Shown: positions 1 through 64,000 of the stretch, one piece after another | How positions within the stretch are numbered: the first letter of the stretch is position 1 | Layout of the letters: every line of letters begins with the position of its first letter | NCBI RefSeq assembly: GCF_031085175.1 | Contig: NZ_JAVHUY010000012.1 | Span: 1-64,000 of the forward strand | DNA length: 64,000 bases | Origin: Phytohabitans maris | GTDB taxonomy: Bacteria > Actinomycetota > Actinomycetes > Mycobacteriales > Micromonosporaceae | Reading direction: 5' to 3' | Made by a program: the position numbers and the translations under genes | The notes under the pieces: model-generated | What the model saw: only the letters and a program-made list of their open reading frames with translations | Databases searched by the model: none | Told to the model about the DNA's origin: nothing

Positions 1-3000
1 CGGCGGGGTGGCCGCGGTGGCGCCGCCGGCGGGGCGCGCGGCGGCCGGGCGGGACGCGGTGGCCGGGGCGGTCAGGGCGCCGCGCGCGGTGCCGGGCCGG
101 AACGGGGCCGGGTCGCCGTCCGCCGGGGCGGGAAGCGGCGGGCCGCCGAGTCCGAGCCGGAGGCGACCTCGCCGGAGCCCTCCAGCGCCGAGTCGCCGTC
201 CGGTGTGGATTCCGCGGCGGAGAGTACGTCGAACGCGGAGTCGGATCGGGAGGAGACCACGTCCGGCGCCGAGTCCGCCCCGGTCCGTCCCCGCCGGCGC
301 GGCGGCGAGGGTCGGGGCGCGGCCGGCACCGCTCGTGGCGGGTCCGGTGCGGGTCGTGGCCGCCGGGTGGTGCGGGTGCGTCCGGCCGGGAGCCCGGAGC
401 CGAGCGGCGTGCCCTCCAGCAGCCGGGCCACCGGGTCGACCCGGTCGGCGCGGGCGGGCCGCCGGGGCGCGGCCGAGGTCGTCGGCTCCGGACCGTACGC
501 CGGCTGGACCGTGGACGCCGTCGAGGTGCGGCCGCCGGACGGGCGGGGGGAGCCGCTCACCTACGCCGGCTACCGGGCGCCGGACCGCGCGGAGTTCGTC
601 GCGATCGACCCGGAGACCGGCGCGCCGATCGGGTCGTTCCGGCCGGGGCCGCGGGGGGCGTGGGTGCCGATCGAACCCGCTCCGGACACCGAGATGCCTG
701 ACGCCGGGTCGGAGAGCTCGGAACTGTCCGACCTGGACAGTGACGACGTCGAGCCTCCCTCCGATATGGACGCCGGCCCGCCGGCGGCCCGGCCCGAGCC
801 GCCTCGCGAGCCGGTCGGCAGCGACCTGGCGCTCTTCCTGACCGGAGCCGCGGCGGGCCCGAGCACGGCGCCTCGGGACGGTGCCCCCGCGCGGACCGGC
901 GGGGACGAGACCGGCGCCGCCGAGACCGGAAGCACCGTGATGGCCACCTTCACCGACGGCTCGTACGCCATCGCGAAGCGACCGCCGGCCGGCGCCCCGG
1001 ACTGGCACGCGGTCGGCGTCCGGATCTTCTGGCCGGACGGCACGCCCCGGGGCGGCTACGAGGCGCGCCGGCTGGTCCGCGCCGACCACGTCGCCGCCGC
1101 GCGGATGCACACCCACACCGACCTGCCGGGCGCCTTCCACCTCAACATCCTCTTCGCGACCGAGCAGAGCGACCGGGAACACCTGGACCTGGTCGGCCTC
1201 ACCGCCGAGCCGGCCCGGCGGATCCTCCGGGACGTGTACGGCGCGCAGCTGCTCCCCGGGTCGACGCCGGACGTGCACCACTACCGGATGTCGCGGGAGG
1301 CGGCCAACCGGACCGCGCGGCAGCAGCTGGCGCGGCTCGGCTGGACCGTGCACCCCGAGGGCGAGGCCCCGGCCGTCGCGGGCGGCGGGACCGGCCTCTC
1401 CGACCGCGACGCGGACCACTTCTACCAGCTCGCCAAGAGCGTCGGCTGGGACGCCGCGGGTGAGGACCGGCTGAAGCGGGCCAGGCACCGGGTGGAGAAG
1501 GGGCTCGGCACCCGTACCCCCAGGGACAAGGCCCGCGAGTTCGTGGCGCACGTGGTCGCCGAGCACCGGGAGACCGAGCCGGTCCAGCGGGCCCTCGACC
1601 AGCTCGACCTCGGCGGGCACCGGCTGTACCGGGCCACGGTCAAGGGGCGGCCGGTCGTGCTCCGGGCCCGGGTGGACGGCGCCGGGCACGTGGTCAGCGC
1701 CCGGCCGGCGACCCGGCTCGACGAGGAACTGCGCGGCCACGACCACGACTCGGTCCTGGCCGAGCTGCTCGGCGCGGGCGGCTGGACGGTGCGGGCCGGC
1801 CACGCCAGCACCGTCGACCCGGACGCGCGGCGGATCACCCTCGACTTCCACAGCACCGCCGCCTGGACCACGCTGGCCGCGGCGCACGCGATCGCGACCG
1901 GCCCGGACGCCCCGCCGCACCTCGCGATGGAGTACCGGACGTTCCGCGGCGCCCAGATCCTCCCGACCCTGCGCCGGTGGGCGCACCAGCTCCAGGAGAG
2001 GCTGACCGGAGACGAGCAGGACGTATACAGCGCCCTCGGCATCGTCGCCCGGCGCACCGCCTGGGAGGCCGGGACGCCGGCCCTGCGCGGTCCGTTCCCG
2101 GTGGACCGGCCCGAGCCGGACTCGGGCTGCGCCGGCTGGTTCCTCGGCCGCACCTGGAAGGCGGCGGTCGACCCGGACCAGCCGGTCGATCACGTGCTGC
2201 GGACCATGGGACACGAGATGTTCCACAGCGAGCAGCGCGCCGTGACCGGCCAGTGGCGGGCCAACGAGACCGGCGACCCGGCCGTGCTGGCCACGTTCAC
2301 CGACAACCGCGACGTCCAGCTCGACCTCTGGGACCCGCGACGCCGGCCGGCGGACGACGAGCGGTACCCGGCGGCCGCGAACCTCTGGACGTACGACCTC
2401 GACCGCCCCGAGGCGCGCGCCGTGAACCGCGTGCACAACCGCATCGCGAAGCTGGCCCGCGACGCCAACGACCGGCTGGCCGCCGCCCGCGCGACCGGGA
2501 GTCCCGGCGAGCGCCTCCTGGCCCGGTTCGAACGGGGCCAGGCCGCCGCCCGGCTGCTGGCGGCCGACGCCGACTCCCTCTACACCGCGCAGCTCATGGA
2601 GGCGCAGGCCTTCATGTACGTCGTGGACCTCGCGGCGGGCGGCTCGGTGCTGGACTGGACCCGGATGCCGGGCGCGCTCGTACCCGGCGGGATCGACGGG
2701 TACGACGTGACGCCGCTCGGCACGGCCGGCAGCTTCCTGCGCCCGGCGGGGTCCACTCTGGAGCCGCCGGAGCGGCTGTCCCATCCGGACCGCCCGCTCG
2801 TGGTGGTGCCGGTGGCCGATCCCGCCGACGCCGGCCGGGTGCTGCGCGAGCTGCGCGACCGGCTGCCGGCCGGGGCGCTGGTGGAGCCGCTGCTGCCCGA
2901 GCGGGTGACCGCGGAACGGGCGGTGGAGCTGGCCGAGGCGCTGGGCGAGGGGCACGTCCTGGCGATCGCCGCCGACCGGGTCAGCCCGGCCGGGGCGCTG

Positions 3001-3837
3001 GTCGACCACTTCGTGCCGTACAGCCGGGGGCACGCGCCGACGCTGCGGCCGGCGGCGCACTACCACACCGTCCACGCGACACCGCAGAGCCCGCTCGTGC
3101 GGCTGACCCGGGTCGGGCTGTACGCCGAGGGCGGCGAGCGGTACGAGCTGCTGCCCGGCTGGCACGCGGTCGTCGTAGGGGAGCGGGTGTGGATCGGGCC
3201 GGCCGGCGAGCAACCGTCCATCGAGGACGACGACCCGCCGGTGGTCATCGGCACGATGCACCGCGACACGCCGTGGACGGTCTGGCAGCACGGGCTGTGG
3301 GTGGCCCGCGACCTCGCCAGCCACCGGGGGACCACCACCGACGCCGGGTTCGTCCGGGTGCACCGGCCGGCCCCGTCGCCGCCGCCCGTGCCGGTACCGG
3401 ACCCGGAGGTCGTCCACGCCGTCGACGCGCGGGACGAGGAGCTGCTCCAGCGGGCCTTCGGCGCCGGGCGGGCGGTCGACCCGGCCCGGTACCGGTACGA
3501 CCCGCCGGCCGGCGACGACCAGGCCGGGCCGTCGCGGCGGGAGCTCGGCTTCACCGCGTACCACCTGGTGGACGAGCTGCTGGACCTGGCCGGCGCCGAC
3601 CCGGCCGACGGCGACCCGGACCGGCTCGTCGCGGCGCTGGACGACCTGGCCGGCCGGCTCGGCGAGCCCCGGCGCGAGCTGCTGCCGGTCGCGTACGCGG
3701 CCGCCCGGGTGTACGGCCTGGGCGAGCTGACCGGGGCCCGGCTCCGCCTGGTGCACGGCGTGCTGCGCGGCCGCCACCCCCACGGCCCGCTGCCCGTCGG
3801 GGCGCCGCCCACCGGGCCCGCGCCCAGCCTCGCGTGA
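1..3837 (+). CDS. Very large RG-rich protein with HEMFH metalloprotease-like motif (5' end outside window)
   Basis: The frame is open from the first base, so the gene begins upstream. A methionine at 205 exists but the same frame is stop-free before it, so I treat this as the C-terminal ~1278 residues. The first ~55 residues are an arginine/glycine tract of RGG type; an acidic Ser/Glu/Asp stretch follows, then a second RG block around 270-400, and a further acidic linker near 690-780. The body has mixed alpha/beta character. At 2212-2226 it encodes HEMFH, the HExxH signature of zinc metalloproteases, followed by a helical segment. The last ~100 residues look helical. No family is recognised with confidence. 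Giant modular actinobacterial proteins of this type are often secreted effectors or toxin-like proteins; that role is inference, supported only by the mycosin-like and EccA-like genes nearby. No signal peptide can be judged because the N-terminus is missing. Confidence 0.75.
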   Translation, partial: RRGGRGGAAGGARGGRAGRGGRGGQGAARGAGPERGRVAVRRGGKRRAAESEPEATSPEPSSAESPSGVDSAAESTSNAESDREETTSGAESAPVRPRRRGGEGRGAAGTARGGSGAGRGRRVVRVRPAGSPEPSGVPSSSRATGSTRSARAGRRGAAEVVGSGPYAGWTVDAVEVRPPDGRGEPLTYAGYRAPDRAEFVAIDPETGAPIGSFRPGPRGAWVPIEPAPDTEMPDAGSESSELSDLDSDDVEPPSDMDAGPPAARPEPPREPVGSDLALFLTGAAAGPSTAPRDGAPARTGGDETGAAETGSTVMATFTDGSYAIAKRPPAGAPDWHAVGVRIFWPDGTPRGGYEARRLVRADHVAAARMHTHTDLPGAFHLNILFATEQSDREHLDLVGLTAEPARRILRDVYGAQLLPGSTPDVHHYRMSREAANRTARQQLARLGWTVHPEGEAPAVAGGGTGLSDRDADHFYQLAKSVGWDAAGEDRLKRARHRVEKGLGTRTPRDKAREFVAHVVAEHRETEPVQRALDQLDLGGHRLYRATVKGRPVVLRARVDGAGHVVSARPATRLDEELRGHDHDSVLAELLGAGGWTVRAGHASTVDPDARRITLDFHSTAAWTTLAAAHAIATGPDAPPHLAMEYRTFRGAQILPTLRRWAHQLQERLTGDEQDVYSALGIVARRTAWEAGTPALRGPFPVDRPEPDSGCAGWFLGRTWKAAVDPDQPVDHVLRTMGHEMFHSEQRAVTGQWRANETGDPAVLATFTDNRDVQLDLWDPRRRPADDERYPAAANLWTYDLDRPEARAVNRVHNRIAKLARDANDRLAAARATGSPGERLLARFERGQAAARLLAADADSLYTAQLMEAQAFMYVVDLAAGGSVLDWTRMPGALVPGGIDGYDVTPLGTAGSFLRPAGSTLEPPERLSHPDRPLVVVPVADPADAGRVLRELRDRLPAGALVEPLLPERVTAERAVELAEALGEGHVLAIAADRVSPAGALVDHFVPYSRGHAPTLRPAAHYHTVHATPQSPLVRLTRVGLYAEGGERYELLPGWHAVVVGERVWIGPAGEQPSIEDDDPPVVIGTMHRDTPWTVWQHGLWVARDLASHRGTTTDAGFVRVHRPAPSPPPVPVPDPEVVHAVDARDEELLQRAFGAGRAVDPARYRYDPPAGDDQAGPSRRELGFTAYHLVDELLDLAGADPADGDPDRLVAALDDLAGRLGEPRRELLPVAYAAARVYGLGELTGARLRLVHGVLRGRHPHGPLPVGAPPTGPAPSLA

Positions 3838-3915
3838 CGCGGGCGCGGAGAACGGCGTGAACGCGATCGCCATCCGGCCCGTAGTGGAGGCGAAGCGGGC
3901 GGATTGGGGAGTGGC

Positions 3916-6642
3916 GTGGATCTGCGGGATCGGGTGCGCCTGCGCACCGTCTTCGCGGGCCGGCGGGAGGAGCTGGCGGCCCTGCACGCCGCCCGGCGCG
4001 ACGCCGCCGGGCGGGGCCGGCTCGTCCTGGTGCGCGGGACGGCCGGCGTCGGCAAGTCGGCGTTGCTGGACGCCGCCGCGCGGGCCTGGCGCAAGGCCGG
4101 CGTACAGGTGATCCGGGTGAGCCTCGCCGGCGCGGACACCGCCGACCCGTACGGGTTCCGGCGGCTGGCCGACGCGGTGCGGGACGAGTTCGAGCGGATC
4201 GGCGAGCCGCGGCTGGCCGCCTCGCTCGGCGTGCTCGGCGGGTCGCCGGCGGGGGACGGCGCGGCGATGGGGCTGGTGCTGGCGGCGGGTACCGCGTTCG
4301 ACCTGATCAGCCGGCGGCGGCCGGTGGTCCTGGTCGCCGACGACGTCGACGGGGTCACCGCGCCGGTGCTCGCGCTCGGCGCCGCCGCCCGGCCGGGCTG
4401 CCTGGTCGTGGCCGCCTGCCGGGACGGGCGGCACCCGGCGGCGGTCCAGCTCGCGGCCCGCGCCGACCTCGTGCTCGACCTGGCGCCGCTGCCCGAGGAG
4501 ACGGTCGAGGCGCTGCTCACCCGGGCCCGCGGGATACCGCCGGACGGCGCGCTGCTGCCCGCGCTGCGCGGCGCGCTCGGGCCGCTGCTCGGCCACCCCG
4601 GCACGCTGCTGTCCACCCTGGACGACCTGGAACGGAGGCGGCGGCTGGCCGTGCGCGGCGGCCACCTGTGCCTGGTCGGGCCGGCGGCGCCCATCGCGCT
4701 CCCGGCCGGCCACGAGCTCGTCGCCCGGGCCCGCGCCCTCGGCCCGGCGGCGCGGTGCCTGGCCACGGCCGTCGCGGTCGCGCCGCTGCCGGTGGACGAC
4801 CTGCCGGTGCTCGCCGAGGCCACCCGGGACCGGCTGGACGACTACGGCCGCGCGGCCGACCGGCTCGTCGACGCCGGCGTGCTCGTCGTCGACGCGGGCG
4901 GCCGGCTCCACCCGCGCTGCGCCGCGCTCGCCGCCCGCCTGGTGGAGGACGCCGGGCCGGCCGGGGTGGGGCGGCTGCACCGGGCCCTCGCCGCCGCGCT
5001 GCTGCGCCGGGTCGGGCACGGTGACGCGGCCGACCGGGCGGCCCTGGCCGACCACATCGCCCTGGCCGGCCGCGCGATGCCGCCGGACGGGCGCAGCGCC
5101 GCGTGGCTGTCGGCGATGGCGGACCGGTACGAGGAGGGCGGTTCCGACCGGACGATCCGGTGGCTGCGGGCCGCGCTGTGGCACGCCAGCACCGCCCCCG
5201 AGGCCGGCCCCGGGCGGAAGCGGGCGGGCCGGCGGGGCCAGGAGTGGGAGCGGACCCGCGCGCGGCTGCTGAGCCTGCTGGTCCGCGCCGGCCGGTACGA
5301 CGACCTCGCCGAGGTGGTCGCTGTGGCACCGGGCGCCGGGCCGGTCCCCGGCGACCTGGCCGTCGCCGCCGCGCTCGCGGCCGTCCACAGGGGAGCGCCG
5401 CACGGCGGTACCGCCGACCCGTACGCGTGGTGGTTCGGCGAGCCGGGCGCCGCGCCGGTCCAGAGTGGAGCCGCACCGGACGGCGGGTCGGCGCTGGTGA
5501 GCGCGGCCGAGCTGGCACGGATCCGGTCGGCGCTGCGGGGCGGGGCGGAGCGGCCGGCGACCCGGGCGGACGACCGGCTGCTGGCGGCGGGCTCCGCCGG
5601 TGACCTGGTCACCGTCTTCCAGATCGTGCTCGGCCCCCGTTACGGTCCGCCGGGGAGCGGACCGCTCGCGGCGTACCGGCGGCTGCTGGACCGCTTCGCG
5701 GCCGGTGACCTGCCGGCGGTGCTCTCCGCCGCGCGGGAGGTGCGGGCCGGCGCCGGCGGCGGTCTCGTGCCCGACCTGGCCGGGCTCTTCGCGGCGGAGG
5801 CACACGCCCTGCTCGGCGACGCCAGGCAGGCGGCCGCCTGCCTGGCGGACGTGCCCGCGCGACCGTCCACAGTGGCGCTGCGCGCCTGGGTGGCGTGCGG
5901 GCTGGCCGACCGGTTCACCGGCGACACCCGCGCCGCGCTGCGCGACGGGTGGGCGGCGGTCGAGCGGCAGCGCGCCGGTGGCGGGCGGATCGGCGTCGAG
6001 CAGCTGCTGCCGAGGCTGGCCGGGCTGGCCGCCCGCGCCGGCGGGCCGGAGCTGGCCGACCGGTTGCTCGCGGAGGCGGAGCGGCTGCGCATGCGCCCCG
6101 ACCCGTGGATCACCCGGGAGACCGCGCTGCTGGTCCGCGCGCTGGTGCGCCGGGATCCGGTCGCGGCGCGGGCCGGCGCCACCCTGACCCGGGGCCGCGG
6201 CCACCGGCCCGACCTCGTCGAGACCTACCTCGCGGTCGGCGCGCTGGCCGCCGAGGCCCGGCCGTGGCTGCGCCAGGCGTACGAGGCGTGCGCCGGCCTC
6301 CCCGCACCGCACCTGCGGTCCCGGGTCGTCGCGCTGATGCGCGAGCGGGACGTCCCGGTGCCCCGGGCCCGACCGCACCGCGCCGGCCTGTCCACAGTGG
6401 AGCGGCAGGTGGTCGAGATGATCCGGGACGGCCGGACCAACCGGCAGATCGCGGCCGCGCTGCGGATCAGCGAGAAGACGGTGGAGAACCACCTGACCCG
6501 GCTGTTCGCCCGCACCGGCTGCCGCTCCCGGGTGGAGCTGGCGGCGGCGAGCCTGTCCGGGCAGGCGTTGGAGGCGGTGCCGGGCGGTGCGCCGCCACCC
6601 GGGCCGGAACCCGGCACGGCGCGGCTCGGCATGGCGTCCTGA
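3916..6642 (+). CDS. LuxR-family regulator with N-terminal ATPase domain (LAL type), first of two paralogs
   Basis: A 908-residue cytoplasmic regulator. A P-loop ([11 protein letters not shown], from about residue 41) and a Walker-B-like segment ([10 protein letters not shown]) define the N-terminal STAND/AAA-type ATPase. A long helical, TPR-like middle follows, and the last ~65 residues are a LuxR/NarL helix-turn-helix ([11 protein letters not shown], then [19 protein letters not shown]). Proteins of this class use ATP and a ligand or partner to switch DNA binding. GTG 3916 is chosen because GGGGA sits 6 nt upstream; a TTG at 3904 is possible but lacks a site. The gene lies 26 bp before the beta-helix/AAA+ gene. 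Its C-terminus ([13 protein letters not shown], then the HTH) is clearly paralogous to the end of the regulator at 9092-11884. It contains the word TCCACAGTGGA at 6391, just before the HTH. Confidence 0.88.
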
Positions 6643-6668
6643 CCCACCGCACCGGAGGTACCACCAGC

Positions 6669-9095
6669 GTGAACCAGCACAGGATCACCGTCACCCAGTC
6701 GGGGGGCGCCGGCTACCGGACGCTGACCGAGGCGCTCGCCGCCGCCACCGACGGCGCGACCATCGCCGTACGCCCCGGCAGCTACCCGGAAAACCTCGTG
6801 CTCACGAAGATCGTCACGATCACCGCGGCGGACGGTCCGGGCACGGTGCGGCTCACCCCGCCGGCCGGCGTACCGCTCATCCTGGCCGCCGAGTCCGCCG
6901 CCCTCTCCGGCCTGGCGATCCAGGCCAGCGACGCGGAGAGCCCCGCGCTCGCGCTCACCGCCGGCCAGCTCAGCGTCACCGAGTGCGAGCTGAGCGCGGC
7001 CTCGTGGGCGGCGGTCTTCGTCCGCGACCGGGGTTCGCTCACGATGCGCGGCAGCCGGGTCAGCAACCGGGTCGGGGCGGGCGTCGTGGTCACCTCGGCG
7101 ACCGGCAGCGTGCTCGACGACTGCCGCATCGAGCGGCTCGGCACCTCCGGCGTCGTGGTCGCCGAGCACGGCGTGGTGCGGGTGCGCGCCTGCACGGTCC
7201 GGGACGCCAAGGGGAACGGCATCTGCCTCAACGGCCACGGCCGGATCACCATCGAGGACACCGAGGTCAGCGGGGCGGGCAAGCCGGCGCTCGCGGCCGA
7301 GCAGCAGTCCGCGGCGACGGTACGCCGGCTCACCGTCACCGGCACCAACGGCGTCGGCGTGTACCTCGCCACCACCGGCACCGCGACGCTGGAGGAGTGC
7401 ACAGTGGACGGCAGCGCCGCCGACGGCGTCTTCACCGGCGAGCGGTGCGCCCCGACCCTGCGCCGCTGCCGGGTGACCGGTGCGCGGCGCACCGGCTACC
7501 GGTTCGCCGGCCGGGCCGGCGGGAAGCTGGAGTCGTGCACCGCGCACAAGGTGGCCGGCGTCGGGGTGAGCGTCGGCGACCGGGGCACCCCGGAGTTCAC
7601 CGACCTGGTGGTCAGCGACTGCACCGGCGCCGGGGTGCACCTCGACGGCGGCGCCGACCCGTTCTTCCACCGGCTCCAGGTGCTCGGCTGCGACGGGGCC
7701 GCCATCGAGGCCGTCGACGGCGCGCGCGGCCGGTTCGAGAACGTCACGGTCGAGCGCGGCGGCGCCGTCGGAGTCTCGGTCAGCGGCGGTGCCCGCCCGT
7801 CGCTGAGCGGGCTGAGCCTGCGCGGCAGCGCCGCCGCGGGGGTACACGTGACCGGCGCCGCGGCCTCGCTGACCGACTGCGAGATCGCGAACGCCGGGGC
7901 CGAGGGCGTGCGGGCCGGCGCCGGCGCGGACGTCTCCCTGGTCGGCTGCCGGGTGCACGACGCGGAGGGCGCCGGCTGCCGGTTCGACCCGGAGTCGGCC
8001 GGGACGGTCACCGACTCCGAGTTCTCCGCGAACGGCGGCGACGGGATCGAGCTGCACACCGCCGACGCCGTGCGGATCACCGGCTGCACCGTACGGGACA
8101 ACGGCGGCGCCGGGCTCCGCCAGGTGGTACCCGGCGGCGCGGTACGGGTCGACGCGCTGACCAGCACCCGCAACCGGCTGCCCGACGCGTACGGCTCGGT
8201 GGCCGCCGCCGCACCCGAGCCGGCCCCCGCCGCCCGTCCCGAGGGGCAGCGGGCGGCCGTCGCCCGCGGCTCGGACCCGCTGCGCGAGCTGCACTCGCTG
8301 GTCGGCCTGGACGGCGTCAAGCAGGAGGTCACCTCGCTGGTCAACCTCAACAAGATGGCCCAGCGCCGCAAGGAGGCCGGGCTCTCCGCCCCGCCGATGG
8401 CCCGGCACCTGGTCTTCGCCGGCGCGCCCGGCACCGGCAAGACGACCGTGGCCCGGCTGTACGGCGCGATCCTCGCCGAGCTGGGCGTGCTGCGCAAAGG
8501 GCATCTCGTCGAGGTCGCCCGCGCCGACCTGGTCGCGCAGATCATCGGCGGTACCGCGATCAAGACGACCGAGGCGTTCAACTCCGCGCTCGGCGGGGTG
8601 CTGTTCATCGACGAGGCGTACACGCTGAGCAGCAGCCGCGGCGGCACCGGCCCGGACTTCGGGCGGGAGGCGATCGACACGCTGGTCAAGCTGATGGAGG
8701 ACCACCGCGACGACGTCGTGGTGATCGCCGCCGGCTACTCCGCCGAGATGGAACGCTTCCTGGCCGCCAACCCGGGCATGGAGTCCCGGTTCAGCCGGAC
8801 CATCGAGTTCGTCAACTACACCCCGGCGGAGCTGGTGACCATCGTGGAGAACCACTGCGCCCGCCACGACTACCGGCTCGACGAGGCCGCCGGCACCGCC
8901 CTGCTGGCGTACTTCGACGAGATACCCAAGGACGGCACGTTCGGCAACGGGCGCGAGGCCCGCAAGGTCTTCGAGCGGATGGCCGACCGGCAGGCCTCCC
9001 GGCTCGCGGTCGCCCCGGACGTGGGCGCGGCCGAGCTGGCCCTGCTCACGGTCGAGGACCTGCCGTTCGCCCCGGCCAAGGGGACCGGCCGGTGA
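6669..9095 (+). CDS. Right-handed beta-helix repeat protein fused to a CbxX/EccA-like AAA+ ATPase
   Basis: An 808-residue two-part protein. Residues 1 to ~520 are parallel beta-helix repeats (pectate-lyase/PbH1 type) with regularly spaced G-V-x-V and C-x-V rungs, starting with a segment typical of pectinesterase-like helices ([15 protein letters not shown]). A short Ala/Pro linker leads to an AAA+ domain at ~530-800: Walker [14 protein letters not shown] near residue 585, Walker [10 protein letters not shown] near 645, an SRF arginine-finger region near 705 and [10 protein letters not shown] in the lid. The ATPase belongs to the CbxX/CfqX/SpoVK group that includes the type VII secretion chaperone EccA, which carries TPRs instead of a beta-helix. 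No signal peptide is visible, so a cytoplasmic place is likely. GTG 6669 is preceded by GGAGG. The TGA overlaps the GTG of the next regulator, so translation is probably coupled. The substrate of the unfoldase is unknown. Confidence 0.88.
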
Positions 9096-11884
9096 GCCGC
9101 CCCACCCAGAGCCCGCCGGTCACGGTGATCGCCGGGCCGGCCGGCATCGGGCGTACGACGGCGCTGGACCGGCTCCGCGCGGCGGCGGGGGAGCAGGGGG
9201 CGCCCACGGTCGGCCTGCGCCTGGCCCAGCCGGAGAGCGGGCTCCCCTTTCACCTGAGCTACCGGCTGGCGAGCGAGCTCAGCGCGCTGCCCGGATCCAC
9301 AGTGGACCACTCAAGGGCCGGTCGTACGCCGGTGGAGCGGCAGGCGGCGGCGCTGGCCGCGACCCTGGCCGCGCAGCCGGGCCTGACCGTCTTCCTCGAC
9401 GACGCGCAGTGGATCGACGAGGGGTCGCTGGCCGTGCTGGACCGGGCGGTCCGGGTGCTGCCGGAGTCCGCGGCCCGGCTGGTCTGCGCGGTACGGACGC
9501 CAGTGGTCGCCGGGCCGGCCGCGGCCGCTCGCGCGCTGCTGGACCGGCTCCGCGCGGACGGGCTCGCCCGGGTGGTCACCCTCCGGCCACTGTCCACGGT
9601 GGAGACCGACGGGGTGGTGGCCGAGCTGGTCCGGGCCCGGCCGCACCCGTCGTACAGCCGCTACCTGCACCAGGTCAGCCGGGGCGTACCGGCGGCGCTG
9701 CGCGCGGCGGTGGAGGGCCACCGGCGGTCCGGGACGCTGCGCGTGGTCGAGCACCGGGCCCACCTCGCCGGCGCCGAACCCGCGCTCGACCTGCCCGAGG
9801 GCGACGACCTGTTCGCGCCGATCCGGGCCCTCCCGGCGCCGGCCTGGCCGGTGGCGAAGGCGGTCGCGGTGCTGTACCCGCTGGACGGCCCGGTGCCGGA
9901 CCTGGCCGCCACCGCGCTCGACCTGCCGCCCGAGCGGGTCGCCCAGGCGCTGGCCGACCTCGTCGAGGCGCGGGTGCTGCGGGCCCGCCGGACCGGTGGG
10001 CAGCCCTCGTGGCGCTTCGTGATCCCGCTGCTCGCGCCGGCGCTCCGGGCCCACCTCGGCCCGTTCGAGCGGCGCAGCCTCGCCCGCGCCGCCGTCGACG
10101 CGCTCTGGACCGGAGCCGCCCGCTGCCCCGACCGCGCGTACCTGGCCGACCGGCTGGCGGAGGCGGGCCGGTTCGTCGACAGTGGACGCGCCCGGCACGA
10201 GCTGGTGACCCACGGCGCCTCGGCCGCGGTCGCCGACGGGCCGGCCGCGGTCCGCTGGCTCTCCGCCGCCGCGGAGCTCACCCCCGAGCGGGGCGAACGG
10301 GCCCGGGTAGTGCTCGCCCGGGCCACCACCCACGCCCTGCGCGGCGACTTTCCGGCCGCGCTCCGGGACGCCCGGCTGCTGCTCCAGGAGCACCCCGCCG
10401 ACCTGACCCCGGACGGCTGGGCGCAGGCCCTCCAGGTGTACGTGACCGGCCTGCGCGGCACCGGCGACGTCGCCGCCGTGGAACGGGTCGCCGCCGGCAC
10501 CGACCGGCTCCCCGGCCCCGCCGCGCCGGCCGCCGCCGCCCGCGCCGCCGCACTGTCCATGCTGGACTGTCCACTCGAGGCCGAGCGGCTGCTGGCCGGT
10601 GCCGCCCCGCTCCCAGGCACCGTGCCGTTGCCCCGTGCCGCGCCCGATGGGGCCTTCCCAGACGCGGCGGGCTTCCCGGACGTTGCGGCGTTCCCGGACG
10701 CGGCGGCCTTCCCCGACGCGGCGGCGCGAGCGGCGGGTGCCGCGGCGGAAGCGGCGGGCGGCGTGCCGGAAGCGGTGGCGGTCGTCGCGGCGACCACGAC
10801 GGCGCTGCTGGGCCGCCCGCAGCCGCTGCGCACCCTCGCCGACCGGCCCGGCGAGCCGTCGCCCTGGCTGGTCGCCACGCAGGTCCGCGCCCTGGCGATG
10901 CTCGGCGACGCCGGCCCCGCCGAGCGGCTGCTCAGCGACCGCGGGCTCACCGCCGCCCGGCTGCCCGAGCTGGACCAGGCGCTGCTGGCCTTCCGGCACG
11001 GCCGCTGGGACGAGGCGCTCGACCTGGCCCGGCTCGGCCTCGCGGCCGGCACCTTCACCGGGTACCAGCCGGGGTACGCCGCCCTGTGCCACGCCGCCGC
11101 GGTCATCCAGCTCGGCCGGGGCCGCCCCGCCCGGGCACGGGCGCCGCTCGCCGCCGCGCGGGCCGGCCGGGCCGCCCTGCCGCACCTGCTCGACCTCGCC
11201 GAAGCGGAGATCGACCTGGTCCTCGGCGCCGCCGACGCGGCCGCGGCGCGGGTCACCGCCGGCCTGGCCGGCGCGGCCGCCTCCGGTGCCGTGCCGGGCA
11301 CGGAGGAGCTGTGGCTGCTCCACGCCGAGCTGGCGGCGGCGCGCGGCGACCGGGACGGGGCCGGGCGTGGCGTCGTGGAGACCGGGCGGCTGGCGGCGGC
11401 GACCGGCTCGGCGTACACCGCCGTGCACCACCTCCTGGCCCGGGTCGCCGCCGACCGCGACCCCGCCGCCGGGGCCGAGGCGGTCCAGCTCGCGCGCCGG
11501 CTCGACCAGCCGTTCCTGCTGGCCCGCACGCTGCACCGGGCGGTAGCCGCGGGTGGCGACGCCGGCCGCCTGCTCGGCGAGGCGTACGAGCTGTACGGCG
11601 CGCTCGACGCCGGGCTGCACCGCTGCTGGGTACGCAACCTGATGCGCGCCCACGACGTGCCGGTGCCCGGCCGGGCGGAGACCGTCGTCGAGAACGAGCG
11701 GCTGCTGGCCACGCTCGTCGCCGAAGGGGCCTCCAACCGGGAGCTCGCCACGGTGCTGCGCACCAGCGAGAAGAGCGTGGAGGGGCGGCTGAGCCGGCTG
11801 TTCGCCCGGGCCGGGTGCCGGTCCAGAGTGGAGCTGGCGACCGCGGTGCTCACCGGCGAGTACGGGACGGGATGGGGAAGCTGA
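9092..11884 (+). CDS. LuxR-family regulator with N-terminal ATPase domain (LAL type), second paralog
   Basis: A 930-residue regulator whose GTG overlaps the preceding stop (GTGA). P-loop [11 protein letters not shown] lies near residue 20 (the usual GK is GR, a change in the lysine that contacts phosphate) and Walker [13 protein letters not shown] follows. The middle is a long helical repeat region, interrupted by a run of A-FPDAA hexapeptides. The C-terminal ~60 residues are a LuxR HTH ([24 protein letters not shown]) matching the regulator at 3916-6642, including the shared DVPVPxRA linker. The pair probably arose by duplication around the beta-helix/AAA+ gene. The replaced Walker lysine suggests weak or absent ATP hydrolysis, an inference. 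The stop overlaps the ATG of the discoidin-domain gene. TCCACAGTGGA occurs at 9296. Confidence 0.87.
10652..10723 (+). repeat. Four in-frame 18-bp tandem repeats inside the second LAL regulator
   Basis: Four consecutive units encode A/G-F-P-D-A/V-A. They differ mainly at third codon positions, so the protein repeat is better kept than the DNA. The run falls in an Ala/Pro-rich insertion within the otherwise helical domain and has no counterpart in the paralog at 3916-6642. Confidence 0.9.
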
Positions 11885-12684
11885 TGCGGGATCCTTCGAC
11901 CGGTCGGCCCGCGGACGGCTCCGGTACGCCGCCGGACCCGGCCGGCTGGATGGCGGCGCTGACGCCCGGCTCCGCCCCGCCCGCCGCCGAGGCCGGCCCG
12001 CGCCCCGGCAGGCGCGGTGTCCTGCTGGGTGTCGCGGTCGCCGCCGTGCTCTGCGTCGCGGCCGGCTCGGCGTACCTGGTGAGCGGCGGTGACGAGCGGC
12101 CGGCCGCCACCGCCACACCGTCGCCGGCGGACGCGGCACCCGCCGCGGCCACCCCGCTCGCCGTCCCCGAGGAGTCGGCGCCGGCACCGACCGTCGCCAC
12201 CTCGAAACCCGTGTCGCCGCGCCCGTCCAAGCCGGCCGCGTCCCGGCCCACCGCGCCCAGGACCACCCGGCCCGCGGTCACCGGCCGGTCGAACCCGTCC
12301 CGGACGAACCTCGCCCGCGGCCGCCCGGTCCGGGCCTCCAGTGTGGAGGGTCGGCCCTGGGCGCCGGCGAACGCGGTCGACGGCAGCACCCGGACCCGCT
12401 GGTCCAGCGCGTTCAGCGATCCACAGTGGATATCGGTGGACCTCGGCGCGAACTGGCGGGTCGGCGAGGTCGTCCTCGCCTGGCAGCACGCGCACGCCAC
12501 CCGGTACCAGGTCGACGTCTCGCTCGACGGCCGTCGCTGGTCCACTGTGTACGCCACCCGTGGCGGGCGGGAGGGCACGGTGCGGATCGACACGGGCCCG
12601 GTGGTCGCCCGCCACGTCCGGGTGCTCGGCCTGGCCCGGTCCAACCAGTACGGGTACTCGCTGTGGGAGCTCGAGGTGCGCTGA
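11884..12684 (+). CDS. Membrane-anchored protein with C-terminal F5/8 type C (discoidin) domain
   Basis: A 266-residue protein. A short cytoplasmic N-terminus ends in RRG, followed by one transmembrane segment at ~45-67 (GVLLGVAVAAVLCVAAG), a Pro/Ala/Thr/Ser-rich extracellular linker to ~140, and a discoidin-like beta-sandwich to the end (NLARGRPVRASS, AVDGSTRTRWSS, WISVDLG, YQVDVSLDGRRW). Such domains bind glycans or other cell-surface ligands. ATG 11884 overlaps the stop of the upstream regulator, making it the last gene of the coupled four-gene block. Topology and family suggest an outward-facing binding module, perhaps a sensor or anchor linked to the regulators; that link is inference. 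TCCACAGTGGA occurs at 12420. Confidence 0.85.
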   Translation: MRDPSTGRPADGSGTPPDPAGWMAALTPGSAPPAAEAGPRPGRRGVLLGVAVAAVLCVAAGSAYLVSGGDERPAATATPSPADAAPAAATPLAVPEESAPAPTVATSKPVSPRPSKPAASRPTAPRTTRPAVTGRSNPSRTNLARGRPVRASSVEGRPWAPANAVDGSTRTRWSSAFSDPQWISVDLGANWRVGEVVLAWQHAHATRYQVDVSLDGRRWSTVYATRGGREGTVRIDTGPVVARHVRVLGLARSNQYGYSLWELEVR

Positions 12685-12686
12685 GC

Positions 12687-13472
12687 CTAGCCGAAGCGGC
12701 GCCAGCCGCGGCCGTTCGGCTCGAAGACCCGGGTGATCGGCACCTGCCCGAACGCGCGGCGGGGCAGGATCAGCTCCACCCCGCTGGCCCGCAGGTCGGG
12801 CAGGCGCGACCGGACCGGCGCGAGCGGCGTGAGCCGGTCCGCGGTGGCCGCCACGTCGATCGCGTACCCGGGCTCGACCCGGAAGCGCACCAGCCGGTGC
12901 CCCGGGCGTACCGGCGGGCGGCGGGTGTGGATCGGGAGGAAGTCGGTGACCGGCGGCCCGGACACCACCGCGTACGCGGTCCGGGCCAGGCGGGGCCAGC
13001 GCACGACGTCGTCGGGGAGGCCGTCGGTGCCGTGCCGGGCGCCGGTGCAGCGGAGGGTGAGCGGGATCGCCGGTACCGCCCCGGCGGAGGTGACCTCGCC
13101 GGCACCGTCCACTCTGTACCCCTCGACCAGGCGGGTGCCGTCGAGCCAGCCGCCGGGCAGCAGGTAGGCGCCGGGTACGCCGGCCAGGTGCCGCAGCTCG
13201 TCGGGGAGGTGCCCGGCGGCCAGGGTGAGGTCCACCGCCGCGCCGCGCTCCACCCGTACCGCGACGACGTGGGCGCCGGAGCGGGCCGCCCGCTCGGCGT
13301 CCGGCCAGCCGACCAGGAAGAGCTCGGCGCTGGGCAGCCCTTCGACGGCGACCCGCTCCGGCGGCCAGGCACACCCGACGAAGAGCCGCACCGGCGCCGG
13401 GTTCACGTACGGCCGCTCGGGGAGCCACCGGAGCCCGTGCCAGCGGGCCGGCGGCACCGGCTGTTCATCCAC
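12687..13472 (-). CDS. Uncharacterised 261-residue protein
   Basis: No recognised family. The GTG start at 13472 has GGAGG 6 nt upstream. The protein has no signal peptide or membrane span and looks mostly beta with short helices. It seems to contain two related halves (a V-DL-LAAG-L-D-LR-LAGVPGAYLLP segment and a later D-AATADRL--LAPVR-RLPDLRASGVELILP segment), each ending in a hydrophobic strand pair. It converges on the discoidin-domain gene with only 2 bp between stops, and is divergent from the helical protein gene at 13591. Confidence 0.65.
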   Translation of the reverse strand: MDEQPVPPARWHGLRWLPERPYVNPAPVRLFVGCAWPPERVAVEGLPSAELFLVGWPDAERAARSGAHVVAVRVERGAAVDLTLAAGHLPDELRHLAGVPGAYLLPGGWLDGTRLVEGYRVDGAGEVTSAGAVPAIPLTLRCTGARHGTDGLPDDVVRWPRLARTAYAVVSGPPVTDFLPIHTRRPPVRPGHRLVRFRVEPGYAIDVAATADRLTPLAPVRSRLPDLRASGVELILPRRAFGQVPITRVFEPNGRGWRRFG

Positions 13473-13590
13473 TGTGTACCTCCGCGGTCGGCCCCGTCCA
13501 ATCTCCTTCACGACGGTTACGCGCGCCGACCGGTTCAGGATCACCGTGAACAACCGCCGGCCCCGCAACGTATTGAGGAGGGTGCACGGG

Positions 13591-14139
13591 GTGGGACGGA
13601 CGAGAAAGGCGGCGCGCCGGATGCGACAGGTGGAGGACGTCAGCGAAGCGGCGATGCCGCCCGAGTACGCCACGGAGGCGGCCGACCGCAGCCGCGCCGC
13701 GGCGGCCGAGATCGAGCGCCGGCTCGGACAGCTCGGGCGGTACCTCGCCGGCCTCGACCCGGACGGGTTGGACCTGCCCACGGCGCGGTTCGACGCGCTG
13801 CTGACCGCGTACGACGTGTACACGCGGATGCTCACCGACGCGCTCGACGACATCGCCGCGGCGCTGGACCGCCGGTCCACACCGGAGGGTCCGCCGGTCC
13901 CGCCCGCGGCGGTGGTCGCCGGTACGGCCAGCCAGGTGCTCGCCGAGCTGGAGTCCCTCAAGCGGGTGCTGGAGCCCCTCGCCGGCACCCCGGCCGGGGC
14001 GGAGCCGTGGCTGGGCCCGACGGACGAGTGGACCATCGCCACGGACGGGCTCTTCGGGCCGACCGGCGTGCTGGGCGTCATCGTCCGCGCTTCCGGCGCC
14101 GCCTGGCCCGATCAGCGCGTGGCCGCCTGGAGCGCCTGA
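13591..14139 (+). CDS. Uncharacterised helical protein
   Basis: A 182-residue protein with no recognised family. GTG 13591 is chosen because GAGGAGG ends 9 nt upstream; GTG 13582 would be too close to it. The first ~110 residues are predicted helix with heptad-like Ala/Leu spacing (RSRAAAAEIERRLGQLGRYLA, LTDALDDIAAALDRR), then a Pro-rich break and a short second helix (QVLAELESLKRVLEPL). It is not obviously a WXG100 protein: no WxG motif is present. It sits 113 bp before the sigma factor gene in the same direction. Confidence 0.6.
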   Translation: MGRTRKAARRMRQVEDVSEAAMPPEYATEAADRSRAAAAEIERRLGQLGRYLAGLDPDGLDLPTARFDALLTAYDVYTRMLTDALDDIAAALDRRSTPEGPPVPPAAVVAGTASQVLAELESLKRVLEPLAGTPAGAEPWLGPTDEWTIATDGLFGPTGVLGVIVRASGAAWPDQRVAAWSA

Positions 14140-14252
14140 CCGGGTGGGCCTGGGTCCGGCTGGGTCCTTCGGCTCAGGCGTCCCGGTGGGGCGCTTCACT
14201 ACCGTCCGTCGCTAACCGCGGGTGGGACGCGGGGACGGACGGAGGGCGCGGG

Positions 14253-15023
14253 ATGAGTGTTCGCGAGGCCGGACTGACCACGGTGGACCCCCACCTCGAG
14301 CGCCGGATGCGTGCGCTCGTGGCGGCGAACGGCCAGCCGCTGTTCTACTTCCTGCTCCGGCTGACCCACGGCCAGTACGAGCTGGCCGAGGACCTGCTGC
14401 AGGAGACGATGCTGCGGGCCTGGCGCAACCTGGCCGAGCTGCCGGCCGAGCCCCCCACCGTACGCCGCTGGCTGTTCACCGTGGCCCGGCACCTGGCGGT
14501 CGACTCGGCCCGGGCCCGGCAGGCCCGCCCGCCGGAGGTGTACGGCGTCGACCTGAGCTGGGTGCGCGCGCCGGACGACGCGGTGGACGGGCTGCTCGAC
14601 CGGTTCGCGGTGGTGGACGCGTTGCGCGGCCTCACCGCCGAGCAGCGGGCCGTGCTGGTCGAGCTCTACTTCGGCGGCGCCTCCGTGGCGGAGGTGGCTG
14701 CCCGGATCGGCATCCCGGAAGGGACCGTGCGGTCCCGCTCCTTCTACGCCCTGCGCGCCGCGCGCGGCCACCTGGAAAGCGCCGCCGGGAGCCACGCCGG
14801 CAGCGCCGTCCGCAACCACCTGGACGGCGGCGCCCGGGGCCATGCCGACAGTGCCGCCCGCGGCCGCGCCGAGAGCGCCGCTCATGGCTACCACGACGGC
14901 GCCGGGTCCGGGGGCCGTGGCGCGGTCTCCGGCTGTTTCGCCCGCGCCGCCTCGCGCAGCGCCCAGGTCACGGCCGCCACCGCGACGGGGGAGAGCCAGC
15001 CCAGCCCTTCGGCGACGGCGTAG
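14253..15023 (+). CDS. ECF-type RNA polymerase sigma factor with repetitive C-terminal tail
   Basis: A 256-residue sigma factor. Region 2 (QPLFYFLLRLTHGQYELAED, LLQETMLRAWRNL) and region 4 (LTAEQRAVLVELYFGG, then VAEVAARIGIPEGTVRSR) are intact. ATG 14253 is preceded by GGAGGG. After region 4 the protein carries an unusual ~75-residue tail of degenerate S-A-x-x-H/R-x-x-x-G repeats (SAAGSH, SAVRNH, SAARGR, SAAHGY) and a last segment encoded opposite the 3' end of the receiver gene on the minus strand; the two genes overlap by 136 bp. No anti-sigma factor is adjacent, so control may act through the tail or through the neighbouring two-component genes (inference). Confidence 0.88.
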   Translation: MSVREAGLTTVDPHLERRMRALVAANGQPLFYFLLRLTHGQYELAEDLLQETMLRAWRNLAELPAEPPTVRRWLFTVARHLAVDSARARQARPPEVYGVDLSWVRAPDDAVDGLLDRFAVVDALRGLTAEQRAVLVELYFGGASVAEVAARIGIPEGTVRSRSFYALRAARGHLESAAGSHAGSAVRNHLDGGARGHADSAARGRAESAAHGYHDGAGSGGRGAVSGCFARAASRSAQVTAATATGESQPSPSATA

Positions 15024-15358
15024 ACGGCGCGGACCAGGTCCGCCGGCTCGAAGTGGCCGTAGACGAGGCAGCCCCGCACCGGCGCGCGCAGCAGCGCCGT
15101 GATGGCGCGGCGCTCGGTCGCGAACGTCAGCGCGATCACCAGCGACCACCGGGCCAGGGTGTGCATCACGTCGGTACCGGCCGGCAGCACCCGCTCGTCG
15201 AGCAGGGTCACGGTCGGCCGCAGCCGGTGCGCCAGCGCCAGCCCCTCGTCGCGGTCGCCGGTGAGCCCGACCACCCGTACCCGGCCGGAGGCGTCCAGCA
15301 TGGCGCGCATCGCCACCCGCTCGGGCGGGTCCGGGTGCACGATCAATACGCTGATCAC
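14888..15358 (-). CDS. Stand-alone response-regulator receiver domain (no output domain)
   Basis: A 156-residue receiver from GTG 15358. The phospho-acceptor Asp is present (TVTLLDERVL), but the N-terminal acidic pair is altered (LIVHPDPP rather than LIVDDD) and the usual conserved Lys is absent (GCLVYGHFEP). It is similar along its length to the receiver of the next gene upstream on the minus strand (shared LVxGxFEPxxLxRAVxAVAxGxGWLSP) but ends where that protein continues into an HTH. It is probably a duplicated, truncated response regulator acting as a phosphate sink or a phosphorylation-independent interactor (inference). Its 3' end overlaps the sigma factor gene by 136 bp on the opposite strand. 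Confidence 0.78.
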   Translation of the reverse strand: MISVLIVHPDPPERVAMRAMLDASGRVRVVGLTGDRDEGLALAHRLRPTVTLLDERVLPAGTDVMHTLARWSLVIALTFATERRAITALLRAPVRGCLVYGHFEPADLVRAVYAVAEGLGWLSPVAVAAVTWALREAARAKQPETAPRPPDPAPSW

Positions 15359-15436
15359 GGCCGCTCCTCGCTCCGCCGCGGTGGCGGGCGGCTCCCCGCC
15401 CCACCCCCAGTACGACGGCTGGCCGGTCCGCTGCGT

Positions 15437-16072
15437 TCAACGCCCCGACCAGCGCACCACCGCCTCGGTGCGGTTGGCGGCCTGGAGCTTGGTGAAGATG
15501 TGGTGGAGGTGGTTCTTGACCGTCTTCTCGGTCAGCAGCAGGCGCCGCGCGATCGCCGCGTTCGAGTGGCCGGCGCAGAGCAGCTCGATGACCTCCTCCT
15601 CGCGCGGCGTCAGGCCGAAGGCGCGCCGCCGCTGCCGTACGTCGCCGGCGCGGGCGGCCTGGTCGCGCAGCGCCGCGATGGTGACCGAGGCGCCGCGGGG
15701 CGAGAGCCAGCCCTGGCCGGCCGCCACCGCCCGGACCGCGCGGAGCAGTTCGGGCGGCTCGAACTCGCCGTGTACCAGGTAGCCGCTGGCGCCGCCGCGC
15801 AGCATCGCGCTGATGAGCTCCTCGGCGGCGTCGCTGGTCAGTACCAGCACGGCGGTGTGCTCGGCGAGCCGGCCGACCACGCTGAGCCCGTCGGCGACCG
15901 GCATGCGGTGGTCGAGCAGGGTCACGTGCGGGTGCAGGCGCTGCGCGGCGGTCACGGCGGTCCGCCCGTCCGGGGCCTCGCCGACCACCTGTACCTCGTC
16001 GGCGCCGGCGAGGTAGCCGCGCAGTGCCCCGCGCACGATCGGGTTGTCGTCGACGATCAGTACGTCGATCAC
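15437..16072 (-). CDS. NarL/LuxR-type response regulator
   Basis: A 211-residue regulator: receiver domain at 1-120 with LIVDDN acidic residues, phospho-acceptor in VTLLDHRMP, and the conserved switch residues in LVLTSD; the usual Lys is replaced (GYLVHGEFEP). The C-terminal LuxR HTH is at ~145-205 (LTPREEEVIELLCAGHSNAAIA, then LLTEKTVKNHLHHIF). The GTG at 16072 overlaps the kinase stop (GTGA), so it is the translation-coupled partner of that kinase. Its target is unknown; the CBM gene upstream in the same operon and the divergent lectin gene at 18417 are candidates. Confidence 0.9.
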   Translation of the reverse strand: MIDVLIVDDNPIVRGALRGYLAGADEVQVVGEAPDGRTAVTAAQRLHPHVTLLDHRMPVADGLSVVGRLAEHTAVLVLTSDAAEELISAMLRGGASGYLVHGEFEPPELLRAVRAVAAGQGWLSPRGASVTIAALRDQAARAGDVRQRRRAFGLTPREEEVIELLCAGHSNAAIARRLLLTEKTVKNHLHHIFTKLQAANRTEAVVRWSGR

Positions 16073-17271
16073 CGGGTCACCGCCCACCGCTGGCGCGCGG
16101 CGGCGACCGGGGCGCCGGGCAGCGGCACCCGGGCGACCACCGTCGTGCCCACGCCGGCGACCGAGTCGACCCGCAGGGTGCCACCGGCCGCCTGGGCCCG
16201 CTCGACCATCCCGACGATGCCGAACCGCCCCGCGGCCGACAGGTGGGACAGCTCGCCGGGCATCGCGAAGCCGGCGCCGTCGTCGTGGACGGTGAGCTCC
16301 ACGGCGCCGTCCGGCGTGTGGAGGCCGACCTGGACCAGGGTCGCGCGCGCGTGCCGGGACACGTTGTGCAGCGCCTCGTCCAGGATCCGGGTGAGCTCGT
16401 ACCGGGCCGCGAGCGGAGGCTCCACGGTGGACACCTCGACCCGTACCGGGATGCCGGTGCCGTCCGACCACACTCGGCAGACCCGCTCGACGCTCTCCGC
16501 GAAGGGCCGGTCCGGCACGTCCAGGCGCAGGGCGGTGAGCAGCTCGCGGGCCTCCCGTACCGCGGCGTCGGTCCCCTCCGAGACGGTCGCGGCGAGCTGC
16601 TCGGCGAGGTCGGGCTGGCGGCGCAGCAGGGAGGGGAGCGCGACGGCGGCGAAGGAGACCCCGCGCAGCGTCTTGGAGACCGAGTCGTGCAGCTCGCGGG
16701 CGAGCCGGGCCCGTTCCGAGGCGGCCGCCGAGCGCTGGGCGGACGCCACCGCCGCCACGGAGACCTCGATGTACCGGGCCAGCGCGGCGGTCATGACCGC
16801 CGCGCCGAACCCGCAGACGATGTCGATCATCGGGAACGCGAGCACGAACGGCGCCGCGAGCGAGCTTCCGGCGCCGGCGTCCACCCGGAGCAGCTGGGTC
16901 GCCACGGCCAGGCCGAGCACCGCGTTGACGATCCACAGTGGAAACGCGCGCCGGCCCAGCAGCGCACCGGTGAGCGCGGCCCAGCCGGCGGCGTAGCAGA
17001 AGTAGGCGACCCCGCCCTCGCTGAGCACCAGTACCCCGATCATCAGGGCGGCGTCGACCACGAGGACGCCGAGCCGCCACCGGAGTACGGCCGGCCAGCG
17101 GCTCTGCACGGCGACCTGGACGGCGGTGGCCGCGGTGATCACGGCGAGCGTGCCGACCGCGCGCCCGGCGTCGACCAGCCCGAGCCCCACCACCACGGCG
17201 GCGAGGGTGACGGCGAGCCGCCCGAGCAGCAGGGCCCGGCACACGGCGGCGTACGCGACGAACCGGCTCAT
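16069..17271 (-). CDS. Membrane histidine kinase of the NarL/LiaS type
   Basis: A 400-residue kinase. Several hydrophobic helices at ~1-165 form a membrane sensor without a sizeable extracellular loop. The HisKA_3 dimerisation domain has the phospho-accepting His in ERARLARELHDSVSKTL, and the HATPase domain has N-box LDEALHNVSRHA and G-boxes VHDDGAGF and GRFGIVGM. It phosphorylates the regulator encoded immediately downstream. It begins 8 bp after the stop of the membrane-anchored CBM gene, suggesting the CBM protein could supply the extracellular sensing surface this kinase lacks (inference). TCCACAGTGGA occurs at 16932. Confidence 0.92.
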   Translation of the reverse strand: MSRFVAYAAVCRALLLGRLAVTLAAVVVGLGLVDAGRAVGTLAVITAATAVQVAVQSRWPAVLRWRLGVLVVDAALMIGVLVLSEGGVAYFCYAAGWAALTGALLGRRAFPLWIVNAVLGLAVATQLLRVDAGAGSSLAAPFVLAFPMIDIVCGFGAAVMTAALARYIEVSVAAVASAQRSAAASERARLARELHDSVSKTLRGVSFAAVALPSLLRRQPDLAEQLAATVSEGTDAAVREARELLTALRLDVPDRPFAESVERVCRVWSDGTGIPVRVEVSTVEPPLAARYELTRILDEALHNVSRHARATLVQVGLHTPDGAVELTVHDDGAGFAMPGELSHLSAAGRFGIVGMVERAQAAGGTLRVDSVAGVGTTVVARVPLPGAPVAAARQRWAVTR

Positions 17272-17279
17272 CGGCGGGG

Positions 17280-18050
17280 TCAGCTGATCGTGACTTTGTC
17301 GATGTCGGCGGCCGGGTGGTTGTCGTTGTGGAAGAGCAGGGCGACCCGGCCCGCCGGAAGGTACGCGTTGAAGGTGAAGGTCCTGGGTGTCTCCCAGCCC
17401 GCGCCGGGGGTGTCGAACGACCAGCTCCGGCCGTCCGTTGTGGACACCTGGATCTGCCGGTCGCCGTCCGACTCGTAGGTGACCGTGACGGTCCGGCTGC
17501 CCGCGCTCGGCAGGTCGAGGTAGACGGTGAGCTTGCCGAGGTACCGGACCCGGCCGCCGCCCTCGCAGGTGGCGCAGGAGGTGACGCCGGCGCCGTCGGC
17601 GAGCAGGTTTCCGGGGTCCTCGGCCTGCACGCTCACCGCGGTGAACCGCTTGACCGTCGCGGTCGGCCCGGCCGGCGTGCCGCGCGGCGACGGCGCGGCC
17701 GCGGTGTCCGGGTCGCCGGTCGGCACGGTGGGCGCGGTGAGCCGGCCCGGCTCGGCGGGCGGGGCGGTCGGACTCAGGCTCGGCCGGGGCGCGGCGCCGG
17801 CGGCCGGCGACCCCGCCTCGGCGGGCGGGCTCGACGTGCCGGGCGGCGTGGCGCCGGCCGGGAACGCGGCCGGTCTCTCGCCGGCCGGGGAGATCATCGG
17901 CGGTATCGCGATCGCCGCCAGCACGATGGCGCCGGCCAGCCCGCCGATCCCGGCCCAGTGCGGTGCGCGGAGCGAGCGAGCCGGTATCGCGGGCGGGTGA
18001 AGCAGCTGGCGGACCGGGTCGGGAGCCTCCGGGACGGGGTCAGTGGACAC
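17280..18050 (-). CDS. Membrane-anchored protein with C-terminal carbohydrate-binding-like domain
   Basis: A 256-residue protein, GTG start at 18050. Short cytoplasmic N-terminus, one membrane segment at ~33-55 (GIGGLAGAIVLAAIAIPPMI), a Pro/Ala/Thr-rich linker to ~135, then a beta-sandwich of CBM6/CBM35 appearance (VQAEDPGNLL, GGGRVRYLGKLTVYLDLP, VTVTYESDGDRQIQVSTTDG, GRVALLFHNDN). It contains a close Cys pair (CATC) that could form a disulfide or bind metal. It is the first gene of a minus-strand operon with the kinase and regulator; an accessory sensor role is inferred from position and topology. Confidence 0.8.
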   Translation of the reverse strand: MSTDPVPEAPDPVRQLLHPPAIPARSLRAPHWAGIGGLAGAIVLAAIAIPPMISPAGERPAAFPAGATPPGTSSPPAEAGSPAAGAAPRPSLSPTAPPAEPGRLTAPTVPTGDPDTAAAPSPRGTPAGPTATVKRFTAVSVQAEDPGNLLADGAGVTSCATCEGGGRVRYLGKLTVYLDLPSAGSRTVTVTYESDGDRQIQVSTTDGRSWSFDTPGAGWETPRTFTFNAYLPAGRVALLFHNDNHPAADIDKVTIS

Positions 18051-18416
18051 CGCGCTCCACCCCGCCGCGTGAACAACGAACCGGATTCGTCACCCCAGGC
18101 ACGGGGAGAATCTACACAACGCTCACCGATAGCCGTCCATGGGATTGAATCTTCAACCAATCGTTACCTCGCCGACATCAGGGGCCGGCGAGGTGTCGTC
18201 GGATGGAAATTTGCCGATGTGGCAGGTCGCCGCCGTTCCGGGGGCGATCCACCGCCCGCGGCCACGGCCCGACGGTAGCTGCCCGATCGGCCACCGATCC
18301 TGAGTCGAAAGACCCAGAGCGGACCCATGAACGGGACCGCCCTCCCGCCCGTCGTGCAACGGTCAGCCTCCGGTACCCGGGACCGGAGCCACCGCCGCGA
18401 CGAGGAGACGACCGCC
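18051..18416. promoter_or_regulatory. Divergent intergenic region with two inverted repeats
   Basis: This 366-bp gap separates the CBM/kinase operon from the lectin/pseudo-mycosin pair. Base composition is distinctly lower in GC than its flanks around 18070-18180. It contains the perfect palindrome TTGAATCTTCAA at 18145-18156 and a stem of 9-bp arms (ACCTCGCCG at 18166-18174 pairing with 18186-18194). No convincing -35/-10 pair or small gene was found. A shared control region for both transcription units is likely; the palindrome is a candidate binding site for the adjacent response regulator. Confidence 0.5.
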
Positions 18417-19991
18417 GTGAAGAAGCCGCACCCGCGTGCCCTGGTGGCCTGGTGGAAGGGGATGAGCCGGCGCGGCGCGGCGGTCACCTCGCTGGTGCTC
18501 GCGCTCGTCTGCGTGCTGACCGGCGTGGCCGGGCGCGAGCTCGCCCTGGCCGACCCGGCCCGGACCGCGGGCCGGCCGATCGACGCCGCCATGGCCCAGA
18601 CGCTCTCCCTCGCCGCGCTCTCCTGCCCGGCGCTGAGTGGCCCCCGGCTGGCCGGGCAGGTGATGGCGAACTCCGGCTTCGAGCCCGGCGCCGCCGGTGT
18701 CGCGGCGCTGCCGGCCGAGACGTTCAAGACCTGGGCGCCCTGGCCGCGGGCGGAGCCCCGGGACACCGCGGCGAGCGTCCACGCGCTCGCCCACCACATG
18801 TGCGACCTCGTCGGCCAGGTGCGGCAGGCCGGCGTCGGCGGCGACCGGTGGCGGGCCGCGCTCGCCGCGTACCGCTCGGGGACGGACGCGGTCAAGGCGG
18901 CGGCGGGCGTACCGGCCGGCGCCGCGCGGTACGTCGACCTCGTGGCCGGCTATACCGCCTGGTACGCGGACCAGGCCGTCTTCGGCGGGGCGGCCGTGGC
19001 CTCCGCCGCCGCGCCGGCACCGCCGGAGGCCGTGCCCGCGCAGTACCTCCCGGCGGTACGCGCGGCCGGCTCGGTCTGCGCGCCGGTCACTCCGGCCCGG
19101 ATCGCCGCCCAGCTCATGGCCGCCTCCGGCTTCGACCCCAACCTCCGCTCCGCGGACGGCGCGATGGGCATCGCCCAGTTCCGCACGGACGCCTGGGCCG
19201 AGTACGCTCCGCCGGCCGGCTCGCCCTGGGACCCGGTGGCGGCTGTCGGGGTGCTGGGGTACGCGATGTGCGACCTGGTCGCGACGTTCGCGCCGATGGG
19301 CGGGGACAGCTACCGGTACGCGCTGGCCGCGTTCCGCCTCGGCGCCGACGCGGTGCGCGCCGCCGGCGGGGTGCCACCGGTACCGCCGGCCGTGGCGTTC
19401 GTCGACCGCGCCACCGCGCTGGTCGACTTCTACGCCGGCGTGGGCAGGGCGGCGCCGGCCGCGAGCCCGTCGCCGTCACCCACCCCCTCGGCGAGCCCGC
19501 GATCGCCGAAGCCGACCGCGCCCCCGGCCCGGCCCTCCCGGACGTCCAGCCCGTCGCCGGCCGGGCCGACCCGGTACAAGCTCCTCAACGTCCACAGTGG
19601 AAAGGCGATGACCGTGCCGAACCGGTCGAAGTCGCCGAACGAGATCATCGTGCAGCAGCCCGACAACGGCGACCCGGGCCAGCGCTGGCTGCTGGTCAAG
19701 GAGCGCGACGGCACGGTACGGGTCAAGAGCGCCTACAACGGCATGGTGCTCTCGCCGCTGGACGGCTCCACCGAGCCGTACGCCTTCGTCGCGCAGGTGC
19801 CGGACGCCAGCTCCCCGGCCACCCGGTGGCGGCTCGAGGACATCGGCGGCGGCCTCTACCAGTTCCACAACACCGGCAGCGGCCTGCTGCTGGCCCTCCA
19901 GTACATGGTGGACACCGACGGCACCCGCCTGTTTCAGCACCCGGACAACGGCACCGTCGACCACCTCTGGCGCCTGGTACCGGTGAGGTGA
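18417..19991 (+). CDS. Secreted or anchored protein with two degenerate transglycosylase-like repeats and a ricin-type lectin domain
   Basis: A 524-residue protein. GTG 18417 is chosen for GAGGAG 9 nt upstream and because it places a basic N-terminus before a hydrophobic signal/anchor at ~22-38. Two related segments (~50-190 and ~205-385) resemble actinobacterial SLT/lysozyme-like folds (QLMAASGFDPN, DGAMGIAQFRTDAW, AMCDLV, ALAAFRLGADAV). The position of the catalytic Glu in the usual QES-G-F-x-P motif is Asn85 in the first repeat and Ala236 in the second, so neither is expected to cut peptidoglycan. A Pro/Ser linker precedes a beta-trefoil at ~395-524 with Q-x-W repeats (GQRWLLV, ATRWRLE, DHLWRLV). 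It probably binds cell wall or glycans at the surface. It lies 2 bp before the mycosin-like gene. Confidence 0.8.
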   Translation: MKKPHPRALVAWWKGMSRRGAAVTSLVLALVCVLTGVAGRELALADPARTAGRPIDAAMAQTLSLAALSCPALSGPRLAGQVMANSGFEPGAAGVAALPAETFKTWAPWPRAEPRDTAASVHALAHHMCDLVGQVRQAGVGGDRWRAALAAYRSGTDAVKAAAGVPAGAARYVDLVAGYTAWYADQAVFGGAAVASAAAPAPPEAVPAQYLPAVRAAGSVCAPVTPARIAAQLMAASGFDPNLRSADGAMGIAQFRTDAWAEYAPPAGSPWDPVAAVGVLGYAMCDLVATFAPMGGDSYRYALAAFRLGADAVRAAGGVPPVPPAVAFVDRATALVDFYAGVGRAAPAASPSPSPTPSASPRSPKPTAPPARPSRTSSPSPAGPTRYKLLNVHSGKAMTVPNRSKSPNEIIVQQPDNGDPGQRWLLVKERDGTVRVKSAYNGMVLSPLDGSTEPYAFVAQVPDASSPATRWRLEDIGGGLYQFHNTGSGLLLALQYMVDTDGTRLFQHPDNGTVDHLWRLVPVR

Positions 19992-19993
19992 AC

Positions 19994-21625
19994 ATGGACA
20001 GTCCGATCAGGACGCTCGGGCGGTGGGGCCTGGCCGCCGCGCTGGGCCTGCTCGCCGCCCTCGCCCCGGCGCCGGCCCGCGCCGACGACTCCGCGTACGT
20101 CAAGTTCTACACGGTCAACACCGCGTACCAGGGTGCGCCGGAGAGCCTCGCCGGGATCGCCGAGCGCTTCCTCGGCGCCACCGACCGCGCCGACGAGGTC
20201 TTCCACCTGAACCTCGGCCGGCCGCAGCCGGACGGCGGCACGCTGACCGACCCGGCCAGGCTGCGGCCGGGCTGGCGCCTGGTGCTGCCCTGGGACGCGG
20301 TCGGCGCCGGCGTCCAGTACGGCACGCTGGCGCCCGCACCGCCCCCGGCCGCCCCGACGTCACCGCCGAAGGGGACGCCCGCGCCGCCGGCCGCGAGCGG
20401 CAAGCCGGCGCCGGGTGGCGCAGCGGTGCCGGGTGGCGCAGCGGCGCCGCAGCAGGGGGTGCGGCCGACCACCGCCCCCAGGCCGCCGGCCGCCAAGGGG
20501 TGCGCGCCGCCCAAGGCCACCCGCGCGGCCGGCCCGGACTGGGCCACCCGGCGGCTCGCCGCCGACCGGGCCTGGTCCCGCGGTCGGGGCAAGGGGCAGC
20601 TGATCGCCGTCGTGGACTCCGGTGTGGACGGTAGCCTGCCCCAGCTCGCCGGGCACGTGACGGTCGGCGTCGACGTCGTGACGGCCGGTGGGCGCGGCGA
20701 CGTCGACTGCCTCGGTACCGGCACCGCGATGGCCGGGATCCTCGTCGGGCAGGGCGGCAAGGGCGGCGGGCCGGCCGGCGTGGCACCCGACGCCACCGTC
20801 CTGCCGGTGCGGCTGGTCACCGGTGCGCCCACGGCGCGCCCGGCCGACCAGGCGGCCGCGATCGGGCAGGCCACCGCCGCCGGCGCGACCGTCATCGCAC
20901 TCGGCTCCTATGTGGACACCAACGAGACGGCGGTGGCCGAGGCGATCGCCGCCGCCACCGCGAACGACGTCGTCGTGGTCGCCGGCGCCGCACCGGACGG
21001 GACACCGGTGAACGCGGCGGCCGTCCTGCCCGCCGGCGGCGTGCTGCGGGTCGGTGCGGTCGGCGCCAACGGCCAGCCGGCGGTCCGGTACCGGCCGGGC
21101 GGCGTGGACGTCGTCGCGCCCGGCGTCGACGTCACCAGCCTGGGCGTGGCCGGCGCGGGCGGGTTCGTGGGCAGCGGCACCCAGTACGCGGTGGCGTACG
21201 CGGCCGGGCAGGCGGCACTGGTCCGCTCGGCGTTCCCCGACCTGGCGGCGAACCAGGTGGTGCACCGCGTCAAGGCGACCGCCCGCAAGCCCACCGACAC
21301 CGCCGCCGGCGCCGGGTGGGGCCACGGGATGATCGACCCGTTCGCGTCGGTGCACACGGAGCTTCCGGACGAGCGGCCGGCGCGCGGGACGGGCCCCGCG
21401 CCGCGCGGAGTGACCGCGCCGGACCCGGTGGGCGGGCCCGGCGGCGGCCGCGTGGTGGCCCTCGTGGCCATGGCGCTGGTCATGCTGACCGCCCTGGTAC
21501 TGCTGGTGTTCCGGCTCCGGCTCGTGCTTCGCGCCCGGGCCGCCCCGGTCGCCGACCCGTACCGCGAACCGGACGCCCCGGCGACGACCTGGCCGACCCT
21601 CTCCGACCTCCCGAAGAGCGACTGA
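19994..21625 (+). CDS. Mycosin-like subtilase (S8 family) lacking catalytic His and Ser; predicted pseudoprotease
   Basis: A 543-residue protein with a signal peptide (cleavage near APARA, residue 30), a LysM-like region at ~35-101, a Pro/Gly-rich linker, an S8 domain at ~180-450 and one transmembrane segment at ~487-509 followed by a short basic tail. That layout matches type VII secretion mycosins. The catalytic Asp is kept (VVDSGVDG, Asp208). The His position in the normal GHGT motif is Thr242 (CLGTGTAMAG), the Ser position in SGTS is Gln397 (SGTQYAV), and the oxyanion Asn segment reads VVVVAGAAPDG. Three of four key residues are therefore gone while the fold motifs remain. It likely keeps a structural or scaffolding role, as proposed for mycosins in stabilising the secretion pore (inference). 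Confidence 0.85.
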   Translation: MDSPIRTLGRWGLAAALGLLAALAPAPARADDSAYVKFYTVNTAYQGAPESLAGIAERFLGATDRADEVFHLNLGRPQPDGGTLTDPARLRPGWRLVLPWDAVGAGVQYGTLAPAPPPAAPTSPPKGTPAPPAASGKPAPGGAAVPGGAAAPQQGVRPTTAPRPPAAKGCAPPKATRAAGPDWATRRLAADRAWSRGRGKGQLIAVVDSGVDGSLPQLAGHVTVGVDVVTAGGRGDVDCLGTGTAMAGILVGQGGKGGGPAGVAPDATVLPVRLVTGAPTARPADQAAAIGQATAAGATVIALGSYVDTNETAVAEAIAAATANDVVVVAGAAPDGTPVNAAAVLPAGGVLRVGAVGANGQPAVRYRPGGVDVVAPGVDVTSLGVAGAGGFVGSGTQYAVAYAAGQAALVRSAFPDLAANQVVHRVKATARKPTDTAAGAGWGHGMIDPFASVHTELPDERPARGTGPAPRGVTAPDPVGGPGGGRVVALVAMALVMLTALVLLVFRLRLVLRARAAPVADPYREPDAPATTWPTLSDLPKSD

Positions 21626-21806
21626 GGCACGGTCGTGCCCGGCTGGTGAAACCACCGCGGAGAGCAACGCCGCGGGAACGCACCCCAAGAAAACGCTCCG
21701 CTGCGCTCCACGTTTCCCCGGGGACCCCGCGCAACGGTCCGGACCACGGCGGACGCCGCGGTAGCTCGGAATCTGGGTTTGAAACGATCCGCTAGGCTCT
21801 GCGGCC

Positions 21807-23261
21807 GTGAACGAGACCTCGACGGCATTGCGGGCGGCGGCGGAGCGGCTCGCGGCGGCCGCACCCGGCACGGCGGGCGCCGCGGCCGAAGCCCTGATCG
21901 CGCTCGCGGTGGCCGATCCCGACCTGCGGCAGCCGGCCGCCGACGCGATCTGCGACTGGCTGCGCGCCCCGGCCGAGCCGGACGGCGGCACGCCCGGCGA
22001 GCGCGGCGCCGTGCTCGCCCTGCTCGCCGACCGGCTGCGTCCCGGCGCGGCGGCAGCGTGGGACGGCATCGGCCTCGACCTGTCCGGGGCGACGCTCACC
22101 GACGCCGACTTCGGCGGCTGCCGGCTCGACGGCGCCGGGTTCGCCGACACCCGGTTCCACGGCATGACGGTCTTCGCCGGCGCCACCTTCGAGGACCACA
22201 CCGAGTTCCAGCGCGCGGTCTTCTACGGCGACGCGCTCTTCGCCGGGGTGCGGTTCGCGGGCGACGCCGAGTTCGGCATGACCCGCTTTCGCGGGCGGGC
22301 GGAGTTCACCGGTGCGGTGTTCGGCGGGCTGGCCTGGTTCGGCCGCGGCACCGACACCTGGTGGGAGGATGACGAGGCGTGGGACACGGTCGAGGAGATC
22401 GACCCGGCGCCCTGGGACGAGCCGAACGAGGACGACCCGGAGTGGCCCGTCGCGGTCCTCATCGAGGACTACCAGTCCTGGGAGGAGGGGGGCGACGGCG
22501 CCCGCTTCGGCGCTGACGCGTCCTTTGTGGACGCCCGTTTCGAAGGCCCGGCCTGGTTCTACAACGCCCGGTTCGGGGCGGCGGCCGCGTTCACCGGTGC
22601 GCGGTTCACCGATCGGGTCCACCTCGACCAGTCCGCGGTCGACCTGACCGGCGCCCACTGGGCCGGCGGCACCGACGCCGGCGAGTCGCAGTGGCCGCTG
22701 GGCTGGACGGTGCGGCCGGCCGGCGCCGAGGGCGGCGACCTGGTGCCGGACGCCTCGGTGGCGCCGTACGCGCGGCAGCTCGCCGACCCCGACCCGACGG
22801 TCCGCTCGGCCGGGCTCCAGATCCTGGCCCAGCTCGGCGACGACCGGCCCGACCTGCGGCAGCGGGTGGTGGCGACGCTCTGCGCGTTCCTGCGCGTGCC
22901 CGTACCGTTCGACCTGCGCGCGCCGGAGCGCACCGCCGACCAGGCCGGGTGGCTGCGGCCGAGGCAGGAGGCGCAGCAGTTGCTGGCCTCGCGGCTGCGG
23001 CCCGGCCCGGGGCAGTGGAAGGACGTCGACCTGTGGCTCTGCGGCGCCACGCTGGTCGACCTCGACCTGCGCGACTGCGAAGCCGGGTACGCGGACTTCA
23101 CGGGCGCCCAGTTCCACGGCACGACCCGGTTCGACGGCAGCCGGTTCGAGCGGGCGGAGTTCACCCTCGGCGGGCGGTCCGGCTGGGCCACCTTCCACGG
23201 CGACGTGGTGTTCGGCGGCGAGCCGCCCGAGGACGTGGTGTTCCACGGCGCGGTCGCCTGA
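21807..23261 (+). CDS. Pentapeptide-repeat-like protein
   Basis: A 484-residue protein from GTG 21807. It has two similar halves, each with an Ala/Leu-rich helical start (DPDLRQPAADAICDWLRAP; DRPDLRQRVVATLCAFLRVP) followed by quadrilateral beta-helix repeats of the A/F-x-x-A/G-x-F type (LSGATLTDADFGG, AVFYGDALFAGVRF, ARFEGPAWFYNARF, FTGAQFHGTTRF). A very acidic loop with many Trp and Asp interrupts the first half. The helical part resembles the N-terminal region of actinobacterial pentapeptide proteins that also carry a membrane anchor, but no transmembrane segment is seen here. TAGGCT ends 8 nt before the GTG, so a leaderless transcript is possible. The preceding gap (21626-21806) has only a short GGCAC-GTGCC hairpin at 21626-21639. 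Confidence 0.8.
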   Translation: MNETSTALRAAAERLAAAAPGTAGAAAEALIALAVADPDLRQPAADAICDWLRAPAEPDGGTPGERGAVLALLADRLRPGAAAAWDGIGLDLSGATLTDADFGGCRLDGAGFADTRFHGMTVFAGATFEDHTEFQRAVFYGDALFAGVRFAGDAEFGMTRFRGRAEFTGAVFGGLAWFGRGTDTWWEDDEAWDTVEEIDPAPWDEPNEDDPEWPVAVLIEDYQSWEEGGDGARFGADASFVDARFEGPAWFYNARFGAAAAFTGARFTDRVHLDQSAVDLTGAHWAGGTDAGESQWPLGWTVRPAGAEGGDLVPDASVAPYARQLADPDPTVRSAGLQILAQLGDDRPDLRQRVVATLCAFLRVPVPFDLRAPERTADQAGWLRPRQEAQQLLASRLRPGPGQWKDVDLWLCGATLVDLDLRDCEAGYADFTGAQFHGTTRFDGSRFERAEFTLGGRSGWATFHGDVVFGGEPPEDVVFHGAVA

Positions 23262-23280
23262 CCCCTCGGGCGGTCAGGGT

Positions 23281-23330
23281 GATCGAAGCTCCCCTCACGC
23301 CGTTGGAACGACGTCAGGGGAGCTTCGATC
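23281..23330. terminator. Bidirectional terminator-like hairpin between convergent genes
   Basis: Perfect 15-bp arms (GATCGAAGCTCCCCT at 23281-23295, complement at 23316-23330), extended by three further pairs after one mismatch, with a loop of about a dozen bases. It lies exactly between the stops of the pentapeptide gene and the aldehyde dehydrogenase gene. No T-run follows, as is usual in high-GC actinomycetes. Confidence 0.85.
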
Positions 23331-24850
23331 TAGAAGAGGCCGAGCGGCTGGTCGCTGTAGGAGACCAGCAGGTTCTTGACCTGGCTGTAGTGGTCGAGCA
23401 TCATCCGGTGGTTCTCGCGGCCGATGCCGGAGATCTTGTAGCCGCCGAACGCCGCTCCCGCCGGGTACTGGTGGTAGCAGTTGGTCCACACGCGACCGGC
23501 CTTGATGCCGCGCCCCATGCGGTACGCGCGGGTGCCGTCGCGGGTCCAGACGCCGGCGCCGAGGCCGTAGAGCGTGTCGTTGGCGATGGAGAGCGCCTCC
23601 GCCTCGTCGGCGAACGAGGTCACCGCGAGCACCGGGCCGAAGATCTCCTCCTGGAACACGCGCATCCGGTTGTTTCCCTTGAGGACGGTCGGCTGGAAGT
23701 AGTACCCGCCGGCGAACTCGCCCTTGACGTCGGCGCGCTTGCCGCCGATGAGCACCTCGGCGCCCTCTTTCCGGCCGATCTCCACATAGGACTCGACCTT
23801 CTCCAGCTGCGCCGCCGAGACCTGCGGGCCGAGCTGGGTCTCGGTGTCCAGCGGGTCGCCCTGCCGGATCGCCGCGATCCGCTCGATCGCGCGGTCCATG
23901 AACTCGTCGAAGATCTCCCGCTGCACCAGCGCGCGCGACGGGCAGGTGCACACCTCGCCCTTGTTGAACGCGTACAGCACGAGCCCTTCGACCGCCTTGT
24001 CCAGGAACGCGTCGTCGTGGGCCAGCACGTCGGCGAAGAAGATGTTGGGCGACTTGCCGCCCAGCTCCACGGTGGACGGGATGAGGTTCTGCGCCGCGTA
24101 CTGCATGATCAGCCGGCCGGTCGCGGTCTCCCCGGTGAACCCGACCTTCGCGATCCGCGGGTTGGCCGCGAGCGCCTTGCCGATCTCGCCGCCGGGGCCG
24201 TTCACCACGTTTATGACACCGGGCGGCACGACGCCCTCGATGACCTCCATCAGCTTCAGGATCGACCAGGGCGTCGGGGACGCCGGCTTGAGCACCGAAC
24301 AGTTTCCGGCCGCCAGCGCCGGCGCGAGCTTCCAGGCCGCCATCAGCAACGGGAAGTTGAACGGGATGATCTGGCCGACCACGCCGAGCGGCTCGCGGAA
24401 GTGGTACGCCACCAGGTCCTTGTCGATCTCGGTCGAGCGCCCCTCCTCGGAGCGGGCCGCCGCGGCGAAGTAGCGGAAGTGGTCGACGACCAGCGGGATG
24501 TCGGCGCCGAGGGTCTCCCGCACCGGCTTGCCGTTCTCCCAGCTCTCCGCGACGGCGAGCATCTCCTTGTTGGCCTCGACCGCGTCGGCGACGGCGTTGA
24601 GCACCGCCGCCCGCCCGGCCGCCGACGTATCGGCCCAGCCGCCCTTGGCCGCGTGCGCCGCGTCCAGCGCCCACTCGACGTCCTCCGGCGTCGACTGGGC
24701 CACCTCCGTGATCGCGCCGGCCGTGGCCGGGCTCAGGTCGACCCGGTAGTTGCCGTGGGCCGGTGGTAGCCACTTGCCACCGATGAAGTTGTCGTAGCGG
24801 GGCTGCACCGCCACGATGCTGCCGGTCCGCCCCGGCGGGACGTACTTCAT
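23330..24850 (-). CDS. NAD-dependent aldehyde dehydrogenase
   Basis: A 506-residue enzyme that oxidises aldehydes to carboxylates with NAD(P)+. It covers the full ALDH superfamily length. Visible motifs are the cofactor-binding and catalytic-Asn segment ([20 protein letters not shown]), the glycine loop ([10 protein letters not shown]), the general-base Glu ([12 protein letters not shown]) and the nucleophile Cys ([12 protein letters not shown]). Overall it is closest to the acetaldehyde dehydrogenase group (ExaC/AldB/Ald2). ATG 24850 has GAGGAGG upstream. It is divergent from the catabolic operon starting at 25214 and may be co-regulated or independent. Confidence 0.93.
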
Positions 24851-25089
24851 GCCGTCCTCCTCGAAAGGACCCCTGGACGACCGAACGCCCAGGCGAGACC
24901 GCGCGATGCGGCCTCATCCCCACGCAACTCCTCGGGCCCGGCCCCCGCGCAGGGCCCAAGGACCCAGCCCCGCGCCGAAGGTCCCGACCGTGCCCGCTAC
25001 AGGCCGGAAACGCGGGCGCAACGGCCGGGCGCTTGCCGTTCCGCTGGGAGAAACGGCAGGTCAAGGGCTTGTCACAGATCAAGTTACTC

Positions 25090-25102
25090 ATTGGTAGCCA
25101 AT
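25090..25102. promoter_or_regulatory. Palindrome overlapping the catabolic-operon promoter; candidate operator
   Basis: ATTGG-TAG-CCAAT, 5-bp perfect arms around a 3-bp centre, lies directly against the -35 hexamer of the promoter below. It is AT-rich relative to its surroundings. The IclR regulator encoded at 34983 is the obvious candidate ligand, but nothing in the sequence proves this. The rest of the 24851-25213 gap holds a GCCGTT/AACGGC inverted repeat (25035-25057) and no gene. Confidence 0.5.
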
Positions 25103-25131
25103 TGACAGCGCTCGCCGGACGGTCCTAGCGT
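25102..25131 (+). promoter_or_regulatory. Predicted housekeeping-sigma promoter for the catabolic operon
   Basis: TTGACA at 25102-25107 and TAGCGT at 25126-25131 are separated by 18 bp, close to the actinobacterial primary sigma consensus. It would give a leader of roughly 75 nt before ATG 25214. Confidence 0.6.
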
Positions 25132-25213
25132 TCCTCTCATTCGAACGGCGTACGGCTCATCCGAACACTTCGATCGGGTGTGTCGAAGGGTGCCGTCAGA
25201 GGGGAGGCCGGGC

Positions 25214-27229
25214 ATGGCCGACGGAAACCTGGGATCGCTCCTCACCCCGGTGCGGCTGGGCGGCGTGCGGCTGCGCAACCGGGTCTTCGTTCCCGGCCAC
25301 ACCACCAACTTCGGCCACCACAACGAGCCCACCGCGCGGCTGGCGGCGTACCACGCCGAGCGGGCCCGGGGCGGCGTCGGCCTGATCGTCACCGAGGCGA
25401 TCCGGGTCCACCCGACCAGCGCGGGGCGCAGCATCAGCCTGGGCAGCTTCGGCGACGCCAGCATCCCGGCGTACGCGGCCGTGGCCGAGGCCGTGCACGA
25501 GCACGGGGCGCGGATCTTCGCGCAGATCATGCACGCCGGCCGGCAGGCCAACGGGGACGCCACGCGCACCGCCGCCTGGTCCTCGTCGCCGGTCTCCTGG
25601 GCGGCCGGGGCGCACGTACCGCACGCGATGGGGCGCCGCGACATCGCGGTCGTGGTCGAGGCGTTCGGGGCGGCGGCGCGGCGCATGCGGCGAGCCGGGT
25701 ACGACGGGCTGGAGGTCCACGCCGGACACGGCCACCTGCTCCAGCAGTTCCTCTCGCCGCACACCAACCGCCGCACCGACGGGTACGGCGGCGCCCTCGA
25801 CAACCGGCTGCGCCTGACCCGGGAGGTGCTCGCCGCCGTGCTGGCCGCCGCGGACCTGCCGGTCGGGCTGCGGGTCAGCGCCGACGAGTTCCTGCCCGGC
25901 GGGCTCGACCCGGACGCGGTGGTGGAGATCGTCGCCCGGCTGCGCGCCGACTTCCCGCTCGCCTACGTCCACGTGAGCCACTCCGCCTACCACGGCAGCT
26001 ACTCGCTCGCCACCCAGATGGCGGACATGAGCTTCGGCCACGCCCCGTTCCGCCATCACGCCGCCCGCTTCAAGCGCGAGTTCCCCGACCTGCCGGTGCT
26101 GGCCGTCTGCCGGCTGGACAGCCTGCCCGAGGCGGCCGAGCTCGTCGCGGCCGGCGAGGCGGACCTGGTCGGCCTGGCCCGGCCGCACATCGCCGACCCG
26201 CACCTGGTGCGCAAGGCGGCGCAGGGGCGCCAGCACGAGGCCCGCTCCTGCCTGGCCTGCAACCAGGGCTGCATCGGCCGGCTGGAGGCGAGCCTGCCGA
26301 TCTCCTGCGTGGTCAACCCGGAGGTCGGCGCGGAGCGGGAGTGGCGGGACGCGTGGCGCGACCTGGCGCAGGCGGGCCGCTCCCGGCGGGTGCTGGTGGT
26401 CGGCGGTGGCCCGGCCGGCCTCGCCGCGGCGGTGGCGGCCCGGCGCGCCGGCCACCGGGTCACCCTCGCCGAGGCCCGGCCCAGCCTGGGTGGGCAGGTC
26501 GCGCTGGCCGCGACCGTGCCCGGACGGGTACGGCTGCGGCTGCTCACCGACGACCTGGCCGCCGAGGTACGGGCCAGCGGGGTCGAGGTCCGCCTCGGCC
26601 ACCGGGTGGGTGTGGAGGAGGTGCTCGCCGGCGGGTACGACGACGTGGTGGTGGCGACCGGCTCCCGCCCGGCCCGGCGCCCGCTGCTCGGCGGCCCGCC
26701 GGTACGCGACCTGTGGCAGGCGGTGGCCGGCCTGGCGAGCCGCGAAGCGGGCACGTTCGTCGTGACCGACGACGAGGGCACCTGGGCGGCGGCGTCGGTG
26801 GCCGAAGCCCTGGCCCGGCACGGGGCCACGGTGCACCTCGTCTCACCGACCGCGGCGGTCAGCGCCCGGATCACCACGTACTCCCGGCTGGCGCTGCTCA
26901 AGCGCTTCGCCGACCTCGGCGTCGTCGTCCATCCAATGCGGACGGTCCGGGCGGTGGACGCAGCGACGGTGGCGCTGACCGGCCCGCTCGCCGGCGCCGA
27001 CATCGTGCTCGACGGCGTCACCGCGGTGGTGGACGCCGGCACGGCGGTCGCCGACGACGAGCTCTTCCGCGCCCTGGACGCCCTGCCCGGCGGGCCCGAG
27101 GTCCACCTGGTCGGGGACGCCAACGCCCCGCGTACCGCCCTGGAGGCGGTCTACGAGGGCCGCCTCGCCGGGGCGTTCCTCGGCCGCCACGACACACCCG
27201 CCGCCGAGCGGGTGAGCCTCGCCTACTGA
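25214..27229 (+). CDS. Fe-S flavin oxidoreductase of the 2,4-dienoyl-CoA reductase / TMA dehydrogenase family
   Basis: A 671-residue enzyme with three parts: an N-terminal old-yellow-enzyme TIM barrel binding FMN (~1-345), a 4Fe-4S cluster motif (SCLACNQGCIG followed by a fourth Cys in ISCVVNPE), and C-terminal FAD/NAD(P) domains (VLVVGGGPAGLAAAVAARRAGH near residue 395). Family members reduce dienoyl-CoAs or demethylate N-methyl compounds such as trimethylamine, methylproline and stachydrine. Which of these applies here is not evident. ATG 25214 is preceded by GGGGAGG. It is the first gene of the long operon and is 14 bp from a methyltransferase gene. Confidence 0.9.
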   Translation: MADGNLGSLLTPVRLGGVRLRNRVFVPGHTTNFGHHNEPTARLAAYHAERARGGVGLIVTEAIRVHPTSAGRSISLGSFGDASIPAYAAVAEAVHEHGARIFAQIMHAGRQANGDATRTAAWSSSPVSWAAGAHVPHAMGRRDIAVVVEAFGAAARRMRRAGYDGLEVHAGHGHLLQQFLSPHTNRRTDGYGGALDNRLRLTREVLAAVLAAADLPVGLRVSADEFLPGGLDPDAVVEIVARLRADFPLAYVHVSHSAYHGSYSLATQMADMSFGHAPFRHHAARFKREFPDLPVLAVCRLDSLPEAAELVAAGEADLVGLARPHIADPHLVRKAAQGRQHEARSCLACNQGCIGRLEASLPISCVVNPEVGAEREWRDAWRDLAQAGRSRRVLVVGGGPAGLAAAVAARRAGHRVTLAEARPSLGGQVALAATVPGRVRLRLLTDDLAAEVRASGVEVRLGHRVGVEEVLAGGYDDVVVATGSRPARRPLLGGPPVRDLWQAVAGLASREAGTFVVTDDEGTWAAASVAEALARHGATVHLVSPTAAVSARITTYSRLALLKRFADLGVVVHPMRTVRAVDAATVALTGPLAGADIVLDGVTAVVDAGTAVADDELFRALDALPGGPEVHLVGDANAPRTALEAVYEGRLAGAFLGRHDTPAAERVSLAY

Positions 27230-27243
27230 CCCAAGGAGTGGAA

Positions 27244-28341
27244 ATGCTCGACATCGAGGAACGGTTGACGCTCGACGAGCGTTCGGCCGTCGACTTCGTC
27301 CTCAACCTGCGCAAGCGCTGGGCGGACACCGTGTACCCGGCGCTGACCCGGGAGTACGCCGCCGCGGGCGAGCCGGCGGCCACTGTGGACGCCGCCGGCC
27401 GGGTGCTGCGCGAGCTGCCGCTGTACCCGTGGTTCAGCCACCTGGAGCGGGTGCAGCAGAAGATGCTCTGGAAGGTGGCCGGCGAGGCGGTGCTCAGCCG
27501 CCGCGAGGAGCTGGCCGAGCAGCTGGCGTCGGTACCCGCCGAGCCGGCCGGGTCGCTGGCGCTCGACCCCGACCTGGAGCTGCCGGACTGGTACACCGAC
27601 TACGACATCCACATCCAGCCGGGCGGCTTCTTCTCCGACGACATGTCCGCATACGTGTACGAGTTCGGCGCCCGGATCGTGATGCTGCGCGACAACGACG
27701 GCTACAAGTTCCACCGGCTGTTCATCGAGACCGCGCTGCCGTCGATGCCGGCCGCGACCCGGGTGGTCGACATCGGCTGCGGGTTCGGCAAGAGCACCCG
27801 CCCGCTGGTCGGCCGGTACCCGACCGCGCAGGTCATCGGCATCGACCTCGCCGCCCCCGGGCTGCGGCTGGCGCACGCCGAGGCGGAGGCGGCCGGGCTG
27901 GCCGTCGACTACCGCCAGGGCGACGGCCGGGCGACCGGGCTGGAGGCGGGCTCCTGCGACGTGGTCACCGGCACGATGGTGCTGCACGAGATGCCGGCGC
28001 AGGCCATCCGGGAGACGATCCGGGAGGCGGCCCGGCTGCTCAAGCCGGGCGGGGCGCTGCGCTTCCTGGAGTTCCAGCTCACCGGCGACCCGCTGCGCGA
28101 CGCGACCGTGTACGAGCACGCCGAGCGCAACAACGAGCCCTTCTTCCACGCCCTGTTCGGTTCCGACCTGGTCGCGATGTGCGCGGAGGCCGGCCTCACC
28201 GGCGCGCGCTGGGACCCGTTCGACGAGCGGACCAAGGGGGTACAGCCGGAGGGCTGGGGCGACCGCGCCGAGTGGCACTTCCCGTGGGCGGTGCTCTCCG
28301 CGACGAAGCCGGAAGCCTCGAAGCCGGGAGCCGCCGCATGA
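27244..28341 (+). CDS. SAM-dependent methyltransferase
   Basis: A 365-residue class I methyltransferase. Residues 1 to ~165 form a helical domain of unknown role, then a Rossmann fold starts with the SAM-binding loop VVDIGCGFGKSTRPL, an acidic residue at the end of strand 2 (VIGIDLA), and GTMVLHEMP and LLKPGGALRFLEF motifs. ATG 27244 is preceded by AAGGAG. The substrate is unknown. Sitting between a possible demethylating flavoenzyme and a transporter, it may handle methyl transfer during catabolism (inference). Its stop is overlapped by a tiny ORF. Confidence 0.88.
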   Translation: MLDIEERLTLDERSAVDFVLNLRKRWADTVYPALTREYAAAGEPAATVDAAGRVLRELPLYPWFSHLERVQQKMLWKVAGEAVLSRREELAEQLASVPAEPAGSLALDPDLELPDWYTDYDIHIQPGGFFSDDMSAYVYEFGARIVMLRDNDGYKFHRLFIETALPSMPAATRVVDIGCGFGKSTRPLVGRYPTAQVIGIDLAAPGLRLAHAEAEAAGLAVDYRQGDGRATGLEAGSCDVVTGTMVLHEMPAQAIRETIREAARLLKPGGALRFLEFQLTGDPLRDATVYEHAERNNEPFFHALFGSDLVAMCAEAGLTGARWDPFDERTKGVQPEGWGDRAEWHFPWAVLSATKPEASKPGAAA

Positions 28342-28421
28342 GCGAGCGGAGCGAGCGAATCATCGGGCGCAGCGCGTATGTAGCCTCATGCCCGCCCGCG
28401 GCGAAGCGAGGACGGGCATGA
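28338..28421 (+). CDS. 27-residue bridging mini-ORF (MSERSER type)
   Basis: ATG 28338 overlaps the methyltransferase stop (ATGA), and its own TGA (28419-28421) overlaps the ATG of the next gene (ATGA). The peptide starts MSERSERIIGRSAYVAS. The DNA is a GAGCGAGCGGAGCGAGCGA-type repeat followed by a CATGCCCG...CGGGCATG hairpin that ends at the next start codon. It may be a mobile intergenic element kept in frame so that ribosomes pass from one gene to the next; the peptide itself may have no function. A structurally analogous ORF lies at 58007-58066. Confidence 0.5.
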   Translation: MSERSERIIGRSAYVASCPPAAKRGRA

Positions 28422-28729
28422 GCGTCGAGTTCGACTACTTCGGCGACCCGCGCTTCGGCAAGCTTCTCGACCTGGTGCTGCAACTGTCCACAGAGGTACA
28501 CGTGACCCGGCAGCGCGAGCGCGTGCTGGAGGCGCTGCTGGTCCGGCACGGCGTCATCGGCGCTGGCGAGGTCGACGGCTTCGCGGCCGGCGACGACGAG
28601 CAGGTGGTGCTCGACCGGGAACGGGACCAGCTCCTGGCCCGGCTGATGCGCATCCTCACCGAACAGGGCCCCGCCGAGCACCCGCTGCGCGACCAGTGGG
28701 AAGCGGCCCTGCACGGCAAGACCGGCTGA
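28418..28729 (+). CDS. Small uncharacterised helical protein
   Basis: A 103-residue soluble, mostly helical, acidic protein. It has a TRQRERVLEALLVRHGVIGAGE segment, vaguely like the short helical motif found at the start of some nitrile hydratase-type and dehydrogenase small subunits, but too weak to assign. The start overlaps the bridging mini-ORF. Position between the methyltransferase and the transporter genes suggests a small partner subunit (inference). Confidence 0.65.
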   Translation: MSVEFDYFGDPRFGKLLDLVLQLSTEVHVTRQRERVLEALLVRHGVIGAGEVDGFAAGDDEQVVLDRERDQLLARLMRILTEQGPAEHPLRDQWEAALHGKTG

Positions 28730-28791
28730 CGGTCTCGCCTCCCCACGACCCGGTCCGACCGATCTGACGAGTCAATTCGAGGGGTGTCCAC

Positions 28792-29904
28792 ATGAGATAC
28801 AAGACGGGTCTGCTGCCGGCGGCGTTGGCCGCCGTGGTGGCACTGGCTGGATGTGGGGGATCCGGCGACGACGCGGGTGCCGAGCAGGGCGCGCCGGCGA
28901 AGCTCACCTTCGCCATCGCCTCCGCCGTCATCGGCCCGAAGGAGGAGGTCGCCGTCTTCGCGGTGGCCAAGGAGCTGGGCTACTTCGAGGAGGAGAAGCT
29001 CACCGTCGAGACGATCAACACCGACGGTTCGGTCGCGGCGCTGCAGGCGGTCGCCTCCGGAAGCGGTGACGTCACCGCCGCCGACACCGGTTCGATCCTC
29101 GGCGCGACCGAGAAGAACGTGCCGGTCAAGGCGATCGGCGGCCTGGTGCAGAACTGGCCGTGGGTGATCGCGGTCAAGCCGGGCAGCACGATCGCCGGCG
29201 GCGGCGACCTCAAGGGCAAGAAGATCGGCGTGATCAGCCTGGCGTCGGGCTCCGCCCCGTACGCGCGGGCGTTCGTCGCCGAGGCCGGCCTGGACCCGGC
29301 CAAGGACGTCGAGCTGCTGCCGGTCGGTGTCGGCGCGCAGGCCGCCGCCGCCCTCAACGACGGCAAGGTGGACGCGCTGGCGCTCTACACGCAGGCGTAC
29401 ACGGTGATCGAGAACGCCGGCACCACGCTGACGTACCTCGACAACCCGGACGTCTTCGACGGCATCCGCTCGCTGAGCTTCGCCGTCGGGGCGCGCACGC
29501 TGGAGGAGAAGCGGGACGTCTACACCCGGTTCCTGCGCGCCTCGTACAAGGCGATGCTCTTCTCCGCCAAGAACCCGGAGGCGGCGATGCGCATCGGGTA
29601 CAAGGTGTTTCCGCAGATCCTGGCCGGCAAGCAGGCCGACGCGCAGATCGCCACGGACACCAAGGTGCTGACCGCCTGGCTGAAGACCGCCACGCCCACC
29701 ACCGGTACGCCCGAGCAGTGGGGCGACTGGGGCGCGATCAGCGACCAGGAGTGGGCCAAGACCCAGGCGTACACGAAGCAGGCCGGACAGATCACCGGGG
29801 ACGTCGAGCTGGGGAAGGTGTGGGAGCCGGGCCTGCTCGGCGCGGCCAACCAGTTCGACAAGGCCGCGGTGGTCGACAAGGCCGCCGGCTACACGGCGAA
29901 GTAG
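28792..29904 (+). CDS. ABC transporter substrate-binding lipoprotein (NitT/TauT/SsuA family)
   Basis: A 370-residue lipoprotein with lipobox LAGC (residue ~22) after a short signal peptide. The mature part has the periplasmic-binding type 2 fold of the NMT1/THI5-SsuA group (FAVAKELGYFEEEKL, ALQAVASGSGDVTAADTGSIL, LKGKKIGVISLASGS, DALALYTQAY). It captures a solute outside the cell for the ATPase and permease encoded next. Family ligands include sulfonates, nitrate, pyrimidine precursors, aromatic acids and taurine, so the ligand cannot be named. Confidence 0.92.
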   Translation: MRYKTGLLPAALAAVVALAGCGGSGDDAGAEQGAPAKLTFAIASAVIGPKEEVAVFAVAKELGYFEEEKLTVETINTDGSVAALQAVASGSGDVTAADTGSILGATEKNVPVKAIGGLVQNWPWVIAVKPGSTIAGGGDLKGKKIGVISLASGSAPYARAFVAEAGLDPAKDVELLPVGVGAQAAAALNDGKVDALALYTQAYTVIENAGTTLTYLDNPDVFDGIRSLSFAVGARTLEEKRDVYTRFLRASYKAMLFSAKNPEAAMRIGYKVFPQILAGKQADAQIATDTKVLTAWLKTATPTTGTPEQWGDWGAISDQEWAKTQAYTKQAGQITGDVELGKVWEPGLLGAANQFDKAAVVDKAAGYTAK

Positions 29905-29927
29905 CGGCGGACGGGGAAGGGAAGTCG

Positions 29928-30755
29928 ATGGCCATCAAGGCGATGGGACGCCGGACGCGCCCGCCGGCGGCGGAGGTGTCCGAGGGTACGTGGATCGAGG
30001 TCGCGGCCCTGGACAAGCGGTACCAGCCCCGCCGGTCGGCCCCGACGCAGGCGCTGGTCGACATCAACCTGACCGTCCGGCGCGGGGAGTTCATCTCCGT
30101 CGTCGGGCCGTCCGGGTGCGGCAAGACCACGCTGCTGAAGATCCTCGCCGGGCTCAGCCCGAAGTCCGCCGGGACGGTGCGGATCGCCGGCCGCGAGGTG
30201 ACCAAGCCCCTTCCCGAGGTCGGGATGGTGTTTCAGGCGCCGACGCTGCTGCCCTGGCGCACCATCTTCGACAACGTCATGGTGCCGGCCGAGATCCAGA
30301 AGCTGGATCCGGCTCGGCACCGCGAACGCGCCCAGCAGCTGCTGGACATGGTCGGGCTGACCGGGTTCGAGCGCAAGTACCCGCACGAGCTCAGCGGCGG
30401 CATGCAGCAGCGGGCCGGGATCTGCCGGGCGCTCGTGCACGACCCGGCCGTGCTGCTGATGGACGAGCCGTTCGGCGCGCTGGACGCGATGACCCGCGAG
30501 TACATGAACGTGGAGCTGCTGCGGATCTGGCGGGAGAGCGGGCAGACGGTGGTGCTGGTGACCCACTCGATCCCGGAGGCGGTGTTCCTCTCCGACCGGG
30601 TGGTGGTGCTCAGCCAGCGCCCGGGGCGGATCGCCGAGATCGTCCCGATCGACCTGGAGCGCCCGCGCGACCTGGGCGTCATGTCCTCGGACCGGGCCGG
30701 CGTGTACGTGGACCGGATCCGCGCCCATTTCAACGCCGCCAGCGTGATCGACTGA
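29928..30755 (+). CDS. ABC transporter ATP-binding protein (NitT/TauT family)
   Basis: A 275-residue ATPase with Walker A GPSGCGKTTLL, Q-loop GMVFQAPTLLPWRT, signature LSGGMQQRAGICRAL, Walker B VLLMDEPFGALD and the H-switch LVTHSIPEAVFL. It is typical of the SsuB/TauB group and powers the adjacent permease. ATG 29928 follows GGGAAGGGAAG. Confidence 0.95.
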   Translation: MAIKAMGRRTRPPAAEVSEGTWIEVAALDKRYQPRRSAPTQALVDINLTVRRGEFISVVGPSGCGKTTLLKILAGLSPKSAGTVRIAGREVTKPLPEVGMVFQAPTLLPWRTIFDNVMVPAEIQKLDPARHRERAQQLLDMVGLTGFERKYPHELSGGMQQRAGICRALVHDPAVLLMDEPFGALDAMTREYMNVELLRIWRESGQTVVLVTHSIPEAVFLSDRVVVLSQRPGRIAEIVPIDLERPRDLGVMSSDRAGVYVDRIRAHFNAASVID

Positions 30756-30768
30756 CGAGGGGGAGACC

Positions 30769-31614
30769 ATGGCGACAACCGAGGTGGTCGGCGGGGCCCG
30801 TACGCCCGCGCCGGAGAAGCCCACCCGCCGCCGGCTCGACCTGCGCGAGCGGCCGCAGCTGTGGCTGGTACCGGCCGTGTTCGTGGTGGTCGTGCTCGCC
30901 TGGGAGTACGGCACCGAGCTCTTCTCCGTCGACGAGTACGTCCTGCCCCGCCCGTCGCAGATCTTCGACGCGCTGGGGCGCCAACTCGGCGACGGGCTGT
31001 TCTGGAGCCATCTCTGGGTGACCAGCCGGGAGGCGCTGCTCGGGTTCCTCATCGGGGTCGGCGCCGCCGTCCTGCTCGGCACCTTCATCTCCCAGGTCAA
31101 GGTGGTCGAGGCGACGCTGATGCCGTACATCGTGGCCTTCCAGACCGTGCCGAAGGTGGCCCTGGCGCCGCTGTTCGTGCTCTGGTTCGGCTTCGGCCTG
31201 ACCAGCAAGGTGGTGATGGCCGCGGTCATCTCGTTCTTCCCGATGCTGGTCAACGTCATCGAGGGGCTGCGGGCGGCGGACGCGGACCGGATCCAGATGC
31301 TCACCGTCTTCGGCGCCGGCCGGGCGCAGATCTTCCGGATGGTACGGCTCCCCACCGCGCTGCCGTTCATCTTCGCCGGCCTGGACATCGGCATCGTCTT
31401 CGCCATCCTCGGCGCGGTCGTCGGCGAGTTCATCGGCGCCAAGGAGGGGCTGGGCTACCTGCTGCTGCAGACCAACTACAACTTCGACATCTCCGGGATG
31501 TTCGCGGTGCTCGTGGTGCTCTCCGTGATGGGGCTCGTCGCGCACTTCGTCATCCGCCTGCTCCAGCGGCGGCTCGCGTTCTGGGCCGAGGACACCCGGG
31601 TGATCGGCGCATGA
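30769..31614 (+). CDS. ABC transporter permease (NitT/TauT family)
   Basis: A 281-residue inner-membrane protein with about six transmembrane helices and the EAA-like cytoplasmic loop (ADADRIQMLTVFGAGRAQIF) that contacts the ATPase. It begins with ~35 cytoplasmic polar residues. GGGAG precedes ATG 30769. Its stop overlaps the ATG of the SDR gene. Confidence 0.94.
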   Translation: MATTEVVGGARTPAPEKPTRRRLDLRERPQLWLVPAVFVVVVLAWEYGTELFSVDEYVLPRPSQIFDALGRQLGDGLFWSHLWVTSREALLGFLIGVGAAVLLGTFISQVKVVEATLMPYIVAFQTVPKVALAPLFVLWFGFGLTSKVVMAAVISFFPMLVNVIEGLRAADADRIQMLTVFGAGRAQIFRMVRLPTALPFIFAGLDIGIVFAILGAVVGEFIGAKEGLGYLLLQTNYNFDISGMFAVLVVLSVMGLVAHFVIRLLQRRLAFWAEDTRVIGA

Positions 31615-32318
31615 CCGATCCGTTCCGGCTCGACGGCAGGGTCGCCGTGGTCACCGGCGCCGCGCGGGGGATCGGCGCCTGCGTCGCGGCGACGCTGGCC
31701 GGCCGCGGGGCGACCGTGGCCAGCGCCGACCTCGCGGGCGCCGCGCACCGGGTGGACGTCCGCGACGCGGCCTCCTGCGCGGCGTTGGTCTCCGATGTGG
31801 TCGACCGGTACGGCCGGCTGGACCTGCTGGTCAACAACGCCGGCGTGGTGCGCCGCGGGCCGGCCGCCACGATGTCCGAAGTGGACTTCACCGAGGTGCT
31901 GGACGTCAACCTGACCGGTACGTTCCGGATGTGCCAGGCGGCGTACCCGGCGCTGCGGGCGGCCGGCGGCGCGGTGGTCAACCTCGGCTCCACCAACGGG
32001 CACATCGCGGTCAAGGGGAGCGCCGGCTACTGCGTGAGCAAGGCCGGCGTGCTGCACCTGACCCGGGTGCTGGCGCTGGAGTGGGCGGCCGACCGGATCC
32101 GGGTCAACGCGGTCGGGCCGACGATCGTACCGACCGACATGACCGCCGACGTCCGCGGCGACCAGCGGTACATGGCGGAGAAGATGGCCACCATCCCGCT
32201 GGGGCGGATGGCCGAGCCGGCCGACGTCGCGGGCGCGGTCGCCTACCTGCTCAGCGACGCCGCCGCCATGGTCACCGGCCAGACGGTCTTCGTCGACGGG
32301 GGCGTGACCATCCAATGA
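31611..32318 (+). CDS. Short-chain dehydrogenase/reductase
   Basis: A 235-residue classical SDR: cofactor motif VTGAARGIGACVA, NNAGV, catalytic Ser (LGSTNGH), Tyr and Lys (GYCVSKAG). The end of strand 2 has SADLA, suggesting NAD(H) preference. It interconverts an alcohol and a ketone in the pathway. The ATG overlaps the permease stop. Confidence 0.93.
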   Translation: MTDPFRLDGRVAVVTGAARGIGACVAATLAGRGATVASADLAGAAHRVDVRDAASCAALVSDVVDRYGRLDLLVNNAGVVRRGPAATMSEVDFTEVLDVNLTGTFRMCQAAYPALRAAGGAVVNLGSTNGHIAVKGSAGYCVSKAGVLHLTRVLALEWAADRIRVNAVGPTIVPTDMTADVRGDQRYMAEKMATIPLGRMAEPADVAGAVAYLLSDAAAMVTGQTVFVDGGVTIQ

Positions 32319-32332
32319 GCGTGAGGAGCTCC

Positions 32333-33712
32333 ATGACGACCAGCGACCCCACGAACCCCGACACCGCCGCCGCGCTGGCCGCGGTCGACGCGCACTTCGA
32401 CGAGTTCGTCGAGGAGCTGCGGGAGCTGTGCCGCATCCGCAGCCGCCGGCAGGAGCCGGCGGAGATGGTCCGGGCCGCCGAGTTCATCGCCGGCTCGGTA
32501 CGCCGGTGGGGCGGCACCGCCGATGTCGTGCCGTGGGAGCAGTCCCACCCGTACGTGCTGGGCGAGATCGGCGGCGCGGGGGAGCGGGCGCTGCTGCACT
32601 TCGCCCACTACGACGTGGAGGTCGAACCGGCCGGCGACGACGCCGACTGGGTCAGCCCGCCGTACGACCCGCGGGTGCGCGACGGCCGGCTCTACGCCCG
32701 CGGCGTCGCCGACGACAAGGGCGCGCTGATGTCCCGGATCCACGCGGTCGCCGCCTGGCGGCTGGCCGGGCTCACCCCGCCGGTGACCAGCCGCTTCCTG
32801 GTCGAGGGGAAGCAGTGGCTGCACAGCCCCGGGCTCGGCTCGTTCGTGCGCGCCCACGCCGACCGGCTGGCCAGCGACGGGACGCTCTGGGAGAACTCCT
32901 GGGTGGACCGGCGGGACCGGCCGCTGCTCAAGCTCGCCGAGAAGGGCGTGCTCTACCTGCGGCTCACCGCCCGTACCCTGCCGCGCGACCTGACCAGCCA
33001 GAACACCGCGCTGCTGCCGGCCGCGACGGCCCGGCTGGCGGCCGCGCTGGCCCAGCTCCAGGAGCCGGACGGCGCGGTGACCGTGCCCGGCTTCGCCGAC
33101 GACGTACGGCCGCTGACCGCGCGGGAGCGGGAGCTGCTGTCCGATGTGGACTTCGACGGCGACTTCCTGCGCCGCCGGGCCGGGGTCGAGCGGTTCACCG
33201 GCGACCTGGACGACGCGGCCGCGGCGGTCGCGATCCGCACCGTACCGACGCTGACCGTCACCGGGTTCGGCGGCGGGGACATGCGCGACGACATCACGCT
33301 CGGCGTCCCGGCCACCGCGTCGGCGAAGGTGGAGATCCGGCTCGTACCCGGCCAGGACCCCGACCGGGTGCTCGCCGCCGTGCGCGACCACCTGAAGGCG
33401 ACCGGCTTCGGCGACGTCGACGTCGAGGTGATGGCGGTCAGCCGCCCCAACGCCACCGACCACCGCAACCCGTTCGTGGCGCTGGTCGCGGACGCCGCCC
33501 GCCGGGTCTACGGCACCGAGCCGGTGGTCGAGCCGTACACCCAGTGGATCGGCAACCAGGGCGTGCTGGCCGGGCGCCCGATCGTCGGCGTCGGGGTGTC
33601 CCGCGACGACTCCGGTGTGGACGGTCCCAACGAACACATCCGCCTGGACGACTACCGGGCGGGCATCAGGCACGTGGTGGAGGTCATGGCGGCGATGGGA
33701 GCACTGGCGTGA
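32333..33712 (+). CDS. M20-family peptidase homologue with missing catalytic residues
   Basis: A 459-residue protein with the full M20 fold. The first metal motif (LLHFAHYDVE, His92 and Asp94) and YARGVADDKGAL are kept. The EGEEE motif that supplies the catalytic Glu and a metal-ligand Glu reads VEGKQWLHSP (Glu158, Lys160, Gln161, Trp162), and the usual DLHSG reads DLTSQ. The late GPNEHIR motif remains. Hydrolysis by the normal two-metal mechanism is therefore unlikely. ATG 32333 has GAGGAG upstream; ATG 32315, overlapping the previous stop, is an alternative. It could be a binding or regulatory homologue, or use another mechanism. Confidence 0.82.
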   Translation: MTTSDPTNPDTAAALAAVDAHFDEFVEELRELCRIRSRRQEPAEMVRAAEFIAGSVRRWGGTADVVPWEQSHPYVLGEIGGAGERALLHFAHYDVEVEPAGDDADWVSPPYDPRVRDGRLYARGVADDKGALMSRIHAVAAWRLAGLTPPVTSRFLVEGKQWLHSPGLGSFVRAHADRLASDGTLWENSWVDRRDRPLLKLAEKGVLYLRLTARTLPRDLTSQNTALLPAATARLAAALAQLQEPDGAVTVPGFADDVRPLTARERELLSDVDFDGDFLRRRAGVERFTGDLDDAAAAVAIRTVPTLTVTGFGGGDMRDDITLGVPATASAKVEIRLVPGQDPDRVLAAVRDHLKATGFGDVDVEVMAVSRPNATDHRNPFVALVADAARRVYGTEPVVEPYTQWIGNQGVLAGRPIVGVGVSRDDSGVDGPNEHIRLDDYRAGIRHVVEVMAAMGALA

Positions 33713-34524
33713 ACGCGAGGGGGGCCGCGCGTCGGGGGTACGTGGACGTGCCGTGGGGGCAGGTGCACTACCGGGAGGCGGGCGAGGCCGGCGCGCCGGT
33801 GCTGCTGATCGCGCACCAGTCGCCGCTGTCGTCGGCGACCTACGACCCGGCGCTGGCCCCGCTCGCCGCCCGCGGGCTGCGGGTGGTCGCGGTGGACACC
33901 CCCGGCTTCGGGATGTCCGACCCGCCGCCGCGGCCGTGGAGCATCCCCGAGTACGCGGACGGGCTGTGGCGGGCCGCCGACGCGCTCGGACTCTCCGATG
34001 TGTACCTGCTCGGGCAGCACACCGGCGCGGTCATCGCCGCCGAGGCCGCGCTCCAGGCCCCGGACCGGGTGCGCCGGCTCGTCCTGCAGGGGCTCCCCCT
34101 CTACGACGAGCGGGAGCGGGCCGAGAAGAAGGCGTCGTACGCGCCCGGCTACACGCCCGGCCGGGACGGCGAGCACCTGCGGGTGATCTGGGACCGGGTG
34201 TACGGCCTCTACCCGCGGCTCACCCCGGAGGAGGCGGGCCGGCAGGTCGTGGAGTACCTGCTGACCGGCCCGGACTACGCCACCGCGTACCGGGCGGTCT
34301 TCGACCACGTGGTCGACACCGAGGCCCTCGCCAAGGTGCCCACGGTGCTGCTGCACGGCGACGCCGACCTGGTCCACCGGTTCAGTCCGGTGGTGCGGGC
34401 CGCGCTGCCGCACGCGCCGCTGGTCACCATCCCGGGCGGCACCGACTTCGTCGCCGGCGAGCAGCCCGAGGCGTTCGCCGACGCGGTCGCCGCCCAGCTC
34501 GGCCTGGCGGAGGCGGCGCGATGA
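33709..34524 (+). CDS. Alpha/beta-hydrolase-fold protein with non-canonical nucleophile elbow
   Basis: A 271-residue alpha/beta hydrolase (VLLIAHQSPL oxyanion region, VVAVDTPGFGMSDPP strand 4, LLHGDADLVH acid). The nucleophile elbow, normally G-x-S/D/C-x-G, reads GQHTG (residues 102-106), putting His104 at the nucleophile position. The end segment usually containing the catalytic His (GxGHF) reads GGTDF. Either this subfamily uses other residues or it is non-catalytic. The GTG start overlaps the previous stop, and its TGA overlaps the next ATG. Confidence 0.85.
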   Translation: MNARGAARRGYVDVPWGQVHYREAGEAGAPVLLIAHQSPLSSATYDPALAPLAARGLRVVAVDTPGFGMSDPPPRPWSIPEYADGLWRAADALGLSDVYLLGQHTGAVIAAEAALQAPDRVRRLVLQGLPLYDERERAEKKASYAPGYTPGRDGEHLRVIWDRVYGLYPRLTPEEAGRQVVEYLLTGPDYATAYRAVFDHVVDTEALAKVPTVLLHGDADLVHRFSPVVRAALPHAPLVTIPGGTDFVAGEQPEAFADAVAAQLGLAEAAR

Positions 34525-34967
34525 CCGTCCCGACCGCGGTGCCGCTCGACGTCCTGTACGTCGCGACCGTCCAGGTGACCGGTGGCCGGGGCGGCAGCGC
34601 GCGCTCGCTGACCGGGGCGCTCCAGGTGGAGCTGACCCGCCCGGCGCAGCGCGGTCCGGACGCGCCCGGCACCGACCCGGAGGAGCTCTTCGCCGCCGGG
34701 TACGCCGCCTGCTTCGACAGCGCCCTCGCGGTGGCCGCCCGGCAGGAGAAGGTCAGCACCGGCCCGACCAGCGTCACCGCCTCGGTCTCGCTGGGACGTA
34801 CCGCCGACGAGCGGTACGCCATCGCGGTCGAGCTGGCGGTCTCCGCCCCGGACTGTCCACAAGGGGAGCTGGAACGGGTCGTGGCGGCGGCGGACCGGCT
34901 CTGCCCGTACTCCAACGCCGTGCGGGGCAACACGCCCGTGACAATCCGGGTCGACGGCCGCTCCTGA
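34521..34967 (+). CDS. ohr: OsmC/Ohr-family organic hydroperoxide reductase
   Basis: A 148-residue protein with both active-site cysteines of the Ohr subgroup: one in GYAACFDSAL and one in LCPYSNAVRGN. It reduces organic and fatty-acid hydroperoxides in the cytoplasm with lipoyl reductants. The start overlaps the hydrolase stop. Its inclusion in a catabolic operon suggests the substrate or an intermediate autoxidises (inference). No OhrR is adjacent. Confidence 0.85.
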   Translation: MTVPTAVPLDVLYVATVQVTGGRGGSARSLTGALQVELTRPAQRGPDAPGTDPEELFAAGYAACFDSALAVAARQEKVSTGPTSVTASVSLGRTADERYAIAVELAVSAPDCPQGELERVVAAADRLCPYSNAVRGNTPVTIRVDGRS

Positions 34968-34982
34968 GATCGAGGATTGGAC

Positions 34983-35804
34983 ATGACCACCACCACATCG
35001 CTCGCCGAGCGCGACGAGAGCCGGATCCGCTCCGGCCTCGGCCGGGCCCTGGGCGTCATCAACATCATCGCCGAGCGGGCGCCGGAGACCCTCGGCGTCT
35101 CCACGATCGCCCGGGAGCTGGCGCTGCCCAAGGCGGTGGCGTACCGGATCCTGAAGGAGCTGGTGGCCGACGGCTTCCTCAGCTTCAACGAGGAGACCAA
35201 GCGCTACCGGCTCGGCGCCGGCGCGCTCGCCGTCGGGCTGGCCGCGCTGCGCGCCCTGGACGTGCCGGACACCGCCCGGCGCTACCTGGGCCGGCTGGTC
35301 CGCGACAGCGGCGAGACGGCGACCCTCTCGGTGCGGCAGGGCTGGTTCCGGGTCTACATCGACCAGGTGCTCTCCCCGCACGAGGTGTGCATGTCGGTGT
35401 CGCTGGGCACCCGGCACGCGCTGCACTCCGGCTCGTCGTCCAAGGCGATCCTGGCGGCGCTCCCGGACGGCGAGATCGCCGAGTACCTGGGGCAGCCGCT
35501 GGCCCGGGTCACCCCGTACACGATCACCGACCCGCACCTGCTTCGCGAGGAGCTGGCCCGGATCCGGCTGCGCGGGTACGCGGTGAGTATCGGCGAGCGG
35601 CAGAACGGCGCGGGCAGCGTGGCCGCCCCGGTCCGGTACGCCACCGGCCACGTCTTCGGCTCGATCTCGCTCTGCGGGCCGCAGGACCGGTTCACACCGG
35701 AGGCGTGCGCGGCGCACGGCGCGCTGGTGGCCGCGGCCGCCGCGGAGATCTCGGCGGAGCTGGGCTACCGGCCGCCACGGCTGGGAGGTGGCGCCGGTGA
35801 GTGA
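34983..35804 (+). CDS. IclR-family transcriptional regulator
   Basis: A 273-residue regulator. Winged HTH at ~20-85 (LGRALGVINIIAERAPETLG, STIARELALPKAVAYRILKEL), then the IclR effector domain to the end (LGRLVRDSGETATLSVRQG, SSSKAILAALP, GERQNGAGSVAAPV). Members respond to aromatic acids, glyoxylate and similar acids and often control the operon that contains them. It is probably the local regulator acting at the palindrome 25090-25102 (inference). Its last 8 bp overlap the next gene. Confidence 0.9.
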   Translation: MTTTTSLAERDESRIRSGLGRALGVINIIAERAPETLGVSTIARELALPKAVAYRILKELVADGFLSFNEETKRYRLGAGALAVGLAALRALDVPDTARRYLGRLVRDSGETATLSVRQGWFRVYIDQVLSPHEVCMSVSLGTRHALHSGSSSKAILAALPDGEIAEYLGQPLARVTPYTITDPHLLREELARIRLRGYAVSIGERQNGAGSVAAPVRYATGHVFGSISLCGPQDRFTPEACAAHGALVAAAAAEISAELGYRPPRLGGGAGE

Positions 35805-36996
35805 CGGGCCGCTGGCCGGCATGCGGGTGCTGGACGTCTCCACGATCCTGGCCGGGCCGCTCTGCTGCCAGATCCTCGGCGACTACGGCGCCGACGTGAT
35901 CAAAGTGGAGCACCCGACCGCCGGCGACAGCATGCGCGGCCACGGCCGGTCCAAGGACGGGCATCCACTGTGGTGGAAGGAGATCTCCCGTAACAAGCGC
36001 ACGATCGGGCTGAACCTCTCCGCCCCGGAGGGCGCCGCCCTGCTGCTGCGCCTGGCCGAGCGGGCCGACGTGCTGGTGGAGAACTTCCGGCCGGGCACGC
36101 TGGAGCGCTGGGGGCTGGGCCCGGACGAGCTGCACAAGGTCAACCCAGGCCTGGTCGTCGCCCGGATCACCGGCTTCGGGCAGACCGGCCCGTACGCCGC
36201 CCGGGCCGGTTTCGGCACCCTCGCGGAGGCGATGAGCGGCTTCGCCCACCTCACCGGCGCCGCGGACGGGCCGCCCACCCTGCCGGCCTTCGGCCTGGCC
36301 GACAGCATCTGCGGGATCGCCGCCTCGTCCGCGGTGATGATGGCGCTCTGGCACCGGGAACGGCACGGCGGCCAGGGCCAGGTGGTCGACCTGAGCCTGC
36401 TGGAGCCGATCATGGCCGCGGTCGGCCCGAGCCCCATCGTGTACGACCAGCTCGGCGTCGTGGAGCGGCGCAACGGCAACCGCTCGATCAACAACGCGCC
36501 GCGCAACACGTACCGGACCAGCGACGGGGCCTGGGTCGCCGTCTCGACCAGCGCCCAGGCGATCGCCGAACGGGTGCTGAAGCTGGTCGGCCACCCCGAG
36601 GTGATCGACGAGCCGTGGTTTCGCAGCGGCGCCGGGCGGGCGGAGCACGCCGACGAGCTGGACGGGTACGTGGGCACGTGGATCGGCGCCCGCACCCGCG
36701 AGGAGGTGACCCGGGCCTTCACCGAGGCGGGCGCGGCCGTGGCCCCCATCTACGACGCCCGGGACATCGTCGAGGACCCGCACGTGCGGGCCACCGGGAT
36801 GCTCACCGTGGTGGACGACCCCGACCTCGGCCCGATGCGGATGCACAACGTGATGTGGCGGATGTCGGCGACGCCCGGGCGGATCCGGTTCACCGGGCGC
36901 GGTCCCGGCGCCGACACCGACACCCTGCTGATCGACGAGCTCGGCTGCGACCCGGCCGAGATCGCCGCTCTCCGAGCCCGCGGCGTCGTCGCCTGA
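35797..36996 (+). CDS. CaiB/BaiF-family (class III) CoA-transferase
   Basis: A 399-residue enzyme that moves CoA between carboxylic acids, activating the substrate. Typical motifs are LDVSTILAGPLCCQILGDYG, NKRTIGLNL, VLVENFRPGTLERWGLG and ITGFGQTGPYA. The catalytic Asp is in FGLADSICGIAA. GTG 35797 is chosen because GGGAGG lies 8 nt upstream; GTG 35788 is possible. Together with the lyase at 40744 it suggests CoA-thioester chemistry. It is about 25% similar in pattern to the second CaiB protein at 58063, not a recent copy. Confidence 0.93.
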   Translation: MSDGPLAGMRVLDVSTILAGPLCCQILGDYGADVIKVEHPTAGDSMRGHGRSKDGHPLWWKEISRNKRTIGLNLSAPEGAALLLRLAERADVLVENFRPGTLERWGLGPDELHKVNPGLVVARITGFGQTGPYAARAGFGTLAEAMSGFAHLTGAADGPPTLPAFGLADSICGIAASSAVMMALWHRERHGGQGQVVDLSLLEPIMAAVGPSPIVYDQLGVVERRNGNRSINNAPRNTYRTSDGAWVAVSTSAQAIAERVLKLVGHPEVIDEPWFRSGAGRAEHADELDGYVGTWIGARTREEVTRAFTEAGAAVAPIYDARDIVEDPHVRATGMLTVVDDPDLGPMRMHNVMWRMSATPGRIRFTGRGPGADTDTLLIDELGCDPAEIAALRARGVVA

Positions 36997-37032
36997 CGTC
37001 GCCGCAGAGACCCTGCTGAAACGCGAGGAACC

Positions 37033-37869
37033 GTGACCATCACCGCCAGACCCGCCGACCGCCTGCTCGACGCCGTACGCGGCGGCGCGCAGATCTACGA
37101 CCTCGGCCGGCTGCTGACGATCGGCATGCCGCAGTCGCCGAACCACCCGCCGTTCTGGCTCAGCATGCCGCGCCGGCACGGCGACGGCGTCCGGGCCGAC
37201 GGCGGTTCGGCCGCCAACGACCTGCTGGTGATGGGCACCCACGTGGGTACGCACGTGGACGCGCTGGCGCACGTCTCGCACGAGGGCCGGCTGTACGGCG
37301 GGGCCGACGCCGCCGACGCCCAGGTCGGCGGCCGCTTCGCCGACCTCGGGGTGCACACGGTCGCGCCGATGCTGCGCCGCGGCGTGCTGCTGGACGTGCC
37401 CGCGGTGCTCGGCGAGGACTGCCCGCCCGGGTACGAGATCACGCCGGCCGACCTCGACGCCGCGGTGCGCCGGCAGGGCACTCCGGTCGGGCCGGGCGAC
37501 GTCGCGCTGGTGCGCAGCGGCTGGGGCCGGCTCTTCGACCACGAGGACCGCACCCGCTACGTCGGCTTCGAGTCCGGCGTACCCGGGGTGAGCACCGCCG
37601 GCGCGCAGTGGCTCGCCGCCCGCGAGGTGCACGCCGCCGGCGCGGACACGATCGCGTTCGAACGCCTCCGTCCCGGCGAGGGGCACGCCTCGCTGCCCGC
37701 GCACCGGGTGCTGATCGTGGAGCACGGCGTCTACCTGGTCGAGGCGATGGCGCTGGACGAGCTCGCCCGGGACGAGGTGTACGAGTTCACGTTCATCATG
37801 GCGCCGCTGCCGATCTTCGGCGCGACCGGTTCGCCGGTACGCCCGCTGGCGGTGGTCGCCCGTGGCTGA
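37033..37869 (+). CDS. Cyclase-family metal-dependent hydrolase (kynurenine formamidase-like)
   Basis: A 278-residue protein with the family signature H-x-G-T-H-x-D-x-x-x-H (GTHVGTHVDALAH), which binds the metal, and a second conserved stretch (DVALVRSGW). Relatives include kynurenine formamidase, isatin hydrolase and polyketide-cyclase-like proteins; they open amides or lactams. A ring-opening step on a cyclic amide or lactone is plausible here. The end overlaps the MmgE/PrpD gene by 8 bp. Confidence 0.87.
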   Translation: MTITARPADRLLDAVRGGAQIYDLGRLLTIGMPQSPNHPPFWLSMPRRHGDGVRADGGSAANDLLVMGTHVGTHVDALAHVSHEGRLYGGADAADAQVGGRFADLGVHTVAPMLRRGVLLDVPAVLGEDCPPGYEITPADLDAAVRRQGTPVGPGDVALVRSGWGRLFDHEDRTRYVGFESGVPGVSTAGAQWLAAREVHAAGADTIAFERLRPGEGHASLPAHRVLIVEHGVYLVEAMALDELARDEVYEFTFIMAPLPIFGATGSPVRPLAVVARG

Positions 37870-39277
37870 GCCGACGCTCGGGCGGCGGGTCGCCGGGTTC
37901 GCCGCCGACACCCCCGCCGCCGCGCTCCCGCCGGAGGTGGTCGACAGCGTCCGCCGCCGGGTGCTCGACGTGGTCGGGCTCTGCGTCGCCGCGTACCCGC
38001 TGCCGACCAGCCAGGCGGCCCTGGCGTACGTGCGCGAGCAGGGCGGGCGGGGCCAGGCGAGGGCGATCGGCCTGGACGAGCCGGTCCCGGCCGCGCTCGC
38101 CGCGTTCGCCAACGGCGTGCTGGCCCACTCGCTCGACTACGACGACACCCACCTGCCGTCGGTGCTGCACCCCAGCGCCTCGGTCGTACCGGCCGCGCTC
38201 GCCGCCGCCGAGCTCACCGGCGCCTCCGGTGCGGAGGCGGTGGCCGCCATCGCGGTCGGCCTGGAGGTGTGCGTGCGGCTCGGCATGGCCGGCTACGACC
38301 GGGCCGCCGGCAACTCGGTCTTCTTCGAGCACGGCCAGCACGCCACCTCCATCTGCGGAACGCTCGGCGGGGCGGTCGCCGCGGCCCGGCTGCTCGGCCT
38401 CGACGCCGAGCGCACCCTGGACGCGCTCGGCGTCGCCGCGTCGATGGCCGCCGGCGTGATCGAGTCCAACCGCACCGGCGGCACCGTCAAGCGGCTCCAC
38501 TGTGGATGGGCGGCGCACGCCGCCGTGGCCGCGGCGAGCCTGGCCCGGCACGGCATCAGCGGCCCGCCGACCGTCCTGGAGGGACGGTTCGGCTTCTTCC
38601 AGGCGTTCCTGCGCGGCGAGTTCGAGCCGGGGGAGGTGGTCGACGGGCTCGGCGAGGCGTGGGCGGTGCCGGGCATCTTCTTCAAGCCGTACCCGGCCAA
38701 CCACTTCACCCACGCCGCCATCGACGCCGCGACCGCGCTGCGGCTGCGCGGCCTCCCGCTGGACGAGATCGAGTCGATCACGCTGGGCGTACCCGCGCCG
38801 GTCATCCGGACCATCGGGCAGCCGATCGACCGCAAGCGCGCCCCGCGCACCGGGTACGAGGCCCAGTTCAGCGGCCCGTACGCGGTGGTCGCCGGGCTGT
38901 ACGGCGGCGGGGTGCTGGGGGTCGGCCCGGACGACTTCACCGACGCGCTCGCCAACGACCCGGCCCGCCGTGCCCTGATGGCGCGGGTCGAGGTGGTGCC
39001 CGACGCCCGCTGCGACGCCATCTTCCCCGACCAGTTCCCGGCGGTGCTGCGGATCACCACCCGCGACGGCCGGGAGTGGACGGAGGAGGTGCTCGCCAAC
39101 CGGGGCGGCCCGCAGCGTCCACTCTCGACACAGGAGCTGGCGCTGAAGTTCCACCACAACGTCTCCGGCCGCCTGTCGCCCGACACCGCCGCCCTGGTCG
39201 AACGGGAGATCGGCCGGCTGGACTCGGCGCCGGACGTGAGCCGCCTCACCGGCCTGCTGCGATCCTTCGAGGAGTAA
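37862..39277 (+). CDS. MmgE/PrpD-family dehydratase or isomerase
   Basis: A 471-residue protein covering the whole family (2-methylcitrate dehydratase, cis-aconitate decarboxylase, iminodisuccinate epimerase). Motifs: LAHSLDYDDTH, HPSASVVPAALAAAEL, HATSICGTLGGAVAAARLLGL, ESNRTGGTVKRLHCGWAAHAA, FFKPYPANHFTHAAID. It acts without metal on di- or tricarboxylates. Next to a CaiB transferase and a CitE-like lyase it resembles gene sets for branched C5 dicarboxylates such as itaconate or mesaconate; that parallel is inference. TCCACTGTGGA occurs at 38496. Confidence 0.9.
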   Translation: MAEPTLGRRVAGFAADTPAAALPPEVVDSVRRRVLDVVGLCVAAYPLPTSQAALAYVREQGGRGQARAIGLDEPVPAALAAFANGVLAHSLDYDDTHLPSVLHPSASVVPAALAAAELTGASGAEAVAAIAVGLEVCVRLGMAGYDRAAGNSVFFEHGQHATSICGTLGGAVAAARLLGLDAERTLDALGVAASMAAGVIESNRTGGTVKRLHCGWAAHAAVAAASLARHGISGPPTVLEGRFGFFQAFLRGEFEPGEVVDGLGEAWAVPGIFFKPYPANHFTHAAIDAATALRLRGLPLDEIESITLGVPAPVIRTIGQPIDRKRAPRTGYEAQFSGPYAVVAGLYGGGVLGVGPDDFTDALANDPARRALMARVEVVPDARCDAIFPDQFPAVLRITTRDGREWTEEVLANRGGPQRPLSTQELALKFHHNVSGRLSPDTAALVEREIGRLDSAPDVSRLTGLLRSFEE

Positions 39278-39280
39278 GCG

Positions 39281-40744
39281 ATGACATCCTTCGACCTGCT
39301 GCTGCGCGACGTCCGCGCGGTCCACCACGACCGGCCCGAGCCCGAGGCGGTCGACATCGCCGTGACGGACGGGCGGATCGCCCGGATCGCGCCCGGCATC
39401 GACCCGGCGCAGGCGGCCTCCATCGTGGACGGTGGCGGGCGGCTCGCGTTTCCCGGCGTGGTCGACGCGCACCAGCACTGGGGCATCTACAACCCGCTGG
39501 CCGAGGACACCGCCTCGGAGAGCCGCGCGTCGGCGCAGGGTGGCGTGACCACCGCGCTGACGTACATGCGCACCGGCCAGTACTACCTCAACCAGGGTGG
39601 CCCGTACGCGGACTTCTTCCCCCGGGTGCTCGCCGCGAGCGAGGGGCGCTCGTACATCGACTACGGCTTCCACCTCGCGCCGATGATGAGCGGGCACATC
39701 GACGAGATCCCGGAGCTCGTCGAGCGGTACGGCGTCACCTCGTTCAAGATCTTCATGTTCTACGGCAGCCACGGCCTGCACGGCCGCTCGGCCGACCAGA
39801 ACTCGTTCCTGATGATCCCGGAGGGGGAGCGGTACGACTACGCCCACTTCGAGTTCGTCATGCGCGGCGTGCAGGCCGCCCGGGAACGCCACCCCGAGCT
39901 GGCCGACCGCATCTCGCTCTCCCTGCACTGCGAGACCGCCGAGATCATGAGCGCGTACACCCGGCGGGTCGAGGAGGCGGGAGTCCTGCGTGGACTGGAG
40001 GCGTACCACGCGTCCCGGCCGCCGCACTCCGAAGGGCTGGCCGTCTCGATCGCCTCGTACCTGGCCCACGAGACCGGGCTGCCCACGATCAACCTGCTGC
40101 ACCTCTCCTCCGCCAAGGCGCTCGACGCGGCGCTGCGGATGGCCGAGGCGTTCCCGCACATCGACTTCCGCCGCGAGGTGACCATCGGCCACCTGCTCGC
40201 CGACATCACCACCGCGCACGGGCTCGGCGGCAAGGTCAACCCGCCGCTGCGGCCGCGCGAGGACGTCGAGGCGCTCTGGGGGCACCTGCTCGACGGCAAG
40301 GTCGACTGGGTGGTCAGCGACCACGCCTGCTGCCGCGACGAGCTCAAGTTCGGCGAGCCGCGCGACGACGTGTTCCTGGCCAAGTCCGGCTTCGGCGGCG
40401 CCGAGTACCTGCTGCCCGGCCTGCTCACCGAGGGGCGCCGGCGCGGGCTGCCGCTGTCCCGGGCCGCCGCGCTGACCTCGTGGAACCCGGCGCGCCGCTT
40501 CGGCCTGGACGGCAAGGGCGCGCTCGCCGAGGGGTACGACGCGGACGTCTGCCTGGTCGACCCGGACGCCACCTGGACCGTGCGCGCCGAGGACTCGCAG
40601 TCCACACAGGAGTACACGCCGTTCGAGGGCTTCGAGCTGACCGCCAGGGTGACCGACACGTTCGTCCGCGGCGAGCACGTGCTGGTCGACGGCAAGGTGA
40701 CCGGCACACCGCACGGCCGGTACGTCCCGCGGGCCGGGCACTAG
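39281..40744 (+). CDS. Dihydropyrimidinase/hydantoinase-like amidohydrolase
   Basis: A 487-residue binuclear metal hydrolase. Metal ligands are visible: HQH in GVVDAHQHWG, the carboxylated Lys in TSFKIFMFYG, His in SLHCE and in NLLHLSSAKAL, and Asp in VVSDHACC. Overall length and motif order match dihydropyrimidinase, D-hydantoinase and phenylhydantoinase. It hydrolyses cyclic amides (ureides, imides, lactams). With the cyclase-family protein it gives the operon two candidate ring-opening enzymes. Its TAG overlaps the GTG of the lyase gene. Confidence 0.9.
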   Translation: MTSFDLLLRDVRAVHHDRPEPEAVDIAVTDGRIARIAPGIDPAQAASIVDGGGRLAFPGVVDAHQHWGIYNPLAEDTASESRASAQGGVTTALTYMRTGQYYLNQGGPYADFFPRVLAASEGRSYIDYGFHLAPMMSGHIDEIPELVERYGVTSFKIFMFYGSHGLHGRSADQNSFLMIPEGERYDYAHFEFVMRGVQAARERHPELADRISLSLHCETAEIMSAYTRRVEEAGVLRGLEAYHASRPPHSEGLAVSIASYLAHETGLPTINLLHLSSAKALDAALRMAEAFPHIDFRREVTIGHLLADITTAHGLGGKVNPPLRPREDVEALWGHLLDGKVDWVVSDHACCRDELKFGEPRDDVFLAKSGFGGAEYLLPGLLTEGRRRGLPLSRAAALTSWNPARRFGLDGKGALAEGYDADVCLVDPDATWTVRAEDSQSTQEYTPFEGFELTARVTDTFVRGEHVLVDGKVTGTPHGRYVPRAGH

Positions 40745-41595
40745 TGGCGGTGGCCCGCAGCTACCTCTACGTCCCCGGCGACCGGGCGGACCTGATCCGC
40801 AAGGCGCCGGGGCGGGGCGCCGACGCCCTGGTGCTCGACCTGGAGGACGCGGTCGCGGTGGCGGCCAAGGAGCGGGCCCGGGAGGTGGTCGCCGGGTACC
40901 TGGCCGCGCCGCCGGGTGGCGTGCCGCTGTGGGTACGGGTCAACGCCGACCGGCTCGACGCCGACCTGCGGGTGCTGACCCCGGCCGCGGCCGGCGTGTG
41001 GCTGCCGAAGGCGGAGCCCGACCTCCTGCACGACCTCGACCGGGCGCTGCGGGACACCGAACGCCGCCTCGGCCTGCCCGACCGCACGTTCCCGGTGGTC
41101 CCGCTGATCGAGACGGCGCGCGGCGTCCTGGACTGCGCGCGGGTCGCCACCGCGCCGCGGGTGCTGCGGCTCGGGATCGGGGAGGCCGACCTCGCCGGCG
41201 AGCTCGGCATCCGGCCGGACCCGGACCGCACCGAGTTCGCCGCGATCCGCTCCCGGGTCGTCGTCGCCTCGGCCGCCGCCGGCATCACCGCACCGGTCGG
41301 CCCGGTCGAGACCGACCTGCGCGACACCGCGCGGCTGGCGCGGACCACCGGAATCCTGCTGCGGCAGGGCTTCCGGGCCCGCAGCGCCGTCCACCCCGGA
41401 CAGCTGGCGACCATCAACGCCGCCTTCACCCCCGACGCCGCCGAGGTCGCCGCCGCCCGGCGGGCACTGGACGCGATGGAACGGGCCGAACGCGACGGCT
41501 CCGGCGTGGCCACCGACGCCGACGGCCGGCTCCTGGACCGGGCGGTCGTCCGCGCCGCCGCCGAGGTCCTCCGCCGTGCCCGCTCCACGCCGTGA
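40744..41595 (+). CDS. CitE/HpcH-family CoA-ester lyase
   Basis: A 283-residue TIM-barrel enzyme with the Mg2+-binding CitE-like motifs YLYVPGDRADLIRKA, ALVLDLEDAVA, PLIETARGV, LRLGIGEADLAGELGI and SAVHPGQL. Relatives cleave (3S)-malyl-CoA, citramalyl-CoA or related beta-hydroxyacyl-CoAs to acetyl-CoA and an oxo acid. It is the last gene of the operon and would provide the final C-C cleavage (inference). GTG 40744 overlaps the previous stop (TAGTG). Confidence 0.9.
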   Translation: MAVARSYLYVPGDRADLIRKAPGRGADALVLDLEDAVAVAAKERAREVVAGYLAAPPGGVPLWVRVNADRLDADLRVLTPAAAGVWLPKAEPDLLHDLDRALRDTERRLGLPDRTFPVVPLIETARGVLDCARVATAPRVLRLGIGEADLAGELGIRPDPDRTEFAAIRSRVVVASAAAGITAPVGPVETDLRDTARLARTTGILLRQGFRARSAVHPGQLATINAAFTPDAAEVAAARRALDAMERAERDGSGVATDADGRLLDRAVVRAAAEVLRRARSTP

Positions 41596-41728
41596 CCACC
41601 CGGAAAGGTACTGATCCACGCGTGTTCGGCTGAAACCTCCAAAATACCGCTATGTCCGTGTTTAAGATGCGGGGTCACAAGGGCGGACACGGAGGCGGTT
41701 TCGTGGATGTGAAGGGCGTGCCCGCGCG

Positions 41729-42925
41729 ATGACGGGCAGCCGCGTCGTCGTGTCGGTCGAGGCCCGGTTCGACCGCACGCCGGACGGGAAGGTGTGGAGC
41801 CGCACCCCGCCCACGCGCTCGTTCTGGGACCGGTACCTCACCGCCTTCGACACGGTCCGGGTGGTGGCCCGGGTCCGCGACGTCCCGGCCCCGCCGGCGG
41901 GCGCCGCCCGGGTCGACGGGGACGGCGTGGAGGTCTGGCCGGTCCCGTGGTACGTCGGCCCGGCGCGGTTCGCCGCCCGCGCCGCCGCCGTACGGCGGGC
42001 CGTCGTCGGGGCCGCGGGGGCGGGCGACGCGGTCGTCGCGCGCGTACCCTCGGCGCTCGGCGCGATGCTCACCCGCTCCCGGCACCGGGCCGGCCGGCCG
42101 TACGCCCTGGAGGTGGTCGGGGACCCCGACACGGTCTTCGCCCCCGGCGCCGTACGGCACCCGCTGCGCCCGGCACTGCGCTGGTGGTACACGCGGCGGC
42201 TGCGCTGGATGTGCCGCACCGCCGCCGCCGTCGCCTACGTCACCGACCACGTGCTCCAGGCCCGCTACCCGGCCGGCGCCGGCGCGGTGACCGCCAGCTA
42301 CTCCAGTGTGGAGCTTCCCGCGGCGGCGTTCGCGGACCGGGTCCGGGCCGGTGGCGGCCGCCGCCTGGTCTCCGTCGGCTCGCTGGACCAGCCGTACAAG
42401 GGGATCGACACGCTCGTCGAGGCGCTCGCGCTGCTGCCCGACCGCGAGGTGAGCCTGCTGCACGTCGGCGACGGGCGGCACCGGGCGGCGCTGGCCCGGT
42501 TGGCGGCCGAACGCGGCGTCGCCGACCGGGTCCGGTTCGCCGGGACGGTACCGGCCGGGGCCCCGGTCCGCGCCCTGCTCGACGGCGCCGACCTCTTCGT
42601 CATGCCGTCGCGCACCGAGGGCCAGGGGCGCGCCCTCATCGAGGCGATGGCCCGCGGCCTGCCGGCGGTCGGCTCCGACGTGGGCGGTATCCCGGAACTG
42701 CTGGACCCGCCCTTCCTCGTCCCGCCGGGCCGGCCCGACGCGCTGGCCCACCGCATCGCCGACCTGCTCGGCGACGAGGCGCGGTGCCAGGCGGCCGCCG
42801 AGCGAAACCTGCGCCGGGCCCGCGACTTCGCCGCCGACCGGCTCACCCCCCGCCGGACCAGCTTCTACCGTGCGGTCCGGGCGACCGTGGACGCGAGCCG
42901 CGACGATGACCTCGCCATTCGCTGA
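41729..42925 (+). CDS. Group 1 (GT4-type) glycosyltransferase
   Basis: A 398-residue GT-B enzyme. The C-terminal donor-binding half has LVSVGSLDQPYKGIDTLVEAL, LLHVGDGRHR, VRFAGTVPAG and the E-x7-E motif region (SRTEGQGRALIEAMARGLP). It transfers a sugar from a nucleotide donor to a glycan or lipid-linked acceptor at the cytoplasmic face. ATG 41729 has only a weak GAAGGG upstream. The 133-bp gap before it contains inverted repeat arms TCCGTGT/ACACGGA around 41655-41692 and a comparatively AT-rich stretch, a likely promoter area. It begins the polysaccharide cassette. Confidence 0.9.
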   Translation: MTGSRVVVSVEARFDRTPDGKVWSRTPPTRSFWDRYLTAFDTVRVVARVRDVPAPPAGAARVDGDGVEVWPVPWYVGPARFAARAAAVRRAVVGAAGAGDAVVARVPSALGAMLTRSRHRAGRPYALEVVGDPDTVFAPGAVRHPLRPALRWWYTRRLRWMCRTAAAVAYVTDHVLQARYPAGAGAVTASYSSVELPAAAFADRVRAGGGRRLVSVGSLDQPYKGIDTLVEALALLPDREVSLLHVGDGRHRAALARLAAERGVADRVRFAGTVPAGAPVRALLDGADLFVMPSRTEGQGRALIEAMARGLPAVGSDVGGIPELLDPPFLVPPGRPDALAHRIADLLGDEARCQAAAERNLRRARDFAADRLTPRRTSFYRAVRATVDASRDDDLAIR

Positions 42926-44384
42926 CGCGCGCCACCTCAGCGCGGCGCTCTCCGCCACCGTCGTACCGGCCGCGAGCCTGGTGCTCGCCGTGGTGGACCC
43001 GCGCCTGGGCCACTGGTTTCTGGTGCCGGTCACCGTCTGCGGCGTACTCGTGGGTGTCGACGTGGTCGACTGGCTCCGCCGCCGGCGCGACGTGCTCGAC
43101 CCGCAGGCGCTGGTCGGCCTCCTCGGCCTGCACTTCTTCTACCTGGCGCCGATCCTGCACGTGCTCTGCGACTACTGGATGCGGGAGTCGTTTCCGGCCG
43201 GGGACTGGCGGGACGCCCTCGGCGCCATGGCCCTGCTCAACGCCGCCGGCCTGGCCGTCTACCGCGCCGTCCTGGCGGTGCGCCCGCGGCGCGGTACCCG
43301 TGCCATGCTCCTGCGCCAGGGCACCTTCTACGCGGCCGGGCTGGCGGCGGTCGCGGTCGGCGTCGGCGCCTTCGCCGTCGAGGTGGCGCTGCTCGGCGGC
43401 TGGCAGGGCTTCGTCTCGACGATGACCGGCAACCGCGCGGACCTGGAGGGCCTGGGCTGGGTGCTGATCGTCGCCGAGTCGTTCCCGCTGGTGGCGTTCG
43501 CGCTCGTCACGTTCCGGTGGCGCGAGGTGCTGGCCCGCCACCCCGCGCTCGTACCGCTCCTGCTGCTCGTCTTCGCCGCCGCCCAGTTCGTCGTCTCCGG
43601 CGCGCGCGGCAGCCGCAACAACACCGTCTGGCCGGTGCTCGCCGGCCTCATCCTGGTGCACTACCTGGTACGCCAGGTGCGGCGCCGCACGCTGGTCGGG
43701 TTCGCCCTGGTCTTCGTCACCTTCATGTACGCCTACGGCCTCTACAAGGGCGCCGGCACGCAGGTGCTCGACATCGCCCGCGGGCAGCGCACCGTCGCCG
43801 AGATCTCCGACCGCACCGGGCGGGACCTGCCCACGATGCTCCTCGGCGACCTGGCCCGCGCCGACGTGCAGGCGCTCGTCCTCGAACGCATCCGCACCGG
43901 CCAGGCCGCACCCGCCATGGGCGCCACCTATCTCACCGCGCCGGCGTTCGCGGTGCCGCAGTGGCTGGCGCCCGATCCGCCGCCCGGCAAGGTCGAGGCG
44001 GGCACCGACGCGATCTTCGGCAGCGGCGCCTACGAGGCCGGGCTCCGCTCGTCCCGGGTGTACGGGATCACCGGCGAGGCGGTGCTCAACTTCGGGCCGC
44101 TCGGCGGGCTGCTCTCGTTCGCCCTCTTCGGCCTGGTCGTCCGCGCCGCGCGCCGCTTCTGTACGGCGGCGCGCTCCTCGCCCGACCTCGCCCGCCGCCT
44201 GCTCGCGCCCTCGGTGACCGTGATCGCCATCAGCGCGCTCTCCTGGGACGCGGACAACCTGGTCTGGTTCTGCCTGAAGCACGTGATGCCGCTCGCGGCC
44301 GTGGTACTCGTCGCCGTCGGGGGCGGCCGCGAGCGGCCCGCGCCGTCCACCGTCGCCGCGGTACCGGAGGGGAGTCGTCGATGA
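42906..44384 (+). CDS. Polytopic membrane protein, O-antigen/polysaccharide polymerase-like
   Basis: A 492-residue protein with about ten to twelve transmembrane helices and a large polar loop at ~280-390. No strict motif assigns it, but size, topology and placement between a glycosyltransferase and an acyltransferase fit a Wzy-like polymerase. ATG 42906 lies 20 bp inside the preceding gene and its stop overlaps the next ATG. Confidence 0.75.
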   Translation: MTSPFADARHLSAALSATVVPAASLVLAVVDPRLGHWFLVPVTVCGVLVGVDVVDWLRRRRDVLDPQALVGLLGLHFFYLAPILHVLCDYWMRESFPAGDWRDALGAMALLNAAGLAVYRAVLAVRPRRGTRAMLLRQGTFYAAGLAAVAVGVGAFAVEVALLGGWQGFVSTMTGNRADLEGLGWVLIVAESFPLVAFALVTFRWREVLARHPALVPLLLLVFAAAQFVVSGARGSRNNTVWPVLAGLILVHYLVRQVRRRTLVGFALVFVTFMYAYGLYKGAGTQVLDIARGQRTVAEISDRTGRDLPTMLLGDLARADVQALVLERIRTGQAAPAMGATYLTAPAFAVPQWLAPDPPPGKVEAGTDAIFGSGAYEAGLRSSRVYGITGEAVLNFGPLGGLLSFALFGLVVRAARRFCTAARSSPDLARRLLAPSVTVIAISALSWDADNLVWFCLKHVMPLAAVVLVAVGGGRERPAPSTVAAVPEGSRR

Positions 44385-46489
44385 CACGCCAGGGTTTTCG
44401 TGGAGACATCGAGGGCCTGCGCGCCGTCGCGGTCGTCGCGGTGCTGCTCTGGCACGCGGGCGTACCGGGCATCGGCGGCGGCTTCGTCGGCGTGGACGTC
44501 TTCTTCGTCGTGTCCGGGTTTCTGATCACCCGGATGCTGCTCGACCAGGTGCGCGCGAACGGCCGCGTCTCGCTGCTCGACTTCTACGCCCGCCGCGCCC
44601 GCCGCCTGCTCCCCGCGGCCTGCGTCGTGCTGCTGGTCTCGCTGGTCGCCACGTACGCCTTCCTCCCGCCGATCCGCTGGTCGGACACCGCCGGTGACGT
44701 GGCGGCCGCCGCCGTGTACCTGCTGAACTGGCGGCTGGCCCACCAGGCGACCGACTACCTCGCCCAGGGCGAGGCGCCGAGCATCGTGCAGCACTACTGG
44801 TCGCTCTCGGTCGAGGAGCAGTTCTACCTCGTGTGGCCGGCGCTGGTCCTCGCCGCGTGCCTCCTCGGCGCCCGCCGCGGCCGCGACCCGAAACGCCTGC
44901 TGCTGCCGGCCATCCTCGTGATCGCGGCGGGGTCGTTCGCCGTCTCGGTGCACCAGTCCACCGTGAACCCCGAGGGGGCCTACTTCGCGACGGCCACGCG
45001 CGGCTGGGAGCTGGCGCTGGGCGCGGTCGTCGCCGTCGCCTGGGCCCACCTGTCGCGCCTCCCGCGCGCCGCCGCCGTCGCGCTCGGCTGGGCCGGGCTC
45101 GCCGCGGTCGCCGTCTCGGTCGTGGTGACCAGCACGTCGGAACCCTTCCCCGGGTACGTGGCGCTGCTGCCGACGCTCGGCGCGGCCGGTGTCGTCGTCG
45201 GCGGGCACGCCGCCGGGCGGGCGGGACCGGGCGTCCTGCTCGACACCCGCCCGGCCCGGGCCGTCGGCGCGCTCTCCTACTCGCTGTACCTGTGGCACTG
45301 GCCGGCGCTCGTCGTCGCGGAGTCCGCCTGGGGCCCGCTGCGGCCCGGCCCGGCGGTCGCGGTCGTGGCCGCCGCCGCGGTACCGGCGTGGCTGACCTAC
45401 CGGTTCGTCGAGAACCCGATCCGCCGCTCCCGCCACCTGCGCCACCGCCCGGCCGTCACGGTCCGCTCCGGCGCGCTGGCGACGGTCGCGACGGCCGTGG
45501 TCGCCCTGCTCTTCCTCCAGCTCGTCGGCTGGCCGGCGAACCGCCCGACCGTCACCGGCTCGACCGCGCTCACCGGCACCGACACCGCCGCCGGCGGCTC
45601 CGACGCCGCGTCCACGTTGGGCGCCGCCGTGCTGCGCGCCCGCCCGGCCGGGGACCCCAAGGGCGCGGCGACCGACCGGGTCGACGGCATCCAGCCCGAC
45701 CCGGGCGCCGTACGCGAGGACGTGCCCAGCTCCTACGCGCTCGGCTGCCACCAGGAGGAGTCCGAGGACGCGGCGCTCACCTGCGTCTTCGGCCCCGACG
45801 ACGGTGAGGTGTCGGTCGCGCTGGTCGGCGACTCGCACGCGACCCAGTGGGTACCGGCGTTCGAGGTGCTCGCCGAGGAGCACCGCTGGCGGGTCACCAC
45901 GTACACCAAGTCGTCCTGCCCCCTCGCCGACATGCGGGTGGCGATCGGCCGCACCAACCGGCCGTACGAGAGCTGCGCCCGCTGGAACGACAACGTGCTG
46001 GCCGCCCTGACCGGCCCGGACCGCCCCGACCTGGTCGTCGTGACCAGCTCGTACTACCGGGTGATCCGGGACGGCGACCTGCTCGACGCGGCAGACGGCT
46101 GGACCGCGTACGTGGAAGGGCTGCGCGGCCGGTGGCGGCAGCTCGCGGCGGCCGGGCTCCGCGTGGCGGCGCTGCGCGACACGCCGTACCCCGGCACCGA
46201 CACCGCGGCCTGCGTGTCGGCGAACGTCGACCGGCTCACCCGCTGCGCGTACCCCCGCGAGGCGGCCCTCGGCGGCGCCGGCGCCGCCCAGGCGGAGGCC
46301 GTGCGGGACCTGCCCGGCGTACGCTTCGTCGACCTCAGCGACGCGATCTGCCCGACCTCGCCCTGCGCGGCCGTGATCGGCCAGGTGATCGTCTTCCGCG
46401 ACACCAACCACCTGACCGCCACCTACGCGCGGTCGCTCGCGCCCCGGCTCCGCGCCGAGCTGGACCGGGCGGGCGCTACTGGTAGCTGA
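44381..46489 (+). CDS. Membrane acyltransferase with C-terminal SGNH domain (OafA/OatA type)
   Basis: A 702-residue protein. The N-terminal acyltransferase-3 domain has ~10 transmembrane helices (RGDIEGLRAVAVVAVLLWHA, FFVVSGFLITRML, ARRARRLLPAA, YWSLSVEEQFYLVWP, SLYLWHWPALV). After a Thr/Ala-rich linker an extracytoplasmic SGNH hydrolase-like domain follows with catalytic Ser in ALVGDSHATQW and the Asp/His pair in FRDTNHLT. Such proteins O-acetylate cell-wall or exopolysaccharide sugars. It overlaps the convergent lipoprotein gene by 14 bp. Confidence 0.93.
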   Translation: MTRQGFRGDIEGLRAVAVVAVLLWHAGVPGIGGGFVGVDVFFVVSGFLITRMLLDQVRANGRVSLLDFYARRARRLLPAACVVLLVSLVATYAFLPPIRWSDTAGDVAAAAVYLLNWRLAHQATDYLAQGEAPSIVQHYWSLSVEEQFYLVWPALVLAACLLGARRGRDPKRLLLPAILVIAAGSFAVSVHQSTVNPEGAYFATATRGWELALGAVVAVAWAHLSRLPRAAAVALGWAGLAAVAVSVVVTSTSEPFPGYVALLPTLGAAGVVVGGHAAGRAGPGVLLDTRPARAVGALSYSLYLWHWPALVVAESAWGPLRPGPAVAVVAAAAVPAWLTYRFVENPIRRSRHLRHRPAVTVRSGALATVATAVVALLFLQLVGWPANRPTVTGSTALTGTDTAAGGSDAASTLGAAVLRARPAGDPKGAATDRVDGIQPDPGAVREDVPSSYALGCHQEESEDAALTCVFGPDDGEVSVALVGDSHATQWVPAFEVLAEEHRWRVTTYTKSSCPLADMRVAIGRTNRPYESCARWNDNVLAALTGPDRPDLVVVTSSYYRVIRDGDLLDAADGWTAYVEGLRGRWRQLAAAGLRVAALRDTPYPGTDTAACVSANVDRLTRCAYPREAALGGAGAAQAEAVRDLPGVRFVDLSDAICPTSPCAAVIGQVIVFRDTNHLTATYARSLAPRLRAELDRAGATGS

Positions 46490-47429
46490 CGTACTCGGGG
46501 GAGGGGCGGAAGGCGAGCACCTCGCGAGGCGTGTACATCCGCACGTCCTCGTCGTAGAAGAGCTTGTATCCGATGTGGAACTGCCCGGGCCGGCGCAGCC
46601 GGCCGAACGTGGCGTCCTTTTCCGCGCGGGTGCCGAAACCGTCGACGTGCTGCACCATCGCCAGGCCGGGCCGGGCCTGTACGCGGGTGATGTCCGGGAT
46701 CATCGACGCGCGGAACTGGTGCAGGACGAAGAGCTTCTCCGGCAGGCCGCGCTCGCGGACGATGCCCGCCACGTACGCCGACACGAGGTTGACCTCGGCG
46801 GCGCTCACCCGGCCGATCGTGCGGCCGGGTACCTGCCCGGCCGCCATCCGCCACTCCGGGTCCAGCGCGAGCCCCACGTGCGGCTGCTCCAGGAACGGGC
46901 GCAGCTTGGCGACCTCGGTGAGGAAGTCGCTGCGCCCCGGCTGGACGTCCAGGACGACCAGCAGCCGGTGCCGGCGGGCCGCTTCGACGTACTGGCGGAT
47001 CCGGGCGAGGTCGATGGTGCGCCGGTACCGGCCGTCCTTGCCGGGGCTGGCCTGGGCGACGGTCGCGATCAGCTCGTACGCGACCTGGACCGGCCGGCCG
47101 CCGGCGCCGTACCCGCGGGCCGCGCCGCGCAGGCGGGGCAGGATCCCCTCCGGCGAGGACTCGCCGAGCACGCCCAGCGCCGGGTTGCCGGCCGTGCCGT
47201 AGTACGCCACCACCCGGTACGCCGGGAAGATGCGGCGCCCGCCGAGCGGGAGCTCGGACGCGGCCGGCGGCGGCGCGGGCGGCGCGGTGGACGGCGCGGC
47301 GGTGGGGCCGGCGCTGGGCGGGGGAGCGCTCGTGGGCCCCGCCGCGGGTGGACCTGGCTCACTGCCGCAGCCGGCGACCGCGGCCGCGAGCAGCGCCACC
47401 GCGACGCGGCGCGTGACCGGCTGCGACAC
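46476..47429 (-). CDS. Putative secreted lipoprotein of unknown function
   Basis: A 317-residue protein from GTG 47429 with a signal peptide and lipobox VAGC (residue ~21), then a Pro/Ala/Ser-rich spacer to ~60. The remaining ~255 residues look like an alpha/beta barrel (VVAYYGTAGNPALGVLG, VAYELIATVAQ, LLVVLDVQPG, VGLALDPEWRM, LFVLHQFRASMIPD, MVQHVDGFG), with acidic residues at strand ends as in glycoside hydrolases. No catalytic assignment is possible. It faces the polysaccharide cassette tail-to-tail, so a role at surface glycans is conceivable. Confidence 0.75.
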   Translation of the reverse strand: MSQPVTRRVAVALLAAAVAGCGSEPGPPAAGPTSAPPPSAGPTAAPSTAPPAPPPAASELPLGGRRIFPAYRVVAYYGTAGNPALGVLGESSPEGILPRLRGAARGYGAGGRPVQVAYELIATVAQASPGKDGRYRRTIDLARIRQYVEAARRHRLLVVLDVQPGRSDFLTEVAKLRPFLEQPHVGLALDPEWRMAAGQVPGRTIGRVSAAEVNLVSAYVAGIVRERGLPEKLFVLHQFRASMIPDITRVQARPGLAMVQHVDGFGTRAEKDATFGRLRRPGQFHIGYKLFYDEDVRMYTPREVLAFRPSPEYVSYQ

Positions 47430-47496
47430 GGTGCCTCCCCTCGTCGGCCCGGGTCGACGCTACCCCCGACGCGGCACCGGCACACGCGCCGCGGGC

Positions 47497-48123
47497 TCAG
47501 GACCGGACGCCGAGTCCACTGAGCACGACGTCGAGGAACTGCATGAAGGCGACCTGCAGGTCGAACGGCGGCTCCTCGTCCGTCCCCTCGCACCAGTCGT
47601 AGAGCAGGCCGAAGTAGCTGCTGTAGAGGACGGTCGCGATGCGGTCGGGGTCGACCGTCGCGGTCAGCTCGCCGCGGTCGGCGGCCGCCCGGAGCAGGCC
47701 GGCGAAGACGCCGATCAGCGCGTGCGGGTCGGCGTCGAACGGGCCGCCGCACTCGCGCCACCCCATGAGCATCCGGCGGGTCAGCGCGCGGTCCTCGACG
47801 TTGAGCTTCGCCAGCTCGTCGAAGTAGTGGCGCAGCACGACGGCGAGCTGCGGCTCGGCCAGGACGCTGCGGGACAGGCGCTGGTGGACCCGGTTGCGGC
47901 GGCGCTCGCCCCACTCCCGGATGAAGTCGCGCTTGCGCGGGTAGTGGTTGAAGGCGGTCTTGCGGGCCACGTCGGCGCGGACGGCGATGTCGTCGACCGA
48001 GGTGGAGCTGAAGCCGTTCTCCAGGAAGAGCTCGCGGGCCGCCTCGTAGATGGAGTCGTGAAGCTGCCGCCAGCGGCGCTGCCGCCGGTCGTCCGGGACA
48101 TCGAGCTTCACGTCTCCTGCCAT
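47497..48123 (-). CDS. TetR-family transcriptional regulator
   Basis: A 208-residue repressor. N-terminal HTH at ~20-66 (SIYEAARELFLENGFSSTSVDDIAVRADVARKTAFNHYPRK in shorter pieces), C-terminal helical ligand domain. ATG 48123. It is divergent from the catabolic operon starting at 48316, with 192 bp between, and near-identical 14-bp repeats lie close to both starts, so it most likely represses both itself and the operon. Confidence 0.92.
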   Translation of the reverse strand: MAGDVKLDVPDDRRQRRWRQLHDSIYEAARELFLENGFSSTSVDDIAVRADVARKTAFNHYPRKRDFIREWGERRRNRVHQRLSRSVLAEPQLAVVLRHYFDELAKLNVEDRALTRRMLMGWRECGGPFDADPHALIGVFAGLLRAAADRGELTATVDPDRIATVLYSSYFGLLYDWCEGTDEEPPFDLQVAFMQFLDVVLSGLGVRS

Positions 48124-48136
48124 GCCCTCAACCTTT

Positions 48137-48150
48137 CACTCGGGTGCAAC
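48137..48150. promoter_or_regulatory. Candidate TetR operator copy 1 (CACTCGGGTGCAAC)
   Basis: It lies 13 bp upstream of the regulator start codon and matches copy 2 at 13 of 14 positions. The core CAC-TCGG-GTG is an inverted repeat. Confidence 0.6.
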
Positions 48151-48234
48151 GTTTTATCGAAGCGTAAGCATACGGTGCACGTCAAGCGGGTCTGATGCGC
48201 CCGTGTTGTCGTGGAAACAAATCCGAAACGACCC

Positions 48235-48264
48235 TTGACAAGCTGTGACCGCAGCCACAACGAT
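48235..48264 (+). promoter_or_regulatory. Probable promoter of the second catabolic operon
   Basis: A perfect TTGACA (48235-48240) is followed after 18 bp by AACGAT, a fair -10 (an alternative is the nearby GATACAT). Operator copy 2 begins directly downstream, where a bound repressor would block initiation. Confidence 0.55.
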
Positions 48265-48269
48265 ACATA

Positions 48270-48283
48270 CACTCGGGTGTAAC
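48270..48283. promoter_or_regulatory. Candidate TetR operator copy 2 (CACTCGGGTGTAAC)
   Basis: It sits just past the -10 element of the operon promoter; the wider ACAC-TCGG-GTGT (48269-48280) is a better palindrome than copy 1. The two copies are 133 bp apart in the same orientation. Confidence 0.6.
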
Positions 48284-48315
48284 CACACCTTCCAGTGCAG
48301 ATTGTGGGTCGGTCG

Positions 48316-49242
48316 ATGCGGGTCGTGCGAGTACCCGAAGGAGCGGGCGGCTGGCGGGTCGGCGCCGTCCTGGACGACGGGCTGCGCCTCTACCCGCGCG
48401 GCACCTCGGTCCTGGCCGCGCTGGGCGCCGTCGTGCCGGAGGGCGCCGAGCCGTCGCCGCCGGGGGAGTACCTCGCTCCGCTGGCCGGGGCGGTGAGCCT
48501 GCGCGACTGCGTCGGGTTCCTCGACCACGTCCGCAACGCGCGGCGCGCCCGCGGGGTCCGCGAGCCCCTTCCCCCGGCCTGGGCCGCGCGGCCCGCGTTC
48601 TACTTCGCCAACCCCCGGTCCCTGCTCGCCGCGACCGCCCCGGTGGCGCTCCCGCCCGGCACGGCCGCCTTCGACCTGGAGCTCGAGGTCGGCGCGGTGA
48701 TCGGCCGGCCGGGCCGGGACCTGACGCCGGAGCAGGCGGCCGGGCGGATCGCCGGCTACGTGCTGTACTGCGACTGGAGCGCCCGGGACGTGCAGTCCGA
48801 GGAGCGGACCATGCAGATCGGGCAGGGGAAGGGGAAGGACTGCGCGGTCTCCCTGGGCCCGTGGATCCTCACCGCCGACGAGGCGGCCGGCCTGCGCCGC
48901 CGCGACGGCCTCGACATCGAGGTCAGCGTCCACATCAACGACGAGCCGCTGGTCCGCACCCGGTTCCTCGGCATGGACTGGTCCTTCGAGGAGCTGGTCG
49001 CCTACGCCTCCGTCGGCGCGGACGTCCTGCCCGGCGACGTCGTCGCCTCCGGCACCGTCCCGGGGGGCTGCCTCATGGAGCACTCCGCCGAGCCGGACTT
49101 CCGGGGCTGGCTCCGGGCCGGCGATCGGGTACGCCTCGACGCCGGACCGCTCGGCCTCATCGAGACGACCATCGCGCCGCCGCCGCCCGTGGTGTCCTGG
49201 CGGGAAGCCGCCACGACGCGCGCCACCACCATCACTGACTAG
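48316..49242 (+). CDS. Fumarylacetoacetate hydrolase (FAH) family protein
   Basis: A 308-residue enzyme with the FAH metal-binding and catalytic region (AFDLELEVGAVIGRPG, YVLYCDWSARDVQ, KGKDCAVSLGPW, DVVASGTVPGG). Family members hydrolyse C-C bonds of beta-diketones or catalyse hydratase, decarboxylase or isomerase steps on oxo acids. ATG 48316 gives a normal family N-terminus; GTG 48295 is possible. It is the first gene of the operon controlled from 48235. Confidence 0.88.
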   Translation: MRVVRVPEGAGGWRVGAVLDDGLRLYPRGTSVLAALGAVVPEGAEPSPPGEYLAPLAGAVSLRDCVGFLDHVRNARRARGVREPLPPAWAARPAFYFANPRSLLAATAPVALPPGTAAFDLELEVGAVIGRPGRDLTPEQAAGRIAGYVLYCDWSARDVQSEERTMQIGQGKGKDCAVSLGPWILTADEAAGLRRRDGLDIEVSVHINDEPLVRTRFLGMDWSFEELVAYASVGADVLPGDVVASGTVPGGCLMEHSAEPDFRGWLRAGDRVRLDAGPLGLIETTIAPPPPVVSWREAATTRATTITD

Positions 49243-49251
49243 GAGAGACCC

Positions 49252-50676
49252 GTGAGCAAGAGCACCGTCTACCGCGGCGCGCAGGTCCTCGTCGGCGACC
49301 CGCGCCGGCGCGACGTCCGCCGCGTCGACGTCGAGGTCCGGGACGGCCTGATCGCCCGGCTCGGCCCGGACCTGGAGGCACCGGACGCCGAGTCGGTCGA
49401 CGTCTCGTGGGGCTGGATCATGCCCGGCCTGGTCGACACCCACCACCACCTGTGGCAGTCGACGATGCGGGCGTTCACCTCGGACTTCACGCTCGACGAC
49501 TACTTCTGGACGATCCGGCGCAACCACTCCGCCCGGCACCGGGCCGAAGACGTGCACAACGGCACGCTGGGCGGGGCGGTCGGGCTGCTCGAGGCGGGCA
49601 CCACCTGCACGGTCGACTTCTCCCACTGCGTCCTGACCCCCGAGCACGCCGACGCCGGTGTCGCCGGCTTCCGCGCGGCCGGCATCCGGGGCGTGTGGTG
49701 CTACGGCTTCTACCACCAGCCGATGGACGACCCGTGGTTCAAGAAGCCGGAGGAGCGGCACGCGGACGCCCGGCGGGTACGGGCGACCCACTTCGCCGGC
49801 GACGACGGCCGCGTCCGGTTCGGGATCTCGCCCACCGAGATGGTGCGCGTGCCCTTCGAGCAGATCGCCACCGAGATCCGGGTCGGCCGGGAGCTGGACG
49901 CGCTGATCCACCCGCACACCAACACCCGCTTCCGGCCCGGGTACCCCTCGGACATCCGCCAGTGGCACGACGCCGGCCTGATCTGGGCCAAGCAGCTGCA
50001 CTCGCACTGCAACACGGCCGACGCCGACGACCTGAGGATCCTCGCCGACGCGGGCGCGGCGGTCAGCTCGACGCCGGAGACCGAGCTGGGCATGGGGCTC
50101 GGGCAGCTGATCGTGCGGGCGGCGGACCGGGCCGGCGTGACCACCGGCCTCGGCGCGGACATCCAGTCCAACAACAGCCCCGACCTGTTCACCGCCATGC
50201 GGATCGCGATCGCGGCGGAGCGTGGCCGGTACCACCAGCCGGTGATCGAGGCCGAAGGCACCTCCGCGCTGGGCGAGGTCGCCCTGCGCACCGAGGACGT
50301 GCTCCACTTCGCCACGCTGGGCGGCGCGCGCGGGCTCGGGCTCGGCGACGTCTGCGGCTCGATCGAGGTCGGCAAGGCCGCCGACCTGCTGTTCATCCGC
50401 ACCGACACGCCGCGCCTGCGGGCCGTGACCGACGTCGTCAACGCGATCGTCATGCACGTCGGCGCCGGCGACGTCGACACCGTGCTGGTCGGCGGCGAGG
50501 TGGTCAAGCAGGGCGGCCGGCTCCGCGAGGACCTCCGCTCGGCGGCCGTACGCGCGCTGGACGAGTCCGGCGCGTGGCTCGACGCGGCCATCCGCGAAGG
50601 CGGCGGCTGGCGGCCGGACAAGCCCGAGTGGATGGGCACGCCGGCCGAGCACCGCCTGTCGAACGCCGGCACCTGA
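49252..50676 (+). CDS. AtzA/SsnA-like amidohydrolase or deaminase
   Basis: A 474-residue metal-dependent hydrolase with ligands HHH in GLVDTHHHLW, His in LIHPHTN, His in LHSHCN, and Asp in GADIQSNNSPDLF. This motif order is that of the ATZ/TRZ group (atrazine chlorohydrolase, guanine deaminase, 5-methylthioadenosine deaminase), which remove amino or other groups from N-heterocycles. GTG 49252 follows GGAGAG. It implies a nitrogen heterocycle among the operon substrates (inference). Confidence 0.88.
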   Translation: MSKSTVYRGAQVLVGDPRRRDVRRVDVEVRDGLIARLGPDLEAPDAESVDVSWGWIMPGLVDTHHHLWQSTMRAFTSDFTLDDYFWTIRRNHSARHRAEDVHNGTLGGAVGLLEAGTTCTVDFSHCVLTPEHADAGVAGFRAAGIRGVWCYGFYHQPMDDPWFKKPEERHADARRVRATHFAGDDGRVRFGISPTEMVRVPFEQIATEIRVGRELDALIHPHTNTRFRPGYPSDIRQWHDAGLIWAKQLHSHCNTADADDLRILADAGAAVSSTPETELGMGLGQLIVRAADRAGVTTGLGADIQSNNSPDLFTAMRIAIAAERGRYHQPVIEAEGTSALGEVALRTEDVLHFATLGGARGLGLGDVCGSIEVGKAADLLFIRTDTPRLRAVTDVVNAIVMHVGAGDVDTVLVGGEVVKQGGRLREDLRSAAVRALDESGAWLDAAIREGGGWRPDKPEWMGTPAEHRLSNAGT

Positions 50677-50703
50677 TCCCACCGAACGATGCCGAGGAGA
50701 ACC

Positions 50704-51870
50704 ATGTCCATATCTCGACTGCGCCCATTTGTCGCAGTGGTAGCGCTCAGCGCCCTGCTCGCCGGCTGCGGCGAGGCCGGGTCGGCGGATACCGGCGGCC
50801 GGACCACCACCGACGCCGTACTGGAGAAGGCGCGCACCCTGGTCGCGGCGAACTTCGCCGGGACCGACCGCGACCTGCCGGCGAGCGGCCCGGCCGCGGT
50901 GAAGGGGAAGAACGTCGTCGCGCTCGCCTGCTCGGCGACCGCCCCCGGCTGCGCGCTCCCGGCCCAGGGCTTCGTCGACGCCGCGACCGCGCTCGGCTGG
51001 ACCGCCCGGCTGGTCGACGGCAAGCTCGACCCGTCCGTGTACAACACGCAGATCCGGGCCGCGGCGACCGCCGGAGCCGATGCCGTCGCGCTGTTCGGCG
51101 TGGACTGCGCGGCCGCCGAGGGCGCCATCAAGTCGGCGCGGCAGGCCGGCACGCTCGTGTTCGCCGGAAACGCGCTGGACTGCGACGACACGTACGCCGG
51201 CGGCGGCGAGGCGATCTTCGACGGCGGCCTGATCTGGGGCACCGCCGGCACCGACTACGGCCGCTTCCTGGACGAGCAGGTCGGTACCTCGATCGCGGCC
51301 TGGGTGATCGCCGAGACCGGCGGCAAGGCCAAGGTCCTGCAGATGCGGCAGGACGACAGCGCCACCACCCGGCACACCGGCGAGTCCGAGTTCAAGGCGC
51401 TGAGCGAGTGTGGCGGCTGCCGCGTCGACACCGTCCCGTACACCGGCGCGGACCTGCTCGGCGGCAAGCTCCAGGCGAAGCTGAGCGCGGCGCTGCAGCG
51501 GCACCCGGACGCGGACGTCGTCATGGTCCCCGCGGACGCGGCCATCTCGCTCGGCGCCGGTGCCGCCGTGGAGCAGGCGCGGGCCGGCGGCCGCGAGCTC
51601 CTGCTGGTCGGCCACGAGGGGGTACCCTCCTCGATCCAGCTGATCAGGAAGGGGCAGCAGTCGTTCGCCCTCGGCCGCCCGTGGCCGTGGACCGGCTGGG
51701 CCACCGCCGACGCGCTCAACCGCCACTTCGCCGGCGCGCCGCAGGTCGACCCGGGCTTCGGCTTCGGCGCGATGGACGCCGAGCACCTCCCGGCCGGCGA
51801 CGTCTACGACGGGAACGCCGACTCGCCCAGTTACCAGGACAACTACCGCCGGATTTGGGGCGTCTCCTGA
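50704..51870 (+). CDS. Sugar-type ABC transporter substrate-binding lipoprotein
   Basis: A 388-residue lipoprotein with lipobox LAGC (~residue 22) and a periplasmic-binding type 1 fold (VVALACSATAPGCALPAQGF, AGADAVALFGVDC, GTLVFAGNA, DVVMVPADAAI). It is unusual in having several extra Cys residues (CSATAPGC, DCAA, LDCDD, CGGC), which may form disulfides. ATG 50704 has GAGGAGA upstream. It delivers ligand to the ATPase and permease that follow; nucleosides, polyols and similar compounds are possible besides sugars. Confidence 0.9.
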   Translation: MSISRLRPFVAVVALSALLAGCGEAGSADTGGRTTTDAVLEKARTLVAANFAGTDRDLPASGPAAVKGKNVVALACSATAPGCALPAQGFVDAATALGWTARLVDGKLDPSVYNTQIRAAATAGADAVALFGVDCAAAEGAIKSARQAGTLVFAGNALDCDDTYAGGGEAIFDGGLIWGTAGTDYGRFLDEQVGTSIAAWVIAETGGKAKVLQMRQDDSATTRHTGESEFKALSECGGCRVDTVPYTGADLLGGKLQAKLSAALQRHPDADVVMVPADAAISLGAGAAVEQARAGGRELLLVGHEGVPSSIQLIRKGQQSFALGRPWPWTGWATADALNRHFAGAPQVDPGFGFGAMDAEHLPAGDVYDGNADSPSYQDNYRRIWGVS

Positions 51871-51871
51871 C

Positions 51872-53389
51872 ATGGGTACGGCGCTCGAGTTCGTCCGGGT
51901 CAGCAAGACCTTCCCGGGTACGCGCGCGCTGAGCGAGGTGTCGTTCGCGGTCCGCCCGGGCAGCTTCCACGCGCTGGCCGGCGGCAACGGGTCGGGCAAG
52001 TCGACGCTGATCAAGATCCTGGCCGGGGTGTACCAGGCCGACCCGGAGGGCGAGGTCCGCTGCGGCGGGTCGGCGTCGGCCGCGGACTCCGTCACGCCGT
52101 CCTGGTCCCACCGGGCCGGGGTGCGCTTCGTCCACCAGGACCTCGGGCTCTTCGACACGATGACGGTGGCCGAGAACCTGTTCGTCGGGCGCCGCTACCC
52201 GCGTACCGCCGGTGCCATCGCCTGGACCGCGATGCGCCGCGCGGCGCAGGAGTGCCTGGACCGGCTGCGGGTACCGGTCGACGCCCGTACCCCGGTCGGC
52301 AGCCTGCGCCCGGCGGACCAGACCCTGGTCGCCATCGCGCGGTGCCTCTTCGACAGCGCAGGCGGCGAGGTGTCGCTGCTGGTCCTGGACGAGCCGACGG
52401 CCCGGCTCCCGCAGGCCGAGGTGGACGAGCTGCTGAGCCGGCTCGACGAGTACGCCGCGAACGGGCAGAGCATCCTCTACGTCTCGCACCGGCTGGACGA
52501 GATCCTGGAGCACGCGGACACCGTGACGGTGCTGCGCGACGGCCGCCACGTGGCGACCCGGCCGGTGGCCGGCCTGGACCGCGCCCAGCTCACCGGGCTG
52601 ATCGTGGGGCAGCAGCGGGACCTGGTGGAAAAGCGCGAGCCCCGGCCGATCGCCCCGGAGGTCGCCGTCACCGTACGCGGCCTCAGCGGCGGGCCGCTGC
52701 GCGGGATCGACCTCGACGTACGCCGCGGCGAGATCCTGGCCGTCGCCGGCCTCGTCGGCAGCGGGCGTACGTCCCTCGTGGAGACGATCTTCGGCGTGCA
52801 CCGGCCGGCCGGGGGCAGGGTCGAGGTCAACGGCCGCCGGCTGCGCCCGGGCAGCGTCCCGGACGCGGTCGCCGCCGGCCTCGCCTACGTGCCGGAGGAC
52901 CGGGCCAGGCACGCCGCGTTCACCAACCTCGGCCTGGAGATGAACCTGTCCGCGGCCAGCCTGCGCCGGTACCGCCGCGGCTGGCTGCGGCGCGGGCCGG
53001 AGCTGCGCGACGCGGCCGAGGACATCCGGCGGTACTCGATCCGCGCCCCCGGCCCGCGCGCCGCCCTCGGCCAGCTCTCCGGCGGCAACCAGCAGAAGGC
53101 GATCCTGGCCCGCTGGCTGCGGACCCGCCCCGCCGTGCTGCTGCTCGACGAGCCCACCCAGGGCGTGGACGTCGGGGCCCGCGCGGAGATCTACACCCAG
53201 ATCGAGAAGGCGGTCGACGGCGGCACCTCGGTGCTGCTGGTCACCTCGGACCTCGACGAGCTGCTGCACCTCGCCGACCGCGTGGTGGTGCTCGCCAACG
53301 GCCGCGTCACCGACACCGCCCGGCAGCGGGACGTCACCCGCGAGTGGGTGGCGACCCGCATGTTCGACGCTCCCCAGGAGATCCCATGA
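51872..53389 (+). CDS. Sugar-type ABC transporter, duplicated ATP-binding protein
   Basis: A 505-residue protein with two ATPase halves as in RbsA/XylG. Half one: Walker A GGNGSGKSTL, Walker B LLVLDEPTARL and YVSH switch, but the signature LSxGQ is degenerate (SLRPADQTLVAIAR). Half two: Walker-A-like GLVGSGRTSL (Gly-Arg in place of Gly-Lys, usual for this family), signature LSGGNQQKAIL and LLLDEPTQGVD. It starts 1 bp after the binding-protein stop and its stop overlaps the permease ATG. Confidence 0.93.
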   Translation: MGTALEFVRVSKTFPGTRALSEVSFAVRPGSFHALAGGNGSGKSTLIKILAGVYQADPEGEVRCGGSASAADSVTPSWSHRAGVRFVHQDLGLFDTMTVAENLFVGRRYPRTAGAIAWTAMRRAAQECLDRLRVPVDARTPVGSLRPADQTLVAIARCLFDSAGGEVSLLVLDEPTARLPQAEVDELLSRLDEYAANGQSILYVSHRLDEILEHADTVTVLRDGRHVATRPVAGLDRAQLTGLIVGQQRDLVEKREPRPIAPEVAVTVRGLSGGPLRGIDLDVRRGEILAVAGLVGSGRTSLVETIFGVHRPAGGRVEVNGRRLRPGSVPDAVAAGLAYVPEDRARHAAFTNLGLEMNLSAASLRRYRRGWLRRGPELRDAAEDIRRYSIRAPGPRAALGQLSGGNQQKAILARWLRTRPAVLLLDEPTQGVDVGARAEIYTQIEKAVDGGTSVLLVTSDLDELLHLADRVVVLANGRVTDTARQRDVTREWVATRMFDAPQEIP

Positions 53390-54435
53390 CACTCAGCGCC
53401 GGTACCCGTGACGACCAGGTCCAGGCCCCGCACGACGGCGCGCCGCCGCCGGCGGGCCGGTCCCGGCGGACCACCGCGTGGCCGCTGGAGCTCGTGGAGC
53501 GGTTCGGGCTGGTGCTGCTCCTCGGCGGCATCGTCGTCTTCTTCTGCCTGTGGCCGGCGACCTCGGACGTCTTCCCGACCGTCGCCAACGTCCGTAACAT
53601 CGCCGCGAACGAGTCGATCCTCGTGATCGCCGCGCTGGCCGCGCTCATCCCCCTCGTCGCCGAGCGGTTCGACCTCTCGGTGGGCGCGATCGTCGCGACC
53701 ACGTCGATCGCGACCGCGAAGATCGCCACCGAGTGGGAGCTGCCGCTCGTCCTGGCGATCGCCGGCGGCGTCCTGGTCGGCGCCGCCATCGGCCTGGTCA
53801 ACGGCTTCCTCATCGCCTACTTCAACGCCAACTCCCTGGTCATCACGCTCGGCATGTCGACGCTGCTGGCCGGCATCGGGGTGCTCTGGACCGGGTACCA
53901 GACCCTGCTCGGCGTCCCCCAGCCGCTGCTCGACTTCGGCAACCTCTCCTGGCTGGGCATCCCCCGGCCGGTGTGGCTGCTGGCCGCCACCGCCCTGGCC
54001 GTCGCCTTCCTGCTCGGGTTCACGATGTTCGGCCGGCGGCTGCTCGCCATCGGCTCGAACGAGCCCGCGTCGCGCCTGGTCGGCATGCCGGTCTCCCGCA
54101 CGGTCATGCTCGCCTTCGCCTGTTCCGGCGCGGTCGCCGGCGTCGCCGGTGTCCTGCTCCTGGCCCGCACCGGCAGCGCGGCGGCCGGGGTCGGGACCGG
54201 GTACACGCTGCCCGCGCTCGCCGCGATCTTCCTCGGCTCGACGACGATCCGCCCCGGCCGGTTCACGGTCGCCGGCACGCTCGTGGGCGTCTTCTTCGTC
54301 GCGGTCAGCATCAACGGCCTGACCCTCGCCGGCGCCGAAGACTGGGTCGAGCCGGTCTTCAACGGCGCCGCCGTCGTCCTCGCCGTCTCCGCCGCGGCGG
54401 TCATCGCCAAGAAACGCAAGCGCGCCGCCCGCTAG
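53386..54435 (+). CDS. Sugar-type ABC transporter permease
   Basis: A 349-residue membrane protein of the RbsC/XylH family with 8-10 helices (LAALIPLVAERFDLSVGAI, NANSLVITLGMSTLLAG, AIGSNEPASRLVGMPVSR, YTLPALAAIFLGSTTIRPGRF). It ends in a basic KKRKRAAR tail. The ATG overlaps the ATPase stop. Its 3' end is repeated imperfectly in the following spacer. Confidence 0.93.
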   Translation: MTLSAGTRDDQVQAPHDGAPPPAGRSRRTTAWPLELVERFGLVLLLGGIVVFFCLWPATSDVFPTVANVRNIAANESILVIAALAALIPLVAERFDLSVGAIVATTSIATAKIATEWELPLVLAIAGGVLVGAAIGLVNGFLIAYFNANSLVITLGMSTLLAGIGVLWTGYQTLLGVPQPLLDFGNLSWLGIPRPVWLLAATALAVAFLLGFTMFGRRLLAIGSNEPASRLVGMPVSRTVMLAFACSGAVAGVAGVLLLARTGSAAAGVGTGYTLPALAAIFLGSTTIRPGRFTVAGTLVGVFFVAVSINGLTLAGAEDWVEPVFNGAAVVLAVSAAAVIAKKRKRAAR

Positions 54436-54548
54436 CGCGGCGGTCGTCGCGAGAGAAACGCAGGCGCACCGTCGCCAACAACCGCAGGCGCGCCGCCCGC
54501 CAGCCCGGCGGTCACCGCCAAAGCCGCAGGGGCGCCGCCCGCCAGCCG
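54397..54548 (+). repeat. Decaying repeats of the permease 3' end
   Basis: The segment beginning GCGGTCATCGCCAAGAAACG in the permease gene (54397) recurs at 54440 and 54508 past the stop codon, with the GGCGCGCCGCCCGC part recurring near 54486. Identity falls with distance. The copies extend almost to the next start codon (54559). No gene fits in this 123-bp spacer. Confidence 0.7.
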
Positions 54549-54558
54549 AAAGGGAACG

Positions 54559-55491
54559 ATGAGCACACAACACGAGAGCGACCCCGAGCTGGTATCCGTG
54601 GCCGAGGGGGTGTACGCGTGGCTCCAGCCGGACGGGACCTGGTGGATCAACAACGCCGGACTCGTCGTGGGGCGGGAGCGGGCGCTGCTGGTCGACACGT
54701 GCACCACCGAGCGGCGTACCCGGCGGCTGCTCGACGCGGTCGACGGTGTGCGCGGGGAGACGCCGCTGACGCACGCGGTCAACACCCACCACCACGGCGA
54801 CCACACGTTCGGCAACTCGATGCTGCCGCCGTCGACCTGCGTCGTGGGGCACGCCCGGATGCGCGAGGGGTTCCTGGCCGACACGACGCTGGAGACCTTC
54901 CCGCCGTTCTGGTCGCCGCGGCCGGACTTCGGCCAGCTGCGCCGGCGCGCCCCCGACCTCACGTTCGAGTCCCAGCTCACCGTGCATCTCGGCGGCCGGG
55001 AGGTGCGGCTGGTGCACCCCGGCTTCACCGCGCACACCGCCGGTGACGCCGTCGCCTGGGTGCCCGACGTGCGGGTGCTGTTCGCCGGCGACCTGCTCTT
55101 CCCGGGACACACGCCGATGATCATGGCGGGGGAGCCGACCGGCGCGATCCGGAGCCTGGACTGGATGGCCTCCTTCGCGGCCGACAAGGTCGTACCCGGG
55201 CACGGGCCGGTGCTCGACGCGGCCCAGCTCGGCGAGGTGCTGGCCGACCACGAGCGCTACTACCGCTTCGTCCTGGCCGAGGGGAAGCGCGGTGTCGCCG
55301 CCGGCCTGACCCCGCTGGAGGTGGCCAGGAGCGCGGACCTCGCCGAGTTCCGGCACCTGCTCGACCCCGAGCGCTTCGTGCTGAACGTCCACAGTGCCTA
55401 CGGGGAGCTGACCGGTACGGCGGTCGACCGGCCCGCGGCGCTGGCCGACTGCGTCGCCTGGCTGGGCGCCCCGATCCACACGAAGGTGTGA
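54559..55491 (+). CDS. Metallo-beta-lactamase-fold hydrolase
   Basis: A 310-residue MBL protein with the zinc motif H-x-H-x-D-H (NTHHHGDHTFGN), a later His (VHPGFTAHT), Asp in LFAGDLLF and a final His (KVVPGHGPV). It belongs to the broad group of thioester, lactone and phosphodiester hydrolases; the substrate is not predictable. AAGGGAACG precedes the ATG. It is coupled to the CoA-transferase alpha gene by a GTGA overlap. Confidence 0.88.
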   Translation: MSTQHESDPELVSVAEGVYAWLQPDGTWWINNAGLVVGRERALLVDTCTTERRTRRLLDAVDGVRGETPLTHAVNTHHHGDHTFGNSMLPPSTCVVGHARMREGFLADTTLETFPPFWSPRPDFGQLRRRAPDLTFESQLTVHLGGREVRLVHPGFTAHTAGDAVAWVPDVRVLFAGDLLFPGHTPMIMAGEPTGAIRSLDWMASFAADKVVPGHGPVLDAAQLGEVLADHERYYRFVLAEGKRGVAAGLTPLEVARSADLAEFRHLLDPERFVLNVHSAYGELTGTAVDRPAALADCVAWLGAPIHTKV

Positions 55492-56205
55492 CCGTGACCT
55501 CCACCAAGCTCCGCGCGTCGGTCACCGAGAGCCTCGCCGCCGTCCTGCGCGACGGCGGCACGCTCGCGGTCGGCGGGTTCGGGCTCTGCGGCAACCCGTT
55601 CGGGCTCATCGAGGCCGTCCGCGACCTCGGCGTACGCGGCCTGACCGTCGTCTCCAACAACATGGGCGTGGACGGCAAGGGCCTGGGCCTGCTCATCGAG
55701 AACGGCCAGGTCGTCAAGGTCGTCGCGTCGTACGTGGGGGAGAACCGCGAGTTCGCCCGGCGGTACCTCGACGGCCGGCTCGAGGTCGAGTTCGCGCCGC
55801 AGGGCACCCTGGCCGAGCGGCTCCGCGCCGGCGGCGCCGGGATCCCGGCGTTCTACACCCGCACCGGCGTGGGGACGGTGGTGGCCGAGGGCAAGCCGCA
55901 CGCCGAGTTCGACGGCCGCACCTACGTCCTGGAGCGCGCCATCGTCGCGGACGTCGCCCTGGTCCGGGCCCACCTCGCCGACGCCGAGGGCAACCTCGCC
56001 TACCGCCGGACCGCGCGCAACTTCAACCCGCTCGTCGCCACCGCCGGGCGCACCACCTTCGCCGAGGTGGACCGCGTCTCCGGCGGCTACCTCGACCCGG
56101 AGAGCGTGGGGACCCCGGGCATCTTCGTGGACCACGTGGTGCTCGCCCCCGCGCGGCCACCCGAGATCGAACAGCTCACCGTGCGGCGCCGCCCGGAGGT
56201 TCAGC

Positions 56206-56219
<14 letters not shown>
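55488..56219 (+). CDS. 3-oxoacid CoA-transferase, subunit A
   Basis: A 243-residue alpha subunit of the SCOT/AtoD/PcaI family ([61 protein letters not shown]). Together with the next gene it activates a 3-oxo acid by taking CoA from succinyl- or acetyl-CoA. GTG 55488 overlaps the previous stop; GTG 55494 is an alternative. Its 3' end overlaps subunit B by 14 bp. Confidence 0.93.
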
Positions 56220-56843
<624 letters not shown>

Positions 56844-56847
<4 letters not shown>

Positions 56848-58010
56848 CCACGGACGTACTGATCACTGGCTGGGCGCACTCGCGGTTCGGCAAGCTCGAC
56901 GAGGGGATCGAGGCGCTCGTCGTGGGCGTGGCGGCCGAGGCGATCGCCGCGGCCGGGCTCGAACCCGAGGCGATCGACGCCATCTACTACGGCCAGTTCA
57001 ACGCGGGCATGCACCCGCTGGCGTTCGCGTCGTCGCTGGCGCTGCAGGCCGACGACGGGCTGTGGGGCAAGCCGGCGACCCGGGTGGAGAACGCCTGCGC
57101 CTCCGGTGCCGCCGCCGTACACAGTGGACTGCTGGCGCTCCGCGCCGGGGCGGCCCGCAACGTCCTGGTGGTCGGCGCCGAGAAGATGACCCACGCCGGC
57201 GCGGACGTCGTGGGGGCGAGCCTGCTCGGCGCCGACTACGACACCGCCGGCCGCGCCTCGTCCACCGGCTTCGCCGGGCTCTTCGCCGAGGTGGCCGACG
57301 AGTACGCGCGCCGCTACGGCGACTGCGCCGACACGCTCGGGACGATCGCCGCCAAGAGCCACCGCAACGCGCTCGACAACCCGTACGCGCACCTGCGCAA
57401 GCCGCTCGACGAGGCGTTCTGCCGCACGGAGTCGCCGGCCAACCCGCGGGTCGCCGGCATCCTGCGCCGCACCGACTGCTCACCGATCTCGGACGGCGCG
57501 GCCGCCCTGGTGCTCGGCCGGGAACGCTCCGCGGCGGCCCGCCATCCCGCGGTGCGCTTCCTCGGCGTGGGGCAGGCCAACGACTACCTGCCCGCCGGCC
57601 GCCGCGACCCGGTCGCGTTCGCCGCCAGCCGGGTGGCCTGGGACCGGGCGATGGCGATGGCCGGGACCGGGACCCGCGACCTCTCCTTCCTCGAGGTGCA
57701 CGACTGCTTCACCATCGCCGAGCTGGTGCTCTACGAGACGCTGGGGCTCGCGGCCCCCGGCAAGGGCGCCCAGCTGCTGGCCGACGGCGTCGTGTACCGG
57801 GACGGGGCGCTGCCGGTCAACCCCTCCGGCGGGCTGAAGTCCAAGGGGCACCCGGTCGGCGCCACCGGCGTCAGCCAGCACGTGCTGGCCGCCATGCAGC
57901 TCACCGGCACCGCCGGCGCGCTCCAGCTGGACCGGGCCGACCGCGCGGCGGTACACAACATGGGCGGGCTGGCCGTGGCCAACTACGTGAGCATCCTGGA
58001 GGCGGCATGA
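56844..58010 (+). CDS. Thiolase-family acyltransferase (SCP2/lipid-transfer type)
   Basis: A 388-residue thiolase homologue with nucleophilic Cys in [11 protein letters not shown], catalytic His in [11 protein letters not shown] and in [11 protein letters not shown]; the last Cys-containing loop of classical thiolases is replaced by an NMGG segment. This is the SCP-x-like subgroup that cleaves or forms branched-chain 3-oxoacyl-CoAs. It follows the CoA-transferase genes as the logical next step: 3-oxoacyl-CoA to acetyl- or propionyl-CoA plus a shortened acyl-CoA. Its stop is overlapped by a tiny ORF. Confidence 0.9.
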
Positions 58011-58066
58011 GCGCGGAGCGAAGCGGAGTGCGAGTGCTTCGCCGTCGTGGTGGGGCGGCGGCGTGA
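58007..58066 (+). CDS. 19-residue bridging mini-ORF
   Basis: ATG 58007 overlaps the thiolase stop (ATGA), and its TGA (58064-58066) overlaps the GTG of the CaiB gene (GTGA). The peptide begins [10 protein letters not shown]. Architecture and opening codons resemble the mini-ORF at 28338-28421, and the DNA has the same GAGCGAAGCGGAG type of sequence. It probably serves to carry translation across an inserted spacer. Confidence 0.45.
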   Translation: MSAERSGVRVLRRRGGAAA

Positions 58067-59217
58067 CGCCGCGCCCGCTGGACGGCGTGACCGTGGTCTC
58101 GATCGAGCAGGCCGTCGCCGCGCCGCTGGCCACCCGGCACCTCGCCGACCTCGGGGCGCGCGTGATCAAGATCGAGCGGCCCGGCTCGGGTGACTTCGCG
58201 CGCGCGTACGACGAGACGGTCCAGGGGCTCTCCAGCCACTTCGTGTGGCTCAACCGCAGCAAGGAGTCCGTGGTCCTGGACCTGAAGTCCGGCACCGGCC
58301 GGCGGGCGATCCAGGCGCTCGCGGCCCGGGCGGACGTGTTCGTGCACAACATCGGCCCGCGGGCCGCCGCGCGCCTGGGGCTCGACGCGGCCACGCTCCG
58401 CGCGGCGCACCCCGCCCTGGTGCACGTCTGCGTCTCCGGCTTCGGCCCGGACGGCCCGTACTCGGACCGGAAGGCGTACGACCTGATCGTCCAGTGCGAG
58501 GCGGGGCTGGTCTCCATCACCGGTACGCCGCAGACGCCCAGCAAGGTCGGCATCCCGGTCGCCGACATCGCGGCCGGGATGTACGCCTACGCGGGCGCGC
58601 TCGCCGCCCTGGTCCGCCGTGGCCGCACCGGCGAGGGCGCGACGGTCGAGGTGTCGATGCTGGAGGCGCTGGCCGAGTGGATGGGCTTCCCGCTCAACTT
58701 CACCATGTACGGCGGGGTCGCGCCCGCCCGCACCGGGGCCTCGCACGCGGCCATCGCGCCGTACGGGCCGTTCCGCTGCGCCGGCGGGCAGGTCTTCCTC
58801 GGGGTCCAGAACGAGCGGGAGTGGTCCGCGTTCTGCCGCGAGGTGCTCGGTGATCCCTCCCTTGTGGACGACGAGCGGTTCGCCGCGAACATGCGGCGGG
58901 TCGAGCGCCGGGCGGAGCTGACGGCCGTGATCGAGGAACGGTTCGCCGCCCTCTCCGCCGACGAGGTGGCCGCCCGCCTCGACGCGGCCGGGATCGCCAA
59001 CGCCCGGCTCCGGGAGCTGTCCAGCCTGGCCGGGCACCCCCAGCTGCTGGCCCGGAACCGGTGGCGCGACGTCGGCTCCCCGGTCGGCATGCTCCGCCAG
59101 CTGCTTCCCCCGGCGCTGCCGGACGGGCTGGAGCCGCCGCTCGGCCCCATCCCGGCCCTCGGCGAGCACACCGACGCGGTCCTGGCCGAGCTCGGCCTCG
59201 ACCTGGCCCGGGCATGA
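58063..59217 (+). CDS. CaiB/BaiF-family (class III) CoA-transferase, second copy
   Basis: A 384-residue enzyme (VVSIEQAVAAPLATRHLADLG, NRSKESVVLDLKSG, VFVHNIGPRAAARLGL, VSGFGPDGPYSD) with the catalytic Asp in GIPVADIAAGMYA. It transfers CoA to another carboxylate, likely the entry substrate of this operon, while the two-subunit enzyme serves a later 3-oxo acid (inference). Last gene of the operon. Confidence 0.92.
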   Translation: MTPRPLDGVTVVSIEQAVAAPLATRHLADLGARVIKIERPGSGDFARAYDETVQGLSSHFVWLNRSKESVVLDLKSGTGRRAIQALAARADVFVHNIGPRAAARLGLDAATLRAAHPALVHVCVSGFGPDGPYSDRKAYDLIVQCEAGLVSITGTPQTPSKVGIPVADIAAGMYAYAGALAALVRRGRTGEGATVEVSMLEALAEWMGFPLNFTMYGGVAPARTGASHAAIAPYGPFRCAGGQVFLGVQNEREWSAFCREVLGDPSLVDDERFAANMRRVERRAELTAVIEERFAALSADEVAARLDAAGIANARLRELSSLAGHPQLLARNRWRDVGSPVGMLRQLLPPALPDGLEPPLGPIPALGEHTDAVLAELGLDLARA

Positions 59218-59244
59218 GCCCGCCCGCCGCGGAGCCCGCCCGCC

Positions 59245-59360
59245 GCGGAGCCCACAAGCTGCGGGGCCGCCCGCCGCGGAGGGCCGCCCGCCGCAGAGGC
59301 CGCACACTGTGGAGGCGGCACGGCGCGGAGCCCACAAGCCGCGGGGCCGCCCGCCGCGGA
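59245..59360. repeat. 36-bp direct repeat in low-complexity spacer
   Basis: Within the 298-bp gap between convergent genes, a 36-bp unit starting GCGGAGCCCACAAGC occurs at 59245-59280 and 59325-59360 with a single mismatch; shorter GCCCGCCGCGGAG pieces fill the space between. No gene is supported here. Confidence 0.85.
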
Positions 59361-59394
59361 GTCCGCCGCCGGCGGCGCCGACCTCGACCGCGGT

Positions 59395-59442
59395 GATCGT
59401 GGTATTCCGGTGCCCCTCCCGGGGCACCTAAGTACCACGATC
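59395..59442. terminator. Nested hairpin between convergent operons
   Basis: Outer 10-bp arms (GATCGTGGTA and its complement, 59395-59404 / 59433-59442) enclose an inner perfect stem GGTGCCCC / GGGGCACC (59409-59416 / 59421-59428) with a 4-nt loop. It lies between the CaiB gene and hpnH, both ending toward it, and likely terminates both. Confidence 0.75.
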
Positions 59443-59515
59443 TCGGTGACCGCCCGAGCCGGCCCGGGCCGTGGAACGACGCCGGACGGCGCGGGAGCGA
59501 ACCGGCGCGGCCCGG

Positions 59516-60520
59516 TCAGCCGCCGACGGCGGCGCGCAGCGACTCCCGCAGCGACCCCATGGTCGCGATCACCGCGGTCGGCTCGTACCCGCAGTGGGCC
59601 ATGCAGTTCGCGCACCGCGGGTCCTTGCCGCGGCCGAACGCGGACCAGTCGGTCTCCTCGATCAGCTCCCGGTACGTCTTGGCGTACCCGTCGTCCAGCA
59701 GGTAGCAGGGGCGCTGCCAGCCGAGCAGGGAGTACGACGGGATGCCCCACGCCGTGCAGGACAGCTCCCGCCGCCCCTCCAGGAAGTCGAGGAAGACGGG
59801 GGAGTGGTTGAGCCGCCACCGCTTGCGCCGCCCGTCGGCGAACGCCTTCTGGAACAGCGCCCGGGTCTGGTCGACGCCGAGCCAGTGCTCCTGGTCGGGC
59901 GCCTTCTCGTACGCGTACGCCGGGGAGATCTGCATGTTGTCGACACCGAGCTCGTCGTTGAGATAGTCGAGCACGCCGACGACGTCCTGCGGGGTGTCGG
60001 TGCTGAAGAACGTCGTGTTGGTCATCACCCGGAAGCCGGCCGCCTTCGCCTGCCGGATCGCCGCGACCGCCCCGTCGAAGCCGCCCTCCTTGGCCACCGA
60101 CGCGTCGTGCCGCTCGCGCAGCCCGTCGATGTGCACCATCCAGGCGAAGTTGCGGTGCGGCTTGAACTTGTGCAGGTGCTTGGGGAGCAGCAGCGCGTTG
60201 GTGCAGAGGAACACGATCTTGTTGCGGGCCAGCAGCTGGCGGGTGATCTCGTCGATCTGCGGGTGCATCAGCGGCTCGCCGCCGGCGATCGAGACCATCG
60301 GCGCGCCGCTCTCCTCGATCGCGGCGACCGCCTGCTCCACCGGCATCCGTTGCTTGAGCAGCGACGCCGGCTGTGCGATCTTGCCGCAGCCGGCGCACTT
60401 GAGGTTGCAGGCGAAGAGCGGTTCGAGCTCGACCAGCAGCGCGAACCTCTCCCTGCGCAGCAGCTTCTGCTTGAGCAGGTAGCTTCCGAGCCGAATCGTC
60501 TGACGCAGCGGCATCGCCAT
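59516..60520 (-). CDS. hpnH: Adenosyl-hopene transferase HpnH (radical SAM)
   Basis: A 334-residue radical SAM enzyme. Cys38, Cys42 and Cys45 form the CxxxCxxC motif (CNLKCAGC) for the 4Fe-4S cluster, followed by SIAGGEPL. C-terminal SPASM-like cysteines are present (CTAWG, CYLLDD, CANCMAHCGYEP). HpnH joins the adenosyl group of SAM to hopene, the first step to extended (C35) hopanoids. The ATG is 2 bp after the upstream stop. Length and residues fit the family well. Confidence 0.93.
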   Translation of the reverse strand: MAMPLRQTIRLGSYLLKQKLLRRERFALLVELEPLFACNLKCAGCGKIAQPASLLKQRMPVEQAVAAIEESGAPMVSIAGGEPLMHPQIDEITRQLLARNKIVFLCTNALLLPKHLHKFKPHRNFAWMVHIDGLRERHDASVAKEGGFDGAVAAIRQAKAAGFRVMTNTTFFSTDTPQDVVGVLDYLNDELGVDNMQISPAYAYEKAPDQEHWLGVDQTRALFQKAFADGRRKRWRLNHSPVFLDFLEGRRELSCTAWGIPSYSLLGWQRPCYLLDDGYAKTYRELIEETDWSAFGRGKDPRCANCMAHCGYEPTAVIATMGSLRESLRAAVGG

Positions 60521-60522
60521 GG

Positions 60523-61983
60523 TCAGCTCACCTCCCGGGGCAGCGTGAAACGTACGTCCTCGCGCGTGGTCTCGGTCTCGCGCACGGTCACCGGGCCGAG
60601 GCCGGAGAGGCAGTGCACGAGGTCGTCGACGAGATGGGGCGGCGCGGAGGCCCCGGCGGTGATGCCCACCCGGCGGGCGCCGGCCAGCCAGCGCAGGTCC
60701 ACCTGCCCGACGTCGTCCACCAGGTGCGCCGGGGCGCCGGCGCGCTCGGCGACCTCGACCAGGCGCCGCGAGTTGGACGAGTTCTCCGAACCGACGACCA
60801 GGACCAGGTCGGCCTCCCGCGCGACGGCGGCCACCGCCCGCTGGCGGTTGGTCGTGGCGTAGCAGATGTCGTCGCGGCGCGGGCCGTCCAGCGCCGGGAA
60901 GCGGCCGCGCAGCACGTCGGCGATCCCCTCGGCCTCGTCGACGGCGAGGGTGGTCTGCATCGCGTACGCGACGCGGCTCGGGTCGGGCGCGGTGACGGTG
61001 GCCGCCGCGGCGAGGTCTTCCACCACGACCACGTGCTCGGGGGCCTCGCCGACCGTACCCTCGACCTCCTCGTGGTCGCCGTGGCCGATCAGGAAGACCG
61101 TGCTGCCCCGGCCGGCGTAGCGGCGCACCTCCGCGTGCACCTTGGCGACCAGAGGGCAGGTGGCGTCGATCACCGACAGGTGGCGGGCCTCCGCCTCCGC
61201 GCGCACCGCCGGGGCGACGCCGTGCGCGGCGAGCACCACCACGGCGCCCTCGGGCACCTCGTCGACCTCGGTGACGAAGACGGCTCCGCGCTCCTCCAGC
61301 TCCCGGACGACGTGTACATTGTGGACGATCTGCCGGCGTACGTACACCGGCGGGCCGTGCCGGTCCAGCGCCCGGCGGACGATGTCGACGGCGCGCTCCA
61401 CGCCGGCGCAGAACGAGCGCGGGCTGGCCAGCAGCAGCTCCCGGGGTCCGGTGGCGGCCGCCCACTGCCGCAGCGCCGGTGCCGCCCGGCGCAGCGCGCG
61501 CAGCGCCCGGACGCCGCGCGCCGGGGTGCCCAGGCTCCACAGTGGATGGTCCGGAGTGTCGACGACGGCGCGTACGACGGCGAACGGCGCCTCCCCGCCC
61601 GGCGCGAGCCAGGCCGACTCCATGTCGACGGCGAGCCCGTCCCCCGGACCCTTGTGCGGCCGCGCGCTGGACCGGACGGGTCCGATGTGGACGTCCAGGC
61701 CGAGGCGGCGCAGCGCGCCGGCGAGCAGCGGCGCGGAGGGGGAGGGCCGGACGCCGTCCTCGTCGCGCACCTCGCTCGCGACCACCAGGTCGCCGGCCGC
61801 GAGGCCGGGTGCCAGGCCGCCACCCACGCCGGCCACGACGGCGGGACCCGGGCCGACCCGCGCGGCCGCCGCCCGCGCCTTGGAAGGACCCATGCCGGTA
61901 CGCACGACGCGCAGGTCCGGCGCGGCGCCGAGCAGGGCCGCCCGCTCGACCAGCAGCGGGGTGTAGACCGTGGCGCCGGTCAC
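60523..61983 (-). CDS. Fusion of HpnG-like nucleoside phosphorylase and IspH (HMBPP reductase)
   Basis: A 486-residue fusion. Residues 1 to ~180 match the nucleoside phosphorylase/nucleosidase fold of HpnG (VVAGVGGGLAPGLAAGDLVVAS; AVDMESAWLA), which removes adenine from adenosylhopane. Residues ~183-470 are a complete IspH/LytB: cluster ligands Cys192 (SPRSFCAGVERA), Cys276 (DATCPLVAKVH) and Cys374 (DICYATTNRQ), plus His222 and His254 and the ENSSNSRRLV motif. IspH makes IPP and DMAPP from HMBPP in the MEP pathway. The GTG start overlaps the cyclase stop. Both halves are in one frame with no internal stop; in most genomes they are separate genes. Confidence 0.9.
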   Translation of the reverse strand: MTGATVYTPLLVERAALLGAAPDLRVVRTGMGPSKARAAAARVGPGPAVVAGVGGGLAPGLAAGDLVVASEVRDEDGVRPSPSAPLLAGALRRLGLDVHIGPVRSSARPHKGPGDGLAVDMESAWLAPGGEAPFAVVRAVVDTPDHPLWSLGTPARGVRALRALRRAAPALRQWAAATGPRELLLASPRSFCAGVERAVDIVRRALDRHGPPVYVRRQIVHNVHVVRELEERGAVFVTEVDEVPEGAVVVLAAHGVAPAVRAEAEARHLSVIDATCPLVAKVHAEVRRYAGRGSTVFLIGHGDHEEVEGTVGEAPEHVVVVEDLAAAATVTAPDPSRVAYAMQTTLAVDEAEGIADVLRGRFPALDGPRRDDICYATTNRQRAVAAVAREADLVLVVGSENSSNSRRLVEVAERAGAPAHLVDDVGQVDLRWLAGARRVGITAGASAPPHLVDDLVHCLSGLGPVTVRETETTREDVRFTLPREVS

Positions 61984-63911
61984 GGGCGCCCCGCCAGGTA
62001 CCGGCCGATCGCTGAGATCGGGAAGACGAGCCGGTACAGGTGGTAGTTGATGTAGAAGTCGCCGGGAAACCCGGTGCCGGTGAACTGCGGCTCGTCCCAG
62101 GTGCCGTCCGGCCGCTGGGTGTCGACCAGGAAGCGGACCCCGCGCTCCACTGTGGACGACGACTCCTCGCCGGCGGCGAGCAGGGCCAGCAGCGCCCAGG
62201 CGGTCTGCGACGCGGTCGAGGTGCCGCGGCCGGCCAGGGCCGGGTCGTCGTACGAGCGCAGGTCCTCGCCCCAGCCGCCGTCCGGGTTCTGGTGCGCCTC
62301 CAGCCAGCGCACGGCGCGGCGGATCGGCGCGGCCCGCCGGTCGGTGCCGGCGGCCACCAGGGCCGGCACGGCGGCGCCGGTGCCGTACACGTGGTTGGCT
62401 CCCCAGCGGCCGAACCAGGACCCGTCCGGCTCCTGCGCCTTCAGCAGCCAGGCCACCCCGCTCCGGCACGCCGCGCTGCCGGCCCGCCCCTCGGCGGCGA
62501 GCATCTCCACGACGTGCGCGGTGACGTCGGCGGAGGGCGGGTCGATCACCTCGCCGAAGTCGCAGAACGGGAGCTTGTTCGCCAGCGTCCGGGTGTTGTC
62601 GGCGTCGAACGCGGCCCAGCCGCCGTCCCGCGAGCGCATGCCGGCCGTCCACGCCACGCCCCGGTCGATCGCCGCGCGGAGCCGGTCCCGGTCCGGGTAC
62701 GCGGTGCGCCGCAACGCCAGCACGATCTCGGCCGTGTCGTCGGTGTCCGGGTAGCCGTCGTTGTCGAACTCGAACGCCCAGCCGCCCGGCGCCAGCCCCG
62801 GCCGGCGCACCGCCCAGTCGCCGGGTACCCGGATCTCCTCGTCCAGCAGCCAGCCGGCGGCGCGTACCAGCGCCGGGTCGTCGGCCGGCGCGCCGGCGTC
62901 GAGCAGCGCGGTCATCGCCAGCCCGGTGTCCCAGACCGGCGACTGGCACGCCTCCAGCCGGCGTACCCAGCCCTCCGGGGTCCGCTCGCGGACGGTGAAG
63001 CGGTCGAGGCCGGCCAGCCCGGCCCGCAGCGCCGGATGGTCCAGCGGGTAGCCGAGCAGGTGCAGGGCGAGCAGCGAGTACACCCACGGGGGCTGGATGC
63101 CGCCCCACGACCCGTCCGCCTCCTGGCGGGCCAGGATCCACTCCGCCGCCCGGCGCCGCGCCAGCTCGCGCAGCGGCCGGACCGGGCGCCGGCCGTACGC
63201 GTGCAGCACCCGGTCGAGGCGCTGGAACGCGCCGGCTGCGCTCCACGGCCGGTCCCGGCGCGCGTGCCTTCCGGTCCGCAGCTCGGCCACGCTGAACGGC
63301 AGCGGCCGCACCGGGCGGAGCGAGCCGACGACGGTCAGCGGCACCACCGTCTGCCGGGCCCAGCAGGCCCAGTTGTAGATGTTGAGCGGAAACCACTTCG
63401 GCAGGAAGATCATCTCGGGTGGCAGCTCGGGCAGCCGGTCCCACGACCACTCGCCGAAGAGGGCGAGCCAGATCCGGGTGAACACCCGGGTGCGCTCCAG
63501 CCCGCCGGAGGCGAGGACGAAGTCGCGGGCCGCCACCATGTGCGGCGCGTCGGCCGGGTCGCCGGCGAGCCGCAGCGCCACCCACGCCTCGACGGTGGTG
63601 GAGAGGTCGGCCGGGCCGCCGTGGAACGTCGCCCAGGTGCCGTCGTCGCGCTGCTGGGAGCGGATCCACCGGGCCGCCTCCGCGGTCTCCTGCTCGCCGC
63701 GGATGCCGAGGAACTCGCGCAGCAGCAGGTCTTCGGCGTCCATGGTGACGTTGGTCTCGAGCTCCCCCTTCCACCAGCCGCGCTCGTCCTGCAACCCGCG
63801 CAGGTGGGCCACCGCCCGGTCCAGCGCTTCGGCGGTGCGGTCGCCCGCCCGGGTGCCGGCCCGCGCCGGTCGCCGTTCCTCGTGTCGAGTCGCCGCGCTG
63901 CCCTGGGTCAT
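61980..63911 (-). CDS. shc: Squalene-hopene cyclase
   Basis: A 643-residue class II triterpene cyclase. The catalytic DTDDTA (DxDDTA) starts at residue 389, and several QW-type repeats are visible (GTWATFHGGPADLS, GSWFGRWGANHVYG, GGWGEDLRSYDD, GTWDEPQFTGTGFPGDFYINYHLYR split over the end). It converts squalene to hopene/hopanol at the membrane. ATG 63911 forms TGATG with the stop of the upstream gene; GTG 63914 is an alternative. TCCACTGTGGA occurs at 62146. Confidence 0.95.
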   Translation of the reverse strand: MTQGSAATRHEERRPARAGTRAGDRTAEALDRAVAHLRGLQDERGWWKGELETNVTMDAEDLLLREFLGIRGEQETAEAARWIRSQQRDDGTWATFHGGPADLSTTVEAWVALRLAGDPADAPHMVAARDFVLASGGLERTRVFTRIWLALFGEWSWDRLPELPPEMIFLPKWFPLNIYNWACWARQTVVPLTVVGSLRPVRPLPFSVAELRTGRHARRDRPWSAAGAFQRLDRVLHAYGRRPVRPLRELARRRAAEWILARQEADGSWGGIQPPWVYSLLALHLLGYPLDHPALRAGLAGLDRFTVRERTPEGWVRRLEACQSPVWDTGLAMTALLDAGAPADDPALVRAAGWLLDEEIRVPGDWAVRRPGLAPGGWAFEFDNDGYPDTDDTAEIVLALRRTAYPDRDRLRAAIDRGVAWTAGMRSRDGGWAAFDADNTRTLANKLPFCDFGEVIDPPSADVTAHVVEMLAAEGRAGSAACRSGVAWLLKAQEPDGSWFGRWGANHVYGTGAAVPALVAAGTDRRAAPIRRAVRWLEAHQNPDGGWGEDLRSYDDPALAGRGTSTASQTAWALLALLAAGEESSSTVERGVRFLVDTQRPDGTWDEPQFTGTGFPGDFYINYHLYRLVFPISAIGRYLAGRP

Positions 63912-64000
63912 CACGCCTCCCGGGTGACGAGGAAACGGCCGAGCGCGACCAGCTCGTCGCGGGGCGGGTCCGGCATGGGAACGGTGGCGAGCGCCGACTC
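63911..64000 (-). CDS. Probable polyprenyl diphosphate synthase, C-terminal end only
   Basis: Only 29 codons are in the window, ending LVALGRFLVTREA before the stop at 63911-63913. The sequence resembles the C-terminus of actinobacterial polyprenyl (farnesyl/geranylgeranyl) diphosphate synthases, and such a gene commonly precedes the cyclase in hopanoid loci. Identification rests mainly on position. Confidence 0.5.
   Translation of the reverse strand, partial: ESALATVPMPDPPRDELVALGRFLVTREA

Follow-up and report, generated by a model that had tools for sequence, protein, structure and literature searches.

An 80-bp mobile repeat located at start codons in Phytohabitans maris probably acts as a ribosome relay to the downstream gene

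The mini-ORF of 27 codons that joins a methyltransferase gene to the next gene in the window (the whole stretch analysed, 64,000 nucleotides of Phytohabitans maris, contig NZ_JAVHUY010000012.1, positions 1 to 64,000) belongs to a repeat of 80 bp, which is mobile and is located at start codons generally. It is best explained, with a probability of roughly 0.85, as a small non-autonomous mobile element that inserts 3' of a start RTGA and whose mini-ORF serves as a relay, with restart at the downstream gene. The features are listed in Table 1.

Table 1. Features of the two stop-start bridges in the window (positions are those of the window; HP-L and HP-R are the left and right hairpins; pairs are numbered by alignment columns).
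Feature	Position	Strand	Remark
Upstream gene, class I SAM methyltransferase, 365 aa	27244..28341	+	Pfam Methyltransf_25, E 1.1e-20
ATGA at the left (RTGA in the family), presumed target; stop of the upstream gene and start of the mini-ORF	28338..28341	+	
Element of 80 bp, inserted 3' of the target RTGA, with its own RTGA at the end	28342..28421	+	deduced from other loci
Mini-ORF of 27 codons, ATG to TGA, bridging both genes	28338..28421	+	
Right RTGA; mini-ORF stop and downstream start codon	28418..28421	+	
Downstream gene, 103 aa	28418..28729	+	no Pfam family at E 0.001
GAGGA, Shine-Dalgarno-like, 5 nt before the right start codon	28408..28412	+	
HP-L, holds the left start codon	28338..28360	+	covarying pairs 1-23, 5-19
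HP-R, right start codon in its 3' arm, GCGAAGC tip	28385..28422	+	covarying pairs 52-81, 54-79
Second mini-ORF, 19 codons, ATGA to GTGA, 56 bp apart	58007..58066	+	between ORFs 56844-58010 and 58063-59217

The methyltransferase stop (TGA, 28339-28341) lies within the first ATGA, and the mini-ORF, which starts with MSERSERIIGRSAYVAS and comprises 27 codons followed by TGA (28419-28421), ends within the second ATGA, the start of the next ORF. The original prediction of a mini-ORF bound to both neighbours by ATGA overlaps is thus confirmed to the nucleotide. The distance between the two ATGA is 80 bp, i.e. 3n+2, so that the ATG of one reads through to the TGA of the next. The left boundary of the element was set by comparison of a filled and an empty uppP site (see below), and the R at the right boundary tracks its stem partner. 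A consensus scan of 28100-28700 gave no terminator-like or sigma-70-like site, and no match to Rfam 15 covariance models up to E 1 was found in 27800-28900.

The right end of the element (a 21-base pattern, at most 1 mismatch) was counted 79 times in the draft genome of 9.87 Mb and its reversed pattern does not occur at all, in agreement with the earlier view of a repetitive element; a DNA search with the unit gave at least 52 matches among the 40 of 136 candidates scored. Since the pattern fixes the right end, the GAGGA-type site included, conservation of that end in the 79 copies is by construction. The left end, defined as RTGA plus a loose left motif with no condition on frame, was recognised in 74 of the 79. 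Among these, 45 copies are 80 bp and 19 are 71 bp long, and single copies measure 95, 47, 74, 77, 53, 65, 59, 82, 81 and 57 bp; the 71-bp class may be a single inherited variant. A length of 3n+2 is kept in 71/74 copies (26/29 of those differing from 80 bp), and in 71/74 the mini-ORF stops on the TGA of the right RTGA. The three exceptions are the 81-bp copy (C35:22735), where the mini-ORF continues into the downstream gene (456 codons), the 82-bp copy, where it stops slightly past the start, and the 57-bp copy, which is the first unit in a mixed array. In L147, an additional copy detected through its left end, the frame likewise runs into the downstream gene, over 319 codons. N-terminal fusions arise upon a frame slip, and gene starts near such units are easily misannotated.

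The position of the copies is equally regular. Among the right ends with no further unit behind them (n = 66), 65 begin a frame that is 90 codons or longer and has a GC3 of 0.83 or higher, and the remaining one opens a frame of 52 codons; genes behind the element were read as nuoD, secF, purH and trpA, among others. When the element is removed from the sequence, a start-like site is left in 59/62 copies (a set without the 5 copies lacking a left end and without those preceding another unit), as compared with 78/490 RTGA sites of the window. A laxer control, any RTGA opening a long frame, gave 263/492 and was replaced by the start-like test. A Shine-Dalgarno-like 4-mer precedes the left start in 39/61 copies not located behind another unit and in 69/494 window RTGA sites. 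In 35/74 copies an upstream coding frame has its stop at the left TGA, and in 16 a coding stop is located elsewhere within -130 to +60; 13 copies follow another unit, and 10 have no such upstream stop. It had been proposed that the element inserts between operon genes while preserving their coupling. Retention of the frame holds (71/74), and the restriction to operon genes does not, as start codons in general are occupied.

Mobility of the element follows from empty sites in sister genomes. The joined flanks of nine loci were searched in six genomes of the genus (a tenth flank piece was excluded because it contained another unit), and 19 empty sites were found at 7/9 loci, all of them with a single RTGA where the orthologous gene starts. 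Fifteen of these alignments come from six loci (purH 2, dapB 1, nuoD 3, uppP 3, purQ 2, cofE 4; gene names are our reading of the downstream proteins) and four from argD; glyA and rpiB were not aligned in this search. The flanks are colinear, in some cases with small indels. As judged by coordinates, dapB is filled in genome G091, and purQ and glyA are filled in G103. The uppP locus has ATGACC when empty (G091) and ATGAGC...ATGACC when filled, which places the insert after the target RTGA. The flanks of the window locus itself were not found in five sister genomes, and so it has no empty site to be compared. In tandem arrays the units follow each other in steps of exactly 80 bp; one junction holds three units here and one in P. 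suffuscus, and at two loci (L121, L105) the insertion is common to sister genomes. Carriage by plasmids or phages was considered and set aside, as neither the 72,556 plasmid records nor the 50,697 phage records gave a match at E 1e-5.

The family extends beyond the genus. The exact right end is present in 11/300 genomes of the family Micromonosporaceae, the 6 searched Phytohabitans genomes included, and in 29 stretches of a named species collection. It was found in Phytohabitans, Actinopolymorpha, Kribbella, Nocardioides, Micromonospora and Couchioplanes, as well as in Streptomyces sp. SID13031; a single Bifidobacteriaceae contig with this end looks like a chance match. The covariance model R1 detects the element in 35/394 Actinomycetes genomes and 17/138 genera, and its copy numbers are lower bounds (strict filters, at most 11 candidates scored per genome). 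Three genomes of the same order outside the family are among the R1 matches (best E 3.9e-9). Of 89 matches that were read (29 loci from 29 genomes and 60 chosen further places), 84 have as their first stop in frame a TGA that overlaps with an RTG, and 5 are exceptions. The arrangement had been expected to be fortuitous if homologues were usually out of frame or off the stop and start codons; they are in frame and on these codons both here (71/74) and elsewhere (84/89). That 155 of the 163 copies examined end the mini-ORF on the next start makes this a testable general rule. The left module RTGAGCGAGCGNAGCGAGCGAAY is widely common across genera and the right half differs between them. A Shine-Dalgarno-like 4-mer precedes the right start in 61/84 copies from other genomes, and 22 of the 23 copies lacking it come from one genus (g90).

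The two RTGA of a copy are most likely of different origin. Their R is identical in 90/106 copies. Where the two R are unlike (16 copies), the guide base, at column 23 or its counterpart, pairs 15 times with the left R and once with the right R; for the base of the 5' arm, the partner is the right R in 13 copies and the left R in 2. As the left R thus goes with the guide base and the right R with its stem arm, we take the left RTGA to be the target and the right RTGA, most likely, to be a part of the element. It is also conceivable that 4 bp of the target were duplicated and changed afterwards.

Each start codon is held in a hairpin. The stem of HP-L would be built of A-T, T-A, two G.A, G-C, C-G, two G.A, G-C and C-G pairs and be closed by a GNA triloop, with the freely varying column 12 as the N. 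By standard rules this hairpin is weak (ViennaRNA: -3.5 kcal/mol and z -0.1 as RNA, -0.7 as DNA). The hairpin predicted behind the repeat-like DNA proved to be well founded: HP-R (28385-28422) folds as RNA at -27.3 kcal/mol with z -5.9. Mini-hairpins with GNA loops are described as extraordinarily stable in DNA, and GCGAAGC, which is the tip of HP-R, melts at 78 °C (excerpt of PMC4686876).

Covariation was evaluated as mutual information with average-product correction in 71 gap-free units. Complementary pairs take ranks 1, 2, 3 and 10, namely 54-79 (C-G 33, G-C 31), 52-81 (T-A 50, C-G 14), 5-19 (G-C 63, C-G 6) and 1-23 (A-T 55, G-C 8); pairs without a structural role, e.g. 20-21, 39-55 and 45-51, stand between those ranks. 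When changes were mapped on a tree computed from the other columns, those affecting both partners lead from one Watson-Crick pair to another in 13/14, 11/12, 5/5 and 6/6 cases. The non-pairing columns 1-52 and 23-81 also show 6 and 4 joint changes (1.3 expected), and thus the two ends vary together to some extent. In alignment A1, 97.9% of the cells pair, as compared with 93.5% after shuffling and at most 37.9% after sliding. Its covariation score and the number of cells changed on both sides exceed 500/500 shuffles; less clear are the number of pairs with double changes, reached by 79/500 shuffles, and the pair types, reached by 32/500.

The covariation in the left module may bear on how the site is chosen. 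It is quite possible, if not the favoured outcome, that the element moves by guide-directed single-strand transposition of the IS200/IS605 kind, and this would form the mobility half of the best explanation: the target RTGA with the first base of the element would pair with columns 19-23, and the end RTGA with columns 49-52. In IS608 and ISDra2 the target pairs with an internal guide and the right end with a second one (excerpts of PMC5934647 and PMC6006769). The counts agree with such pairing and suggest that target-element pairing may contribute to site choice. The left R and the guide base form A-T in 66, G-C in 14, G-T in 5 and A-C in 4 copies (p 3.6e-9; 17/106 copies without a readable guide base are left out). 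In other genomes the numbers are A-T 54, G-C 21, A-C 4, A-G 1 and G-T 1 (p 2.6e-14; 81/89 matches with a gap-free left module), so that 75/81 are A-T or G-C, counted in copies found by model R1, which itself scores and favours this pair; the high-scoring part alone gives AT 16, GC 7, AC 1 and GT 1 (p 1.3e-4). The 16 copies with unlike R described above point the same way. Moreover, the pairing of column 5 with column 19 corresponds to +1:+15, the spacing of G+1:C+15 in ISDra2 (PMC5934647, as excerpted). Insertion 3' of a short sequence that is kept at the left, as at uppP, is likewise a feature of IS200/IS605 in the excerpts cited. On the other side, an RNA hairpin could give the same covariation of columns 1-23, and the joint variation of the two ends (1-52 and 23-81) indicates that part of the signal reflects subfamilies or a shared type of start. 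In IS608 the guide lies 5' of the hairpin, whereas here the left hairpin stands between target and guide, and the guide-like columns 19-23 are the 3' side of that hairpin. The element also differs from IS200/IS605 in its length of 80 bp, in its location at start codons in sense orientation, and in the lack of a Y1 transposase, PF01797 being found in 0/6 Phytohabitans genomes.

A resident mobiliser of the Y1/RAYT type was not found in these genomes of Phytohabitans. In Actinomycetes as a whole PF01797 occurs in 11/35 element-bearing and 53/359 element-free genomes (the same draw being assumed); this mild excess is concentrated in one family (f19), and the domain is absent from genomes G000, G434, G474 and G584. 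REPs, associated with RAYT (TnpAREP), resemble the element in being short palindromic repeats of high copy number that are probably non-autonomous. In REPs the hairpin is preceded on its 5' side by GTAG/GTGG, and their location is largely intergenic (PMC6006769, as excerpted), whereas columns 44-47 here are mostly GAGC or GTGC, with G at column 47 in 7/71 units, and an RTGA at either end encloses an ORF that is kept in frame. A search for autonomous copies by the left end gave 63 matches, seven of them outside the catalogue (L039 included), and no longer autonomous copy was identified among the 63. The extras comprise L142 (71 bp), L147 (72 bp), L146 (35 bp), L143 with another right half and L145 with no unit. 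In L143 (1435-1516, G000:C65) a normal left module is followed by an unrelated right half with GAGGAG, GTGA and an in-frame end, and the right module seems to be exchangeable. In L144 (G000:C66:1-1400) the left module occurs without the right one, between inverted copies of GGGCCTGTATCAAA and some 150 bp from an ORF of a DDE_5 transposase (E 1.8e-39) on the other strand. This ORF probably belongs to another IS and is still a lead to the mobiliser.

A broader version of the pairing idea, to which we give slightly less weight, is that of a class of mobile DNA which finds start codons by base pairing, with C and T variants of the guide taking GTGA and ATGA, and which spreads in Actinomycetes by means of an unrecognised enzyme. 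The guide would reside in the hairpin with tandem G.A pairs and a GNA loop, and the gene would be repaid with a new start and often with a ribosome site of its own. If so, it would be a natural system that addresses start codons.

The hairpins may instead act in mRNA alone, by hiding the start codons so that a gene would be translated only upon arrival of a ribosome from upstream, with insertion being unspecific and copies elsewhere lost by selection. The great stability of HP-R as RNA, with the downstream start codon held in it, and the strong selection on frame are in line with this. We consider it unlikely, since insertions between convergent genes or behind stop codons should then be harmless, yet 59/62 sites are start-like; furthermore, the mini-ORF would have its own start hidden in HP-L, a hairpin that is weak as RNA.

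For the relay reading the following course of events is proposed. The element would insert immediately 3' of an RTGA at a gene start, in the direction of the gene, and the gene would thereby be cut off from its ribosome site. That site, together with the old start codon, would now drive the mini-ORF of 3n+2 length. HP-R would keep the right start closed until a ribosome of the mini-ORF opens the hairpin, and the downstream gene would in this way depend on the mini-ORF. The ribosome would stop at the TGA of the new RTGA, and the downstream gene would restart by termination-reinitiation, in most copies read next to the GAGGA/GGAGG-like site of the element itself. To judge from sequence, the gene behind the element is probably still translatable. 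The ribosome relay put forward in the original prediction finds support in the frame and in the placement of stops and starts given above for both sets of copies, from which passage of ribosomes through the mini-ORF may be deduced. For termination-reinitiation the copies amount to natural experiments, since a given gene can be compared in the presence and absence of the unit, behind one to three units, and with and without the Shine-Dalgarno-like site.

That the mini-ORF yields a useful peptide (MSERSERII...), with coupling as a by-product, is very improbable. Frame 1 is open in all 71 distinct 80-bp units (from this genome and named relatives), internal stops numbering 0, 10 and 27 in frames 1, 2 and 3, and third codon positions are slightly more variable than the other two (mean entropy 0.60 vs 0.44 and 0.40), as a peptide would have it. 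Against it, the middle of the peptide varies freely between copies, up to 11 codons are lost and 5 gained in frame (lengths of 47 to 95), and the right half changes from genus to genus with the RTG ending retained; a functional peptide is disfavoured on these grounds. Chance overlaps of stops and starts in G+C-rich DNA with short repeats, for which the bridge at 58007 with no clear family might speak, are refuted for the element at 28338 by 79 copies against zero control matches, the empty sites, the start-like sites and the length rule.

The family works like a MIRU (mycobacterial interspersed repetitive unit), and in this respect the concept is not new in kind. According to PMC12548453 (in the excerpt), MIRUs are short, apparently mobile repeats with start codons as their insertion sites and with an ORF that is coupled at -4 nt to the gene behind, and the units between senX3 and regX3 measure 77 bp and 53 bp (excerpt of PMC4213456), both of them also 3n+2. 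As with the MIRUs of these excerpts, a small ORF overlaps the flanking stop and start (here 71/74 end on RTGA and 35/74 start on the upstream TGA), and start codons are occupied in the direction of the gene by a mobile unit (59/62 start-like sites, 19 empty sites at 7 loci). Promoter activity has been reported for MIRUs (PMC4213456, likewise an excerpt). Short upstream ORFs are known to deliver ribosomes to the next start (PMC12548453); here a mobile repeat brings the short ORF to dozens of loci. The exact right end occurs in 0/29 of the species-collection stretches under a title of Mycobacterium; common descent with MIRUs is conceivable.

The relay concept itself reportedly originates from an idea put forward in 1997 for mycobacterial repeats, and the MIRUs of the 1997 paper are said to have no clear dyad symmetry. 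The element differs from MIRUs so described by its two hairpins with four covarying pairs and both start codons inside. No published description of this element was found in an open-licence library of papers. What is new to us is the family with its distribution, its pair of covarying hairpins and its internal ribosome site, together with the length rule established by counting.

The bridge at 58007-58066 had been taken for a second case. Its geometry, with overlaps from ATGA to GTGA, is as claimed, but it is not the same element: it scores 7.0 bits (E 4) against model R1, and a search with its own sequence gave no match but itself above 42 bits among the 40 of 120 candidates scored, so it was rejected as a family member. 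Its stop-start overlap could also have arisen by chance. A loosely similar bridge is found in L054 (~1495-1540, minus strand, 44 bp); both this and the 56-bp bridge are 3n+2, and together they may represent a third family of small size.

Another repeat, 74-75 bp long and with no evident similarity in sequence to the 80-bp element, RTGAGCGGGAGTCGCGAGGC...GAGCGCCGAGCGRCGGAGCGGGGTAGGC (L182-L197, L038), was also observed, for example at G000:C10:74673-74885 and C78:43238-43377, with 28 core matches in this genome and 0 in the control. Many of its copies hold a mini-ORF of 23 codons ending with TAG 2-3 nt before the next ATG or GTG; in five copies with the TAG changed or out of frame, the frame is open for at least 250 codons. 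At the argD start (G000:C61:7766-7920, L038) both repeats stand in series, and four sister genomes are empty there.

Some right ends have no left module (L120, minus strand, ~600; C8:192484 and C41:4903 in G000). They are located at gene starts or ahead of a full unit, and are perhaps decayed or partial insertions. At G000:C56:225948-226087 (L045), units of 57, 59 and 80 bp stand in a row before the gene read as trpA, the first two having a different inner sequence.
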